Source of the DNA: Mycobacteroides chelonae CCUG 47445
GTDB taxonomy: Bacteria > Actinomycetota > Actinomycetes > Mycobacteriales > Mycobacteriaceae
DNA: 64,000 nucleotides
NCBI RefSeq assembly: GCF_001632805.1
Contig: NZ_CP007220.1
Span: forward strand, 4,340,001-4,404,000
Direction: 5' to 3'
Positions 1-64,000 of this stretch are shown here, piece by piece. Position 1 is the stretch's first letter; every line of letters begins with the position of its first letter. Under the pieces are notes generated by a model. That model was given only the letters and a program-made list of their open reading frames with translations. It did no database searches and was not told the DNA's origin. Position numbers and translations under genes: made by a program.

Positions 1-513
1 CGCATGGGTGCCCTCACCATCGGCCCCGGCGACCAAAGCGGCGTACAGGTGGGCCCGCTCATCACCGCCAAGCAGCGCGCCTCGGTCGACGAGTTGGTGC
101 AAGACGCCGTCAGCAAGGGAGCCGTCATCACCACCGGTGGCACGATCGCCGACGGAGAGGGTTACTTCTATCCGCCGACCGTGCTCACCGATGTGCCCTC
201 GAACGCAAGAATTCTCCGTGAAGAGGTGTTCGGCCCGGTGGCCGCGATCACCGGGTTCGACGGGGAAGACGCGGGAGTGGCCGCGGCCAACGACACCGAA
301 TACGGACTCGCCGCATACGTGTACACCACCAATCTGGATCGCGCGCTGCGTGTTTCAGAGTCTGTCGAGTCGGGAATGATCGGCGTCAACCGTGGTGTGA
401 TCTCCGACGTGGCCGCACCGTTCGGTGGGATCAAGGAATCTGGCATCGGCCGCGAAGCCGGCAGCGAAGGTATCGAGGAATACCTCGAAACGAAATACAT
501 AGCGCTGCCTTAG
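1..513 (+). CDS. Succinate-semialdehyde/aldehyde dehydrogenase, C-terminal part (5' cut by window edge)
   Basis: The last 170 residues of an NAD(P)-dependent aldehyde dehydrogenase; the N-terminal cofactor domain lies outside the window. The visible part holds the family's EEVFGPV motif (residues about 74-80 of the fragment) and the C-terminal FGGIKESGIGREAG signature typical of succinate-semialdehyde dehydrogenases of the GabD type. The catalytic Cys is upstream of the window. The next gene is an agmatine deiminase on the same strand 52 bases downstream, which fits a polyamine/4-aminobutyrate route ending in succinate semialdehyde oxidation. The exact substrate is inferred. Confidence 0.9.
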   Translation, partial: RMGALTIGPGDQSGVQVGPLITAKQRASVDELVQDAVSKGAVITTGGTIADGEGYFYPPTVLTDVPSNARILREEVFGPVAAITGFDGEDAGVAAANDTEYGLAAYVYTTNLDRALRVSESVESGMIGVNRGVISDVAAPFGGIKESGIGREAGSEGIEEYLETKYIALP

Positions 514-565
514 ATGCCGCGACCTAGCCGGAATTTCTCACACCGGTGCAACCCGAGAGGCACAC

Positions 566-1591
566 ATGGCATGGCGGATGCCGGCGGAAACCGAACCACA
601 CGAGCGGATCTGGATGGCGTTCCCGAAGCCCGGCCTCACCTTCGGCGACGATAACGCCGCACTGGAGGCCGGCTATCAGGCCTGGACGGCGGTAGCGCAT
701 GCGGTGCTCGCCTTCACTCCGGTGACGATGGTGGTAGACCCTGGCCAGCACGAACACGCCCGCCGAATGTTGTCGTCGGATATCGAGCTGTTGGTCGCCC
801 CGCTCGACGACTTTTGGATGCGCGATATCGGACCCACGTTCGTCGTCGACGACGTCACCGGCGAGCTGGGTGCCGTCGACTGGATTTTCAACGGCTGGGG
901 GTCGTCAACGCCGCAGGCCTGGTCGCACGATCGCGAGATCGGACGCACGATCGCTGCTGCCGCCGGCGCGACCCTCGTATCGTCGTTGCTGGTCAACGAG
1001 GGTGGCGCCATCCATGTCGACGGTGGTGGCACCGTGCTGCTGACGGAGACCGTGTTGCTTGATCCGCTGCGCAATCCGCATGCCGACCGCAGCCGCGTCG
1101 AAGCCGAGCTGGCCCGCACCCTGGGCGTTGAGCATGCCGTGTGGCTACCACGCGGACTCACGCGCGACTACGAGCCCCTGGGCACCAAGGGGCACGTCGA
1201 CATGGTCGCGACGCTGCCCTCACCCGGCACCGTCTTACTGCATGCACAAACCAATCCTGACCATCCCGATTACGAAGTGTCCGCACAACTCCGCGCCGCG
1301 CTCGCCGATGCGGTCGATGCCCGCGGTGACGCGTTCGACATCGTCGATCTGCCGGCACCCGCGACACTGCGGGACGCGGACGGGTTTGTCGACTGGAGCT
1401 ACATCAATCACCTTGTCACCGGCGATGGCGTGATCCTGTGCGGTTACGACGAGGCGGAGGCCGACTCGCAGGCAGCGGAGATCATCGCCGACGCCTATCC
1501 CGGCCGCGAGGTGATACTGGTCGATGCGCGGCCAATCCTGGTCGGTGGCGGCGGTATTCACTGCATCACCCAGCAACAGCCAAAGGTTTAG
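566..1591 (+). CDS. aguA: Agmatine deiminase (peptidylarginine deiminase-like)
   Basis: A 341-residue protein of the guanidino-group-modifying superfamily, which converts agmatine to N-carbamoylputrescine plus ammonia in the cytosol. Family landmarks are WMRDIGPTFV (about residues 84-93), the histidine-bearing GGAIHVDGGG segment (about 145-155) and the C-terminal GGGGIHCITQQQP motif with the catalytic Cys near residue 333. The length is normal for the family. The start is an ATG preceded by a GAGAGG ribosome site. Three bases separate its stop from the amidase start, so the two are co-transcribed; the amidase could act on the N-carbamoylputrescine produced, but that is inference. Confidence 0.93.
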   Translation: MAWRMPAETEPHERIWMAFPKPGLTFGDDNAALEAGYQAWTAVAHAVLAFTPVTMVVDPGQHEHARRMLSSDIELLVAPLDDFWMRDIGPTFVVDDVTGELGAVDWIFNGWGSSTPQAWSHDREIGRTIAAAAGATLVSSLLVNEGGAIHVDGGGTVLLTETVLLDPLRNPHADRSRVEAELARTLGVEHAVWLPRGLTRDYEPLGTKGHVDMVATLPSPGTVLLHAQTNPDHPDYEVSAQLRAALADAVDARGDAFDIVDLPAPATLRDADGFVDWSYINHLVTGDGVILCGYDEAEADSQAAEIIADAYPGREVILVDARPILVGGGGIHCITQQQPKV

Positions 1592-1594
1592 GCA

Positions 1595-3595
1595 ATGGAT
1601 GTCGTCGAGGCGAGCATCGCCGATCTGCAGGCCGCACTCGCCGCCGGGGAAACGACGTCAGTCGCCCTGGTCGCAGAGTATCTGCGCCGGATCGCCGCCT
1701 ACGACCGCGGTGGGATCACCCTCAACGCCGTACCCGTCCTGGACCCGCAGGCGTTCACCGCCGCCGCCGAGTCCGATGCGCGTCGCGCGGCCGGTGCCAC
1801 ACTTGGCCCGCTCGACGGCATCCCGTACACCGCCAAGGATTCATACGCCGCGAAGGGACTGCCGGTGGCGGCCGGATCTCCGGCCTTCGCCCGGCTCATC
1901 GCCCAGCGCGATGCGTTCACCATCGCACAACTTCGTACCGCAGGAGCGGTGCTGCTCGGGCTCACCAACATGCCGCCCATGGCGAACGGCGGCATGCAGC
2001 GCGGCGTTTACGGTCGCGCTGAAAGTCCCTACAACAGTGACTATCTGACGTCGGCGTTTGGCTCGGGATCCTCCAATGGATCGGGTACCGCGACGGCCGC
2101 CAGCTTTGGCGCGTTCGGACTCGGCGAGGAGACGTGGAGCTCTGGCCGCGCGCCGGCCTCGTGTAACGCGCTGGTGGCCTACTGCCCTTCGCGCGGCGTG
2201 ATCTCGGTTCGCGGTAACTGGCCGCTCGTGCCCACGATGGACGTCGTCGTTCCGCATACCCGCAGCGTCGCCGACCTGCTGGCGCTCCTGGACGTCATCG
2301 TCGCCGACGACCCGGACCAGCGCGGCGACTTCTGGCGTCGCCAGAAGTGGGTCGAGATCCCGCCCGCATCGACATTGCGGCCCACAAGCTACAGCGCACT
2401 GAGTGATTCCACCGCCGCCACCCTGCGTGGCACCAGGCTGGGTGTGCCACGGATGTACATCGGTGACACCACCGGAGACCGGCCGGTGCAGACCCGTCCA
2501 AGCGTTGTCGACCTGTGGCGACGCATCGCGGACGACCTACGTGCGGCAGGTGCCGAGGTGCTCGAAGTGGACTTCCCTGTCGTCACCAATTACGAAGGCG
2601 CGGCAACGATGCTGGATCGTGGACTCATTCCGTCCGGATACGACGAGCGCGAATTGTGGGACCTTTCCATCTGGGGCTGGGAAGAATTCCTACAGGTCAA
2701 CGGCGATCCCGAGTTGTCGCATGTGCGTGACGTCGACGGCACGCTGATCTTTCCGCCGCCGCCTGGCGCATTGCCCGATCAGTATGACCGTCATCAACTC
2801 GACCTGGAGGTCGATCTCGGCGAGTATCCGGCCCGCGCCGCCGCCGGTGTCGCCGAGCTGGAACAGATCCCCTTGATCGCCGACGGCATCGCCGGACTGG
2901 AGGCGACGCGCCGCATCGACCTTGAGGCGTGGATGGACGCGCTCGGCCTCGACGCCGTCATCCATCCCGCAGTCGCCGACATCGGCCGCTCGGATGCCGA
3001 TGTCAATCCGGCGTCGGCCGACACGGCCTGGCGCAACGGCACGTGGGTCGCCAACGGCAACCTCGTGCCGCGGCACCTCGGAATCCCTTCGGTCACCGTA
3101 CCGATGGGCGCTCTGGACGATATTGGGATGCCTGTCGGGCTCACGATCCTCGGTCGCGGCCACGACGATGTCCGGTTACTGCGTCTGGCCTCCGCCGTCG
3201 AAGCCACTCGGGACCGGCGCACCACGCCGCCGCGGACACCGGCCCTGACGCCTATCGGATTGCCGACCGCAGCCGCCGCCGGCGGTATCGCGCCACGGTG
3301 CGTCATCACCGTCGAAGAGTCAGACCTCGGCGACGGCGACTGCGCCGTCGCTATCACCGTCGCCGTCGAAGGTACGCATCCCGTCGCCGATGCCAGACTG
3401 TACGTCGACGGCGATGAACTCACGCTCACCCAAGGCAGCAATACTTTCACCGCCGCAACGACTCTGCGTGCCGCGGCATCTCGGCCGCGCCATTCGGTCT
3501 GGCGCGATGCCTACGGCTCCTTGATCGTGGCGTTGGTCCGCACCCACGACGGCCGAACCGCGGGAGCATGGACGACCGCTTGCGGCATCGCCTGA
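1595..3595 (+). CDS. Amidase-signature family hydrolase with C-terminal extension
   Basis: A 666-residue amidase of the Ser-cisSer-Lys class. The Lys is in YTAKDSY (about residue 81), the cis-Ser in GSGSSNGSGT (about 156-160) and the nucleophilic Ser in WSSGRAPAS (about 182), a variant of the usual GGSIRIPAS. The amidase fold ends near residue 545; the last 120 residues form an Asp/Thr-rich extension predicted to be beta-rich, absent from most family members. It is translationally close to the agmatine deiminase, so a carbamoyl- or amide-containing polyamine intermediate is a plausible substrate. Substrates cannot be read from this family by sequence alone. Confidence 0.88.
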   Translation: MDVVEASIADLQAALAAGETTSVALVAEYLRRIAAYDRGGITLNAVPVLDPQAFTAAAESDARRAAGATLGPLDGIPYTAKDSYAAKGLPVAAGSPAFARLIAQRDAFTIAQLRTAGAVLLGLTNMPPMANGGMQRGVYGRAESPYNSDYLTSAFGSGSSNGSGTATAASFGAFGLGEETWSSGRAPASCNALVAYCPSRGVISVRGNWPLVPTMDVVVPHTRSVADLLALLDVIVADDPDQRGDFWRRQKWVEIPPASTLRPTSYSALSDSTAATLRGTRLGVPRMYIGDTTGDRPVQTRPSVVDLWRRIADDLRAAGAEVLEVDFPVVTNYEGAATMLDRGLIPSGYDERELWDLSIWGWEEFLQVNGDPELSHVRDVDGTLIFPPPPGALPDQYDRHQLDLEVDLGEYPARAAAGVAELEQIPLIADGIAGLEATRRIDLEAWMDALGLDAVIHPAVADIGRSDADVNPASADTAWRNGTWVANGNLVPRHLGIPSVTVPMGALDDIGMPVGLTILGRGHDDVRLLRLASAVEATRDRRTTPPRTPALTPIGLPTAAAAGGIAPRCVITVEESDLGDGDCAVAITVAVEGTHPVADARLYVDGDELTLTQGSNTFTAATTLRAAASRPRHSVWRDAYGSLIVALVRTHDGRTAGAWTTACGIA

Positions 3596-3599
3596 CGCA

Positions 3600-4550
3600 T
3601 CAGGCGGCGAACAGCTCCAACCGTCGCGGACTCTCGATCCCGGAGTAGTGGCTGGCATCGCCAGTGAGGATCTGACTTGTCCGACCGTGGATGTCCACCG
3701 GCACATCGCCGGCCAACGTGACGCGATGGAGCTCGCGCTGCTGGTCGCCGAAGTCGGCGATTCCGTAATGCTGGGTGGCCCGGTTGTCCCAGATGGCAAC
3801 GTCACCCAGCCGCCAGTTCCATCGGAAGGTGTTCTCCAGCTTGGTAATGCGTGACTGCAGCAGCTGGAACAGTGCCGCGAACTCAGCGCCGTGAAACTCC
3901 GGGAAGCTCTTGACGAACTGCCCCAGTAGCAGGCTGCGCTCACCGGTCTCCGGGTGCACCCGCACCACCGGATGCAACGTTTCATACAGAGAGCTGGTGA
4001 ACTCGCTGTAATACGCGGCACGGCGCTCGGCGCTCACCCCGCCCGATGCGCCCGCGCCCACGTAGTCATACAGGTTGGTGTGGGTGGCCCACAGGTCGTC
4101 GGCAAGCGCGCGCAACGGTGCGGGCAGCTGTTCGTACGCCGCAACCGTCGATGCCCAGGTGGTGGCGCCCCCATAGGACGGCAAGGTCACCGGCCGCAGG
4201 ACCGACGCCTTCGGGATGCGGTCGACGAACGTGACGTCGGTGTGCCAACCGTTGGCGGCCCCTTCGAGGTTGAGCAGCTCACTGCCGTGAGAGGTCACCG
4301 TGGGGTGCGGCAGCGTCGGCTCCCCGAGCAGACTGGCGAATGCGTACTGTCCGGCGTCGTCCAGGTGGTGTTGTCCGGTAAACACCAGCACCTTGTTAAC
4401 GGCCAGCGCGACGCGGATTGCCTCGGCGCGGTCGGCCGGAACATCGGCGCCGAGCCGCACACCGTCGACCCGGGCACCGATGTGTTCGCCGAGCTTTTCG
4501 ACGGTGATCCCGGCGTCACGATAGATACGTCGTGTTTCGTTGTCACTCAC
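3600..4550 (-). CDS. TauD/TfdA family Fe(II)/2-oxoglutarate-dependent dioxygenase
   Basis: A 316-residue dioxygenase with the 2-His-1-carboxylate iron site: NGWHTDVTF supplies the His and Asp (about residues 97-100) and NRATQHYG the distal His (about 252). A later Arg in LHRVTLAGD would bind 2-oxoglutarate. It resembles mycobacterial alkyl-sulfatase dioxygenases such as Rv3406, which release sulfite from sulfate esters, but taurine or other substrates are possible. It converges with the amidase (4-base gap) and diverges from the NUDIX gene, so it is probably transcribed alone. Confidence 0.9.
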
Positions 4551-4645
4551 CCCCGAATCTCAACAATCCCGGCGCCGTATGCCCAGGGATAGAGCCAAGT
4601 CGATTCGAAAGGACCGACGTCTACGACGGCAGATATGGTCGAACG

Positions 4646-5362
4646 GTGATCGCGTACGACGAGGAACTGCGGGACCGGATTCACCAATACCTGGCGGGCC
4701 ATGACCGCCGGACTGTCGATGATCCGGAGAAACGCCGTGCTGCGGTGGCCGTAGTGCTGGTCGATTCGGATCTGGGGGAAGACCGCATCGACCCGGCACC
4801 GGTGGACGAGTGGATTGGCGGTCGCGAGATCCCCGAGCAGGGGCTGGACGGCAGGATGGTCGATGTCTCCGGTGGAGCGGCATTCCTGTTATGCCGCAGA
4901 ACCTCTCGCCTCAACTCCCATGCCGCGCAATGGGCACTGCCCGGTGGACGATTGGATCCGGGTGAGGACGCGGTACAGGCCGCGCTGCGTGAACTGGACG
5001 AGGAACTGGGGGTGGCGCTGCCCGATTCGACGGTGCTTGGACTGCTCGACGACTACCCGACACGATCGGGATACGTGATAACCCCGGTGGTGGTGTGGGG
5101 CGGCGGCCGCCTCGAGATGCACCCCTCACCCGACGAGGTGGTGGCGGCCTACCGCGTGGGATTGCACCAACTCCAGCGTGAGGATTCGCCGCGCTACATC
5201 AACATTCCGGAGAGCCCACGCCCGGTGGTGCAGATCCCGCTGGGCAATGACCTCATCCACGCCCCGACCGGAGCCGTCCTATTACAGGTCAGATGGCTCT
5301 GCCTGGAAGGCCGCGGTGACCGCGTCGACGAGCTGGAGCAGCCGGTCTTCGCCTGGCGATAA
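4646..5362 (+). CDS. NUDIX hydrolase, CoA-pyrophosphatase-like
   Basis: About 238 residues. The Nudix box GGRLDPGED..RELDEELGV lies near residues 100-122 and matches Gx5Ex7REUxEExGU. Just before it, LLCRRTSRLNSHAAQWALPGG resembles the extra motif of CoA diphosphatases (NUDT7/NudL type), suggesting cleavage of CoA or acyl-CoA to phosphopantetheine and 3',5'-ADP. The GTG start is chosen because homology begins at IAYDEELRDRI; a longer in-frame reading reaches back into the divergent dioxygenase. No Shine-Dalgarno lies close to the GTG, and an AGATAT -10-like element ends 9 bases before it, so a leaderless mRNA is possible. Confidence 0.85.
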   Translation: MIAYDEELRDRIHQYLAGHDRRTVDDPEKRRAAVAVVLVDSDLGEDRIDPAPVDEWIGGREIPEQGLDGRMVDVSGGAAFLLCRRTSRLNSHAAQWALPGGRLDPGEDAVQAALRELDEELGVALPDSTVLGLLDDYPTRSGYVITPVVVWGGGRLEMHPSPDEVVAAYRVGLHQLQREDSPRYINIPESPRPVVQIPLGNDLIHAPTGAVLLQVRWLCLEGRGDRVDELEQPVFAWR

Positions 5363-5369
5363 CCGGGGC

Positions 5370-5783
5370 CTAGGACACGTTGGCGCGCGCCAGCACCGTC
5401 GGCGTCCCATAGGGCGCGCTCTGCTCCGCCACCCAACCCGGGTCCAGGTACACCGAGTTCGACGCGATCACATTGCCGTCGCGCAGGATCTCACCGAGGT
5501 AGTTGCCGCCCTGGTCACTGAATATGCTCACCTGCGCTTCGCGAGCCGTCATCGATATGTCGTGCGTCCAGGGCACGAAGGGATCGAGCCAGGTGTACTT
5601 CTCCGCCTTCTCCCCCTTACCGGTGCGGTAGGAGATGACCACCTGACGATTGCTCCCCGGGTCCTGCGCTGTCACGCGGTAGGTCATTTTCACCCCGGGA
5701 TCGGCATGAACGACCGGAGAAGACGGCAGCCCGATCATGGCACTGGATGCCAGAGCTACCAGCAGCACAAGAATTCTTCGCAT
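5370..5783 (-). CDS. Small secreted protein, possibly MmpS-like fold
   Basis: A 137-residue protein with a Sec signal peptide (hydrophobic residues about 4-20, then a predicted AxA-type site at VVHADP near residues 25-28). The mature part contains YRVTAQ, VVISYRTG and FVPWTHDISM, arranged like the beta-sandwich of MmpS/MmpS-like proteins (strand, Tyr strand, P-W turn). No MmpL gene is adjacent, so the MmpS resemblance may only be structural. It converges with the NUDIX gene with a 7-base gap. I do not recognise a specific function. Confidence 0.75.
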   Translation of the reverse strand: MRRILVLLVALASSAMIGLPSSPVVHADPGVKMTYRVTAQDPGSNRQVVISYRTGKGEKAEKYTWLDPFVPWTHDISMTAREAQVSIFSDQGGNYLGEILRDGNVIASNSVYLDPGWVAEQSAPYGTPTVLARANVS

Positions 5784-5803
5784 GCGCTGGGATGCTAGCC
5801 GCC

Positions 5804-7300
5804 TCAGCGATCCCGCGGAGAGTGTCGCCGAACTTTGCGCTCCGGTACGCCGTTCGGCCCGGTGGTGGACAGCGCATACGTGCCGACGGCAAAGGCCACC
5901 GCCGGACCGTTGATCCCCAGCGCCTCCTTGCCGACGTTCGCGAGGTTGTCCTTGGGGCCGTGGTAGTTGGGGTCAAATGGTTGACCCGCACGTCCCTGCC
6001 ACATCTTGGCTTCCGGACCGCTCATTCTGTCCAGCGCACCCGAGCTGATTCCGCCCACCGGAATATTGGCAGCCAGGAATGGCCCGTAATCGGATCTACC
6101 GTTGAACTCCTCGGCCGCCGGTCGCTTGCCCGCCAGGTTGAGGTATCCAGCGAAGGTCCGTTCGATACCCGCCGACCCCTCCGGAATGTCCAACGGCGGC
6201 CGGTTCGGGTCGGGTTTAGTGGCCGACTGGTCACCATCGAGCACGAAGTACCCGGCATTGGGCGAACCGAGCATGTCGAAGTTCAGGTACAGCGCGATGT
6301 CATTGAGCTCGTCGGCGTTGCGACCCTTGGCGTACTCGATCGACCCGGCCAGCCCGTCCTCTTCGGCAGCCCAGAAGGCGAACCTGACGGCGTTGTTGAT
6401 CACCGGCTTGGGGCCAAGCTGCAGCGCGCTCTCCAAGACCGCAGCCACACCCGTTCCGTTGTCGTTGATGCCCGGGCCCTTGGCCACACTGTCCAGGTGC
6501 GCTCCGGCGAGCACCACATTCGCGGGGTCACCCGTTGCGGTCTGCGCGATGATGCTGCGTGAGCGCACCTTCGCGATGTTCATGTCCAGCACGAGGTTTA
6601 TCGGTGACGAATTACGGCGCAGCAGCGTGTCGACTCCCGAATCGACGATCCCGACCGGAATGGACAGCTGCTCATAGTAATTGGGCGTGAAAAGGCCCTC
6701 ACCGGCACCGGCCTGCATCACCACCAGCACCGCCGCCGCGCCCTTTTCCTTGGCGACATTGTGCTTGTCGACCACCGAACACCCGGCGCCGTCGACCACC
6801 GCGATCTGACCGTCGAGCTTGAGGGTGCCGTAATCGGCCGCGGCACAACCACCGGCCTTACCCGATGGCCGGATGACGTTGGCCTTGAGACCGCCCTTGG
6901 GGGTCTGGGCGAAATAGGAAGCCTGATCCACCGCGTACGGGCGACCGCCGATGTCGACGAGCGGCTTGCCCTCGGTGAGTACCTTCAGTCTGGACAGCTC
7001 CGGGGCCTGTACCTCGAAACCACGATCTTTCAATACCTTTGTCACGTAGTCGGCGCTGGCGTCGTAGCCGGGCGTGCCCTCGGCACGGTTCCCGCCGTGG
7101 GCGTCCGCCGCCTGCTGCAGCTGTTGCAGGTGCACCATCATCGCGTCCACCGTCACCGAACGCGCAAGGTCGGCTGCCAGATTCGGATTCGGTGCCGCCG
7201 GTGCACCGGCACCCGGTGGAGTCGGGCTGGCGCAGCAGCTCGCCACCGCCGCAATCGCAAGCAGGGAGCAACCACGCGCCAGTCCCCGAAACAACGCCAT
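5804..7300 (-). CDS. lpqL: Secreted M28 aminopeptidase lipoprotein, LpqL family (copy A)
   Basis: About 498 residues. It starts with a signal peptide and a lipobox-like VASC (MALFRGLARG...AAVASC), then a PA-domain insert and an M28 zinc peptidase domain. Zinc ligands are visible in AGAHLDSV, DNGTGVA, AEEDGLAGS and NFDMLGSPN. The start at the ATG encoding MALFRG is preferred over an upstream in-frame ATG because it gives a normal signal peptide. It corresponds to LpqL next to thiG in M. tuberculosis (Rv0418). A paralogue lies 128 bases upstream on the same strand. It probably trims peptides at the cell envelope. Confidence 0.9.
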   Translation of the reverse strand: MALFRGLARGCSLLAIAAVASCCASPTPPGAGAPAAPNPNLAADLARSVTVDAMMVHLQQLQQAADAHGGNRAEGTPGYDASADYVTKVLKDRGFEVQAPELSRLKVLTEGKPLVDIGGRPYAVDQASYFAQTPKGGLKANVIRPSGKAGGCAAADYGTLKLDGQIAVVDGAGCSVVDKHNVAKEKGAAAVLVVMQAGAGEGLFTPNYYEQLSIPVGIVDSGVDTLLRRNSSPINLVLDMNIAKVRSRSIIAQTATGDPANVVLAGAHLDSVAKGPGINDNGTGVAAVLESALQLGPKPVINNAVRFAFWAAEEDGLAGSIEYAKGRNADELNDIALYLNFDMLGSPNAGYFVLDGDQSATKPDPNRPPLDIPEGSAGIERTFAGYLNLAGKRPAAEEFNGRSDYGPFLAANIPVGGISSGALDRMSGPEAKMWQGRAGQPFDPNYHGPKDNLANVGKEALGINGPAVAFAVGTYALSTTGPNGVPERKVRRHSPRDR

Positions 7301-7342
7301 CAAACAAACCTCAATGAAACCTCTTGGAACCCCGGTGGAGTT

Positions 7343-7365
7343 GTGCGAATCGAGCAATCGCACAC
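7343..7365. promoter_or_regulatory. Inverted repeat between the two M28 genes (hairpin-forming)
   Basis: TGTGCGA and TCGCACA form perfect 7-bp arms around a 9-nt loop. It sits in the 128-base gap between two co-directional M28 peptidase genes and could be a regulator site or a weak hairpin separating their expression. No T-run follows on the minus strand, so a classical intrinsic terminator is not supported. Confidence 0.4.
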
Positions 7366-7374
7366 GCTACCGCA

Positions 7375-7386
7375 CCAACGTTGGTT
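7375..7386. promoter_or_regulatory. Perfect 12-bp palindrome upstream of lpqL copy A
   Basis: ACCAACGTTGGT is a perfect palindrome about 75 bases upstream of the start of LpqL copy A, next to the 7-bp-arm hairpin in the same gap. It has the size of a dimeric regulator half-site pair. Its function is unknown; chance occurrence cannot be excluded. Confidence 0.35.
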
Positions 7387-7428
7387 CCCAAGGCCTTTCG
7401 GAACGTTGCAACGAACCTGTTACCGCCG

Positions 7429-8928
7429 TTAGTCCTTCAGCTTATGCCGGGTACGGTCCTCGCGAATGGGCACACCGTTGCGCCCGTCGATGCTCTGCGC
7501 GTACAAGCCGATGGTGTACGCGACTCCGCCCGCGTTGATCTTGAGCGCGTCCTTGTTCACGTTCGCCAGGTTGTCGCCCGCCTGGTGGTAGTTCGGATCG
7601 AAGGGCTGGCCCGCCTTGCCGCCCCAGTCCCGCGCCTCATCGGCCGACATCTTCTCCTCGGCCCCAGAGAAGATGCCGCCGGTCGGGATGCCCGCCCTAC
7701 TGAATGCGTCGTAGTCCGAACGGCCGTCGTATTCGGTGTCGTGTGCCTTCTTGCCCTGATCGGCAAGGTAGGCGACCTCGGTCCGCTCGATACCGGCCGA
7801 ACCCTCCGGGATACGCACCGGTATCTCGTTCGGGTCGGCTTCTTCGGACAGGTCGCCGTCATAGGTGAGGTACGCGGCGTTCGGCGAACCGAGCATGTCG
7901 TAATTCAGATACAGGGCAATGTTTTTCAGCGCATCCACGTCCAGGGATTTGACGTAGTCCGTGGAGCCGATCAGCCCCTCCTCCTCCGCACCCCAGAACG
8001 CAAACCTCACCGCGTTTTTCACGTCCGGGTTCGGCCCCAGCTGCAGCGCGGTCTCCAGAACCGCCGCGGTACCGGTGCCGTTGTCGTTGATGCCCGGCCC
8101 TTCCGGAACGCTGTCGAGGTGCGCACCTGCCATCACGACATCCGTGGTGGCACCCGTCTTGGTCTGCGCGATCACATTGCGTGCCTTGATGTCCTTGGTC
8201 TCCGCATCGACCTTGAGGACCACCTGGTCGGGATGCGCGCGCAGATCCGCTCCAGCCGACTTCGTGACACCGACCACCGGAATCTTCGGGGTGGCGTCCT
8301 CACCGAGGGTGCCGCCCGCCTTGCTCTCGTCGACATTGTCCGCGACGATCAGGCCGACCGCGCCGCGCTCGGCGGCAGCCCTCTCCTTCTCGGCGAACGG
8401 GCACGATCCACGGTCGACCAGGACCACGGCGCCCTTGACATCCAAACCGTCGTAATCCTCGGCGGTGCAGCCCGGCGATTCTTCCGCACGGGCCGCTACC
8501 AGCCGTCCCTGAACCTGACCGCCCGGTGAGTACGACAGCACTGCGGCGTCGATCTTCTTGGGACCGACCATCAGATCCAACGATTTGGCCTGGAAGTACT
8601 TGAAGTCGAACTCGGGCGTCTGTACGTCGAATCCCTTGTCTTTCAGCGCTTTTACCACGTAGTCGACACTCTGATCGAAGCCAGGGGTGCCCACCGCCCG
8701 AGTGTTGTTGTTCTTGTCTGCGATCTCCTGAAGCTCCGAGAGGTGCTTCACGACGTTGTCGACGGTCACCTTCTCGTGCAGTGAATGCGCGAAACCAACC
8801 GCCTCCGCGGAGCCTGCCTGCGGCACCGAGCGGGGTGCGTCGCCGCCATCCCGATCGCACGCCGTCGCTGTCGCCAGTGCGCATACCGCCGACACCGCAA
8901 CCGCACACACAACCCGCTTGGTCCCCAT
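7429..8928 (-). CDS. Secreted M28 aminopeptidase lipoprotein, LpqL family (copy B)
   Basis: A 499-residue paralogue of the downstream M28 lipoprotein. The signal peptide ends in ATAC (lipobox, Cys near residue 24). A PA domain spans roughly residues 130-250. The zinc peptidase core shows AGAHLDSV, INDNGTGTA, WGAEEEGLIGS and YDMLGSPN, so all metal and catalytic acidic residues appear present. Its start lies 18 bases after the stop of the ABC permease, suggesting one transcript with the exporter genes. M. tuberculosis has a single LpqL at the matching place, so this is a tandem duplication or a second lineage-specific copy. Confidence 0.9.
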   Translation of the reverse strand: MGTKRVVCAVAVSAVCALATATACDRDGGDAPRSVPQAGSAEAVGFAHSLHEKVTVDNVVKHLSELQEIADKNNNTRAVGTPGFDQSVDYVVKALKDKGFDVQTPEFDFKYFQAKSLDLMVGPKKIDAAVLSYSPGGQVQGRLVAARAEESPGCTAEDYDGLDVKGAVVLVDRGSCPFAEKERAAAERGAVGLIVADNVDESKAGGTLGEDATPKIPVVGVTKSAGADLRAHPDQVVLKVDAETKDIKARNVIAQTKTGATTDVVMAGAHLDSVPEGPGINDNGTGTAAVLETALQLGPNPDVKNAVRFAFWGAEEEGLIGSTDYVKSLDVDALKNIALYLNYDMLGSPNAAYLTYDGDLSEEADPNEIPVRIPEGSAGIERTEVAYLADQGKKAHDTEYDGRSDYDAFSRAGIPTGGIFSGAEEKMSADEARDWGGKAGQPFDPNYHQAGDNLANVNKDALKINAGGVAYTIGLYAQSIDGRNGVPIREDRTRHKLKD

Positions 8929-8946
8929 GGTTCTCCCTTGTCCGAC

Positions 8947-9699
8947 TTAGACGTCGCGTCGCTGCACGACGACCAGGGCCGCAGCGAGCGTGATGACAAC
9001 CACGGTAGCAAAGTAGATGAGAGAGCCGGTGGTACCCCAAACGAAGCGCACACCGTCGGAGGTGTACCACGGCACACCGGTAAACCTGATTGCGTTCGCG
9101 AAAGGAAGGAAGGGCTGCAACGCCTTTCCGGCATCAGTGAGCCAGCCCAGCATCAACTCGAGCACCGTCGGCCACAACAGCAGCACCGCAACAGCACCCG
9201 CGGTGTGCTTCAGCAACACACCCACCGCCACCGCGAGTACGGCACACAAGAACGCGTACACGCTCACCGAACCAATCGTGTTCCACACGCCGGCGCTGTC
9301 GAGCATCAAGTTCGCACCCGCCACGGGTCCGGCCATGGCGCGCACCAACACGATCGAGGTCAGCGTGGTGACCGCGGTGACCACTGCCACCCAGACCCCC
9401 GCGACCAGGGCCTTGGCACCGATTACCGACAACCTGTTGGGCGAGGCCTGAAAGGTGGTTCGCACCATTGCGGTTCGATTCTCATTGGTCACCGTCATCG
9501 CGGCGAGCACCATCAGCAGCGGCACCCCCACGACGGTCGCACCGCCCGCGGCGTCACCAGGGGTGATCGGCGCGTACACAGAGGCCGATCCGCCCTGCAG
9601 GCCCGCTAATCCCAACCCCAAGGCCAGGGCAAGCAGGCTGCACCACACCGCAGAACGCGAGGTGGATACCTTGATCCGCTCGGCCGCGATAACACCCAT
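8947..9699 (-). CDS. ABC-2 type exporter permease
   Basis: A 250-residue integral membrane protein with about six hydrophobic helices (for example GATVVGVPLLMVLAAMTV and VSVYAFLCAVLAVAVGVLL), arranged like ABC-2/CcmA-linked permeases. It begins MGVIAAERIKVSTSRSAVW, the usual short cytoplasmic N-terminus. Its ATG overlaps the TGA of the ATPase gene (ATGA), so the two are translationally coupled and form one exporter. The substrate is unknown; the family includes drug, lantibiotic and small-molecule efflux systems. Confidence 0.87.
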   Translation of the reverse strand: MGVIAAERIKVSTSRSAVWCSLLALALGLGLAGLQGGSASVYAPITPGDAAGGATVVGVPLLMVLAAMTVTNENRTAMVRTTFQASPNRLSVIGAKALVAGVWVAVVTAVTTLTSIVLVRAMAGPVAGANLMLDSAGVWNTIGSVSVYAFLCAVLAVAVGVLLKHTAGAVAVLLLWPTVLELMLGWLTDAGKALQPFLPFANAIRFTGVPWYTSDGVRFVWGTTGSLIYFATVVVITLAAALVVVQRRDV

Positions 9700-10652
9700 C
9701 AGCGAACACCCTCCGCGTCCGCAACTGCGTCCGCAGAGACCTGGCTGCGGTACTGCACGGCATCATCGGTCAGCGACAGGTACGCGTCCTCCAACGAAAC
9801 CCGTTGCGGGGAAAGTTCGTACAAGGTGACGCCACGACGTGCGGCAAGCTCGCCGACCTGTTCGATAAGAGCACCGCTGATCTCCAGCACGCTTGCCTCT
9901 CCACCGTGTTCCGAAACGTGCACCGAGAAGCCACTTTCCTCCGCCGCCGTGCGCAGGGCCTCGAGTTGAGGGCTGCGCACCCGCACCACATCGGCGCCGG
10001 CCCGACTGACGAACTCATGCATGGATGTCGCCGCGATAAGCCGACCGCGGCCGATGACCACCAATTGGTCTGCCGTGTTGGCCATTTCGGAGAGCAGGTG
10101 ACTGGAGACCAGCACCGTGCGGCCCTGCGCGGCCAGGCTCTGCATCAGGGTCCGAATCCAATGAATGCCTTCGGGGTCCAGGCCGTTGACCGGTTCATCG
10201 AACAGCAACACCTGGGGATCGCCGAGCAGTGCGACGGCAATGCCCAGCCGCTGCGACATACCCAGGGAGAAGGTGCCCGCATGACGACCGGCCACGTCGG
10301 TCAGCCCGACCATCTCCAGCACTTCGTCCACCCGCCGGGAAGGAATGTCATTGGCGGCGGCGATCCACCTCAGGTGGTTACGCGCCGTCCGATTGGGGTG
10401 AAACTGCTTGGGATCCAGCAGCGCCCCAACCTCGCGCAGCGGATGGTCGATCTCGTGATACTGCTTGCCGCCGATGGTCGCAGTCCCGGACGTCGGGCGA
10501 GCCAGCCCGACGATCATGCGCAACGTCGTTGACTTACCTGCCCCGTTGGGTCCCAGGAACCCGGTCACGACGCCCGGCTCGATGGTTACCGAGAGGTCAT
10601 CGACCGCCGGGGTCTGCCCATAGACCTTGGTCAGCGACCGCAGTTCGATCAT
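9699..10652 (-). CDS. ABC exporter ATP-binding subunit
   Basis: A 317-residue ATPase starting MIELRSLTKVYGQTPAVDDL. The Walker A is GPNGAGKST (about residues 38-46), the signature is a divergent LGMSQ-type motif (FSLGMSQRLGIA), and the Walker B is LLFDEPVNGLDPEG. The C-terminal 90 residues resemble the domain of CcmA/DrrA-type exporter ATPases. The start is placed at the ATG giving the standard MIEL opening; an upstream in-frame extension would run into thiG. Only 17 bases separate it from the end of thiG, so it may share the riboswitch-controlled thi transcript. Confidence 0.92.
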   Translation of the reverse strand: MIELRSLTKVYGQTPAVDDLSVTIEPGVVTGFLGPNGAGKSTTLRMIVGLARPTSGTATIGGKQYHEIDHPLREVGALLDPKQFHPNRTARNHLRWIAAANDIPSRRVDEVLEMVGLTDVAGRHAGTFSLGMSQRLGIAVALLGDPQVLLFDEPVNGLDPEGIHWIRTLMQSLAAQGRTVLVSSHLLSEMANTADQLVVIGRGRLIAATSMHEFVSRAGADVVRVRSPQLEALRTAAEESGFSVHVSEHGGEASVLEISGALIEQVGELAARRGVTLYELSPQRVSLEDAYLSLTDDAVQYRSQVSADAVADAEGVR

Positions 10653-10669
10653 GCGGCCCACTATGCCAG

Positions 10670-11651
<982 letters not shown>

Positions 11652-11655
<4 letters not shown>

Positions 11656-12713
11656 CGGGCCTCCTGACTATGTGCCTTCTCAAACCGGCGGGGATCGACG
11701 GCATTCGGCGACTCGCCTCCGTCAAGCACCACCCCGATCGTCTTCGCCGTCCACGGCGCGAGGAGAAACCCCGAGCGGCCATGACCGGCGGCCACGAGAG
11801 TCCGATCGTCGATCCTGCCCACCATGGGCAGATTGTCATCGGTCATCGGGCGTAGACCCGCCGCGCATTCGGCGAATTCGTACTCCCCCAGACAGGGCAG
11901 CACTGCACACGCGTCGTCGAGCAGGTCCCGCACGCCTGCCACGGCAGGCGCGGTGTCGTGGCCATGCTCGTACTGCGTGGCGCCCACGACGACACCGTCG
12001 TGTCGGGGCACCAGGTAGACATGGCGTCCGTGTACGCGCGCCCGGATCACGTTCGAGGGCGGGGGCATCGCGCCGGGGCGCCGTCGCAGCCTCAACACCT
12101 CGCCCTTCACCGGACGAATCGGCAGATTCGCGAGTGTCGCCGCCTGCACCCCGTTCGCGATCACGATCTGATCGGCAGATGCGTCTTCGACGTGGGCAAC
12201 CGCAGGGCCCTTACGCACGCCGAGCGCCTCACATTCGGTGGCCAACACATGCAACACCGCACGATTGTCGACGGCGAGTTCTTCGGGCGCGGTAAATCCG
12301 CGACGGATGTTCTGCGCCAGCAGCGGCTCGATATCCCGGGCATTGGTGGTCGCGGAAACGGTATGACCGCGCCCGGCCAGCCAGTCCGCCATGGTCCTCA
12401 GCTCGCCGACATCGGCCGTGTCGACGGCCACGGTGAGTGACCCCCGCGCGGTGATCACCGCGCCTGCCGCGTCCTCGTCGAGGAAGCCGTCGCGCCAGAT
12501 CCCGAGCGATTCGATACCCAGATCCAGCAGGTCATCCTCACCCGGCCAGGCCTCGCTGTAGGGCGCAAGCATGCCGCCCGCCACCCAGGACGGGCCCTTT
12601 CGGCCGTCGTCGTGGACGGTGACCTGCCAGCCGCGGCGGGCAGCTTCACGGGCCACGGAAAGCCCGATGACCCCGCCGCCGATGACGGCGACAGAGCCTG
12701 GTTGAGACGACAT
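11652..12713 (-). CDS. thiO: Glycine oxidase ThiO
   Basis: A 353-residue FAD-dependent oxidase that converts glycine to the imine used by ThiG. The dinucleotide-binding motif [21 protein letters not shown] is at the N-terminus and the DAO-family C-terminal motif [18 protein letters not shown] is near the end. The start [10 protein letters not shown] is chosen over an upstream ATG because the latter falls within the riboswitch's 3' part. It is the first gene of the thi operon and lies directly behind the TPP riboswitch. Confidence 0.95.
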
Positions 12714-12725
12714 CACAATCGGAGT

Positions 12726-12818
12726 CACTCCCTTCGCCGGCATGACCCGGATCAGGTCGGACGGTCAGGGCTGGATTCGTTGGCCCACTCTCAGCCCGCT
12801 CATCCCGGGGCTCCCGCG
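12726..12818 (-). ncRNA. TPP riboswitch (THI element)
   Basis: On the minus strand the sequence contains the conserved thi-box parts in order: a GGGGATGAGCGG-like 5' stem with GGGCTGAGAG, a variable P3 region, then ACCTGATCCGGGTCATGCC and closing GGCGAAGGGAG. It lies in the leader of thiO and ends about 13 bases before the thiO ATG. By analogy with known actinobacterial THI elements, binding of thiamine pyrophosphate should hide the thiO ribosome site and lower translation, and so reduce thiO-thiS-thiG. Boundaries are approximate. Confidence 0.95.
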
Positions 12819-12851
12819 TTACTTACATCTACAACGCTAGCGTCTTCGACT

Positions 12852-13538
12852 ATGCACCCGCGTTCGGCCCGGCTTGGGTCTGCCCACCTCTATCTCTGTA
12901 CCGACGCGCGCCGCGAGCGCGGCGATCTCGCCGAATTCGTGGATGCCGCCCTTGACGGCGGGGTCGACATCGTGCAGCTGCGCGACAAGGGTTCAGTCGG
13001 TGAGCAGCAGTTCGGCCGGCTTGAGCCCACCGAAGAACTGGAGTACCTGGCTGTTCTCGGTGCCGCCGCCGCACGTCACGGTGCCTTGTTCGCGGTCAAC
13101 GACCGTGCCGATATCGCCCGCGTGGCGGGGGCCGACATCCTGCATCTCGGCCAGGACGACCTGCCTCTTACGGTCGCCAGGGAGATCGTCGGTCCGGATG
13201 TGCTGATCGGCCGGTCCACACATGACGCTGTTCAAGCCCGCCAGGCGGCCCTCGATACCGAGGTCGACTACTTCTGCTGCGGGCCGTGCTGGCCGACGCC
13301 CACCAAACCGGGCCGCACCGCGGCCGGCCTCGGGCTTGTCAGCACGGCCGCCGCCCTCGGAACTGCCAAGCCCTGGTTCGCTATCGGCGGTATCGACGAG
13401 GCGCGGGTGCCCGAGGTGGTCGCGGCCGGAGCATCGCGGATTGTCGTGGTGCGGGCGATCACCGCGTCGGTCGATCCCGGTGCGGCGGCAGCGTCCCTTC
13501 GCGAGCTAGTTCACCCAGCGCATACCGCACGCACGTAA
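12852..13538 (+). CDS. thiE: Thiamine-phosphate synthase
   Basis: A 228-residue TIM-barrel enzyme that joins hydroxymethylpyrimidine pyrophosphate and thiazole phosphate. Motifs: [69 protein letters not shown] and WFAIGGID. The ATG giving [15 protein letters not shown] is chosen because homology starts there. It is divergent from thiO with a 138-base shared region almost filled by the riboswitch; no clear ribosome site precedes it, so a leaderless transcript is possible. This matches thiE (Rv0414c) opposite thiO in M. tuberculosis. Confidence 0.94.
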
Positions 13539-13581
13539 ACCACGCAGATCTGCTGCACCCGGTATGCGCTCGGCGTACGTC

Positions 13582-13953
13582 TCAGGGCCAGATCTGCGCC
13601 GGAGCCTCCGGATACTTCGCCTTCCAGCCCGCCCATTGCGCATCGGTAGGCCCGATCACGCTCTCGAGAATGGTCCACTTCGGGCCGGTCTTTCTGAGCA
13701 GGCCCTCATACCGCGTGGGGTCGGGGCCACCGGTGTCCTGCAGCTGACCGTCGATCAGTGCCCAGTCGTCAGCGCTCTTGAACGTCGTCACGTCGAGTTT
13801 GACGGGTTTACCCAGGTCGGCTTCGACACGAGCAAGCGCGGTCGCCACCACCTCGTTGCGCTCGCCCGGCCCGCTCTCCGCTTTCTCCGAGCTGCAGGCT
13901 CCCATCAGCACGCTCGTGATCACGGCCAGCATCAGGAGAAATCCGGTACGCAT
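13582..13953 (-). CDS. Putative lipoprotein of unknown function
   Basis: A 123-residue protein with a signal peptide ending in VLMGAC (Cys near residue 20), followed by a short polar linker (SSEKAESGPGE). The mature part has LGKPVKLDVTTFKSADDWALIDGQLQD and WTILESVIGPTDAQWAGW, a small mixed alpha/beta fold with conserved tryptophans. It converges with thiE and lies 9 bases after mutT3 on the same strand. I do not recognise a family. Confidence 0.75.
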   Translation of the reverse strand: MRTGFLLMLAVITSVLMGACSSEKAESGPGERNEVVATALARVEADLGKPVKLDVTTFKSADDWALIDGQLQDTGGPDPTRYEGLLRKTGPKWTILESVIGPTDAQWAGWKAKYPEAPAQIWP

Positions 13954-13962
13954 AACCGAACG

Positions 13963-14562
13963 CTACGGCAGTTGCCAGGCGAAGCGCCCGGGCTCAAGCT
14001 CGACGGTGCCGGGCCCGGAGAAACCATTCGATGTCCCCTGCAGCGTCGCGACCACCCGCAGCAGCGGCCACGCCGACTTGAACCCGGGATGCAACCGCAT
14101 TCCCTCGATCTTTTCCTCGGGCACCCATCGCAGCTCGGTGCTCTCGTGATTGGCCTCGGTGGGCAACAACTCGGGGGCATCGGCAACAACCGTCGTGTAC
14201 GTCCAGTGCGCCTGGCCGTCAATGCGTTTGGTCACCACCGAGGAGCGGATGGTCATGGCGCCCGGCTCGATTCCCGCTTCCTCGGCTGCCTCCCGGACCG
14301 CTGCCTGCTCGGCAGACTCATGGCTGTCCCGCGCCCCGCCGGGCAACGCCCAGGTACCACCCTGATGGCTCCACCAGGCCCGGTGCTGTAGCAGCACCGC
14401 AGGCTGTCCACTCGCCAGCGGTGCGCGCAACAGCAAACCCGCTGCACCGAACCGCCCCCAGAATCGCGCACCCGTGTCAGCGACAACCCATCCGTCACCG
14501 TCGCCACGCACAGAGTCCACAGTAGAGCCACCAAAGACTAAATATGCTCTTAGACTTCCCAT
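13963..14562 (-). CDS. mutT3: NUDIX hydrolase MutT3
   Basis: A 199-residue NUDIX protein corresponding by position to MutT3 (Rv0413) between thiE and glnX. The Nudix box GGARDSHESAEQAAVREAAEEAGI lies about residues 75-98 and carries the full catalytic glutamates. VRGDGDGWVVADTG near the N-terminus matches the mycobacterial MutT3 opening. MutT3 proteins hydrolyse oxidised nucleotides such as 8-oxo-dGTP. In-frame GTG codons at 14520 and 14511 would give proteins 14-17 residues shorter, so the start is uncertain. It is divergent from glnX with 25 bases between. Confidence 0.9.
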   Translation of the reverse strand: MGSLRAYLVFGGSTVDSVRGDGDGWVVADTGARFWGRFGAAGLLLRAPLASGQPAVLLQHRAWWSHQGGTWALPGGARDSHESAEQAAVREAAEEAGIEPGAMTIRSSVVTKRIDGQAHWTYTTVVADAPELLPTEANHESTELRWVPEEKIEGMRLHPGFKSAWPLLRVVATLQGTSNGFSGPGTVELEPGRFAWQLP

Positions 14563-14587
14563 TAAGGCCGGGAGAGGAAGGTAAGAG

Positions 14588-15912
14588 GTGACTGTCGGGA
14601 CGACGCGGTTAGCACACCCGTCGACCGAGCCCGTCGGCGCGACAACACCCGTCGTGCCGGCTCATCCGTGGTGGTGGTTCCTTAAGTCCACTCCCGGCAA
14701 GATTCTGATGCTCGGTATCGTCCTGGCCACCGCCGGCGTGCTGTCCGCGGTGGCCACTTCGGCGAGCGTGCAGAACCGGCAACTCGCCCTGAGTACAGTG
14801 CTCAACCACACCGAACCGCTGGCGTACTCCGCCGGACAGCTGTACAGCACCCTGTCGGTCGCCGATGCCGCGGCGACCACCGCGTTCATCGCGGGCACCG
14901 AACCACAGGGCGTCCGCGAGCGGTACGAGCAGGCCATCACCGATGCCTCGACCGCACTCGTCGCCGCGTCCAGCGGTCTCACCGACCGGCCGATGCAGGA
15001 GCTGCTGAGCCGGATCAACGCCGAGCTGTCCGTTTACACCGGACTCGTCGAGACCGCGCGCACCAACAATCGGGCCAGCAATCCCGTCGGCGCCTCGTAC
15101 CTGAGCGAGGCCTCCGCGCTGATGCAGCACACGATCCTGCCCGACGCGCAGCGTCTCTACGAGGAAACGTCCAACCGCGTCGATCAGGAGACCAGCGCAT
15201 CCACCCGGGTGCCCTTCCCGGTGATCCTCATCGTGCTGGCCACCATGATCGGTGGGGTCCTCGGCCATCGCTGGTTGTCCAAGCAGACGCGACGCCTCAT
15301 CAATCCCGGCATGCTGGCGGGGGGCGCGGCCCTACTGCTTATGGTGGTTTGGGTGGGCATCGCATTGGCCGTCTCCGCCTCGCTGGGCACCGACGCGCGC
15401 AATGGTGGCGCCCACTCGCTGAAAACCATCACCCAACTCGTCATCTCGGCTCAGCAGGCCCGCGCCGACGAGACACTGGCACTGATCCGCCGTGGTGATG
15501 AGAGCGTGCGCAAGAAGTCGTACTACGACCGCATCGACGAGATGGAACGAAAGATCGGCGAGTACCTGACCAACCCGGATGCCATCGCCCGCGCGGACCT
15601 GGAACGGGCGCAGCAGCTACTCACCAGATGGCGGCAGGCCGATGACCGGATCAACGCCTACATCGGTGTCGGCAACTACCAGGCTGCCACCCAGGTGGCG
15701 CTGGGCAGCAGTGAATCGGACTCGACACCGGCATTCGACAGCCTCGATGCGGCGCTGCGCAACGGCGTTCAGGACAGCCGTCGCCAACTCCGCTCGGGTG
15801 TTCTCAATGCCGAACGTGCGTTGACCTTGTCCTCCGCGGGCGCGTTGATCCTCTCGGTGGGTGGCGCGATATGCGTGGGGGTCGGTCTGTGGCCGAGGCT
15901 GAGCGAGTACCG

Positions 15913-15916
<4 letters not shown>
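14588..15916 (+). CDS. glnX: GlnX-type transmembrane sensor protein
   Basis: A 442-residue membrane protein with four predicted helices (about residues 38-60, 208-226, 243-268 and 415-437) that leave two extracytoplasmic helical domains, like the sensory part of chemoreceptors. It is the homologue of Rv0412c/GlnX, which transmits the signal of amino-acid-loaded GlnH to PknG. The start is a GTG with AGGAAGG upstream. Its stop overlaps the glnH ATG (ATGA), and glnH overlaps pknG the same way, so this is a tightly coupled three-gene operon. Confidence 0.9.
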
Positions 15917-20281
<4,365 letters not shown>

Positions 20282-20285
<4 letters not shown>

Positions 20286-22369
20286 CGGGTCAGGTCCTGG
20301 GCCTGGATCGCGGTGATCGCGACCGTGTTGACGATGTCCTCCACCAGAGCGCCGCGGGAGAGATCGTTGATGGGTTTGCGCAAGCCCTGCAGCACGGGAC
20401 CGATGGCGATGGCTCCGGCACTGCGCTGCACCGCCTTATAGGTGTTGTTCCCGGTGTTGAGGTCCGGGAAGATCAGTACCGTCGCACGTCCGGCGACCAG
20501 GGAGTCGGGCATCTTGGTGGCCGCCACCGAGGGCTCCACCGCCGCGTCGTACTGGATGGGACCCTCGACCAACAGCTCGGGCTGCCTGGTACGAACCAAT
20601 TCGGTTGCGATACGCACCTTTTCCACCTCGGCACCGCTACCCGAGTTTCCTGTCGAGTAGGACAGCATCGCGACCCGCGGGTCGATGCCGAACTGGGCCG
20701 CGGTGCGCGCCGAGGAGATGGCGATATCGGCCAGCTGCTCAGAGGTGGGGTCGGGCACGATGGCGCAGTCGCCATAGGCCAATACCCGGTCGGCCAGGCA
20801 CATCAGGAAGATGCTGGACACTGTAGAAACACCGGACGTCGTCCTTATGATTTCGAACGCCGGCCTAATCGTGTGCGCGGTGGTGTGTGCCGCGCCCGAC
20901 ACCATGCCGTCGACGATGTCGTTGTACACCAGCATGGTGCCGAAGTACGAGACGTTGCGCATGATCTCGCGTGCACGATCAGGAGTCATGCCCTTGTGCT
21001 TGCGCAGCTCGAAGTACTGGCCCGCGAACTGCTCGGCGAGCTCACTGGTCTTGGGGCTGACCACCAGTGCATTCGAGATGTCCACGCCCAGCTCTGCTGC
21101 GCGGGAACGAATTTCCGCCTCTTCACCCAGGATTGTCAGATCTGCGACCTGGCGCTGCAGCAGTCGGCCGGCCGCCTTGAGGATCCTGTCGTCGTCGCCC
21201 TCCGGGAGCACGATGCGCTTACGGTTGTCCCGCGCCCGATCCAGCAGCTGATACTCGAACATCTGCGGCGTGGTGACTGATGGGATCGGAATGGCCAACT
21301 GCGCGATGAGATCCGCGCCATCGACATACCGATCCATCAGCGCCAGCGCGGTGTCGATCTTGCGGGCCGAGGCCACCGTGACACGGCCCCGGGCATGCGC
21401 CGCGGCGCTCGCGGTCTCGAACGTGCCCGAATCCGTCTCGATGATCGGCAACCGCAGCCCGATCCCGTCCACCAGGTCGGCGATCCGCGGGTGCAGCTTG
21501 AGTCCGCCGTTGAGGATGATCGCGGACAGCGATGGAAATCCTTCCGCCACATGCGCACTCGCCACCGCCAGCAGCACATCGGATCGGTCGGCGGGGAAGA
21601 TGACGGCCTGCCCCTCTTGCAGGCGCTCCAAACAGTGCTCGGCCGTCATGCCTGCCACCATGAAGCTGGTGGCCTCGCGGGACAGCAGTGCCTCGTCGCC
21701 GCTGACCAAGGAGCCCTTCACCGCTTTCATGAGCTCTTCTACCGAGGGCGAGACCAGCAGCGGCACCTCGGGCAGCACCCAGGCCGGCTTGTCGAAACGC
21801 GACAACGCCTGGCGCACCTCGTCCAGCTGATCGGGATTACACCGGTTGGCCACAATGGCGGCGGTGTGTGCACGCTGCACCTTGAGCTCGCCGAGACAGA
21901 CCTCGGCAAGGGCCGCCACCTCGTCCGGCGTTCGATCGAATCCCTTGATGGTCAACAGAACCGGGGCGCCGAGATTGACCGCGATGCGGGCGTTGGTACT
22001 CAGCTCGCTGGGACTTGCGACATCGGTGTAGTCGCTGCCGACGATCACCACAGCGTCACAGCGCTCGGCGAGCGCGTGGTACCTGTCGACGATCTGGGCG
22101 ATCGCCGCATCTGGATCCTGATGGAGATCGTGGTACGAGACGCCGAGACAATCCTCATAGGCGATGTCTGCGGTGCTCTGCTCCAGTAGCAGTTCCAGGA
22201 TGTAGTCCACACTCTCCCCGGAGCGCGCGATGGGGCGGAACACACCCACGCGTGCCACCGACGCGGCCAGCCGATGCATCACACCCAGTGCGACGGTGGA
22301 CTTTCCGGTATCACCTTCGGGTGAGGCAATGTAGATACTGGACGCCTTCAATCCTCTAGCCTCGGTCAT
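20282..22369 (-). CDS. pta: Phosphate acetyltransferase
   Basis: A 695-residue multidomain Pta. The N-terminal P-loop domain has [15 protein letters not shown] (about 15-29), the central DRTGG domain is around residues 210-330 and the C-terminal PTA domain holds [15 protein letters not shown] and [16 protein letters not shown]. It makes acetyl phosphate from acetyl-CoA; with AckA it forms the acetate overflow/assimilation pathway. Its ATG overlaps the TGA of an upstream GH38 mannosidase (ATGA), an unusual partner. Confidence 0.95.
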
Positions 22370-25359
22370 GCACGCCTTCCTACACGAGTGAATCGCAGCG
22401 TCAGAATCTTGAACGGACGCAATGTCAGTTGAATATCGTTGACCAGGAGTTTGATCGCATCTGGATACTCGATCGGCCGTTCCAGAAGATCGGTCACGGC
22501 CACCCCGTCGTGGCTGAAATCCGCATGGATGCTCACATCGGCCCGTCCACCGCGCGACTCATACAGCCGGACGATCAGATCACCACTGCGGTCGTTGGCC
22601 AGCTTCACCGATTCCACGACGACGGCCGGGTTATCCAGGCTGATAAGAGGTTCGATGCTCGCTGCGGCGCCCTCGACGACCCTGGTGTCAAGGTTGCGCC
22701 GGTACCCCTGCTCGACGGCGTCGCCGATCGTCGCGCCGGGCCGCACCGAGAACCTCAATCGGTGACGCCCCTGATCGCAATCGGGATCCGGGAAGAGCGG
22801 AGCACGCAAAAGGGACATCCGCACCACGGTGGTGGTGCCACGTCTACTGATGTCGTGTCCATAGGTCGAATCGTTGGCCACCGCCACGCCGTATCCGGAT
22901 TCGCCCACATGCACCCAGCGGTGCGCACAGATCTCGAACTTGGCTTCGTCCCACGAGGTGTTGGCGTGCGTGGGCCGATACACATGGCCGAACTGGGTTT
23001 CCGACGCCGATCGGTCGGCCTGCACGTCGAACGGGAACGCCAATTTGAGCAGCTTCTCGGACTCGTGCCAGTCGATATCGATCTCGATGTCCAGTGCGGG
23101 CGAGCCATCCTGCAGCGTGATGCTTTGCACAAGATGCGAATTGCCGAATTCACGCTCGATCACCAGCGCACCGTCCACGGCGGCAACCGAGCTCGCCGAC
23201 GTCAGATTGGTGACGGTGTTCCGGTAGAAGCCGTCGACATCCCAGGCGTCCCACTGGTTCGGTGTATCGCGATGCAACTGCAGCAGGTTCCCCGGTGCCG
23301 CCATGGCCTCCCGGCCGCTGGCAGCATCGATGAGGGAGACCAACAGACCGTCAGCATCGAAGGTGGCCGCCAGAACACCGTTGTCCAGCAGGAACCCTCC
23401 GTCATTCGTCACGGGAGTGACGGACGTGGGCTGATCGGCGACGACGGCGCCCAGCGCGGGTACCCCGTCGCGATCGTGCGGCGCGGCATTGAAGGCCAGC
23501 CTGCGGTCGCCCTGGCCCGCCAGGGTCCGTGTCGCAGATTCGATGATGGCTTCCAGCCTGGTCGCGATCGACGCGTAGTTCCGTTCGGCGTCCCGGTGCA
23601 CCCAGGCGATGGAGCTACCGGGCAGGATGTCGTGGAACTGCTGCAGTAGCACCAGCTTCCAGATCTCCTCCAGCTCGTCGTACGGGTACTCGTATCCGGC
23701 GTGCACCGCTGCCGTCGCCGCCCACAGCTCGGCCTCACGCAGCAAGTGCTCGCTGCGTCGGTTGCCCTGCTTGGTGTTGGCCTGTGAGGTGTACGTGCCG
23801 CGGTGCAGCTCCAGGTAGAGCTCACCGGACCAGCGCGGCGGGTTGGCGTACTCGGCTTGGGCGGCGGCAAAAAACTCCGCTGGGGTACCCAGGGCCACTG
23901 TCGGTGAGCCTTCCAGCGACCGCTTGCGCGTGGCGTAGGCCAGCATTTCGCGGGTGGGGCCGCCGCCCCCGTCTCCGTAGCCGAAGGGCACCAGCGACAT
24001 GGTGCCCGCCCCGGAGTCGCGGTAGTTGCGCTGCGCATGCGCGAGGTCGCCGCCGCCCAGATCGGAGTTGTAGGTGTCGACGGGCGGGAAATGCGTGAAT
24101 ACCCCGGTGCCGTCGATCCCTTCCCAGATGAAGGTGTGGTGCGGCATCCGGTTGACCGAGTTCCACGAAATCTTCTGTGTCAAAAAGTATTCCGATCCGG
24201 CAGCGGTGACGATCTGGGGCATCGCCGCCGAGTAACCGAACGAGTCGGGCAGCCACACCTCCGGGGTATCGATCCCGAACTCGTCGAGGAAGAACTGCTT
24301 GCCCGCCACGAACTGGCGGGCCATCGCCTCCGCGCCGGGCATGTTCGTATCGGCCTCGACCCACATGCCACCCACTGGAATGAACTGTCCCGCAGCGACT
24401 TTCTCTTTGATACGGGCGAACAGAGTGGGGTACTTGTCCTTGATCCACGCGTACTGCTGCGCCGAAGAGCAGGCGAACCGGAAGTCCGGATGCCGGTCCA
24501 TCAGGTCGACCATGTTCGAGAAGGTTCGTGCACACTTACGGACCGTCTCACGCACCGGCCACAGCCACGCCGAGTCGATATGAGCGTGTCCGACGGCGGT
24601 GATCCGATGGGCACTGGCGTATGCGGGGCGCGCCAGCACCTCGGCGAGTTCGGCACGTCCGGCGGCCGCGGTACCCGCGAGATCCTCGGGATCCACCGTG
24701 TCCACCATGCGTTCCAGCGCACGCAGAATCTCATGGCGGCGCGGCAGATCCTCGGGGAGCGTATGCATCAGCCCGTCCAGGGTGGCGATGTCCTGCTGTA
24801 GCCCCCACAGGTTCAGGTCGCGCAGCGCAAGATCGATACCACCCAGCCGATACAGCGCCTCATCACCGGAAGTAGCCTTGTCTCCCAATGGCATTGGCGA
24901 CCAGAAGTGCTTGCCGATGTCCGGGTTGGCGGCGGCCTCGATGTAGAAGTCCACCGGGGCATCCGGATCGTCGATGGGCACGAACGCGTTGCGCGGCGCG
25001 ATGCCCTTCACCACGGTGCCGTCGGGCCGGTACACCAACCCCTCGGCGTTGAAGCCCGGCCCACCGGTGAAGCCGAGTTCGACCCTCATCTCCGGGGCAC
25101 CCTCGGACCGGCCGCGCCACCGCTCCGGAATGGTTCCCGTCACGTGCAGCCACATCGTCGACCAGGGTGGCCCCCAGGGCGTCCCGGGAGTGATCTCGGT
25201 GAATTCCTGGGCTGCCGCCTCAGCGAACGGCACCGGCTCCCCTGGCGCGTTCCACGCCGTCAGCGTCAGCGGCGCCGCATCGACGTAGATGGCGCAGTTC
25301 AGCCGCTTATCGACGAAGCGCCGAATGCGGTCCTCAACAATTCGCCGGTCGTCATGCAT
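22366..25359 (-). CDS. Alpha-mannosidase, glycoside hydrolase family 38
   Basis: A 997-residue cytosolic-type GH38 enzyme (no signal peptide). The zinc-binding HAHIDSAWLWP motif lies near residue 262 and the catalytic Asp in WLPDSFGYSAAMPQI near residue 370. A middle three-helix domain and a long C-terminal beta domain follow. It resembles Rv0648 of M. tuberculosis, which is not next to pta there. Probable role: release of mannose from mannosylated glycans or lipids inside the cell. It sits between the Ddn-like gene (31-base gap) and pta (4-base overlap). Confidence 0.94.
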   Translation of the reverse strand: MHDDRRIVEDRIRRFVDKRLNCAIYVDAAPLTLTAWNAPGEPVPFAEAAAQEFTEITPGTPWGPPWSTMWLHVTGTIPERWRGRSEGAPEMRVELGFTGGPGFNAEGLVYRPDGTVVKGIAPRNAFVPIDDPDAPVDFYIEAAANPDIGKHFWSPMPLGDKATSGDEALYRLGGIDLALRDLNLWGLQQDIATLDGLMHTLPEDLPRRHEILRALERMVDTVDPEDLAGTAAAGRAELAEVLARPAYASAHRITAVGHAHIDSAWLWPVRETVRKCARTFSNMVDLMDRHPDFRFACSSAQQYAWIKDKYPTLFARIKEKVAAGQFIPVGGMWVEADTNMPGAEAMARQFVAGKQFFLDEFGIDTPEVWLPDSFGYSAAMPQIVTAAGSEYFLTQKISWNSVNRMPHHTFIWEGIDGTGVFTHFPPVDTYNSDLGGGDLAHAQRNYRDSGAGTMSLVPFGYGDGGGGPTREMLAYATRKRSLEGSPTVALGTPAEFFAAAQAEYANPPRWSGELYLELHRGTYTSQANTKQGNRRSEHLLREAELWAATAAVHAGYEYPYDELEEIWKLVLLQQFHDILPGSSIAWVHRDAERNYASIATRLEAIIESATRTLAGQGDRRLAFNAAPHDRDGVPALGAVVADQPTSVTPVTNDGGFLLDNGVLAATFDADGLLVSLIDAASGREAMAAPGNLLQLHRDTPNQWDAWDVDGFYRNTVTNLTSASSVAAVDGALVIEREFGNSHLVQSITLQDGSPALDIEIDIDWHESEKLLKLAFPFDVQADRSASETQFGHVYRPTHANTSWDEAKFEICAHRWVHVGESGYGVAVANDSTYGHDISRRGTTTVVRMSLLRAPLFPDPDCDQGRHRLRFSVRPGATIGDAVEQGYRRNLDTRVVEGAAASIEPLISLDNPAVVVESVKLANDRSGDLIVRLYESRGGRADVSIHADFSHDGVAVTDLLERPIEYPDAIKLLVNDIQLTLRPFKILTLRFTRVGRRA

Positions 25360-25390
25360 GACCTGACCCTATCGGCTCGCCGACTTCGCT

Positions 25391-25741
25391 CTAGGAGCTC
25401 TCGCCAAGACGAACAGTGACCGTCACACGGCCGCTGTCGTCTTTTCGTGCGATTCCGTAACCGGGCACATCAACTCCGTTGAGCCGGAGCTGCAGCGGCC
25501 TGCCCTCCCCGAGGAAGTTGCGCCACCACTTCTTGCTTTCGGGAATGCCGACCCAGATCACGATGTCGTCTCCCGAGCGCCAGTAGTTCACCGGCGTGCT
25601 GAAGATCTGCCCGGATCGGCGGCCGGTGTAGGTGACCACGGTGAAGTACCGGCCCGCCAAGCTGCGCAGTCCGGGCACGTTCAATGCCATCACCGGCACG
25701 GTGTTGACCGCATCGATAAAGCGACGAACTAGGGAACTCAT
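25391..25741 (-). CDS. Deazaflavin (F420)-dependent nitroreductase family protein, short
   Basis: A 116-residue member of the Ddn/F420H2-dependent reductase family, which uses reduced F420 to reduce quinones or nitro compounds. Core pattern: TYTGRRSGQIFSTPVNYW and WVGIPESKKWWRNF, the family's split-barrel strands. It is shorter than typical Ddn (about 150 residues), lacking part of the N-terminal helix. It is 28 bases downstream of fgd1, the enzyme that supplies F420H2, so a functional pairing is likely. Confidence 0.87.
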   Translation of the reverse strand: MSSLVRRFIDAVNTVPVMALNVPGLRSLAGRYFTVVTYTGRRSGQIFSTPVNYWRSGDDIVIWVGIPESKKWWRNFLGEGRPLQLRLNGVDVPGYGIARKDDSGRVTVTVRLGESS

Positions 25742-25769
25742 CTGTACCTAACGGTCTTCGCGTAAGCGC

Positions 25770-26783
25770 TCATCCCAGCTTACGGAGACGAGGTTCAAGA
25801 TCGTTCTTGAACAGCTCCAGGAACCGCTTCTGGTCGTGTCCGGGTGCGTGGAACACCAGGTGGTTCAGGCCCCACCCCACATAATCGGCGACCTTGGCGA
25901 CCGCCTCGTCCGGGTCGGAGGCGACGATCCAGCGCTTGGCCACCTGCTCGATGGGCAGCTCGTCGGCGGCACGCTCCATCTCGATGGGGTCGTGGATGCT
26001 GTGCTTTTGCTCGGGAGTCAGCGACAACGGCGCCCAGAAGCGGGTGTTCTCCAGCGCCTTCTCCGGATCGGGGTCGTAGGAGATCTTGATCTCGATCATC
26101 CGATCGATGTCGTCGAAGTTGCGCTCGGCCAGTGCCGCACCCTCCTTGACGGCGGGGATGAGCTTGTCCTTGTACAGCTCCTCACCCTTGCCGGAGGTGC
26201 AGATGAATCCGTCGCCGGCACGTCCCGCGTACTTGGCGACGACGGCGCCGCCGGCGGCGATGTAGACCGGGATGCCGCCCTCGGGCACGTCGTAGATGGC
26301 GGCGCCCTGGGTGCGGTAGTAATCGCCCTCAAAATCAACGCGCTCACCGGTCCACAGTTCACGCATGAGCCGGACCGACTCGCGCAGCCGCGCGAAGCGC
26401 TCCTTGAACTCCGGCCATTCACCGATGAAACCGGTGGCGATCTCGTTGAGCGCCTCACCGGTGCCGACACCTAGGAAGATGCGGCCCGGGTACAGACACC
26501 CCATGGTGGCGAAGGCCTGTGCGGTGACGGCCGGGTTGTACCGGAAGGTGGGGGTCAGCACCGAGGTGCCGAGCTGCAGGCGCTGGGTGCGCTCGCCGAC
26601 GGCCGTCATCCAGGCCAGCGAGAACGGCGCATGACCGCCGTTGTATCGCCACGGCTGGAAATGGTCGCTCACGGTCGCACTGTCGAAACCGTGCGACTCG
26701 GTGGCGACCGCCAACTCGACGAGCTCACGCGGCGCGAACTGCTCCGCCGATGCCTTGTATCCCAGCTTCAGTTCCCGTGCCAT
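25770..26783 (-). CDS. fgd1: F420-dependent glucose-6-phosphate dehydrogenase
   Basis: A 337-residue TIM-barrel protein of the luciferase-like F420 family, matching the 336-residue M. tuberculosis Fgd1 (Rv0407). It oxidises glucose-6-phosphate to 6-phosphogluconolactone while reducing F420. Key segments are [54 protein letters not shown] and [12 protein letters not shown]. First gene of an apparent operon with a Ddn-like reductase, GH38, pta and ackA. It diverges from the Rv0406c-type metallo-hydrolase. Confidence 0.97.
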
Positions 26784-26868
26784 CCGCGCGCTCCTCGCCT
26801 CAAGGGTGCTTACCGCTCATCGCAAGTTCTCCAACCACCCTAACCAAGGACTCATTACTCTCTATTTC

Positions 26869-27600
26869 ATGGTCGAGATCACCCAGGTCAGCGACGCCGT
26901 GCATGTGGTCAACGGAGAGGCGGTCAACTGGGTGATCGCATCGGATGATTCGGGAGTCGCACTGTTCGACTCCGGCTACCCGGGCGATCGCGATGACGTC
27001 TTGAAATCCATTGCGGCGCTGGGACACAAGCCACAGGACGTGCGCGCCGTGGTGCTCACGCACGGGCACATCGACCACATGGGGACGGCGATCTGGTGGG
27101 CCGCCGAACACGGTGTCCCGGTTTATGCCCACAACGCAGAGCTGGGCAATGTGCGGCGCGACTACGTGGATCAGGCCGAGCCCTTCAAGGTGGTACTGAA
27201 CCTGTGGCGGCCCGGGTGGCTGCCGTGGGTCATCCACGCGATGCGGCTGGGAGCCGGGGTCCGTGACGGCATTCCGACGGCGGCTCCGCTCGGTCCCGAA
27301 CTCGCGGATCTACCGGGTGCACCCGTTCCCATCCCGACCCCCGGTCATTCCGGAGGTCACTGCTCGTTCCTGGTCGCCGGTCACGTGCTGGTGGTCGGAG
27401 ACGCCATCATCACCGGGCACCCGATCGCGAGCCGTTCGGGACCGCAGCTGCTGCCCACTCCGTTCACCAAGGACATGGAACAGGCACGTCGCAGTGCGCA
27501 GGCTCTGGCCGAAGTGGACGCCGATGTGCTGGCTCCGGGGCATGGCCCGGCGTGGACGGGGTCACTGCGCGACGCGGTCGAGATCGCCCTGCGCACCTAG
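26869..27600 (+). CDS. MBL-fold metallo-hydrolase (Rv0406c-like)
   Basis: A 243-residue metallo-beta-lactamase fold protein. The dinuclear metal site is visible: THGHIDHMG (HxHxDH), GHSGGHCSF, GDAIITG and the terminal APGHGPAW. It starts at the ATG giving MVEITQVSDAVHVVNG; no extension is needed. It is divergent from fgd1 in the same arrangement as Rv0406c/Rv0407. The substrate is not known; glyoxalase-II-like or lactonase activity is possible. Confidence 0.9.
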   Translation: MVEITQVSDAVHVVNGEAVNWVIASDDSGVALFDSGYPGDRDDVLKSIAALGHKPQDVRAVVLTHGHIDHMGTAIWWAAEHGVPVYAHNAELGNVRRDYVDQAEPFKVVLNLWRPGWLPWVIHAMRLGAGVRDGIPTAAPLGPELADLPGAPVPIPTPGHSGGHCSFLVAGHVLVVGDAIITGHPIASRSGPQLLPTPFTKDMEQARRSAQALAEVDADVLAPGHGPAWTGSLRDAVEIALRT

Positions 27601-27622
27601 CGCCGAATGTCGGCTTATCGCG

Positions 27623-28987
27623 CTACGCACTCGCGGTTTCGCGCGGAAAGTCGACACTCGAGCCAGAGATGGGGTCGAGTCCCAGGTGTTCGCGCAGTGT
27701 CTCGTGTTCGTACTCGCTGCGGAAGGCACCGCGTTCCTGCAGCAGCGGTACCACGGTATCCACAAAGTCATCGAGGCCGGCCGGAGTCAAGTGCGGGACC
27801 AGGATGAATCCATCGCAGGCATCGGCCTGGATGTACCGGTCGACCTCCGCCGCGACCTGAGCCGGGGTACCGATGAACTGCTGGCGCGAGGTGACCTCCT
27901 TGATCAGCTCGCGGATCGACAGGTTCTTGGCCTCCGCGATCTCCCGGTACTTCGCGGCGATCTCCCGCGGGTCGCCGTGGCGCGCCTTCCCCCGGGTTAT
28001 CGAGTCGTCTCCGGTGGGCTCGACATCCGGCAAGGGACCATCCGGGTCGTATCCGGACAGGTCGCGGCCCCAGACCTGTTCCAGATAGGCAAGGGCCGTC
28101 TGCGGGCCCACCTGCTGGTCCCTGATGTAGGCGGCCTTCTCGATGGCCTCCTGCTCAGTGTCACCCAGGACGTAGGTAACTCCAGGAAAAACCTTGAGCT
28201 GATCCGGGTTTCGGCCGTGGGCGACCGCACGGGCCTTGACGTCGGCGTAGTACTTCTGCCCCGCGGGAATCGAGGAGTGGATGGTGAACAGCGCGTCGGC
28301 ATGCTTAGCGCCGAAGTCGCGCCCGTCGGCCGAATCCCCGGCCTGCAGCAGCACCGGATGCCGCTGCGGAGATGCCGGCGCGGTGGGCACACCACGGACG
28401 GTGAACTGCGCGCCCCGATGGTTGACCAGCCGCGGCTCACCCGCTTCGTCCCAGCTGTCCCAGAACTTGCGTGCCACGGAGATGAACTCCTCGGCCCGGT
28501 GGTACCGGTCGGCGTGGTCCAGGAAGCCGCCACGCCGGAAGTTCTCACCGGTGAAGGCGTCGGACGAGGTGACCATGTTCCAGCCGGCCCGCCCGTCCGA
28601 GAGATGGTCCAGAGAAGCGAATTGCCTTGCCACATTGAAGGGTTCGTTGAAGGTGGTGTTGATGGTGCCTACCAACCCAAGCCGTTCGGTGACGGCGCCG
28701 AGGGCGGCCAGCACCGTGAACGTATCGGGTCGGCCCACCACGTCGAGGTCATGGATTCGGCCACGGTGCTCACGCAGTCGCAGCCCCTCGGCAAGGAAGA
28801 AGAAATCGAACAGTCCACGCTCAGCAGTACGGGCCAGATGCACAAAAGAGGAAAAGTCGATCTGACTTCCCGAGGCGGGATCGGACCACACCGTGGTGTT
28901 GTTGACGCCCGGAAAATGCGCAGCCAGGTGAATGGGCTTGCGGTCCTTGCCTTCCCGAACCTGAATCGGATCCGATGGGGTGCTCAT
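27623..28987 (-). CDS. LLM-class flavin monooxygenase, NtaA/SnaA-type (first of three)
   Basis: A 454-residue FMN-dependent monooxygenase of the NtaA/DszA/SnaA/CmoJ branch. Features include IHLAAHFPGVNNTTVW near the start, FFFLAEGLRLR, NEPFNVARQFASLDHLSDGRAGWNMVTS and HPVLLQAGDSADGRDFGAKHADALF. Such enzymes use FMNH2 from a separate reductase to oxygenate small organosulfur or chelating compounds. The ATG overlaps the stop of the preceding LLM gene, so the two are coupled. It is the last gene of the seven-gene operon. Confidence 0.92.
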   Translation of the reverse strand: MSTPSDPIQVREGKDRKPIHLAAHFPGVNNTTVWSDPASGSQIDFSSFVHLARTAERGLFDFFFLAEGLRLREHRGRIHDLDVVGRPDTFTVLAALGAVTERLGLVGTINTTFNEPFNVARQFASLDHLSDGRAGWNMVTSSDAFTGENFRRGGFLDHADRYHRAEEFISVARKFWDSWDEAGEPRLVNHRGAQFTVRGVPTAPASPQRHPVLLQAGDSADGRDFGAKHADALFTIHSSIPAGQKYYADVKARAVAHGRNPDQLKVFPGVTYVLGDTEQEAIEKAAYIRDQQVGPQTALAYLEQVWGRDLSGYDPDGPLPDVEPTGDDSITRGKARHGDPREIAAKYREIAEAKNLSIRELIKEVTSRQQFIGTPAQVAAEVDRYIQADACDGFILVPHLTPAGLDDFVDTVVPLLQERGAFRSEYEHETLREHLGLDPISGSSVDFPRETASA

Positions 28988-30099
28988 CAGATCAGCCCCC
29001 ATTCCTTGGCAATGAGTTCATAGGACCTGCGCCGGTCTTCGTGCCGGTGGGTGATGGAGGTGATCACCAGTTCGTCGGCACCGGTGACCCTGGCCAGGGT
29101 GTCGAGCCGCTCGGCGACCTGGCCAGCGTCGCCGACGAACTGGGTGGCGACCCGATCTTCCGAATGGCGACGCTCCTCATCGGTAAGTGGTTGTGCAGCA
29201 TCGGGGTCGGGATACGCAATGGCGCCATGCCCCGATCGGATCGAGTGCACCCAACGGCCAAAGGTGCTGGTGAGATGACGCGCGGTCTGCTCGTCCTCGG
29301 CGGCTACGGCGTCCGCCGAGACGATGACGTACGGCTCGGCCAACGCCGGGGAGGGCTGGAACGCCTCGCGGTACGCCTCAACGGCCTCCAGGGTGGACCA
29401 GGGGGTGACGTGGTAGTTCGCCACGAAGGGCAGACCGCGCCGGGCCGCCACCTGAGCCGATTCACCCTTGCTGGAACCGAACAGCCACAGCGGCAGATCG
29501 GCGCCCTCACCCGGACGGATATGCAGCGCAACACCTTCCGGACTGACATAGGTACCGTCAAGAAACGCCTGGATATCGGACACCTGCTGATCGAAATCGG
29601 CGATCTGTGCGCCCGGCTGCTGCAGGGTAGCGACGGTGGCCCGCAGCTTCGGGTTGTCCTTGATGCCGAACTCCGTCGGCGCCTGCGGAATGAACAACCC
29701 ATCCACCTCATGGGCCGGGGCAGGTTCGGGCTTCTGCTCATTTCCGGCAAGCCGGTCTCTGATGCGATGGCCCGTGCGCCCGAGTCCTAGATCGATACGC
29801 CCCGGATAGAGCGCATCGAGGATCCCGAAACTCTCCACCACCGCGGCGGCCGTGGTCGAGGCAACCTGGACGGCACCGGCACCCACCCGGATCCGACGGG
29901 TAGCCGCAGCGATATGCGCGATGACCAGCGCGGGAACGGTGCTCGCGACCGCGACGAAGTGGTGCTCGGCGAGCCAGTAGCGGCGGTATCCCCATTGCTC
30001 GGCGTGTTGGGCCAGGTCGATCGAATTACGCAGTGCCGTCGTGGCATCGGATCCTTCGCTGACCGGGGACAGGTCGAGAACCGAGAGTGGGACGTTCAT
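28987..30099 (-). CDS. LLM-class flavin oxidoreductase, MsnO8/YtmO-type (second of three)
   Basis: A 370-residue single-domain luciferase-like protein. It opens with VPLSVLDLSPVSEG and carries AEQWGYRRYWLAEHHF, IRVGAGAVQ and YPGRIDLGLGRTGH, the hallmarks of the MsnO8 group that includes B. subtilis YtmO/CmoO. It overlaps both neighbouring LLM genes by four bases or one. Its presence beside a GNAT gene and an amino-acid importer suggests sulfur-compound breakdown. Confidence 0.92.
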   Translation of the reverse strand: MNVPLSVLDLSPVSEGSDATTALRNSIDLAQHAEQWGYRRYWLAEHHFVAVASTVPALVIAHIAAATRRIRVGAGAVQVASTTAAAVVESFGILDALYPGRIDLGLGRTGHRIRDRLAGNEQKPEPAPAHEVDGLFIPQAPTEFGIKDNPKLRATVATLQQPGAQIADFDQQVSDIQAFLDGTYVSPEGVALHIRPGEGADLPLWLFGSSKGESAQVAARRGLPFVANYHVTPWSTLEAVEAYREAFQPSPALAEPYVIVSADAVAAEDEQTARHLTSTFGRWVHSIRSGHGAIAYPDPDAAQPLTDEERRHSEDRVATQFVGDAGQVAERLDTLARVTGADELVITSITHRHEDRRRSYELIAKEWGLI

Positions 30100-31154
30100 G
30101 CCGACTTCCTTGCGTAGCGGTTGGTGGCGGTAGGCAGGCCGAGCCGTGCGCGCAGGGTTCCGTTTTCATACTCGGTGCGGAACCCGTGGTGGGCCTGAAG
30201 AAGCGGCACGAGTTCGTCAACTATGACGGGAATGTCGAGCGCGTTGATCGCGGGTCGCAGGCGCACACCGTCGATACCCCACTCGTGCCATTGGGCGATC
30301 AGATCGGCCAACTCCGGTGCCTGACCGGTGAATATGGCTGCATCCGAGTGGAACTCGTCCTCCCGGCCGAAGGAGACCACTAAATCCGCGAGCACCTTGA
30401 TGGTGCGGTGACCTGCCGTATTGTGCAGGCGGGCGGGTATCTCGGCGGCAGAGGCGGCGTCATGCGGGGTGACGAAGACGAGGTCGGCGTTCTTCGCGGC
30501 GAATGCCTGTCCGGGACGGCTGCGGGCGAGTGCCGCGACCACCGACTGCCCCTGCGGGGATCTGGGCGTGATGGACGGACCCTTCACCGAGAAGAAACGG
30601 CCCTCGAAGTCGGTGTAATGCAGCTTGTCCCTGTCGATGAACCGCCCCGTCGCCAGATCTCGGACCTCGGCATCGTCCTCCCAGCTGTCCCACAACCGCC
30701 GTACCACCTCCACGGAGTCGGCGGCCTCCTCCAGCAGTTCATGCAGCGAGAGCACCTTCGTGCGGCCGAAAACGTCGGCCTCATCCTCGGTATCGGCGAT
30801 GGTCACCTGCCAGCCGGCGCGGCCACCGGACACGATGTCGAGGGTGGCGATCGACTTGGAGAGGTGAAAGGGCTCATTGTGGGTGGCCGGTGCAACGGGG
30901 ATGAGCCCGATACGTGTGGTCACCGGGGCTACGCGTGCGGCGGTCAGTATCGCGTCCAGGCGTCCGCCGGGAGTGCGGGCGAATGAGTCTTCGAACGTCA
31001 CGAAATCCAGCAGCCCGTGTTCGGCGTGCTGGACCTGCTCGGTCCAGTACTTTCCGGTCAAGGGGCTGCCGGCGTGCTGATCCGCGCTCGGATGCCATCC
31101 GTACCCGTCCAGAGCCAATCCGAGCAGTGTCGTCACGGCATGTTCAACGTCCAC
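30096..31154 (-). CDS. LLM-class flavin monooxygenase, NtaA-type (third of three)
   Basis: A 352-residue FMN monooxygenase, shorter than the sister NtaA-type protein in the same operon. It contains LDGYGWHPSADQ, GLLDFVTFEDSF, THNEPFHLSKSIATLDIVSGGRAGWQVT and SPQGQSVVAALARSRPGQAFAAKNADLVF. The N-terminal MDVEHAVTTLLGLALDG is shorter than in sister proteins. A 74-base gap separates it from the GNAT gene upstream; downstream it overlaps the MsnO8-type gene by four bases. Confidence 0.9.
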   Translation of the reverse strand: MDVEHAVTTLLGLALDGYGWHPSADQHAGSPLTGKYWTEQVQHAEHGLLDFVTFEDSFARTPGGRLDAILTAARVAPVTTRIGLIPVAPATHNEPFHLSKSIATLDIVSGGRAGWQVTIADTEDEADVFGRTKVLSLHELLEEAADSVEVVRRLWDSWEDDAEVRDLATGRFIDRDKLHYTDFEGRFFSVKGPSITPRSPQGQSVVAALARSRPGQAFAAKNADLVFVTPHDAASAAEIPARLHNTAGHRTIKVLADLVVSFGREDEFHSDAAIFTGQAPELADLIAQWHEWGIDGVRLRPAINALDIPVIVDELVPLLQAHHGFRTEYENGTLRARLGLPTATNRYARKSA

Positions 31155-31228
31155 GAACCGCGTGACGAAGGCGTTTATCTCACCTTGAAGGAAAAGCCGT
31201 TCGGTTCTCTGTGCCCAGCCAGGGCCGC

Positions 31229-31717
31229 CTACAGGTCCTTCTCGAACGGATGGATACCGACCTCGTCCGCGGACAGCGTCTGGTCATAAAGCGGCTGGTA
31301 CCCCGCAGACAGATACAGCGCCTTGGCCTCGGGCTGGCGGGGACCGGTGGTGAGGTAGATGCGCCGATACCCGCGGCTGCGAATCTCCTGTTCCAATGCA
31401 GCCAGGGTGCGCCCCGCCAGACCCTGACGGCGGTGGGCGCTGGACGTCCAGATGCGTTTGAGTTCAGCGGTGTCGGCGTCATATCGCTGAAAGGCGCCAC
31501 CGGTCACGGCGGCACCGCCCTGGACCCCGATCAGCAGACCACCGTCGGGAGCCGTGAAGTGCGCAGCCGGGTAGTTGACCAGGAACTCGTGGTGCTCATC
31601 CAGGGTCCCGCCGTATCGGGTGCTGTACTCCACCGCCAGCTCGGCCAGCAGCGGGGCGGCCAGCGGATCCTGCTGCTCCACCGTCACAAACTGCAGCAGA
31701 TCCTCACACGCCGTCAT
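31229..31717 (-). CDS. GNAT-family N-acetyltransferase
   Basis: A 162-residue GNAT protein; the acetyl-CoA-binding motif is SSAHRRQGLAGRTLAALE (about residues 92-109), followed by YRRIYLTTGPRQPEAKALYLSAGY. It starts one base after the stop of the solute-binding-protein gene. In the similarly built B. subtilis operon the GNAT (SnaA/YtmI) acetylates S-alkylated cysteines before monooxygenation; an equivalent role here is inference. Confidence 0.88.
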   Translation of the reverse strand: MTACEDLLQFVTVEQQDPLAAPLLAELAVEYSTRYGGTLDEHHEFLVNYPAAHFTAPDGGLLIGVQGGAAVTGGAFQRYDADTAELKRIWTSSAHRRQGLAGRTLAALEQEIRSRGYRRIYLTTGPRQPEAKALYLSAGYQPLYDQTLSADEVGIHPFEKDL

Positions 31718-31718
31718 G

Positions 31719-32651
31719 TCATCCTTGCCTGGGTAGTCCGCGGGGGTTGATCTTCGACTTGGCGACCGCCTCGTTCTCCAATCCCCAGCGCTGCAACACC
31801 TTACGATACGTGCCGTCGGCTATGGCGTGGTTGATGGCGTCCGCGACGGCCCGAACCAGCCCATTGTCCTTCTTGATCAGGACCGCGATCTCCCCCTGCA
31901 GCGCCTCCCCCGCCCCGGAGAATGTGCCGACCAGCTTGGTCTGTCCGGTCGCCTGGGAGTGAAACACCGCTGTCGGATTGGGGCCCACATACGCGTCGAT
32001 GCGACCCGATGCCAATGCCAGGTAGTAGCCGGTGGTCTGCTGGAAGTACTTCAGATCGGCGGCGGGAAGACCAGCCGCGACGTTCTGTTCGTTCCATTGC
32101 ACCAGCAGTGCCTCCTGGTTGGTGCCCGACCCGACGCCGATGGTCTTGCCGGCGATATCCCTGGCTCCCTTGACCTTCCAGTCCAACGACCGACGCACCT
32201 CGAAGGCGACGTTGTCCAAACGGTAGGTCGCGAAGTCGAACTTGTCCTTGCGTTCCTCGGTCACCGTCACATTCGAGATGAACGCGTCGACCTCGCCCGA
32301 ATCCACCTTGACGAAGTTCTGCGCCCAATCCGCCGAACGCAGATCTACACGCAATCCCAGAATGTCCGCCACCAGGTAGGCGAAATCCGTTTCAATCCCG
32401 ATCATCGTCTTGTCGTCATCGGCGTAAAAGCGCAGTGGTGGTGCGGAATTAGCGTCCCCGGTGACAATCAGCGTGCCGCGCCTGCGGATGGCTTCGGGCA
32501 CCTCGGCCGCGATCGTATCCACCGTGGCCACGCGCACCCGGTCTTGGTCCGGACTCAGATTGAAGGCCGACGACACCTCCGGCTCCGCGCCCGCGCCACA
32601 ACCGGTGAGGACAACCAGCGCGGCACAGCACAACGCGATAAGACGTCTCAC
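31719..32651 (-). CDS. Polar amino-acid ABC transporter, substrate-binding lipoprotein
   Basis: A 310-residue SBP with lipobox VVLTGC (Cys near residue 18). The type-3 domain shows IRRRGTLIVTGDANSAPPLRFYADD and GIETDFAYLVADILGLRV, then AGKTIGVGSGTNQEALLVQW. The ATPase stop and this ATG overlap by four bases. Together with the ATPase and permease upstream it makes one importer for a cystine/glutamine-like amino acid, probably an S-modified cysteine given the neighbours. Confidence 0.92.
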   Translation of the reverse strand: MRRLIALCCAALVVLTGCGAGAEPEVSSAFNLSPDQDRVRVATVDTIAAEVPEAIRRRGTLIVTGDANSAPPLRFYADDDKTMIGIETDFAYLVADILGLRVDLRSADWAQNFVKVDSGEVDAFISNVTVTEERKDKFDFATYRLDNVAFEVRRSLDWKVKGARDIAGKTIGVGSGTNQEALLVQWNEQNVAAGLPAADLKYFQQTTGYYLALASGRIDAYVGPNPTAVFHSQATGQTKLVGTFSGAGEALQGEIAVLIKKDNGLVRAVADAINHAIADGTYRKVLQRWGLENEAVAKSKINPRGLPRQG

Positions 32652-33409
32652 GCCAGCACCTTGGACAGGAAGCCCGCGGTGCGCGGATGTGACGGGTTGT
32701 CCAGCAGCTGTTCGGGCGGCCCCTGCTCGACGATGGCGCCTCGATCCATGAAGACCACGGTGTCGGCGATCTCCCGGGCAAGGCCGATCTCGTGCGTCAC
32801 GATCACCAGGGTGGCGCCGTCACTGGCGAGCTGGCGGATCACGTCAAGCACCTCGGTAACCAGCTCCGGATCCAGTGCGGAGGTGGGCTCGTCGAAGAGA
32901 ATAACTTTGGGTTGCAACGCCAAAGCGCGCGCGATGGCCACCCGCTGTTGTTGACCACCGGATAGCCGGCGCGGATACTCGGCCACCTTGTCGGCGACGC
33001 CGACCCGTTCCAGCAGCCTCGTCGCCTCGGCCACCAGCTCGGCGCGCGGCGCCCGCCGCACCGCCAGCGGCGCCTCGATCACATTCTCCAGCACCGTCAA
33101 ATGCGGGAACAGGTTGAAGTTCTGGAACACGAAGCCCACCTGCGAACGCTGCCGCAGAATGGCTCGTTCCGAGAGCTCGTAGAGCACCGAACCGCGCTGC
33201 CGGTACCCAATGAGCTCGCCGTCGATGCGGATTGTCCCGCCATCCACCTTCTCCAGGTGGTTCAGGGTGCGCAGCAGTGTCGACTTCCCGGAGCCCGACG
33301 GCCCGATAATGACCGTCACCTCCCCTTGTTGCACAGTCAGATTCACATCGCGCAGTGCCACCACCTGGCCGTAGGACTTGTGCACACCGCGCACCTCGAT
33401 GGTGCTCAT
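32648..33409 (-). CDS. Polar amino-acid ABC transporter, ATP-binding subunit
   Basis: A 253-residue ATPase of the GlnQ/TcyN type. Walker A is GPSGSGKSTLLRTLN (about 36-50), the signature is RLSGGQQQRVAIARALA, and Walker B is VILFDEPTSALDPELV, followed by the H-loop VTHEIGLAREIAD. It overlaps its permease and SBP genes by four bases on each side, indicating strict co-expression. Confidence 0.95.
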   Translation of the reverse strand: MSTIEVRGVHKSYGQVVALRDVNLTVQQGEVTVIIGPSGSGKSTLLRTLNHLEKVDGGTIRIDGELIGYRQRGSVLYELSERAILRQRSQVGFVFQNFNLFPHLTVLENVIEAPLAVRRAPRAELVAEATRLLERVGVADKVAEYPRRLSGGQQQRVAIARALALQPKVILFDEPTSALDPELVTEVLDVIRQLASDGATLVIVTHEIGLAREIADTVVFMDRGAIVEQGPPEQLLDNPSHPRTAGFLSKVLA

Positions 33410-34287
33410 CGATGTGCGCCCCGGGCGTAATGCCGCTCGATGTAATACTGCACGACGGTCAGTACCGACGTGATCACGATGTACCAGACCGTGGCCACCA
33501 TGAGCAGTGGCACCACCCGCCCGTTACGCCCGAAGATGACCTGCACCTGATAGAAGAGATCGGCGATGGCCATGGTGGACACAATGGACGTGCCCTTCAC
33601 CAGACTGATCACCTCATTGGCGGCGTTGGGCATGACCGACCGCATGGCCTGGGGTAGCACGATCCGGAAGAACTGGCGGCGCCGGGGAATCCCCAGGGCT
33701 GCAGCAGCTTCCAATTGGCCCTCATCGACGGACAGGATGCCGCCACGGATGATCTCAGCGAAGTAGGCACCCTGGTGCAGAGTCAATCCGATGACCGCGG
33801 CGGTCAGCCCGCTCAGCAGCTCGTTGGTATCGACGGTGATCAGGCTCGGCCCGAAAGGAATCCCGAAACTGATGCTGTCGTACAGGTAGGCGATGTTGAA
33901 CCAGAACAGCAGCTGCACGATCAGCGGTATGGATCGAAAAATCCACACGTACGTCCACGAGATCGCCTGCAAGACCGGGTTCTTGGACAGTCGTGCCGCC
34001 GCCAGCGCCACACCCAGCACAAACCCGAGCACAGTGCCGTAAATCGTCAACCTGATCGTCAGCCATAGCGCCGCCAGTACCGATTTGGCGGTGAAGTACC
34101 GCGCAAATGTCGGCCAGTCCCACCCCGGGTTGCGCACCAGACCGTGCACGAACATCGCCACGAACAGCAATGCCACGGCCGAGAGGATCCAGTTGCCCGG
34201 ACGTGGCCGGCGCCGGACCCGCAGCACCGGCTCGCCAGACTCCTCAGATGCCCGAGCGCGCGGCGGCGCAGCGGGTGCCGATGTCAT
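33406..34287 (-). CDS. Polar amino-acid ABC transporter permease
   Basis: A 293-residue permease of the HisM/GlnP family with about five to six helices. It starts with a 35-residue cytoplasmic tail. The ABC coupling motif EAAAALGIPRRRQFFRIVLPQA lies near residues 192-213. It is the first gene of the seven-gene operon; the operon promoter should lie in the 123 bases before it, where I see no confident box. Confidence 0.93.
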   Translation of the reverse strand: MTSAPAAPPRARASEESGEPVLRVRRRPRPGNWILSAVALLFVAMFVHGLVRNPGWDWPTFARYFTAKSVLAALWLTIRLTIYGTVLGFVLGVALAAARLSKNPVLQAISWTYVWIFRSIPLIVQLLFWFNIAYLYDSISFGIPFGPSLITVDTNELLSGLTAAVIGLTLHQGAYFAEIIRGGILSVDEGQLEAAAALGIPRRRQFFRIVLPQAMRSVMPNAANEVISLVKGTSIVSTMAIADLFYQVQVIFGRNGRVVPLLMVATVWYIVITSVLTVVQYYIERHYARGAHR

Positions 34288-34410
34288 GCGGTCGAACCTA
34301 GGAACACCGACCAGTGCACAACAGTCTTTGGCTCCCGGCGAATCGAACGGCCGCTATCCGTCATGTCCGACCGGGGAAGAATCCGCGCCGTCAGAATGTT
34401 CAAATAAGCC

Positions 34411-34806
34411 ATGCCAGAAATCCCCGCAGGCTTCGAAGATCTCCTGGAACAACGGCTCTACGGCCACCTGGCCACGGTCGGTGGCGATGGTTCCGCACAG
34501 TCCAGTCCGATGTGGTTCAGCTGGGACGGCGAGCGGGTGCGGTTCACCCACACCAACAAGCGGGCCAAGTTCCGCAATGTTCAGACCGAACCGCGGGTCG
34601 CCTTCTCGATCCTGGACCCCACCAACCCCTACCGGTACCTGGAGGTGCGGGGCACCATCGACCAAATCGACGATGACCCAACGGGGTCGTTCATCCAGGA
34701 GTTGGCGCACCTGTACCAGGCACCCTGGGCCGGGAAGAGCACCGGCGATGAGGCAGACCGCGTCATCCTCTACCTGCGGCCCACCAAGTTCTTAAGTCAC
34801 GGCTAG
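34411..34806 (+). CDS. PPOX-class F420-dependent enzyme (flavin/deazaflavin split barrel)
   Basis: A 131-residue split-barrel protein like Rv1155. Features: LEQRLYGHLATVGGDGSAQSSPMWFSWDG, then HTNKRAKFRNVQTEPRVAFSILDP and YLEVRGTID. These proteins bind F420 (or FMN) and reduce varied substrates. The stop overlaps the convergent TetR gene by four bases. With fgd1 and the Ddn-like gene, it is the third F420-linked gene in the window, though not in the same operon. Confidence 0.9.
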   Translation: MPEIPAGFEDLLEQRLYGHLATVGGDGSAQSSPMWFSWDGERVRFTHTNKRAKFRNVQTEPRVAFSILDPTNPYRYLEVRGTIDQIDDDPTGSFIQELAHLYQAPWAGKSTGDEADRVILYLRPTKFLSHG

Positions 34807-35423
34807 GCCAACGGCCCCAGCAGGCGCATGCACATATCGGTGGCCCTGGCCCCCAGTTCTGCTGCACTGCACCTATTTTCGTCGGCAAGCCAGTCCTCCA
34901 TGAGGAGGGTCACACCGCCGACGCCGAACACGGCCGCCTCCAGCAGCGCCGGCTCCGGCTGGGACACCTCGGGTGCGATGGTCAGGAGTATCCCGCGCGC
35001 CACACGGTTCTGAAGGCTTCGGCGCTTGGCGGCCAGGCCGGGAAATCCCGCGAGGTCGGAGGTCAGAATGCGCAGCACCGCCGGGTCCCCGACGGAGTGC
35101 TCGAGGTAGGCCGTAAGCCCGGCCGTCAGCTGTACATGCGGCTGGTCGCCGGCCACTCGACCCGCCGCTGTCATGGCCGCGAACAGTTCGGTGAACACGT
35201 CGTCCACGATCTGCAGAACCAGATCGCCGATCGCCGAGAACTGCTCGTAGAAGTACCGATCGGTCAGCCGCGTCCGCGCACAGACTCCCCGCACGGTGAC
35301 CGCGGGCAGCCCGCCATCGGCCCATAGCTCGCGACCCGCCCGCACCAGCGCCACGCGCCGCTCGTCTTGGCGCTGCTCTCGCGTCTTACCACCGTACGTG
35401 CGGTGAGTCTGACCGTTCGTCAC
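34803..35423 (-). CDS. TetR-family transcriptional regulator (Rv0653c-like)
   Basis: A 206-residue TetR protein. The HTH is in residues about 35-60: GLPAVTVRGVCARTRLTDRYFYEQF. The C-terminal ligand domain is helical. It diverges from the carotenoid oxygenase as Rv0653c does from Rv0654, so it very probably controls that gene from the 97-base region between them. Inducer unknown; an apocarotenoid is an obvious candidate but unproven. Confidence 0.92.
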   Translation of the reverse strand: MTNGQTHRTYGGKTREQRQDERRVALVRAGRELWADGGLPAVTVRGVCARTRLTDRYFYEQFSAIGDLVLQIVDDVFTELFAAMTAAGRVAGDQPHVQLTAGLTAYLEHSVGDPAVLRILTSDLAGFPGLAAKRRSLQNRVARGILLTIAPEVSQPEPALLEAAVFGVGGVTLLMEDWLADENRCSAAELGARATDMCMRLLGPLA

Positions 35424-35441
35424 GCTGAAACGCCCTTCGTC

Positions 35442-35469
35442 TTGACATAGGCAACCTACTCGCTAATGT
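35442..35469 (+). promoter_or_regulatory. Probable sigma-70-type promoter of the carotenoid oxygenase gene
   Basis: TTGACA (35442-35447) is followed after a 16-bp spacer by TAATGT (35464-35469), and a strong AGGAG ribosome site (35511-35515) precedes the ATG at 35521. A short TAGG-CAA-CCTA dyad lies within the spacer, a possible TetR operator. Predicted from sequence only. Confidence 0.55.
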
Positions 35470-35520
35470 TGAGGACACCCGTCATCAGAAACTGCCCGAC
35501 AACGCGGTCTAGGAGATTTC

Positions 35521-37023
35521 ATGACACTTGCACCCGAGCATTCCGCCCCCGACACGGACTTTGAGGAGCTCATTTCCCGCCCCTTCGAGTCCCAGCTGCA
35601 CGAACACGACTACCAGGTCACCGATATCGACGGCACCTTGCCGCCAGCGCTGACCGGCACGCTGTTCCGCATCGGTCCCGGCAAGTTCGAGGTGGGCACC
35701 ACCGTCCTGCGGACGATGTTCGACGCCGACGGCATGGTGTCCCGATTCATCCTGGACGGTTCCTCGGTCCGCTTCACCAACCGGTATGTGCGCACCCAAC
35801 AATTCCGGGACGGATTGCAGGGGCCGATGCGCAGACCCGGGATCACCACCCAGGTGCCCGGAAAACTACTGGCCAACCTCCACGTGCCGGCGAACACCGC
35901 GAACACCAATATCGTGTCACTGGCCGGGGAAATGCTGGCACTCTGGGAAGGCGGGCCACCACATCGACTGGACCCCGACACCCTGGAGACGCTGGGCACC
36001 AACGACTTCAAGGGCAAGCTCGGGTACGTCGGCGCCTTCTCGGCACACCCGAAATGGGACCCTGTCACCGGCGAGATGTTCAACTTCGGCCTGGATGTCT
36101 TTCCCACGCCACGACTGCGCTGCTATCGGGTGAGCCCCAGCGGTCAACTCTCGCAGATCAATTCGGTGACCCTGTGGGACATGGGCTGGAACCACGATTT
36201 CGCACTCACCGAGAAGTATCTGGTTTTCGTGCTCGACCCGATCCGCCCCAACATCGGTCAGCTGCTGCGTGGCAAGCGTTTCGACGAGAGCCTCGAGTAC
36301 CAGCTGACCAATGGCAGCACCAAGTTCATCCTGGTGCCCCGCGACGGATCCAAACCGATCGTCATCGAACACGCGCCGCAGACCCACATCCATGTCACCA
36401 ACGCCTTCCAGGACGGCGCAGACGCGGTGGTCGAGTTCGTCAGATACGAGAGCCTCGAGTTTCTACGGCGATCACTGCATGCCGCGATGGGGCCGAAGGA
36501 CCACCCAAATCCTCACCACCATCTGGTGGTCCGCGAATGGCCGGACAGCCACCTGGTCAGATTCCGCATCTCGCCCAGCGGCAAGATCACCGAGGAAGTG
36601 GTGTCACAGTCCGCGAAAATTGAATTCCCGCAATATGACTGGCGGCAATCCACCCGCAATCATCAGATCACCTATACCGCAGGCACGCTGGAGCGCCAGG
36701 GCCACTACAACGGCATCTTCAAGTTCGACCATCGCACCGGCACCATGACACACTGCGATTTCGGGAAGGCCTCGGTCTGCGAACCCCTCTTTGTGCCGCG
36801 CGACAAAGACTCGGCACAAGATGATGGCTGGCTGCTCGCGGTCAACCATGACCTGGTCGAAAACCGTTCACAGCTAGTCATTCTCGATGCGCGTGATGTC
36901 GAGCAGGGCCCACTGGCGGTGGCCCACCTGACGCACCACCTGCCGATAGGGTTCCACGGCACCTTCACCCGGCGGGTGGCCAACCCGTTTGCACCGCTAC
37001 CGCATCCGAACCTGGTGGCCTAA
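35521..37023 (+). CDS. Carotenoid oxygenase (Rv0654-like)
   Basis: A 500-residue carotenoid cleavage dioxygenase; a seven-bladed propeller with Fe(II) held by four histidines. Candidate ligands are in FSAHPKWDP (about residue 177), MGWNHDFALT (about 225), HIHVTNAF (about 291) and FHGTFT near the C-terminus (about 479). M. tuberculosis CCO (Rv0654) cleaves carotenoids and apocarotenoids at two positions. A strong AGGAG site supports the ATG. Confidence 0.94.
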   Translation: MTLAPEHSAPDTDFEELISRPFESQLHEHDYQVTDIDGTLPPALTGTLFRIGPGKFEVGTTVLRTMFDADGMVSRFILDGSSVRFTNRYVRTQQFRDGLQGPMRRPGITTQVPGKLLANLHVPANTANTNIVSLAGEMLALWEGGPPHRLDPDTLETLGTNDFKGKLGYVGAFSAHPKWDPVTGEMFNFGLDVFPTPRLRCYRVSPSGQLSQINSVTLWDMGWNHDFALTEKYLVFVLDPIRPNIGQLLRGKRFDESLEYQLTNGSTKFILVPRDGSKPIVIEHAPQTHIHVTNAFQDGADAVVEFVRYESLEFLRRSLHAAMGPKDHPNPHHHLVVREWPDSHLVRFRISPSGKITEEVVSQSAKIEFPQYDWRQSTRNHQITYTAGTLERQGHYNGIFKFDHRTGTMTHCDFGKASVCEPLFVPRDKDSAQDDGWLLAVNHDLVENRSQLVILDARDVEQGPLAVAHLTHHLPIGFHGTFTRRVANPFAPLPHPNLVA

Positions 37024-37036
37024 CACCGATACCCTG

Positions 37037-40030
37037 TCACGCCTTGGAGGGCCACCAGCTCAGCTTGCCGAAGGCCTGAGCCAAGGTGGGCACCATCAGC
37101 GTCCTGACAATGAAGGTGTCCAGCAGGATGCCCACACCGATGATGAACCCCATCTGCACCATCTGATTGACCGAGCCAACCATCATGCCCAAGAGGCTGG
37201 CGGCGAACACCAGACCGGCCGAGGTGATCACCGACCCGGTCTGACGCACGGTCCGGATGATGCCAAGCCGCATGCCCCGGGCACTCTCCTCCCGCAGGCG
37301 TGAGATGAACAACATGTTGTAGTCGGCACCGACGGCCACAATCAGCACGAATGTCATGGCCGGGACCGCCCAATCCAGCTGTTGCCCAAGGAGAACCTGG
37401 AACACCAGCACGCCGATGCCCAGTGAGGCGACATAGGTGAGGAGCACCGTGCCCAACAGGTACAGCGGCGCGATTACCGCCCGCAGCAGCAGGCACATCA
37501 CCAGAAAGATGATCAGGAGAGTGACGACGATGATCTCGCGGAGATCGCTGTCGTAGGCCTTCTTCAGGTCGGCGTTGATGGCGGGAAAACCGCCCACCGA
37601 CACCGTGGCACCGGCCAGCGCGGTGTTGGGAGTCGCCTCGCTGCCGACGCGCTCCATATCGCGGCTCAGCTGCATCGCTTCGGGCCCATAGGGATTCAGC
37701 GGTGACTGAACCAGATACATCGCGGTACGCCCATCGTCCTGCAGAAACGCCGAACTCAGCTCCTTGAATCCGGGATTCTGCAACATCACACCCGGCACGG
37801 AGAACCCGGATGCGGCAGGGGAATTGGAATCCTTGCCAATGGTCTGCAGGGTTACGGCCGCCTCGCCCATGGACCGGACGGTGTCCTCGAGTTGCGTATT
37901 CAGGTCGCGGATCCGCACGCCCATCGTCTTGACGGAGTTCATGTCGACACCCAATCCCTGAAGCTGCCGGAAGTAGCCGGAGATGCGTTCAAACTTGCGT
38001 TCCATCTCGGGCAACTTCGCGAGTAGCCCGCGAATCTGCTTGAACTGATTGTTCATATCGCCCAGCAGCTGGGTGATCGTCTTTCCACCGGTGACCGCCC
38101 GCACCGACTCGCGCAGGTTTTCCGCCGACGACAGCGGCCCCTTGTCGCGTAGCTCGATGAGCTGATCGCGCAGCTTCACACAATCGGGTTGTACCGGGCA
38201 GAAGGGGGATTCGGCCAGCGTCTGGGTCAACGACGCCCCGGCGTCGAGCGTCGAGAAGGTCGCCTCGACCGAGGGGCCCATCGTGGCGAGCTGATCCACC
38301 ATCCCCGCCACCGTGCCCATCTGCGATATCAGCGACTGATACCGATCCAGCTGCCCGTCAACCTCTTTGGCCATCGACAACATTTGCGGCATCATCTGCT
38401 GCATCCGGGCCAGGTCCCCGTCACCCAGCTCGTTGGTCATGGCCGACATGACGTCGGCGAGCTTGGACATCCGCTCGAGCTGCGGCCGCAGGTCGGCGTT
38501 GACCTGTCCACCCGTCTTGTCGATCTGCGTTCCCATGTATCCGATCTGCCATGCCAATGTGGCCTGAGTGAGCTTGTTGCCATCGGGACGGGTGATGCCG
38601 ACGACCTTCCCGACTCCCGGAAGTTGAGAGATGCGCTCAGCCATCTGGTCAAGATCGGCCAGCGCGCGCGGATTACGCAGATCCGATGGCGCCTGTATCA
38701 GGAGATACTGCGGCATCACCGAATTGGCAGGAAAGTGGGCATTGAGTATCCGCATACCCTGGTTCGACTGGGCCGAATCCGGCAGCACCCGCGACATATC
38801 GAAGCTGGGCCGCATGAAGGGCACGAAGGACGCTGCCGCCAACAGGATCACGATCGCCGCGCCGAAAACGGGCCAGGGGTGCCGCACAATGTTCACTCCC
38901 ATGCGGTGCCAGTACACGCCGGCCCGGTCCGGCCCGGGCAGCCCCAACCCGCGCTGGGCGGCCAGACTCAGCGTCGCCGGTAGCAGCGTGGTGACCACGA
39001 AGAACGCGACGATCACCCCCATGGACACGGCCGGACCGGCCGCCGCGAGGAAGGCCAGCTTGGCGGTCAACTGCGCGATGTTGGCGATCGCCACCGTGGC
39101 AGCCGTCGCCAGGATGACCCTGGTCATCGAGCCACAGGCATGCGCCAGCGCATCCGGCGGCGCCTCCCCCGCGCGAATTCGCTCGTGGTACCGACTCACC
39201 AGGAACACCGTGTAGTTGACGCTGGCCCCCATCAGCACGGCCATCATCAGTCCGGCAGACACCGAGGACACCGGGACCAGGCCCCGATCGGCAAGTCCGG
39301 CGATCACTCCACGTGCGATGAGCAGACTCATCCCCATCACCAGCAGCGGCAGCATCGCGGTGAACCACGATCGGAAGACCAACAACAAGATGAGGCCGAT
39401 GACGACCACGGTCACCGCGCCGATCTTGGGCAGATCACCCAATGCGGCGTTGCCCATATCGGTGATGGTGCCTGCCGCGCCGGTGATGTTGGCGGTGGTG
39501 GCCGATCCCGCGAAGGTCTGTCTCACCAAATCGTCAACCGAGCGATATGCCCTCTGCGCCAACGGAGTACCAAGGTCCCCGGCCAAACCCGCCATCGCGT
39601 ACCACGTGGTGCCGTCCTCGCTGAGAACCTGCTTGCGCGCCACCGGGTTACTGCGCATCCGCGGATCGCCCAGCTGATCCTGCACGAAGGTGACGTACTC
39701 CTTGTTCGCGCCCAGCCGGTCGATCAGCGCGGAGTACCGAGCCTGCGACTCGGCGTCAAATCCCTTGTCGCTGTGCATGACGATGATGACAGCGTTATCG
39801 ATTCCGGGACGGCCGAATGCCTTTCCCATCTCTTTCATCGATGCCAACGCCGGACTCACTTCGCCCGTCGGCAGTGGACTGACCGAGTGTTCGTTGGCGA
39901 CCCGCTCCAGCTGCGGCCACGCGGCATTGACCAGAACAGCGACCGCTATCCACGCCAGTATCACCAGCTTTGCGTGCTTGGCCACGAAACGCCCGGCCCG
40001 TTCGAACGCCGGACTGTATTGGTGCGACAT
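37037..40030 (-). CDS. MmpL-family RND lipid transporter
   Basis: A 997-residue RND transporter with about 12 membrane helices in two bundles (first bundle helices near residues 22-40 and 210-360, second in the last 250 residues). Large extracytoplasmic helical loops with Gln/Met-rich coiled coil lie between about 420-750. MGASVNYTVFLVSRYHERI and VGADYNMLFISRLREES are the paired family motifs with the proton-relay Asp/Tyr region. It is 10 bases downstream of a lipoprotein gene; no MmpS is adjacent. The cargo (a cell-envelope lipid or siderophore) cannot be deduced. Confidence 0.94.
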   Translation of the reverse strand: MSHQYSPAFERAGRFVAKHAKLVILAWIAVAVLVNAAWPQLERVANEHSVSPLPTGEVSPALASMKEMGKAFGRPGIDNAVIIVMHSDKGFDAESQARYSALIDRLGANKEYVTFVQDQLGDPRMRSNPVARKQVLSEDGTTWYAMAGLAGDLGTPLAQRAYRSVDDLVRQTFAGSATTANITGAAGTITDMGNAALGDLPKIGAVTVVVIGLILLLVFRSWFTAMLPLLVMGMSLLIARGVIAGLADRGLVPVSSVSAGLMMAVLMGASVNYTVFLVSRYHERIRAGEAPPDALAHACGSMTRVILATAATVAIANIAQLTAKLAFLAAAGPAVSMGVIVAFFVVTTLLPATLSLAAQRGLGLPGPDRAGVYWHRMGVNIVRHPWPVFGAAIVILLAAASFVPFMRPSFDMSRVLPDSAQSNQGMRILNAHFPANSVMPQYLLIQAPSDLRNPRALADLDQMAERISQLPGVGKVVGITRPDGNKLTQATLAWQIGYMGTQIDKTGGQVNADLRPQLERMSKLADVMSAMTNELGDGDLARMQQMMPQMLSMAKEVDGQLDRYQSLISQMGTVAGMVDQLATMGPSVEATFSTLDAGASLTQTLAESPFCPVQPDCVKLRDQLIELRDKGPLSSAENLRESVRAVTGGKTITQLLGDMNNQFKQIRGLLAKLPEMERKFERISGYFRQLQGLGVDMNSVKTMGVRIRDLNTQLEDTVRSMGEAAVTLQTIGKDSNSPAASGFSVPGVMLQNPGFKELSSAFLQDDGRTAMYLVQSPLNPYGPEAMQLSRDMERVGSEATPNTALAGATVSVGGFPAINADLKKAYDSDLREIIVVTLLIIFLVMCLLLRAVIAPLYLLGTVLLTYVASLGIGVLVFQVLLGQQLDWAVPAMTFVLIVAVGADYNMLFISRLREESARGMRLGIIRTVRQTGSVITSAGLVFAASLLGMMVGSVNQMVQMGFIIGVGILLDTFIVRTLMVPTLAQAFGKLSWWPSKA

Positions 40031-40040
40031 CCTGGGCTCC

Positions 40041-40514
40041 TCAGATCAACGGCGGAAAGGTGACACTGGGCATGCCCGGCACGCCGGTCATCGGCATGAC
40101 GGTGTAGCGCAGGGTGAAGGTTCCACCGAGGTCGTCGCCGACCACCAGCACGGTGTATCGGCTGTTGAGGTAGGCGTCCTGGCCCACCACGGTTTGATGT
40201 TCGAATCCCGCATCGGTCAGGAGCTTGCCCGCCGCGGCGACCGCTGAGGCGTCCACGCCGCTGACCGCCAAGGTCCGAGAACTGCCCTCGGCGTCCTGGC
40301 GATATGTGCCTTTGATGACCGGGATATCACGCGGAAAGTCTGGGGGCAGAACGTTTACGCCGGGCGGGGGCGGCGGAATCGGCGTGACCGGCGGATATGT
40401 GGTGCGCTCTACGGCACCACCCACGAAATCGGACATCGAGCAAGCGCTCAGGGCCTGCGACATCATCACGGCGGCAAACACCAATACCGCGACATGAACG
40501 CTTCGTTGCGTCAT
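40041..40514 (-). CDS. Putative lipoprotein linked to MmpL
   Basis: A 157-residue protein with a signal peptide ending QALSAC (Cys near residue 25), a Pro-rich linker (VTPIPPPPPG) and a beta-rich C-terminal part with repeated Thr/Val strands (TLRYTVMPMTGVPG). It starts the MmpL operon and could be an accessory factor replacing MmpS. I do not recognise the family. Confidence 0.8.
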   Translation of the reverse strand: MTQRSVHVAVLVFAAVMMSQALSACSMSDFVGGAVERTTYPPVTPIPPPPPGVNVLPPDFPRDIPVIKGTYRQDAEGSSRTLAVSGVDASAVAAAGKLLTDAGFEHQTVVGQDAYLNSRYTVLVVGDDLGGTFTLRYTVMPMTGVPGMPSVTFPPLI

Positions 40515-40544
40515 GACGGGATACTACAAAGGCTTCGCCGTTAG

Positions 40545-40581
40545 TGCTAGCCCCTGCTAACTAAAGCTAGCCCGAATTAGC
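40545..40581. repeat. 10-bp-phased direct repeats upstream of the lipoprotein-MmpL operon
   Basis: TGCTAGC at 40545, TGCTAAC at 40555 and AGCTAGC at 40565 follow one another at exactly 10-bp intervals, with a degenerate fourth copy (AATTAGC, 5 of 7 matching) at 40575 overlapping the metZ stop. They lie 31-67 bases upstream of the lipoprotein ATG. One-helical-turn phasing is typical of response-regulator or OmpR-type binding arrays. The regulator is unknown. Confidence 0.5.
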
Positions 40582-41809
40582 CGAGTGCCCGTTCCAGATC
40601 CGCGATGAGGTCCTCGGTGGACTCCAGCCCGACCGACAAACGCACCACGCCATCGGAGAGCCCGATCGCCGCGCGCCCCTCCGGGCCCATCGCCCGATGG
40701 GTGGTGGTGGCGGGATGGGTGATGAGCGACTTGGAGTCACCCAGGTTGTTCGAGATGTCGATGAGCGAGGTGCCGTCGAGCACCTCGAAGGCACGCTGCT
40801 TGCCCGCGTCGCCGTCGGCGTCCAGCTCGAAGGTGACGACGGTACCGCCGCCGCGCATCTGCCGCTTGGCCAGTTCGTGCTGAGGATGGCTAGGCAGGAA
40901 CGGGTATCGCACCCAGCGCACCGCGGGATGCTGTTCCAGGAACTGCGCGATCTTGGAGGCGGATTCGTTGGCGTGCCGCACTCGAAGATCCAGTGTTTCA
41001 AGGCCTTTCACAAGCGTCCAGGCATTGAAGGGGCTCAGCGCCGGCCCGGTGTGCCGCATCAGCGTCTTGACCGGTCCCTCGATGTATTCGGTCTCACCCA
41101 GGATGGCGCCGCCGAGCACTCGACCCTGCCCGTCGATGTGCTTGGTGCCGGAATAGACCACCACATCGGCGCCCAGCGGAATACCCTGCTGCAACAGCGG
41201 TGTAGCAAAAACGTTGTCCAGCACCACCTTTGCGCCCGCGGCATGAGCCAGCTGGCACACCGCCTCGATGTCGACGAGTGATTGCATTGGGTTGGAAGGG
41301 GTTTCGAAGAAGACCGCCTGCGTAGGAACGGACAGCGCCTCCTCCCACTGGGAGAGGTCCTCACCGTCGACGAACACGGTCTCCACACCCCAGCGCGGCA
41401 GGATCTCGTTACAGACCACAAAACAGGACCCGAACAGGCTCCGGGCAGCGACAAGCCTGTCACCGGCACCGAGTAACGCACCCAGCGCGGTGAAGACGGC
41501 CGACATGCCTGTCGCCGTCGCAAATGCCGCCTCGGCACCCTCGATGAGCCGCAACCGCTCCTCGAACATGGAGATCGTGGGGTTGCCGTAGCGGGAGTAC
41601 ACATACCGATCGACCTCGCCGGTGAAGGCGCGTTCCGCAGCGGCCGCGCTCTCGTAGACGTACCCGGAGGTCAGGTACATCGCCTCGGCGGTCTCCTCGA
41701 ACTCGGAGCGCAGCAGTCCACCACGCACGCCGATGGTCGCCTGGCTCACGCCGTCGGGCAGCGCCTTGGGTATGCGGACCGAGGGAACGCCGTCAGGAGT
41801 CTGGTTCAT
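40577..41809 (-). CDS. metZ: O-succinylhomoserine sulfhydrylase
   Basis: A 410-residue PLP enzyme of the Cys/Met metabolism family that makes homocysteine from O-succinylhomoserine and sulfide. The PLP lysine is in VVYSGTKHIDGQG; SRYGNP and TGPALSPFNAW are also family motifs. The ATG that overlaps the rhodanese stop is used instead of an upstream in-frame codon. The order purT, rhodanese, metZ matches Rv0389-Rv0391, with one extra small gene here. Confidence 0.95.
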   Translation of the reverse strand: MNQTPDGVPSVRIPKALPDGVSQATIGVRGGLLRSEFEETAEAMYLTSGYVYESAAAAERAFTGEVDRYVYSRYGNPTISMFEERLRLIEGAEAAFATATGMSAVFTALGALLGAGDRLVAARSLFGSCFVVCNEILPRWGVETVFVDGEDLSQWEEALSVPTQAVFFETPSNPMQSLVDIEAVCQLAHAAGAKVVLDNVFATPLLQQGIPLGADVVVYSGTKHIDGQGRVLGGAILGETEYIEGPVKTLMRHTGPALSPFNAWTLVKGLETLDLRVRHANESASKIAQFLEQHPAVRWVRYPFLPSHPQHELAKRQMRGGGTVVTFELDADGDAGKQRAFEVLDGTSLIDISNNLGDSKSLITHPATTTHRAMGPEGRAAIGLSDGVVRLSVGLESTEDLIADLERALG

Positions 41810-42270
41810 GACTGCCGCCAGGGCAGACCGATGGCACGCCATCCGACTCCGCCACGGTGCCCGTTCTCATCCAGGTTGCCCTCGAACCCGTCAAGCACGT
41901 TGTAGGACGGGGCGATTCCCGCCTCGGTGGCCAGTTCCGCCGAGCCGATCGACCGGTTACCGGACCGGCACAGGAAGATCACCGGACGGTCGTCCCCCTG
42001 GGACGGCCCGGTCACGCCCGCGGCTGCCAGCTCCTCCAGGAACTGCTCATTGCGTTCACCGTTCGAGCGCACCCACTCGATGTACACAACATCGCGACCG
42101 AGCTCGGTGAGGTCGGGAATCCCGACCCACTTCCACTCCGCCGACGTGCGCACATCGACAAGAACGGCCTCTGGGTTGTCCTTCAGCAGCGCCCACGCCG
42201 CCTCCGGGGTGATATCTCCTGCGTAGCCCACGAAGAGCCAGTCTATTGGTACTGGCTGCACACCCTCCAC
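41806..42270 (-). CDS. Rhodanese-like sulfurtransferase (Rv0390-like)
   Basis: A 154-residue single-domain rhodanese with the active-site loop IFLCRSGNRSIGSAELA; the persulfide-forming Cys is about residue 104. The N-terminal GTG overlaps the upstream gene by about 28 bases; a second GTG three codons later is an alternative start. Its stop overlaps the metZ ATG (ATGA), suggesting that it supplies sulfane sulfur to, or protects, homocysteine synthesis. Confidence 0.9.
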   Translation of the reverse strand: MEGVQPVPIDWLFVGYAGDITPEAAWALLKDNPEAVLVDVRTSAEWKWVGIPDLTELGRDVVYIEWVRSNGERNEQFLEELAAAGVTGPSQGDDRPVIFLCRSGNRSIGSAELATEAGIAPSYNVLDGFEGNLDENGHRGGVGWRAIGLPWRQS

Positions 42271-42692
42271 GAGCCGTCTTCCTTGACGAAGGAGACGTCC
42301 GCGGTGAGCTTGGTGTCTTCGGATTTCATGTAGTGATAAGTCACCGAGGCGGTGGCGGTATCCCCGGTGATCTTGACGTCCTTGACGTCGTCCACGTACC
42401 GGTTTCCGCGTGCCGCCTCGGATTTGTCCTGCGCGGCAATCACATTCTGTTCCGGGCTGACGATGGCTCGGCAGCTGCCGGCCACATAGTCGGCATAGGC
42501 ATGTCGCTGCAGCGCATCGTTCTGCGCGATGACCGACTGCCCTACCCGGCCCTCTTCGGTGAGACCGTCACCCGACCGGAAGAACGTCGATACCGCGATA
42601 CCGATCACCACGATTCCAAAGATCACCGCCCCGGCGATGAAGGGGCCGATACTCCCGCGATCCTCGGATTCCACCTGCTCCTCGGGCGTCAC
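42243..42692 (-). CDS. Single-pass membrane protein, NTF2-like extracytoplasmic domain
   Basis: A 149-residue protein: short acidic N-terminus, one helix (residues about 17-38, FIAGAVIFGIVVIGIAVSTFF), then an exported domain with two cysteines (GSCRA, WRVCSQYQ) that could form a disulfide. The alternating strands near the end (TASVTYHYMKSEDTKLTADVSFVKEDGSWRVC) look like the DUF4878/NTF2-type fold shared by mycobacterial Rv0361-like and Mce-associated proteins. It overlaps purT by four bases. Not present between Rv0389 and Rv0390 in M. tuberculosis. Confidence 0.75.
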   Translation of the reverse strand: MTPEEQVESEDRGSIGPFIAGAVIFGIVVIGIAVSTFFRSGDGLTEEGRVGQSVIAQNDALQRHAYADYVAGSCRAIVSPEQNVIAAQDKSEAARGNRYVDDVKDVKITGDTATASVTYHYMKSEDTKLTADVSFVKEDGSWRVCSQYQ

Positions 42693-44050
42693 CGCAGATG
42701 CCTGGCGACCTGATGCGCGCGGCTCATCGCCAGCGCGGTATTGGGCGCGGTGGCCAATGCCAGCCCAACCCGGCGGCGCCGGTGGATCTCCGAATGCCCG
42801 AACACCCGAAGATCGCTCTCAGGTATCTGCAACGCCTCATCGAGCTGCCGCGGCGACGGACCCTGGCCGTCGCCGTAGACCAGCTCGGCGGCCGCCGGCG
42901 ACACCAAAATGGTGTCGATCGGTACCCCCAGCACCGCGCGTGCGTGCATATCGAATTCGGACAACCGCTGCGATCGCACCGTCACCAGCCCGGAGTCGTA
43001 GGGCCGCGCACTCACATCGCAGAAGTAGACCTCGTCGCCGCGGACGAACAGCTCGACACCGTAGACACCGTGCCCACCAAGGGCATTGACCGCGCGAGCG
43101 GCAATCGACCGCGCCAACTCGAGCGCCGCCTGACTCAGCGGCTGCGGCTGCCACATCTGCATCGCGTCGGTGCCGCTCTGCCGGTGTGCGATGGGCTCGC
43201 AGAAATACAGTCTGGTCGCACCGCCGACCCCGGCCGTGCGCACCGTCAGCAGCGTGATCTCGTAGTCGATCTCCACCACGGTTTCCACCAGCACCCGCCG
43301 GATATCACCGATGTTCGCCGCCACGGCCTGATCCCATGCCGGTTCCGCGTCGCTCTCCCGCAGCACCACCGATTCGCCCTGGCCGTAGGCGGCCGAGACC
43401 GGGCGCACCACTACCGGGAAACCCGCGGTTTCGAGAATCTTGTGCAGCTCCTCCACCGAGTTCGCGAACCAGTAGGCGGGCGTGGGCAAGCCGAGTTCCT
43501 CGGCCGCCATCCGCCGCATCGCCTCGCGATCGCCCGCCAGTCGCACGGCCTTGGCGGTCGGAATGACCTGGGTGACCTTGCCGTCGGCCAGTTTCTCAAG
43601 CGCGTCGACCGAAGCGGTCTCCACCAGCGGCACCACGAACCGGGGCCGTTCCTTCTCGACGAGCTCGAACAACGTCTCCGACTCACCGATCGACGCGCGC
43701 ATCGAACGGTCCGCCGCGTCCTGGGCGGGCCCGGGCGTGCCGGTGTCCACCACAACGACCTCAGCGCCCAGGCGCTGGAAGGAGATGGCCAATTCTCTGG
43801 CGAGTTCACCCGAACCCAGCAGCATCACCGTGGTGCGGTTGGGCGCAGCAGGCTCCGGTACGTCGCCGGCTGACGCTGCGGTCTCGACAGTGGGCTTCGC
43901 AGCCTTGGCGGATTTGGGCACCTTCGCGCCGTTGGTGGCACGGATGGCGTCCTCGGTCACCGGCGCCGTCTCGGCGGGCCCGGGCTCCACGGTGTCAGTT
44001 GACGCCGTCGACCCTTGCTCGCTGGGGGGCGAACCCTCCTGCGTCACCAC
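42689..44050 (-). CDS. purT: PurT-like ATP-grasp protein (formate-dependent GAR formyltransferase family), divergent
   Basis: A 453-residue ATP-grasp protein. After a 70-residue Ala/Pro/Glu/Thr-rich extension unlike typical PurT, the PurT fold begins at TTVMLLGSGELARELAI. Landmarks that match are FVVPLVETASVDAL, EITLLTVRTA, GVYGVELFVRGDEVYFCDVS and RVFGHSEIHRRRRVGLALATA. The ATP-loop that is KPVMSSSGKGQ in E. coli PurT reads RPVSAAYGQGE here, and SPRPHDTG reads SARPYDSG. The catalytic state therefore needs checking. GTG start. It is the first gene of purT, membrane protein, rhodanese, metZ. Confidence 0.82.
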   Translation of the reverse strand: MVTQEGSPPSEQGSTASTDTVEPGPAETAPVTEDAIRATNGAKVPKSAKAAKPTVETAASAGDVPEPAAPNRTTVMLLGSGELARELAISFQRLGAEVVVVDTGTPGPAQDAADRSMRASIGESETLFELVEKERPRFVVPLVETASVDALEKLADGKVTQVIPTAKAVRLAGDREAMRRMAAEELGLPTPAYWFANSVEELHKILETAGFPVVVRPVSAAYGQGESVVLRESDAEPAWDQAVAANIGDIRRVLVETVVEIDYEITLLTVRTAGVGGATRLYFCEPIAHRQSGTDAMQMWQPQPLSQAALELARSIAARAVNALGGHGVYGVELFVRGDEVYFCDVSARPYDSGLVTVRSQRLSEFDMHARAVLGVPIDTILVSPAAAELVYGDGQGPSPRQLDEALQIPESDLRVFGHSEIHRRRRVGLALATAPNTALAMSRAHQVARHLR

Positions 44051-44124
44051 GATGTCTTTTACGCCTTCCGGTCGGTCTGTTGCCCTGTTGGACCGTGCCT
44101 AGCGTGCCAGATTGCCACACATCC

Positions 44125-44442
44125 TCAACCGAGAGTGCTGTGGATATAACACCAGCGCCAATCCTCACCGGGCTCATGGGAACGCATCACCGGGTGCCCC
44201 GAGGCGTGAAAATGTGCGGTGGCGTGCTGGTGGGGACTGGAATCGCAGCAGCTCACCCGGCCGCATTCCAGGCACATCCGCAAATGGGCCCAGACCTGCT
44301 CGCCCAGTGCGGCGCAGTCCTCGCAACGCCCGGGGGTCCGGGCTTCAGGGTCGGGCCCGGTGGCGGCCACCAGCTCCGGACAGGGGCCCTGCCCCGGTGT
44401 CGACGCGGGCGCGGCAGATCCGCGCCGGAACAGCCGCTTCAT
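44125..44442 (-). CDS. UBP-type zinc-finger domain protein
   Basis: A 105-residue protein. Residues about 38-100 form a zf-UBP domain: CEDCAALGEQVWAHLRMCLECGRVSCCDSS, then HATAHFHASGHPVM and WRWCYIHS. In eukaryotes this fold binds the ubiquitin C-terminus; in actinobacteria it is found as a small stand-alone protein of unknown function. The first 30 residues are a basic, Pro-rich linker. Lone gene between purT and the divergent antiporter. Confidence 0.87.
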   Translation of the reverse strand: MKRLFRRGSAAPASTPGQGPCPELVAATGPDPEARTPGRCEDCAALGEQVWAHLRMCLECGRVSCCDSSPHQHATAHFHASGHPVMRSHEPGEDWRWCYIHSTLG

Positions 44443-44502
44443 ATTTGCCCTCTCAACGTGCCCGCTTAGGTGCCAGGACCACTCTCCGCACAGAATACGA
44501 AG

Positions 44503-46083
44503 GTGAACGTTTCACTGCTGGCAGTACTCACGGCCGCCCTCGTCCTGGCAGCGATTTCCCGGCGATTCGGGCTTCCCACCCCGTTGGTACTGGTCGTGGC
44601 GGGTTTGGCGGCCACCGCCATCCCCGGCCTGCCGTCCATCGAGATGGACCCGGACCTGGTGCTGTTCGTGATTCTGCCGCCGCTGCTCTACACCACGGCG
44701 CTGGAGAGCTCCTACGTCAACCTGCGCAAGAACGTGCGGGCGGTCAGCAGCCTGGCCGTGGTGCTTCCGCTGGTCACCACGGTCGCGGTGGGCTTCGTGG
44801 CGTTCTATGCGGTTCCCGAGCTGCCGCTGGCCGGCGCGATGGTGCTCGGCGCCATCGTGGCACCGCCCGATGCGGTATCGGCCACCGCCATCGGCCGCCG
44901 CCTGGGCCTGCCGCGCAACATCATGACGCTGCTGGGCGGCGAGAGTCTGCTCAACGACGCCACCGCACTCACCGCCTACCGGGTCGCGATCGCCGCGGCG
45001 ATCGGGCTCGGCGCCACCGTGGCCGACGGGCTCAAGATCTTTGCGCTCGCGGCCGTCGGTGGGGTGCTCGTCGGGGTTGTCATCGGGAAATTGGTCAACA
45101 TCATCCGCTGCAAGCTCGACGATCCGCTGTCCGAGAGCGCCATCGGCCTGGTGGTGCCGTTCTTCGCCTACCTGCTCGCTGAGGAGATACACGGCTCCGG
45201 CGTGATCGCGGTGGTGGTCGCCGGCCTGATGCTGGGACACCGCTCGGTCCATGCCGGATACGCCACCCGGCTACAGGACGATGCGGTGTGGAAGGCCGTG
45301 CAGCTGCTGCTCGAATCCTTCGCGTTCCTGCTCATCGGGTTGCAGCTGCCCAAGGTCATCGAGGGACTACGCGGCCTGTCGTTCCAGACCATCGCGCTGT
45401 CGTCGATCGCGGTGCTGGCCACCGTCATCGTGGTACGCATCGTGTTCGTCTTCGCCTTCGCCTATATGCGTCCGCCCGGCCAACGCCCGTCGGCACGTGG
45501 GGTCTTTGTGGTGGCGTGGGCCGGGATGCGAGGTGTGGTGTCGCTGGCGATGGCCTTCGCGGTGCCGCTGTCCACCGTCACCGGCGAGCCACTGCCCGGG
45601 CATCCGCACATCGTGTTCCTCACCTTTGTGGTGGTGGTGGGAACCCTTCTGCTGCACGGCCTTACGTTGCCGTGGGTGATCAGGGTGCTGGGCGTGCAGA
45701 GCGACGATGAACGCAAGGACGCCCTGGCCGAGGCCGCCGCCCAGGACAAGGCTGCCCGCGCGGCGGCCGATCGTCTCGAGGAACTCCTGGATGACAACGA
45801 CGGCATCGAGGACACCAACGTGCGCAGCCGGGCCGCGGAGATCCTGCGGCACTGGAACACCCGGCGCCGCAACGCGGCCTGGGAGCGCCTCGGACGCAGC
45901 GATGAGGATGCCGGTGAGAGCCCGATGGCCGCATTCCGGAACCTGCGCCTGGAGATGCTCGAGAAGGAGCGTGAAGTGTTCATCGCCGAACGCGATGCGG
46001 GCAATATCGACGACGAGGTGCTGCGCACCGTGTTGCGTGGACTGGACCTCGAAGAGGCCACCATGAATCAGGCCGACAGGTAG
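44503..46083 (+). CDS. Na+/H+ antiporter (CPA1 family)
   Basis: About 526 residues. The membrane half (residues 1-410, about 12 helices) has the CPA1 signature: VAPPDAVSATAIG for the ion-binding Asp pair, LLGGESLLNDATAL and WAGMRGVVSLAMA. The C-terminal 120 residues are cytosolic and helical (EELLDDNDGIEDTNVRSRAAEIL), as in bacterial NhaP/YjcE regulators. A GTG at 44470 would add 11 residues; the later GTG is preferred because the first helix begins right after it. Converges with the thioesterase. Confidence 0.92.
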   Translation: MNVSLLAVLTAALVLAAISRRFGLPTPLVLVVAGLAATAIPGLPSIEMDPDLVLFVILPPLLYTTALESSYVNLRKNVRAVSSLAVVLPLVTTVAVGFVAFYAVPELPLAGAMVLGAIVAPPDAVSATAIGRRLGLPRNIMTLLGGESLLNDATALTAYRVAIAAAIGLGATVADGLKIFALAAVGGVLVGVVIGKLVNIIRCKLDDPLSESAIGLVVPFFAYLLAEEIHGSGVIAVVVAGLMLGHRSVHAGYATRLQDDAVWKAVQLLLESFAFLLIGLQLPKVIEGLRGLSFQTIALSSIAVLATVIVVRIVFVFAFAYMRPPGQRPSARGVFVVAWAGMRGVVSLAMAFAVPLSTVTGEPLPGHPHIVFLTFVVVVGTLLLHGLTLPWVIRVLGVQSDDERKDALAEAAAQDKAARAAADRLEELLDDNDGIEDTNVRSRAAEILRHWNTRRRNAAWERLGRSDEDAGESPMAAFRNLRLEMLEKEREVFIAERDAGNIDDEVLRTVLRGLDLEEATMNQADR

Positions 46084-46087
46084 CCCG

Positions 46088-48120
<2,033 letters not shown>

Positions 48121-48190
48121 TCAGCCGGTGAGCCACTGTATCGCAGGCCACGGGCTTTGTACGTATTCGGACCGACGAAGGAGGTCGCTG

Positions 48191-48862
48191 GTGAGTACCC
48201 CGAGCGTCACCGAAACGGCGGCGGCGCGGGTTTTGCTGTTCGGCACCCGCCGACTGCCCCGCATTCTGCGTGACCTCCCCGTGGACCGGGTCGAGGGATC
48301 CGACGCGGTGCGCACACTCCTGGATGCGCTTCCGGACGGCACGCTCCGGCTCATCGTGGTCGGTGGAGACGGTGATCTGGGGCAGGTGCTAACCCGGCTG
48401 ATGCGTGCCGAAAGACTGGACGTGGAGTTGGGTTTCGTGCCGGATCGCCGTTCACGCGCACGCCGGACCTATCGGATCGGGATCGGCGCGGCCCGCCGGG
48501 CCCGCACGGGCCGCGCACACCGGGTGCCACTCATCCGGGACGACACCGGCACCGCCCTCGCCGGGCGCGCCTCATGGCAGGGCACCGACGGCGAAGCGGT
48601 CACCGGCGAGGCCACGGTCGATGACACCCTGCTGTTCGAGGGCATCGCCGCCGTCGATATCGAACCCATCGAAGCGCTGCCGGGCCTGCGAGCCGGAGTC
48701 CGGGGCCGAGCGCGCCTCCTGCCCCGCCGCTGGGTGACCGGACGGGCGGCTCAGCTGGGAACCGACGGTGCCGTCGTGGTCCGTGACGGTGTCGCGGGCG
48801 CTCGTCCCGTCACCCGGTCCACGTTCTATCGGCACCAGCAGGGCTGGTTGCTCGTCCGGTAG
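48191..48862 (+). CDS. Conserved protein, Rv0358-like, with DAG-kinase-like glycine motif
   Basis: A 223-residue protein in the position of Rv0358 between purA and the site-2 protease. The segment LIVVGGDGDLGQVLTRLMR (about residues 54-72) resembles the nucleotide-binding GGDGT loop of diacylglycerol-kinase-type enzymes, followed by LDVELGFVPDRRSR, which parallels their substrate loop. The C-terminal half is short for that fold. GTG start with a strong AAGGAGG site 7 bases upstream. Function unknown. Confidence 0.8.
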   Translation: MSTPSVTETAAARVLLFGTRRLPRILRDLPVDRVEGSDAVRTLLDALPDGTLRLIVVGGDGDLGQVLTRLMRAERLDVELGFVPDRRSRARRTYRIGIGAARRARTGRAHRVPLIRDDTGTALAGRASWQGTDGEAVTGEATVDDTLLFEGIAAVDIEPIEALPGLRAGVRGRARLLPRRWVTGRAAQLGTDGAVVVRDGVAGARPVTRSTFYRHQQGWLLVR

Positions 48863-48872
48863 CTTCGCACCG

Positions 48873-49637
48873 GTGAAGACCTCCCAGTCCGTCCGTCCCA
48901 GCCCGGTCTTTCTCGCGCTCGTCGCACTCACCGTTGCCGGGGCGGTGCTGGCGTGGCTCGGCGGCAATTCCACCGAGCCGCTGGCCCGCGGCGGGGTGTT
49001 CGTCTTCGTGTTCACCGGCTGGGTGGTGTCCCTGTGCCTGCACGAGTTCGGACACGCGTACACGGCTTGGCGTTTCGGCGACACCCAGGCACGCGGATAC
49101 CTGACGTTGAACCCGCTGCAGTACACCGATCCCGTGCTCTCGATGGTGCTGCCGCTGGTGTTCATCGCACTCGGCGGCATCGGGCTTCCCGGCGGCGCGG
49201 TGTACGTGCACACCGCCGGGATGACCAACCGGCAGCGCACCCAGGTGAGCCTGGCCGGGCCGAGCGCCAATGCCGCACTCGCGGTACTGATTCTGGGGAC
49301 GACAGCACTTTTCGCCGATCGCGACCATGTGGTGTTCTGGGCGGCGATGGCCTACCTCGGTTTCCTCCAGGTGACGGCGGTGGTGCTCAACCTATTGCCC
49401 GTGCCGGGTTTGGACGGCTACGGCGCACTCGAGCCGCACTTGAGCCCGAAAACGCAACGCACGCTTGCCAACGCCAAGACGTTCGGATTCCTGATCCTGT
49501 TCGTGCTGTTGATGTCGCCGCCGATCAACCGGGCATTCTTCGATGCGGTCTACTGGATCGTCGCGTCATTGGGCGTCGACCCCGATCTCTCCCGTATCGG
49601 CGGCTGGCTGTTCCGCTTCTGGGGCAAGCTGCTCTAG
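48873..49637 (+). CDS. rip2: Site-2 protease, M50 family (Rip2/Rv0359-like)
   Basis: A 254-residue intramembrane zinc protease with about five to six helices. The metal-binding HEFGH lies in VSLCLHEFGHAYTAWRFGD (about residues 54-58), and the third ligand in LNLLPVPGLDGYGALEP (about 173-189), where the Asp completes the site. No PDZ domain is present, as in Rv0359/Rip2. GTG start 10 bases after the Rv0358-like stop, so co-transcribed. Substrates of this protease are unknown; membrane-bound regulators are expected. Confidence 0.92.
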   Translation: MKTSQSVRPSPVFLALVALTVAGAVLAWLGGNSTEPLARGGVFVFVFTGWVVSLCLHEFGHAYTAWRFGDTQARGYLTLNPLQYTDPVLSMVLPLVFIALGGIGLPGGAVYVHTAGMTNRQRTQVSLAGPSANAALAVLILGTTALFADRDHVVFWAAMAYLGFLQVTAVVLNLLPVPGLDGYGALEPHLSPKTQRTLANAKTFGFLILFVLLMSPPINRAFFDAVYWIVASLGVDPDLSRIGGWLFRFWGKLL

Positions 49638-49649
49638 CCGGACCGGCCG

Positions 49650-50561
49650 CTACCAGTTGGCGTGTTCCTCGCAATGCTCCTGCGCCTCAGGGGGTTCCAC
49701 CTGGATGGTGGCATGAGGAAGACCACGCTCGGCCAGTACGGACCGTGCCGCCGCCAGCACCTGCGCTGCGTCGGCCGTGCTGGTCAGGTGCGCGGTGGCC
49801 ATGTCCTTACCGGGCACCAGGGTCCACACATGCAGGTCGTGCACGCTGCTCACGCCATCCACCGCCAGTAACGCGGCACGCAGCTCGTCGACGTCGATGT
49901 GCTTGGGCGAGGTCTCCGTCAGGATGCGCAGCGCGGCCCGCGCCAGCGAGAACGCGCGCGGCAGGATCCACAGCGAAATCAGGACACCGACCACAATGTC
50001 GGCGTATCGCCAGCCGGTGGTCAGGGTGATGATCGCCGCTACGAGTACCCCGACGCTGCCGACGGCATCGGCCAGCACCTCCATGTAGGCGCCGCGCACC
50101 GCGAGACTGCTTTCCGCGTGCGAGCGCAGCAGCCAGATCACCACGACATTGGCGGCCAGCCCGGCCAGCGCGACCACCATCATCGGCAGACCCGGCACTT
50201 CCGGGGGTGCGCCACCGGTGAGACGCTCCACCGCTTCGTACATGACGAACGCCGCGATGCCGGTGAGCAGCGCCGCGTTGACGATCGCGGTGAGCACCTC
50301 TGCCCGGTGCCATCCATAAGTCCGTGCCGCCGAGGTACTGCCGCGGCGCGCCAACAGGATGGCGCTGAGCCCCATGATGAGCCCGACCAGATCGGTGAGC
50401 ATGTGGCCCGCATCGGCCAGCAGGGCCAGCGAGTTGATCAGCAAGGCGACGACAAGCTCGAGCACGAAGAAGGAGCCGACGATGCCCAGCGAGACCCACA
50501 TTCGTCCCACCCGGGCGTCGGCCGGATTGCCTACATGCCCGTGATCGTGACCGGCTCCCAC
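49650..50561 (-). CDS. Cation diffusion facilitator (zinc-type CDF exporter)
   Basis: A 303-residue CDF transporter with six helices and a C-terminal cytoplasmic ferredoxin-like domain. The metal sites are visible: an N-terminal HDHGH cluster, LADAGHMLTD (HxxxD on helix 2) and EVLADAVGSVG (DxxxD-type on helix 5), plus His-rich C-terminal end QEHCEEHANW. The GTG start at 50561 is preferred because AGGAG lies 7 bases upstream and a longer reading would run through the operator-like palindrome. A zinc/cadmium exporter is likely. Confidence 0.92.
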   Translation of the reverse strand: MGAGHDHGHVGNPADARVGRMWVSLGIVGSFFVLELVVALLINSLALLADAGHMLTDLVGLIMGLSAILLARRGSTSAARTYGWHRAEVLTAIVNAALLTGIAAFVMYEAVERLTGGAPPEVPGLPMMVVALAGLAANVVVIWLLRSHAESSLAVRGAYMEVLADAVGSVGVLVAAIITLTTGWRYADIVVGVLISLWILPRAFSLARAALRILTETSPKHIDVDELRAALLAVDGVSSVHDLHVWTLVPGKDMATAHLTSTADAAQVLAAARSVLAERGLPHATIQVEPPEAQEHCEEHANW

Positions 50562-50589
50562 TGTGACTCCTCTCGACCTCTCGAACTTA

Positions 50590-50607
50590 TATGCAAAAGT
50601 TCGCATA
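50590..50607. promoter_or_regulatory. Putative metal-sensor operator upstream of the CDF gene
   Basis: TATGCAAA-AG-TTCGCATA is an 8-2-8 palindrome with one mismatch, centred about 37 bases before the CDF GTG. A second dyad, CGAACTT-N8-AAGTTCG (50582-50603), overlaps it. The size and AT-rich ends resemble ArsR/SmtB-type sites. The cognate regulator is not in this window. Confidence 0.55.
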
Positions 50608-50702
50608 GGCCAATGGGTCATTCCGCCCGCCGCGCTTCGCCGACACGCCGCGCGGTGGCGAACTCGTATCGCACATTGCCGCCACAAGACGGCGTGTCGA
50701 CG

Positions 50703-51131
50703 TCAGGAAGTAAGTAGCGCGGGGCGAGCGGCCGGATCGCAGTCGTCGAGCAGATCGCAGCACCGCGCGAATTCGTGGCTCTCGCCGATCAGCTGGGCGG
50801 CGCGCGCCAGGGCGGCCACCGCACGCAGGAAGCCACGGTTGGGCTCATGCGAGTAGGGCACCGGCCCAAAGCCCTTCCATCCGTTCCGTCGCAACTGGTC
50901 CAGGCCCCGGTGATACCCGGTACGCGCGAATGCGTAGGCGGTGATGATGCTGCCGACCGAGCCGTCACCGTCCAGCGCGTTCTCCGCCAGTTCGGCCCAG
51001 GCGATCGACGCGGAGGGGTACGCCGCCGCGACCGCGGCAGGATCCCGGCCCTCGATCAGGGCCGACTCGGCCTCGGCGTCTCCGGGTAGCAGCACAGGCT
51101 CGGGACCCAGCAGATCATGCATTGGACTCAT
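50703..51131 (-). CDS. DUF3151 protein (Rv0360c-like)
   Basis: A 142-residue soluble helical protein matching Rv0360c. Features: MHDLLGPEPVLLPGDAEAESAL, YPSASIAWAELAENAL, IITAYAFARTGYHRGLDQLRRNGWKGFGPVPYSHEPNRGFLRA and a C-terminal RCCDLLDDCDP with three cysteines. The strongly conserved GYHRGLDxLRxxGWKGxGPVPY block is the family signature. A start at an upstream ATG would add about 65 unrelated residues, so MSPMHD is used. Function unknown. Confidence 0.88.
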   Translation of the reverse strand: MSPMHDLLGPEPVLLPGDAEAESALIEGRDPAAVAAAYPSASIAWAELAENALDGDGSVGSIITAYAFARTGYHRGLDQLRRNGWKGFGPVPYSHEPNRGFLRAVAALARAAQLIGESHEFARCCDLLDDCDPAARPALLTS

Positions 51132-51234
51132 GCAGCCATTCTGACGCCAACCCGATCCCGCGATCGCGATAGGGTGGGCGCGGTCGATCGCGCCTGCGCG
51201 AAAGAGCGCTAAGCACGGATAAGGAACGAAACGC

Positions 51235-52014
51235 ATGGCGAACCCCACCGGTGGAAATTCCGAGGCCAAGCCCGACTCACAGGGCGACGAGCCTGTGGAC
51301 TCTGCCGAGCAGCCGGAAGGCGCCGCGCACACCCCGGAGATATCCGATACCGCCGATACCGGCCCGGTCCCCCCGCTCGACGATGCGCAGACCGTCGTGA
51401 TGCCTCCGGCAAAACCGGACGTTCCGCGCTACACGGCACCGGGCTTCGACGCCAACAAGACCGAGATGATCGCGCCCGTCGGCGACGATCCGAAGACCGA
51501 GATGATCCAGCCACTGGCGACCCAGGCGCGCCCCAAGATCGCGACCCCGGAGACGATCGCACCACGCAAAGAAGAGAAGCGCAGCTGGGGCTGGGTGATC
51601 GCGCTGACACTCGTCGTCGCCGCGCTGGCCGCGGTGATCGTGCTCGCGGCCGTCATCATCTCGCGTACCAGCGCACCGAAGGCATCGCAAGAAGAGTTGG
51701 TACGCAACAGCATTCAGAACTACGACAACGCCATCCAAACCGGCAATCTGGCGGCGCTGCGCGCCATCACCTGCGGCGAGACCCGCGACGGCTACGTCCG
51801 CTACCCCGATGCCGAATGGTCCCAGACCTATCAGAAGGTGGCCGCCGCCAAGCAGTACCCCGTGGTAGCCAGCATCGACGAGGTGGTGGTCAACGGCGAG
51901 CACGCCGAAGCCAATGTCACCTCTTTCATGGCGTTCGCACCGCAGACCCGCTCATCGCGCAGCTTCGATCTGCAGTTCCGCGACAAGGAATGGAAGATCT
52001 GCCAGTCCGACTAA
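51235..52014 (+). CDS. Membrane protein with TEM-motif N-terminal tail (Rv0361-like)
   Basis: A 259-residue protein: a 118-residue acidic, Pro/Thr-rich cytoplasmic tail, one helix (about 120-142) and an exported NTF2-like domain with Cys ([10 protein letters not shown]) and WKICQSD at the end. The tail repeats a short motif: [17 protein letters not shown] and PKTEMIQP, resembling threonines targeted by mycobacterial Ser/Thr kinases or bound by FHA domains. Its stop overlaps the end of the giant convergent gene by three bases. Confidence 0.85.
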
Positions 52015-55000
52015 CTCCCCGAGCCCGAGGACGAGCCGCCGCCACCGGACGAGGACGAACCACCGGAGGACGAGGACGAGCTCGAACCGCTAGACGAGGT
52101 GGAGCCGCTAGACGAACCGGCGCCCGTCTCACCCGCGCTGTCCCCACCTTCGCCACCAGACTGCTTCTTCGTCCCGTGCGATGAGGTACCCGCGCGCGCA
52201 GATCCTGCCGGCGTGGACTTGTTGGCGCCACCATCACTGGCACGCGAGCCCGTAGCGTTGGTATGGGATCCGGTGTCGGATCCTGTCGTGGCGGAACCAT
52301 CGGCACCTGCACGACCGTCCTTACCGAATGCACCGCCCTTGCCGCCCACCCCACCAGTTTTTGTGGTGCTCTTGGTGCCATCGCCGTTCGCATCGCCTCC
52401 GGCGCCGCCGCCACCGCCATTGCCGATGACACCCGAACTTCCGCCGGTGCCGCCCTTACCTCCCGTGGCCGGTCCGGTCTTCACGAGCCCGCTGGAGGTC
52501 TCGGCCTTGCCTCCGGCCCCTCCGCTGCCGCCATTACCGACGACGGCGTGCGAACTCGCGCCATTGCCGCCATCGCCGCCAACCGCGCTGCCGCCCAGGC
52601 TCGACGAAGCACCGCCGGTGCCACCGGAACCGCCATCACCGGTAAGACCACCCGAGGCTCCGCCGGTGCCACCGGTACCGCCCGTGGTCTCCCCATAGGT
52701 TGTCTTGGCCTCGCCACCGGCACCACCAGCGCCGCCGCTGCCCGCGACCAGGCCGCCGCTACCGCCGGCACCGCCATTACCACCGGTTCCCGGTTCGGAT
52801 GCCCTGGTATCAAACGAATTCGAGGTGCCACCTTGGCCGCCCGCGCCACCATTCCCGAGCATGCCCGCACTGCCGCCGTCACCACCGGCACCGCCGGTCG
52901 ACGTTCCGGTGAAGAAGTTACTGCCCTCTCCGCCCTTGCCGCCGGCACCACCGTCACCCGCCAGTGCGCCGCCCTTGCCACCGTTACCGCCCGCACCGCC
53001 GACACCGGTCTTGCCATCGGCCGTCGCGGATGCGTCGCCGCCCTTACCGCCCGCACCGCCGGTGCCGATCAGACCGGCGTTACCGCCGTCGCCACCCTTC
53101 TGCCCGGGCAGTCCGTCACCGCCGGCGCCGCCGTTACCGAACAGCAGACCGCCGTTGCCACCCTTTTGACCGGGTAATCCCTTGCCGCCGTTGCCGATCA
53201 GCAGACCGCCATCCTGGCCGAGGCCACCGTCACCGATGATCAGGCCGCCCGGTCCGAACAGCGGGCGCTGGGTGTACACACCGGCCGCGTTGGGTGAACC
53301 GTCACCGATGATCAACCCACCCGGTCCGAACAGCGGGCGTCCGCCGAACAGGTTCCATGCCGAGCCCCCGTTGCCGACATTGGTGGCTCCGCACTTGCCC
53401 GCCATCCCCGAAACGCAATCGGCATAAGCACGTTCGGCGATTGCCTTTTCCTCAGCCGACTTCGCGGACGCGAGCCGGTCCTTCGCAGCAGCGGCGGCGT
53501 AATCCGCAGCGGCCTTGTCAGCGGCCGCCTTGGCCGCCGCGTAGCCGTCGGCCTTCTGTTGTGCCGCAGCGAGCTCGTCAGCGGCCTTCTGCGCATCTGC
53601 TCGCGCCGCTGCCGCCTGGTCGGCGGCGGCCTTGGCGGCCGCCTCCGCGGCCGCCCGGTCTCCCGCGGCCGTCTGTGCGGCGGCCGTAGCCTGCGCGGCC
53701 AGCGCCTCGGCGGCCTGTGCCGCACGCTCGGCCTCATCGGCCTGTTCCGCGGCGATCCGGGCTGCGGTCTGTGCCTCGGCGACCTCGGGCGCCGGTGCCC
53801 CCGTGGTCAATGCGGTATCCAATGCGGTCTGCGTGGCCGCGGCCCGTTGCGCGGTCTCGACGGCCTTGGCGCGAGCAGCCGATGCGTCGGACACCGCACT
53901 GCCCGCCACGGCGCCCGCACTCGCCGCGGCCGCGGTCTTGTCTGTCACCGCACGCTCAGCGGATGACTGCTGGGTGTCACGCGCCTGCGCCAACTGCGCG
54001 GCGGCACCGACCTGGATCTCGGTGGATTGGACCTTCTGGTCCGCCTGAGCCTTCGGATCGGTCTGAGCCGCAGCCGCAGCCTCGGCGAAGATCGGGCGGC
54101 AATCCGCGGCAATGATATTGAGGCGCTGCTTAGCTTCCTCCGCGGACTTGTCCATCGCCGCCCGGTCCGCGGCAGCCTTCTCGGCCGCCAACTTCTGGAA
54201 CGCCGCCTGCCCCTCGGCGGCCTGGACCGCTGCCGCATCGGAAGCACTTGCCGCCTCGAGAGTGGCAGCGGCAGCGCGATCCGCGGCGGCCTTGGCGGAG
54301 TCGGCTGCCGCCGCCTGCGCCGAAGCGTCCTTGTCCTTCAACGCCTGATCCGCCGCGGCGCGGTCACGATCAGCGGCAGCCTGAGCTTCGGCGAACACCT
54401 TGGCGGCGTTGGCAGCACGCTCGGCGGATGCGGCGGCGGCTTCCGCGGACCGCAGCGCGTCAGCCGCGGCCTTATCGACGGCGGCCTTGTCCACCCCTGC
54501 TTGAGTTGCCGCGTCGATGACGGCCTTCTGATCACCGACTGCCTGCTCGGCAGCAGCCTTCGCGGCGACCGCCGCATCGGTCGCCGTCTGCACCGCATCC
54601 GCGGTCTGAGTGGCCTTGGCCGCCGCAGCGTCCTTGGCCGCCTGAGCATCCTGAGCGGCCTTGGCCGCATCTGCCAGTGCCTTGTCGGCAGCAGCCTTGG
54701 CTGCCTGAGCATCGGCCGCGGCCTTGGCGTCCTGGGCTGCCTTGTCGCCGGCATTCGTGGCGGCATCCGTGGCGGCCTTCGCTGCCGCGCTGGCATCTGC
54801 CAGGGCCTTGTCCGCGGCCGCCTTGGCCGCAGCAGCCGCGTCGGCCGATGTGGTGGCACCGGAAAGCTGTTGATCTGCAGCTTCTTTCGCCGCAGCGGCA
54901 TCCTTGGCGGCCTGGTCCGCGCCGGCCAGCGCGCCATCGGTAGCGGACTTCGCCGCGGCGGCAGCATCGGCGGCAGCCTTGGCAGCGGCCGCATTCTGGT

Positions 55001-58000
55001 CAGCAGCGTCCTTGATACCGGCCGCATCGGAAGCTGCCTTTGCCGCATCGGCGGCCTTCTGATCGGCGGCACTCTTGGCGGCCGCGGCGTCGGCGGCAGC
55101 CTTGGCGGCATCTGCCGATGCCTGATTCGCCGCATCGGATGTCGACAGGGCGTCCTTGGCCGCTTGATCGGCCGCGGCCAAGGCCTGATCGGCGGCTGCC
55201 TTCGCGGCTTGCGCGGCCGCAGCAGCCTGCGCCGCCTGCCCGGCCTGTACACCCGCCGCATCCGACGCGGAAACCGCACCTTGAACAGCACTGTCCGCAG
55301 CCGCCAAGGCTCCGTCCGCAGCCACCTTCGCCGCAGCGGCCGCATCGGAGGCCGACTTGGCCTCGGCCGCCTTCTGATCGGCAGCAGCCTTGGCCGCCAA
55401 CGCATCCGATGCAACCTTGGCCGCATCCGTTGCCTTCTGGTCGGCTGCCTCCTTTGCGGATGTCGCATCGACGGCGGCCTGGATGGCAAGAGCGGCCTTG
55501 TCCGCGGCATCCTGGGCAGCGGTGCCCGCGTCAGTCGCGCCCTTGTTTGCATCCGTCAGCGCCTGATCGGCACTGGCCTTCGCCGCAGCAGCCGCATCGG
55601 AGGCCGACTTGGCCTGCGCCGCCGCCTGATCCGCGGCGGCCTTGGCCGCGCCCGCATCCGAGACAGCCTTACCGGCGTCCGCGACCGCCTTGTCCGCCGC
55701 GGACTTTGCCACGCCCGCCGCGTCATCGGCGGCCTGCGCGGCTGCGGACTTGTCAGCGGCATCACTGGCAGCGGCAGCGGCGTCGGCGGCAGCCTTCGAA
55801 GTATCGGTGAACACCTTGTCGGCGGCTATCTTTGCCGCAGCGGCAGCATCGGCGGCGGCAGCCGCGTCAGTGGCCTTCTGGTCCGCAGCGGTGGTAGCGG
55901 CAGCGGCATCAGCGGCAGCCTTACCCGCATCGGCCAATGCCGTATCCGCCGCAGACTTGATGGCCGCAGCAGCATCGGCGGCTGTCTTGGCAGCGGTTGC
56001 CTTGTCGGCGGCGTCGTTGGCGCTCGTCGTCGCGTCGGTGGCGGTCTTACCCGCATCGGCCAATGCCGTATCCGCCGCAGACTTGACCGCTGCCGCCGCG
56101 TCGTCGGCGGCCTGTGCGGCGGTGGACTTGTCGGCAGCATCCCTGGCGGCGGCAGCGGCATCGAGAGCGGCCTTATCGGCGTCTGCCAATGCCCCATCCG
56201 CAGCTGCCTTCGCCGCGGCAGCAGCATCCGATGCCGTACGCGCGTCGGCGGCCTTCTGATCGGCAGCCACCTTGGCAGCGGCCGCATCCGCCGCGGCCCT
56301 GTCCGCATCTGCCAGCACCCCCTCGGCTGCCGCCTTGTCGGTGGTGGCGGCGTCCGCCGCAGCCCTGGCATCTGCCGCCTTCTGATCGGCAACCGCCTTG
56401 GCCGCCGCGGCATCCGCCGCCGCCTTATCGGCATCCGCCAGCGCGGTGTCCGCAGCGGCCTTCACCGCCGCAGCCGCATCCGCGACTGTCTTGGCGGCGA
56501 CGGCCTTGTCGGCGGCATCGCTCGCGGTTGCCGCGGCGTCGCTGGCAGCCTTGGCGGCGTCGGTCAACGCCGTGGCGGCGGCCGCGGCCTTGGTCTGCGC
56601 ATCACCCAATGCCGCGTCCGCCGTCGACTTGGCCGCAGCGGCGGCCTGTGCAGCGGCCTTGGCATCGGTGGCGTTTTGAGCGGCCACGGAGGCCGCGTCT
56701 GCTGCGGCCGTGGCCGCCGTGGCGGCATTCGCCGAAGCCTGATCGGCGGCGGCCTTGGCGGCATCAGCATTGGTGACGGCAGTAGCAGCGTCGGCAGCCG
56801 CTTGGTCCGCTGTGCTCTTGGCCGCCGCCGCATCACTGGCAGCCTTGTTCGCATCGGCCAACGCCTTATCCGTGGTGACCTTCACCGCCGCAGCCGCATC
56901 CGCAGCCGTCTGCGCCGCCGCAGCATTCTGATCCGCAACCGTCTTGGCCGCAGCCGCATCACCGGCAGCCTTGTTCGCATCGGCCAACGCCTTATCCGTC
57001 ACCACCTTGGCCGCAGTGGTATCGGTGACAACTTGCTGGGCGTCTACGACCTTCTGATCGGCGAGGGTCTTGGCCGCCGCCGCGTCGCTGGCGGCCTTGT
57101 TCGCATCGGCCAACGCCTTATCCGTGGTGACCTTCACCGCCGCAGCCGCATCCGCAGCCGTCTGCGCCGCCGCAGCATTCTGATCCGCTACCGTCTTGGC
57201 GGCCGCCGCGGCAGCAGCGGCATTCGTTGCGTCGGTCAATGCCTGGTCGGTCACTACCTTGGCCGCAGCGGTGGTGGTGACGGCCTGCTGCGCGGTGCTG
57301 ACCTGTTGCGCTGCGGCTGTGACGTTGTTGTTCGCGGTGTTCGCGTTGGTCTGTGCCGTATTGCGCGCCGCGATCGCCGCGGGCTCCTGGCTGATGGCCG
57401 TCGCCGCCGCGGCATCGGCAACGGTCTTGGCGGCAGCGGCGTTATCGGCGGCGGTCTTGGCGGTCGCTTCGGTGGCCTGAGCCTGCGTCACTGCCGCATT
57501 GCCTGCCGTGAGCCGCTGCTGGGCGCCGGCCAGGAGGGTGCCCAGGGATGCCAGGTTGGCGGCGATACCGACGAGGTTGGTTGTGTAGTAGGTGACGTCT
57601 GCCTGCGCCTGATCGCGCTGCTGCTGCGCCGCAACCGTGGCTGCGTGAGCGTTTTGATAAGCGGTCTGCGTACTCTGGGCCGTCGCGGCCGCGGCGGTAG
57701 CGTCGTCCTTGACCTTCTGGATGGCGTCGACGACCTTCTGTGCATCGCTTAACGCCTTGTCCGCATTCACCTTTGCGGCGTCGGCGTTCTGTTTGGCGGT
57801 GTTGGCCGCGGTGAGTGCTGTCTGAGCATCCGACACCGCCTGATTACTTGCGGTGGCATTGGTCTGGGCGGTCGTCAGCGCAGTATCGGCCGCCGTCTTG
57901 GCCGAAGCAGCATTAGCAGCAGCCTGATCCGCCGCAGCCTTGGCGGCATCCTTGGCAGCCTTATCCGCATTCGCCGCATCCGACGCCGTCTTGGCCTGCG

Positions 58001-61000
58001 CCGCCGCCTGATCCGCAGCGGTCTTCGCCGCGTCGGCGTTCTGTTTGGCGGTGTTGGCCGCGGTGAGTGCTGTCTGAGCATCCGACACCGCCTGATTACT
58101 TGCGGTGGCATTGGTCTGGGCGGTCGTCAGCGCAGTATCGGCCGCCGTCTTGGCCGAAGCAGCATTAGCAGCAGCCTGATCCGCCGCAGCCTTGGCGGCA
58201 TCCTTGGCAGCCTTATCCGCATTCGCCGCATCCGACGCCGTCTTGGCCTGCGCCGCCGCCTGATCCGCAGCAGTCTTCGCAGCCAACGCATCCGCCGCCA
58301 CCTGATCAGCCGCCACCTTCGCAGCATCCTTAGCAGCCTTATCCGCATTCGCCGCATCCGACGCCGTCTTGGCCTGCGCTGCTGCCTGATCCGCAGCAGT
58401 CTTCGCAGCGGCAGCATTAGCGGCAGCCTGATCGGCCGCGGCCTTGGCGGCATCCTTGGCAGCCTTATCCGCATTCGCCGCATCCGAAACCGACTTCGCC
58501 TGCGCCGCCGCCTGATCCGCAGCAGTCTTCGCAGCCAACGCATCCGCCGAGGCCTGCGCCGCAGCGGCGTCTTTTTGATCGGCAAGGGTCTTGGCAGCGG
58601 CGGCATCTGAGGCCGCCCGGCCGGCATCGGCCAGCACACCATCGGCGACAGCCTTGGCAGCGGCGGCGTCACTCGCCGCCTTGCCCGCATCTATTGCCCG
58701 TTGGCCCGCCGCCACTGCGGCATCCGCAGCCGCTCGAGCTGCCGTATCTGCCTGTGCTGCGGCCTGATCCGCCGCGGTCTTAGCGGCATCCTTGGCCGCC
58801 TTGTCAGTATCGGCGGCTGTCTTGGCCGCGGTGGCATCGGCCAACGCTTGATTGCTTGCGGTGGCATTGGTCTGGGCGGTCGTCAGCGCGGCATCGGCCG
58901 CCGTCTTGGCCGAAGCAGCATTAGCGGCAGCTTGATCGGCCGCGGCCTTGGCGGCATCCTTGGCAGCCTTATCCGCATTCGCCGCATCCGAAACCGACTT
59001 CGCCTGCGCCGCCGCCTGATCCGCAGCAGTCTTCGCAGCCAACGCATCCGCCGCCACCTGATCAGCCGCCACCTTCGCAGCATCCTTAGCAGCCTTATCC
59101 GCATTCGCCGCATCCGAAACCGACTTCGCCTGCGCCGCCGCCTGATCCGCAGCAGTCTTCGCAGCCAACGCATCCGCCGCCACCTGATCAGCCGCCACCT
59201 TCGCAGCATCCTTAGCAGCCTTATCCGCATTCGCCGCATCCGAAACCGACTTTGCCTGCGCCGCCGCCCCATCCGCAGCAGTCTTCGCAGCCAACGCATC
59301 CGCAGCCACCTGATCAGCCGCCACCTTCGCAGCGGTGGCCGCGGTCAAGGCGCTTTCGCTGGCGGCGACCCTGGCCTGTGCATCTGTCAGCGCGGTGTCG
59401 GCGGCGGTCTTGGCGGCATCCTTGGCCGCCTTATCGGCAGTGGCCGCATCCAACGCAGCCTTGGCATCCTGATACGCCTTATCCCCCACCGCAGCATGAC
59501 TCTGCGCATTAGCAAAAGCCTGCTCCGCAGCCGTCTTCGCCGCCGCCGCATCCGCAGCAGCCCTGGCCGCATCCGCAGCCTTCGACGCCGCAGCATCCTT
59601 GGCAGCAGCCGCATCCGACGCCGCCTTCGAAGCATCCGTCAACGCCGCTTCCGCGGCAGTCTTCGCCGCATCCTTGGCGGCCTTATCGGCATCGGCGGCG
59701 GCCTGCGCGGCGTCCTTCGCTGCCTTGTCAGCGGCGGCCGCATCAGCGGCCGACTTCGCTTGTGTGGCCACCTGATCGGCAGTGGTCTTGGCCGCCAACG
59801 CATCCGCAGCGGCCTTATCGGCGGTGGCCTTGGCGGCAGTAGCATCAGTCGAGGCCGCCGCGGCGGCGGTGGCCTTGGTCTGCGCATCCGTGGAGGCGGC
59901 ATCCGCGGCGGTCTTGGCCGCCAACGCATCCGCAGCGACCCTGGCCGCATCGGCGGCCTTCGACGCGGCAGCATCCTTGGCAGCGGCGGCATCGGTAGCG
60001 GCCCTCGAGGCATCCGCCAAGGCGGCATCCGCGGCAGTCTTAGCCGCATCCTTGGCGGCCTTATCGGCATCGGCGGCGACCTTGGCCGCGCTGGCGTCAG
60101 CCAGGGCCTTCTCACTGGCGGCAACCTTGCCCTGCGCGTCGGTCACTACCGCATCGGCAGCTGTCTTGGCGGCCAATGCATCCGCCGATGCCTTCGCGGC
60201 ATCCGCGGCCTTGGACGCGGCAGCGTCTTTCGCGGCTGCGGCATCGGCGGCGGCCCTAGAGGCATCCGCCAGCGCGGCGTCGGCAGCCGTCTTCTGTGCG
60301 GCCGCGTCAATGGCGGCCTGCTGCGCCGCGGCCGCCTTTCCAGCCGCCTCGGTTGCCGCGGCGGCCGCTGCTTGCGCGACCCTGTCGGCCTCGGCGCGGG
60401 CCGCGTCGGCGGCGGTCTTGGCGGCATCCTTGGCCGCCTTATCGGCAGTGGCCGCATCCAACGCAGCCTTGGCATCCTGATACGCCTTATCCCCCACCGC
60501 AGCATGACTCTGCGCATTAGCAAAAGCCTGCTCCGCAGCCGTCTTCGCCGCCGCCGCATCCGCAGCAGCCCTGGCCGCATCCGCAGCCTTCGACGCCGCA
60601 GCATCCTTGGCAGCAGCCGCATCCGACGCGATCTTGTCGGCGTTGGCACGCTCGGTGTCGGCAGTGGTCTTGGCCGCCAACGCATCTGCGGCCGCCTTGT
60701 CCGCCGCTGCCTGGGCGGCGGTAGCGTCAGACAAGGCTTTGTCGTTGGCTGCGGCCTTGCTCTGCGCCTCGGCCAGTGCAGCATCGGCAGCGGCCCTGGC
60801 CGCATCGGCAGCCCGCTGCGCAGCGCTGGCGGCGTCGAGTGCCGCCTTGGCATCTTGATACGCCTTGTCCCCCACCGCAGCATGACTCTGCGCATCGGCG
60901 AATGCCTGCTCCGCGGCGGCTTTCGCCGCATCGGCAGCCTGCTGCTGAGCAGCGGCGGCATCGGCGGCGGCCTTCGCATCCTGGTAGGCCTTCTCGTTGG

Positions 61001-61493
61001 CCGCCGCAGCCGCCTGCGCGGCGCTCTGATTAGCAGCCGCGGCTTCGAGAACCGCCTGTGCGTCCAGTGCCGCCCGCGCCGCATCGTCGGCGTCATGGCG
61101 CGCCTGTTCTGCCGCGGCAGCGGCCGCCGCGGCCTGCGCTTGCTTCTCCGCGACCGCCGGATTGGCTGCGGCCTCGGCTGCCGCCTTGTCTGCTTCGGCC
61201 TTACGCAGTGCCGCGCGAGCGGCCGCATCGGCGGCGGCCTTGGCCATCAGGTCGGCCACTGCGGCGGCGCCGGCCGCGGTGTCCGCATAACCCTGCGCTT
61301 CAGAGGTCGGGGCCGAGTTTGGTGTCACAGCCACCGCGGGCAGGGATCCGGAGTAGGCCGTCAGGCTGGTGTCGCCGCTGAAGAGTAATCGCTGCTTCTC
61401 GATGAGCGACTTGGAGACCGAACTACTGCCACCCGCGAGAAGGACCGCTGTCGCAAATATTGCGAGGACAGTTTGGGATCGCGACGCCTGCAT
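52011..61493 (-). CDS. Giant alanine-rich coiled-coil protein with C-terminal PGRS-like module
   Basis: About 3,160 residues in one uninterrupted frame. Layout: residues 1-28 a signal sequence ([15 protein letters not shown]); about 75-2690 an Ala-rich heptad coiled coil ([14 protein letters not shown]) with Lys/Asp at fixed heptad places; a non-repetitive hydrophobic island near 1275-1330 ([20 protein letters not shown]); cysteines near 2461, 2693 and 2701; then two copies of [14 protein letters not shown], and about 370 residues of GGxGGxGG repeats like PE_PGRS proteins without a PE domain; a final Ser/Gly tail. The ATG at 61493 has GAGG five bases upstream; another at 61562 would add 23 residues. 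No LPXTG or terminal helix, so it is predicted to be secreted and non-covalently attached. Function unknown. Confidence 0.88.
52230..53345 (-). repeat. PGRS-like glycine-rich repeat module inside the giant gene
   Basis: About eight copies of a unit of roughly 30-40 residues, each with GGxGGxxGxLxGxGGxGGxGG followed by 8-15 variable residues (for example [24 protein letters not shown]). It starts after two near-identical [14 protein letters not shown] segments. The pattern matches the polyglycine-II sheets predicted for PE_PGRS proteins. Confidence 0.85.
57778..58271 (-). repeat. Near-identical 242-bp direct repeat, offset 252 bp, inside the giant gene
   Basis: 57778-58019 is repeated almost exactly at 58030-58271. 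The offset is 252 bases, i.e. two 126-bp units (84 residues, 12 heptads), so the frame and the heptad register are kept. This indicates recent in-register duplication. Confidence 0.85.
58929..59335 (-). repeat. Tandem 126-bp (42-residue) units inside the giant gene
   Basis: The block beginning CCGCAGCAGTCTTCGCAGCC recurs at 59021, 59147 and 59273, exactly 126 bases apart, with only a few changes. Each unit codes for six heptads ([42 protein letters not shown]). Confidence 0.9.
59398..59619 (-). repeat. Copy 1 of a 222-bp dispersed direct repeat in the giant gene
   Basis: Matches 60406-60627 almost base for base, at an offset of 1,008 bases (eight 126-bp units). It codes for the [19 protein letters not shown] part with [11 protein letters not shown] third, shorter relative begins near 60851, 378 bases (three units) from copy 2. 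Confidence 0.85.
60406..60627 (-). repeat. Copy 2 of the 222-bp dispersed direct repeat in the giant gene
   Basis: Partner of the copy 1,008 bases away. The whole-unit spacing shows that the repeats are maintained in the 42-residue register. Confidence 0.85.
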
Positions 61494-61850
61494 GACTGCC
61501 TCACTTGCCTGACCATCCGGCACACGCCGATGTGAGCCGGTAACGGCGAGATTAGACGTCATGGAGCAAAAATGCGCTGAGAATCGGAAAAGTAACCTGA
61601 GAAAATCTTAAACATGCATTTAAGAACGTATAAATGCCTGATTTAGTGAAACTTCAAGGAATTTGCCAATTACCTGACTTCCGAGTCAGGTAATGGACAA
61701 TTGACAACCGTGTCTACTAAGGCTGTAGTGCCGTAGCCACACAACACCCCACTGGGATTCGAGGTCCCAGAAATATCGCGAAAACGAACATGTGTAGCGA
61801 AATATGAACGGCGCGAACAGCATGATCACTGCACACGTGTCAGATAAGGA
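61494..61850. other. AT-rich intergenic region upstream of the giant gene
   Basis: About 290-357 bases without a gene, clearly richer in A+T than its surroundings (for example AAAATCTTAAACATGC and AACGTATAAATGCC). It should hold the promoter of the giant gene. The best structure is the dyad at 61669-61694. I see no RNA gene here and no T-run terminator for the small membrane-protein gene that precedes it. Confidence 0.7.
61669..61694. promoter_or_regulatory. Perfect 11-bp-arm dyad upstream of the giant gene
   Basis: ATTACCTGACT and AGTCAGGTAAT enclose the 4-nt loop TCCG. With one bulged A the stem extends (CC...GG), and flanking AATTTGCC and GGACAATT continue the symmetry imperfectly. It lies about 176-201 bases upstream of the preferred ATG (107-132 of the alternative). 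It may be an operator or an mRNA hairpin; no T-run follows it. Confidence 0.6.
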
Positions 61851-62345
61851 CTACTTGCAGAGTTCGACGATGTGCTTGCTCAGCTCGTCGGCCTTGCTCA
61901 GCCGCTGCGCCTGCTTCGGGTCGGTGTTCGGTGTCTCAGCAATAGCCGCCGCACCCACGTCCATGAGCGCGTTGCCGAAGTCCCGAATGCTCGCCGCAAG
62001 ATCGGGCGGCGTCGCAGGGTCCAGCCGCGCCAGCAGATACTGTCCGCCGTTGAAAAGTGCGATCCGTGCGTTGGCAGCGCTGGCCAGCGTCCCCACCACG
62101 CCGGCGTTCTCGGGAAGCGCCCGGTTGGTGTTCAGCATGACAGCGTTACGAACCAAACTCGCGCTGGCACACGCCTGCGTCTTCGCATCGGCCCGCTGCG
62201 CCGCCGTGTAATCAGCTTGAGCCGGTGCCCGCCCACGGGATAGGACCAGCACCAACGCCGTCACCGCCAGCACGAGTGCGACCAGGGCCGCCACTCCCGC
62301 CGACCGCTCAAGGACCACCAGAACTTTCCGCCAGAGATCCGCCAC
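61851..62345 (-). CDS. Small single-pass membrane protein of unknown function
   Basis: A 164-residue protein: residues about 15-37 form one helix (SAGVAALVALVLAVTALVLVL), followed by a mainly helical exported domain with two cysteines (QACASASLVRN near residue 58 and VELCK at the end) that could form a disulfide. It resembles the size and layout of Mce-associated or Rv0361-type membrane proteins, but I do not recognise a family. It is transcribed toward the giant gene, so a functional link is possible. Confidence 0.75.
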   Translation of the reverse strand: MADLWRKVLVVLERSAGVAALVALVLAVTALVLVLSRGRAPAQADYTAAQRADAKTQACASASLVRNAVMLNTNRALPENAGVVGTLASAANARIALFNGGQYLLARLDPATPPDLAASIRDFGNALMDVGAAAIAETPNTDPKQAQRLSKADELSKHIVELCK

Positions 62346-62438
62346 GACTCCCTCTTCCCGCGGACGTGATCACCCGCGGGAGGAAGTCTCCCACCAGTTG
62401 TTGGCCGCTGACAGGAGAACGGGAACGACCGGAGGCGA

Positions 62439-63497
62439 CTAGGCCAATCCGGCCGAGACCGACCGGCCCGCCGACTTCAGGTCGTTGCAGGCCTCGATGA
62501 CACGCTCAGTCATGTTGGCCTCGGCCTTCTTCAGGTAGCTGCGCGGGTCGTAGGTCTTCTTGTTGCCCACCTCGCCGTCGATCTTGAGCACACCGTCATA
62601 GTTGGCGAACATGTGCCCGGCGATCGGCCGGGTGAATGCGTACTGGGTATCGGTGTCGACATTCATCTTCACGACGCCGTAGCGCAGCGAGTCCTCGATC
62701 TCGGACTTCAGCGAGCCCGACCCGCCGTGGAACACGAAGTCGAACGGCTTGGAGCCCTCTGCCAGACCAAGTTTGGCCGAGGCAACGCGCTGCCCCTCGG
62801 CCAGCACCTCCGGCTTGAGCTTCACGTTTCCGGGCTTGTACACACCGTGCACGTTGCCGAAGGTCGCGGCCAGGAGATACCGGCCGTTCTCGCCGACACC
62901 AAGTGCCTCGACGGTCTTCTCGAAGTCCTCCGACGAGGTGTAGAGCTTCTCGTTGATCTCGGCCTCGACGCCGTCTTCTTCACCGCCGACCACACCGATC
63001 TCCACCTCGAGGATGATGTGCGCCTTCGCGGTCGCCGCCAGCAGTTCCTGCGCGATCTCGAGGTTCTCGCCGATCGGCACCGCCGAGCCGTCCCACATAT
63101 GGGACTGGAACAGCGGGTTCTGCCCGGCGACCACCCGCTCCTGAGAGATGGCGATGAGCGGACGCACAAAGCTGTCCAGCTTGTCCTTGGGGCAGTGATC
63201 GGTGTGCAGGGCGACGGTGATGCCGTACTTGGCGGCGACCACGTGCGCGAACTCGGCGAGCGCGACCGCGCCGGTCACCATGTCCTTGATGCCCAGACCC
63301 GAACCGAATTCCGCACCACCGGTGGAGAACTGGATGATGCCGTCGCTACCCGCGTCGGCGAAACCTTTGATCGCGGCGTTGATGGTTTCCGATGAGGTGC
63401 AGTTGATGGCCGGGAAGGCAAAGGAATGCTCCTTGGCCCGGTCCAGCATTTCGGCGTAGACCTCGGGCGTGGCGATGGGCACTTCGACGACCTCCAT
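62439..63497 (-). CDS. fba: Fructose-bisphosphate aldolase, class II
   Basis: A 352-residue zinc aldolase that splits fructose-1,6-bisphosphate in glycolysis. Motifs: FPAINCTSSETINAAIKGF, ALHTDHCPKDKLDSF with the zinc His/Asp, GVVGGEEDGVEAEINEKLY, TFGNVHGVYKPGNVKL and FDFVFHGGSGSLKSEI. Close to the M. tuberculosis enzyme (Rv0363c). The N-terminus has five extra residues (MEVVE) before VPIATPEVYAEML. Confidence 0.97.
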   Translation of the reverse strand: MEVVEVPIATPEVYAEMLDRAKEHSFAFPAINCTSSETINAAIKGFADAGSDGIIQFSTGGAEFGSGLGIKDMVTGAVALAEFAHVVAAKYGITVALHTDHCPKDKLDSFVRPLIAISQERVVAGQNPLFQSHMWDGSAVPIGENLEIAQELLAATAKAHIILEVEIGVVGGEEDGVEAEINEKLYTSSEDFEKTVEALGVGENGRYLLAATFGNVHGVYKPGNVKLKPEVLAEGQRVASAKLGLAEGSKPFDFVFHGGSGSLKSEIEDSLRYGVVKMNVDTDTQYAFTRPIAGHMFANYDGVLKIDGEVGNKKTYDPRSYLKKAEANMTERVIEACNDLKSAGRSVSAGLA

Positions 63498-63558
63498 GTC
63501 AGCTCTGCGGATTCGCCCCTCACCATAAGGCAGCCAGGTTTACGACAGATATCGACGG

Positions 63559-63564
63559 TACTGT
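63559..63564 (+). promoter_or_regulatory. -10 element of a probable leaderless DedA transcript
   Basis: TACTGT is followed after seven bases by the GTG at 63572, which puts the expected transcription start on the GTG itself. No ribosome-binding site precedes the GTG. Leaderless mRNAs are common in mycobacteria. Confidence 0.5.
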
Positions 63565-63571
63565 TGGCGCC

Positions 63572-64000
63572 GTGAACTTGCTGGCAGCACCCGGATCCGT
63601 CACCACCCTGGCACTCATGCCGGATTTCCTGGATCCGGTCAAATTACTCGGCCACTTCGGAACCCTCGCGCTGCTCGGGTTGCTGGTAGTGATCTTCGTG
63701 GAGTCGGGCGTGCTGTTTCCGGTGCTACCCGGTGATTCCTTGTTGTTCGTGGCAGGGATGCTGGCGGCCGGTACCGCAGCCGCCGCCGCGGACGGTGCCC
63801 CGCAGGCCAATTTCCAGCTGTGGCAGCTGCTGGTCTTCATTCCCATCGCCGCCATCCTGGGCGGTCAGGTCGGCTACTGGATTGGTCGCGGCATCGGCAC
63901 GTCGATGTTCAAGCCCGATGCCCGCTTCCTGAAGCAGAAGTACCTCGAGGAAGCGCACGCCTTCTTCGAGAAGCGCGGCCCGTTTGCCATCGTGATCGCC
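63572..64000 (+). CDS. DedA-family membrane protein (Rv0364-like), cut by window end
   Basis: The first 143 codons of a DedA/SNARE-associated flippase-like protein, with no stop before the window edge. After a 20-residue start it has LGHFGTLALLGLLVVIFVE, the family motif ESGVLFPVLPGDSLLFVAGMLA with its acidic residue in the re-entrant loop, then GGQVGYWIGRGIG and FFEKRGPFAIVIA. DedA proteins are linked to lipid-carrier recycling and the proton motive force. Position beside fba equals Rv0364. Confidence 0.92.
   Translation, partial: MNLLAAPGSVTTLALMPDFLDPVKLLGHFGTLALLGLLVVIFVESGVLFPVLPGDSLLFVAGMLAAGTAAAAADGAPQANFQLWQLLVFIPIAAILGGQVGYWIGRGIGTSMFKPDARFLKQKYLEEAHAFFEKRGPFAIVIA

Follow-up and report, generated by a model that had tools for sequence, protein, structure and literature searches.

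What kind of protein is encoded by a 9.5-kb gene of Mycobacteroides chelonae CCUG 47445, and could it form a fibre of the cell envelope? The gene lies in the window analysed here, a stretch of 64,000 nucleotides of contig NZ_CP007220.1 (positions 4,340,001 to 4,404,000), whose own numbering is used below. A preliminary description made from the sequence alone had proposed an uninterrupted frame of about 3,160 residues with a signal sequence, Ala-rich heptads, a cysteine junction, a PE_PGRS-like glycine-rich module and a Ser/Gly tail.

Gene, reading frame and conservation

The features of the locus are as follows.

62439..63497, minus strand: fructose-bisphosphate aldolase (fba), neighbour
61851..62345, minus strand: upstream neighbour, 164 aa with a single hydrophobic segment; conserved next to the giant gene
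52011..61493, minus strand: whole gene of the giant protein, 3,160 residues plus stop (stop at 52011-52013)
61413..61493, minus strand: signal-like N-terminus, residues 1-27 (hydropathy, alignment)
61299..61412, minus strand: short, fast-evolving N-terminal head, residues 28-65 (dN/dS)
57774..61298, minus strand: arm 1, residues 66-1240, single-register heptads with 42-residue repeats
57294..57773, minus strand: central hinge, residues ~1241-1400, with a 22-residue stretch (conservation, AF2)
54504..57293, minus strand: arm 2, residues 1401-2330, heptad pattern of arm 1 in a shifted register
53412..54503, minus strand: junction, residues 2331-2694, irregular Ala-rich helix with a conserved Cys2465
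53391..53417, minus strand: conserved Cys pair C2693 and C2701 (CVSGMAGKC) (conservation)
53232..53411, minus strand: disordered linker with two 14-residue entry motifs (conservation, AF2)
52284..53231, minus strand: PGRS domain, residues ~2755-3070, predicted polyglycine-II sandwich with strands 33-38 residues apart
52014..52283, minus strand: Ser/Gly tail, residues 3071-3160, disordered (AF2) and fast-evolving
51235..52014, plus strand: downstream convergent neighbour, 259 aa, one hydrophobic segment, 4-base overlap with the end of the giant gene

The plus strand of the interval is interrupted by stops, and the frame is open on the minus strand only. It is open from an ATG at 61562 (3,183 aa), in which the Met at 61493 is M24 (3,160 aa); the longest open frame in 100 block shuffles of the interval was 863, against 3,183 in the real sequence. 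The start at 61493 is preferable, because a TAG lies upstream of the homologous Met in G050 and the G230 protein begins at the homologous point. G309 also has an ATG there, though its frame extends further upstream. Residues are numbered from the Met at 61493.

A search for mycobacterial relatives, which the preliminary description had suggested, revealed orthologues in four further chelonae-type genomes, three intact (3,293-3,370 residues) and one split over two contigs, and shorter relatives in two more distant genomes, G230 (1,950 aa) and G238 (1,606 aa). The six intact members considered below are the window protein, G088, G050, G309, G230 and G238; the four close orthologues exclude the last two. 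The frame is open in all six copies not cut by a contig end, and dN/dS was about 0.03-0.18 in four pairwise comparisons over the five main segments (arm 1, hinge, arm 2, junction and PGRS), which confirms that the frame is coding. The giant gene is thus real and under selection in M. chelonae and close relatives, with purifying selection acting on the arms, hinge, junction and PGRS. The uninterrupted frame was borne out, and the combination of parts was found as described and conserved.

The arms carry the charge pattern of a parallel coiled coil

In the heptads of arm 1, a and d are occupied by Ala, e by Lys, and g and b by Asp, in a register that persists across 1,175 residues. Computed residue-by-position information at period 7 reached z 60 in arm 1 and z 40 in arm 2. 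Of the roughly 2,600 residues of Ala-rich heptads described earlier, the Ala-rich heptads stood but the single run did not, because the strict heptads form two blocks that differ in phase and together span about 2,100 residues, and residues 2331-2694 are helical but not heptad-regular. As a straight helix, residues 65-2330 would measure 336 nm and residues 65-2690 390 nm, which fits the earlier estimate of a fibre several hundred nanometres long.

Position e was positive and g negative in 12/12 arms of the six intact members (window arm 1, positive:negative, e 58:1 and g 0:46). The g-e' pairs of the window arms were attractive:repulsive at 21:0 and 14:0, counts that depend slightly on the arm limits (21:1 and 14:0 with other limits), and no arm had more than two repulsive pairs, whereas every antiparallel setting tried, for the window arms and for G088, was net repulsive. 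Period 7, apolar a and d, and complementary e and g were therefore found together, and this charge pattern, as read from the residues, supports a parallel coiled coil. Ala-only cores make weak coiled coils.

Among the four close orthologues, indels in the coil were all multiples of 7 (42, 42 and 154, or 84+70), about three events, of which two match the repeat unit of 42 residues; in the linker, PGRS and tail the indels were 24, 5, 5, 2, 1, 3 and similar. Against the distant G230, 9/15 arm gaps were multiples of 7 as aligned, and the other six may be read as neighbouring pairs summing to 42, 84 and 42. Arm 2 of the window protein is without 42 + 154 residues found in G088 and G050, and this 196-residue shortfall is possibly a repeat collapse, the genome having been assembled from Illumina and PacBio reads together, with gaps filled (PMC4901242).

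A conserved hinge near the middle of the coil

The hinge was common to 6/6 intact members and its dN/dS lay below that of both arms in 4/4 comparisons. The heptad register shifts here, and helix breaks were predicted by AF2 at ~1292-1307 and ~1406-1410. The distances from an N-terminal marker to YY and from YY to an end marker, with markers picked after inspection of the sequences, were 1188/1213 (G088, and also G050, whose coil aligns to that of G088 without gaps), 1146/1213 (G309), 727/834 (G230), 517/541 (G238) and 1188/1017 (window), so that the hinge stays near mid-coil while coil length varies 2.3-fold. The hinge, the existence of two heptad phases and the exchangeability of the C-terminus were not part of the preliminary description.

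A conserved hinge near mid-coil (e.g., 1188/1213 in G088) would suit an SMC-like hairpin about 180 nm long, in which arms 1 and 2 pair antiparallel at the hinge and bring the N- and C-termini together, and the low-confidence AF2 model of the hinge piece does contain helix hairpins. However, it would set Lys against Lys at e-e' and Asp against Asp at g-g', and by charge counts only the best setting gave 2 attractive to 20 repulsive over 12 offsets in G088 and 3 to 19 for window arm 1 against arm 2. The AF2 turns are untrustworthy, because AF2 also placed a turn inside a regular repeat at 1168-1172, and the choice of markers after inspection weakens the mid-coil argument. We consider this hairpin improbable.

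N-terminus, junction and C-terminal module

The signal sequence proposed earlier is matched by a hydrophobic N-terminus that is signal-like, its hydropathy being 2.14 in the 15-residue stretch at position 8 against 1.42 for the highest 19-residue window in the rest of the protein, and such an N-terminus was present in 6/6 intact members. By alignment, the cleavage site is not clear in the chelonae clade; inspection of G238 by eye shows a site of AxA type, where cleavage is likely. The dN/dS of region 1-66 was 0.25-0.46 in three more distant pairs and 0 in the closest pair. Pfam matched no domain in the N-terminal 97 residues, and neither these nor the whole protein matched the PE domain (PF00934). 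An LPXTG motif and a lipobox Cys were absent when the sequence was read directly, the first Cys being 2465.

The cysteine junction is present, the protein having three Cys (2465, 2693 and 2701). AF2 predicted an antiparallel hairpin here (2480-2564/2568-2694, with a GAPxPE turn), with confidence dropping to 46-61 past ~2650. In Foldseek this model matched the N-terminal domain of RipA (6ewy; TMt 0.75, E 0.042), a match that is weak and generic, and the junction sequence profile found no PDB relative.

The entry motif, single in the G309 linker, contains GRPLF, not GRPLI, and is a variant of the GRPLI motif of PE_PGRS proteins described in the part of PMC9436101 consulted. The PE_PGRS-like module stood in its PGRS half only: PGRS was the sole Pfam match of the giant protein (PF21526 on the C-terminal piece, E 1.4e-4, 22.6 bits, below the curated 27-bit cut-off). 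The predicted polyglycine-II (PGII) block had pLDDT 65-95, and its top Foldseek match was a PPII bundle, the springtail antifreeze protein 7jjv (E 1.5e-5). The net charge of PGRS is near zero (-3), whereas the same part of PMC9436101 describes negative faces on PGRS sails. The Ser/Gly tail was present in the sequence as described.

G230 and G238 share with the window protein the signal-like N-terminus, heptad arms, the same hinge and the parallel charge pattern. G230, in contrast, has a degenerate PGRS entry and neither PGRS array nor junction Cys, and G238 carries in place of PGRS a module of ~230 residues that gave no Pfam or NCBIfam match. By sequence comparison, the C-terminal module of the family is exchangeable.

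A proposed exported fibre and its alternatives

We propose, at about an even chance, an exported parallel fibre with a Sec-type signal, held at the mycomembrane by a PGRS sail. The signal would carry the chain over the inner membrane, and at least two chains would pair in parallel through Ala-packed heptads and g-e' salt bridges; the product would be a thin rod, about 0.3-0.4 micrometres long and jointed mid-way. The helical hairpin and the Cys residues near the C-terminus, putatively as disulfides, would lock the chains together, and the C-terminal PGRS sandwich would be the mycomembrane anchor, as proposed for PE_PGRS sails in the part of PMC9436101 consulted. The rod may project from the surface or lie along it as a spacer, tether or matrix fibre; a stalk or spacer role is plausible. 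ESX-5, the usual PGRS route, is said in the part of PMC4418733 consulted to occur only in slow growers, and a signal-like N-terminus agrees with this.

In the chelonae clade, where no cleavage site stands out, the signal may instead stay uncleaved and serve as an inner-membrane anchor. The protein would then be a periplasmic tether or strut, with its N-terminal helix in the inner membrane, PGRS in the outer membrane and the coil along or between them, and the junction hairpin is arranged like RipA/RipC-type periplasmic coils. But the envelope is some tens of nanometres thick, which a 336-390 nm rod far exceeds, the signal of G238 is probably cleaved, and the RipA likeness is the generic one noted above; we regard a tether of this kind as unlikely. 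A hydrophilic Ala-rich stress protein, LEA-like or antifreeze-like, would account for the helix composition, for the resemblance of the PGRS fold to the springtail protein and for an Ala-rich fish antifreeze (4ke2) at Foldseek rank 26 (E 0.26), yet is very improbable: the 11-residue periodicity of LEA group 3 and type I antifreeze proteins was absent (z -1.0 and -0.9 in arms 1 and 2, against 60 and 40 at period 7), and the heptad register persists throughout arm 1. Chance survival of a neutral or decaying, non-functional gene, which the narrow distribution (7 genomes found) and array length changes might suggest, is just as hard to credit given the low dN/dS and the six open frames.

A plain parallel rod does not account for arms of nearly equal length. 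Contacts between arm 1 and arm 2 in parallel orientation were also attractive (best setting 38:1, mean net +26). In a more speculative and rather unlikely extension of the exported fibre, the proteins may be a family of self-assembling outer-envelope fibres of mycobacteria that are exported with no type VII (PE) N-terminus and whose C-terminal anchor, a PGRS sail or another module, can be exchanged. Parallel rods with matched arms could pack with a half stagger, so that arm 1 of each lies alongside arm 2 of its neighbour, and the equal length of the arms flanking the hinge would then leave no gaps in the filaments formed on the cell surface.

Comparison with known systems

No account of the protein or its family was present among the matches listed in open-licence PMC literature (titles and abstract openings). 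The e/g charge signature, the period-7 coil indels, the near-mid-coil hinge and the exchangeable C-terminal module are new here.

M. chelonae is close to M. abscessus, and PGRS sails have been studied in PE_PGRS proteins exported by ESX-5. M. abscessus has no PE_PGRS genes according to the part of a 2025 review consulted (PMC11939664). With the PE_PGRS proteins of M. tuberculosis and M. marinum the giant protein shares the predicted PGRS sandwich, a GRPL-type entry motif and variable loops; it differs in having no PE domain found, ~2,600 helical residues before PGRS and a signal-like N-terminus. PE-less PGRS proteins from other mycobacteria (e.g., P0002 and P0017, to which a source gives the name "PGRS repeat-containing protein") also combine a signal-like N-terminus with PGRS, many with an entry stretch like GPGGxLIGxG followed by 11 further residues, but are ~300-630 aa long and without the giant coil. 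The giant protein has the features of this class: a signal-like N-terminus, no PE, and PGRS with the shared entry stretch. Profile A1 reached such proteins at E 6e-8 to 1e-3, and the best 14 database matches of the giant C-terminus carried no precomputed PE domain. Among 12 scanned proteins, 12/12 matched PGRS (3 below cut-off) and 0/12 matched PE, which shows only that the class exists, as they were picked among matches without a precomputed PE domain. A PGRS domain preceded by a signal-like N-terminus and a 0.3-0.4 micrometre rod would separate sail anchoring from PE-dependent export, and the anchoring role would become testable apart from it. Such a protein also hints at a possible fibrous layer on an opportunistic mycobacterium that grows rapidly.

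Like the giant protein, SMC/Rad50 proteins have a hinge flanked by two arms of about the same length; the giant protein differs in that Pfam found no ATPase head, its charges oppose antiparallel arms and its N-terminus is signal-like. The myosin rod and tropomyosin are long parallel coiled-coil rods with heptads, charge at e and g, and long-period repeats, all common to the giant protein, which differs as a putatively exported bacterial protein with an Ala core and no skip residue in the ~1,175 residues of arm 1. For structural work, the giant protein would offer an extremely long, naturally occurring parallel coiled coil with an Ala core.

Reading frame and start of the giant gene

The frame scan of the interval revealed a single open frame at 52011-61493 on the minus strand, which confirmed and strengthened the preliminary description of one uninterrupted frame; the longest open frame in 100 block shuffles of the interval was 863 codons. 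The first ATG of the open frame lies at 61562, and Met 61493 was preferred as the start, since a TAG stands upstream of the homologous Met in G050 (a genome with a close orthologue) and the distant relative in G230 begins at the homologous point. From this Met the protein has 3,160 residues. The two antisense frames listed below are probably by-products of the Ala-codon repeats and could be mis-called as genes.

Features of the window
54027-57752, plus strand: antisense open frame, 1,241 codons
58701-61388, plus strand: antisense open frame, 895 codons
61563-61850: gap between the giant gene and the 164-aa gene upstream, in scan segments of lower G+C (0.60-0.61 against about 0.70 within the giant gene)
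61851-62345, minus strand: 164-aa protein with a single hydrophobic segment, conserved beside the giant in the chelonae clade
12712-12827, minus strand: TPP riboswitch (Rfam RF00059, 60.7 bits)

Distribution and gene neighbourhood

The N-terminal query matched 6 of the 396 Mycobacterium genomes sampled, the window's own included. The arm query matched six of 396 at E 1e-8, adding G238 as a further relative, with G168 not among the matches; the hinge profile matched five of 307 genomes, none of them new, in a sample that presumably lacked G309, a hinge carrier not among its matches. The giant is known from seven genomes in total, named carriers being Mycobacterium sp. D16R12 and Mycobacteroides sp. 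LB1, and is unsplit in six; in G168 its N-terminus lies on contig C14 and its C-terminus on C21.

Identity to the N-terminal query
G088: 98%
G168: 89%
G050: 86%
G309: 75%
G230: 41%

The gene order fba, 164-aa gene, giant, 259-aa gene, DUF3151, cation efflux is the same in G088, G050 and G309. Relatives of the 164-aa neighbour occur in 285 of 396 genomes; the giant was present in all five whose neighbour is at least 76% identical, and all other matches listed were at most 57% identical. No Rfam match reached gathering scores in the 61563-61850 gap.

Heptads, charges and the central hinge

With the register assigned from Ala content, arm 1 (residues 66-1240) keeps a single heptad register without a skip, and arm 2 (1401-2330) a single one shifted relative to arm 1. 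Position information at period 7 reached z 60 and z 40, respectively, and z 30 and z 19 in the relatives of G230 and G238; period 11 gave nothing in the window's arms. Ala content is highest at a/d (85/68% in arm 1, 93/70% in arm 2). In both arms of all six unsplit members, e positions carry Lys/Arg with almost no acid and g positions Asp/Glu with almost no base, although these 12 arms cannot count as independent tests because they have repeats in common. Parallel in-register g-e' contacts in the window were attractive to repulsive 21:0 in arm 1 and 14:0 in arm 2 (21:1 and 14:0 with slightly different arm limits), the weakest arm being arm 1 of G238 (6:2). Antiparallel contacts were net repulsive at all settings tried in the window and G088.

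A 180-residue hinge block with YY near its centre is common to all six unsplit members, at 43-98% identity to the window. By markers picked after inspection, the hinge lies close to mid-coil, the residues before and after YY being 1188/1213 in G088 and 1146/1213 in G309, 727/834 and 517/541 in the distant G230 and G238, and 1188/1017 in the window; in G050 the end marker was unmatched, and its coil aligns to G088 without gaps. SMC proteins likewise have a hinge near mid-coil, but the charges of the giant argue for parallel chains instead of arms folded back on each other. Neither a simple rod nor a simple hairpin accounts for the parallel charges and the mid-coil hinge together, each explaining just one of them; half-staggered parallel packing, a speculative reading, would account for both. 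The AF2 model of residues 1100-1490, built with two sequences (mean pLDDT 72, pTM 0.31), shows helices interrupted near 1292-1307 and 1406-1410; since it also places a turn within the repeats (1168-1172), it does not decide the matter.

Length changes and selection

The coils of the four close orthologues differ in length by 42, 42 and 154 residues. Each figure is a multiple of 7, and the 154 splits into 84+70 in the alignment to G309. They represent about three events, two of which match the repeat-unit length, so that the period-7 argument is free of this only for 154. Linker, PGRS and tail differences were 24, 5, 5, 2, 1, 3 and similar. Against G230, 9 of 15 arm gaps are multiples of 7, and the remaining six fall in neighbouring pairs with sums of 42, 84 and 42, which may reflect alignment splitting. 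Compared with G088 and G050, arm 2 of the window (54504-57293) lacks 196 residues. As the assembly was gap-closed with short reads (PMC4901242), a collapsed array is possible, as is a true deletion.

Evolution was fastest at both ends of the protein.

dN/dS by segment (pairwise, four comparisons)
N-terminus: 0-0.46
Arm 1: 0.12-0.18
Hinge: 0.07-0.12
Arm 2: 0.10-0.16
Junction: 0.03-0.08
PGRS: 0.04-0.10
Tail: 0.25-0.32

The C-terminus and PE-less PGRS proteins

Given eight sequences, AF2 predicted for residues 2440-3160 (mean pLDDT 68, pTM 0.49) a helical hairpin (blocks mostly 70-88, falling to 46-61 past about 2650), then a disordered linker, a sandwich at about 2755-3070 (blocks 65-95) and a disordered tail. 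The only Foldseek matches below 0.001 were two chains of 7jjv, a springtail antifreeze polyproline-II bundle, as would be expected if the modelled PGRS follows the polyglycine-II model. The hairpin, whose shape is generic, aligns with the RipA N-terminal domain (TMt 0.75, E 0.042). A 14-residue motif of the giant recalls GRPLI, which opens the PGRS in PE_PGRS proteins (PMC9436101). The giant was rejected as a PE_PGRS protein, because a PE domain was looked for and not found.

The PGRS entry of G230 is degenerate and the only part of the module there. In G238 (L085:5599-10419) a signal bearing an AxA-type site leads into coil and hinge; a C-terminal module, about 230 residues long and unmatched in Pfam and NCBIfam, stands in place of the PGRS, together with a Ser/Gly tail. 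The constant part across the family is signal, arm, hinge, arm.

With the junction/PGRS profile, matches came from 21 of the 396 genomes: five with orthologues, G230, and 15 weak ones, among which G339 matched through a coil stretch only. PGRS frames of 231-629 codons, which by eye have a hydrophobic, signal-like N-terminal stretch and no PE, were found in other Mycobacterium genomes at 17 of the 22 loci listed (L019, L020, L022-L025, L027, L028, L030-L033, L036-L040); G037, G084 and G322 have two such matches each and G288 three. The protein search gave 39 matches. A precomputed PE domain is annotated in 13 of them; the other 26 lack one, and 14 of these have no precomputed Pfam domain at all. 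Among 12 proteins picked from those without a precomputed PE domain, the domain scan found PGRS in all (three under cut-off) and PE in none. A 2025 review (PMC11939664) reports that M. smegmatis and its relatives have PGRS proteins with doubtful N-terminal annotation, and that no PE_PGRS genes were found in either M. abscessus or M. avium; a class with PGRS behind a signal-like N-terminus fits the gap left there.

The likeliest working model makes the giant a parallel Ala-core rod, which a Sec-type signal would direct to export and a PGRS sail, the anchor domain proposed for PE_PGRS proteins, would hold at the mycomembrane, the export and anchoring steps resting on analogy. In this model, it would work like a giant surface rod with an anchor of known type.
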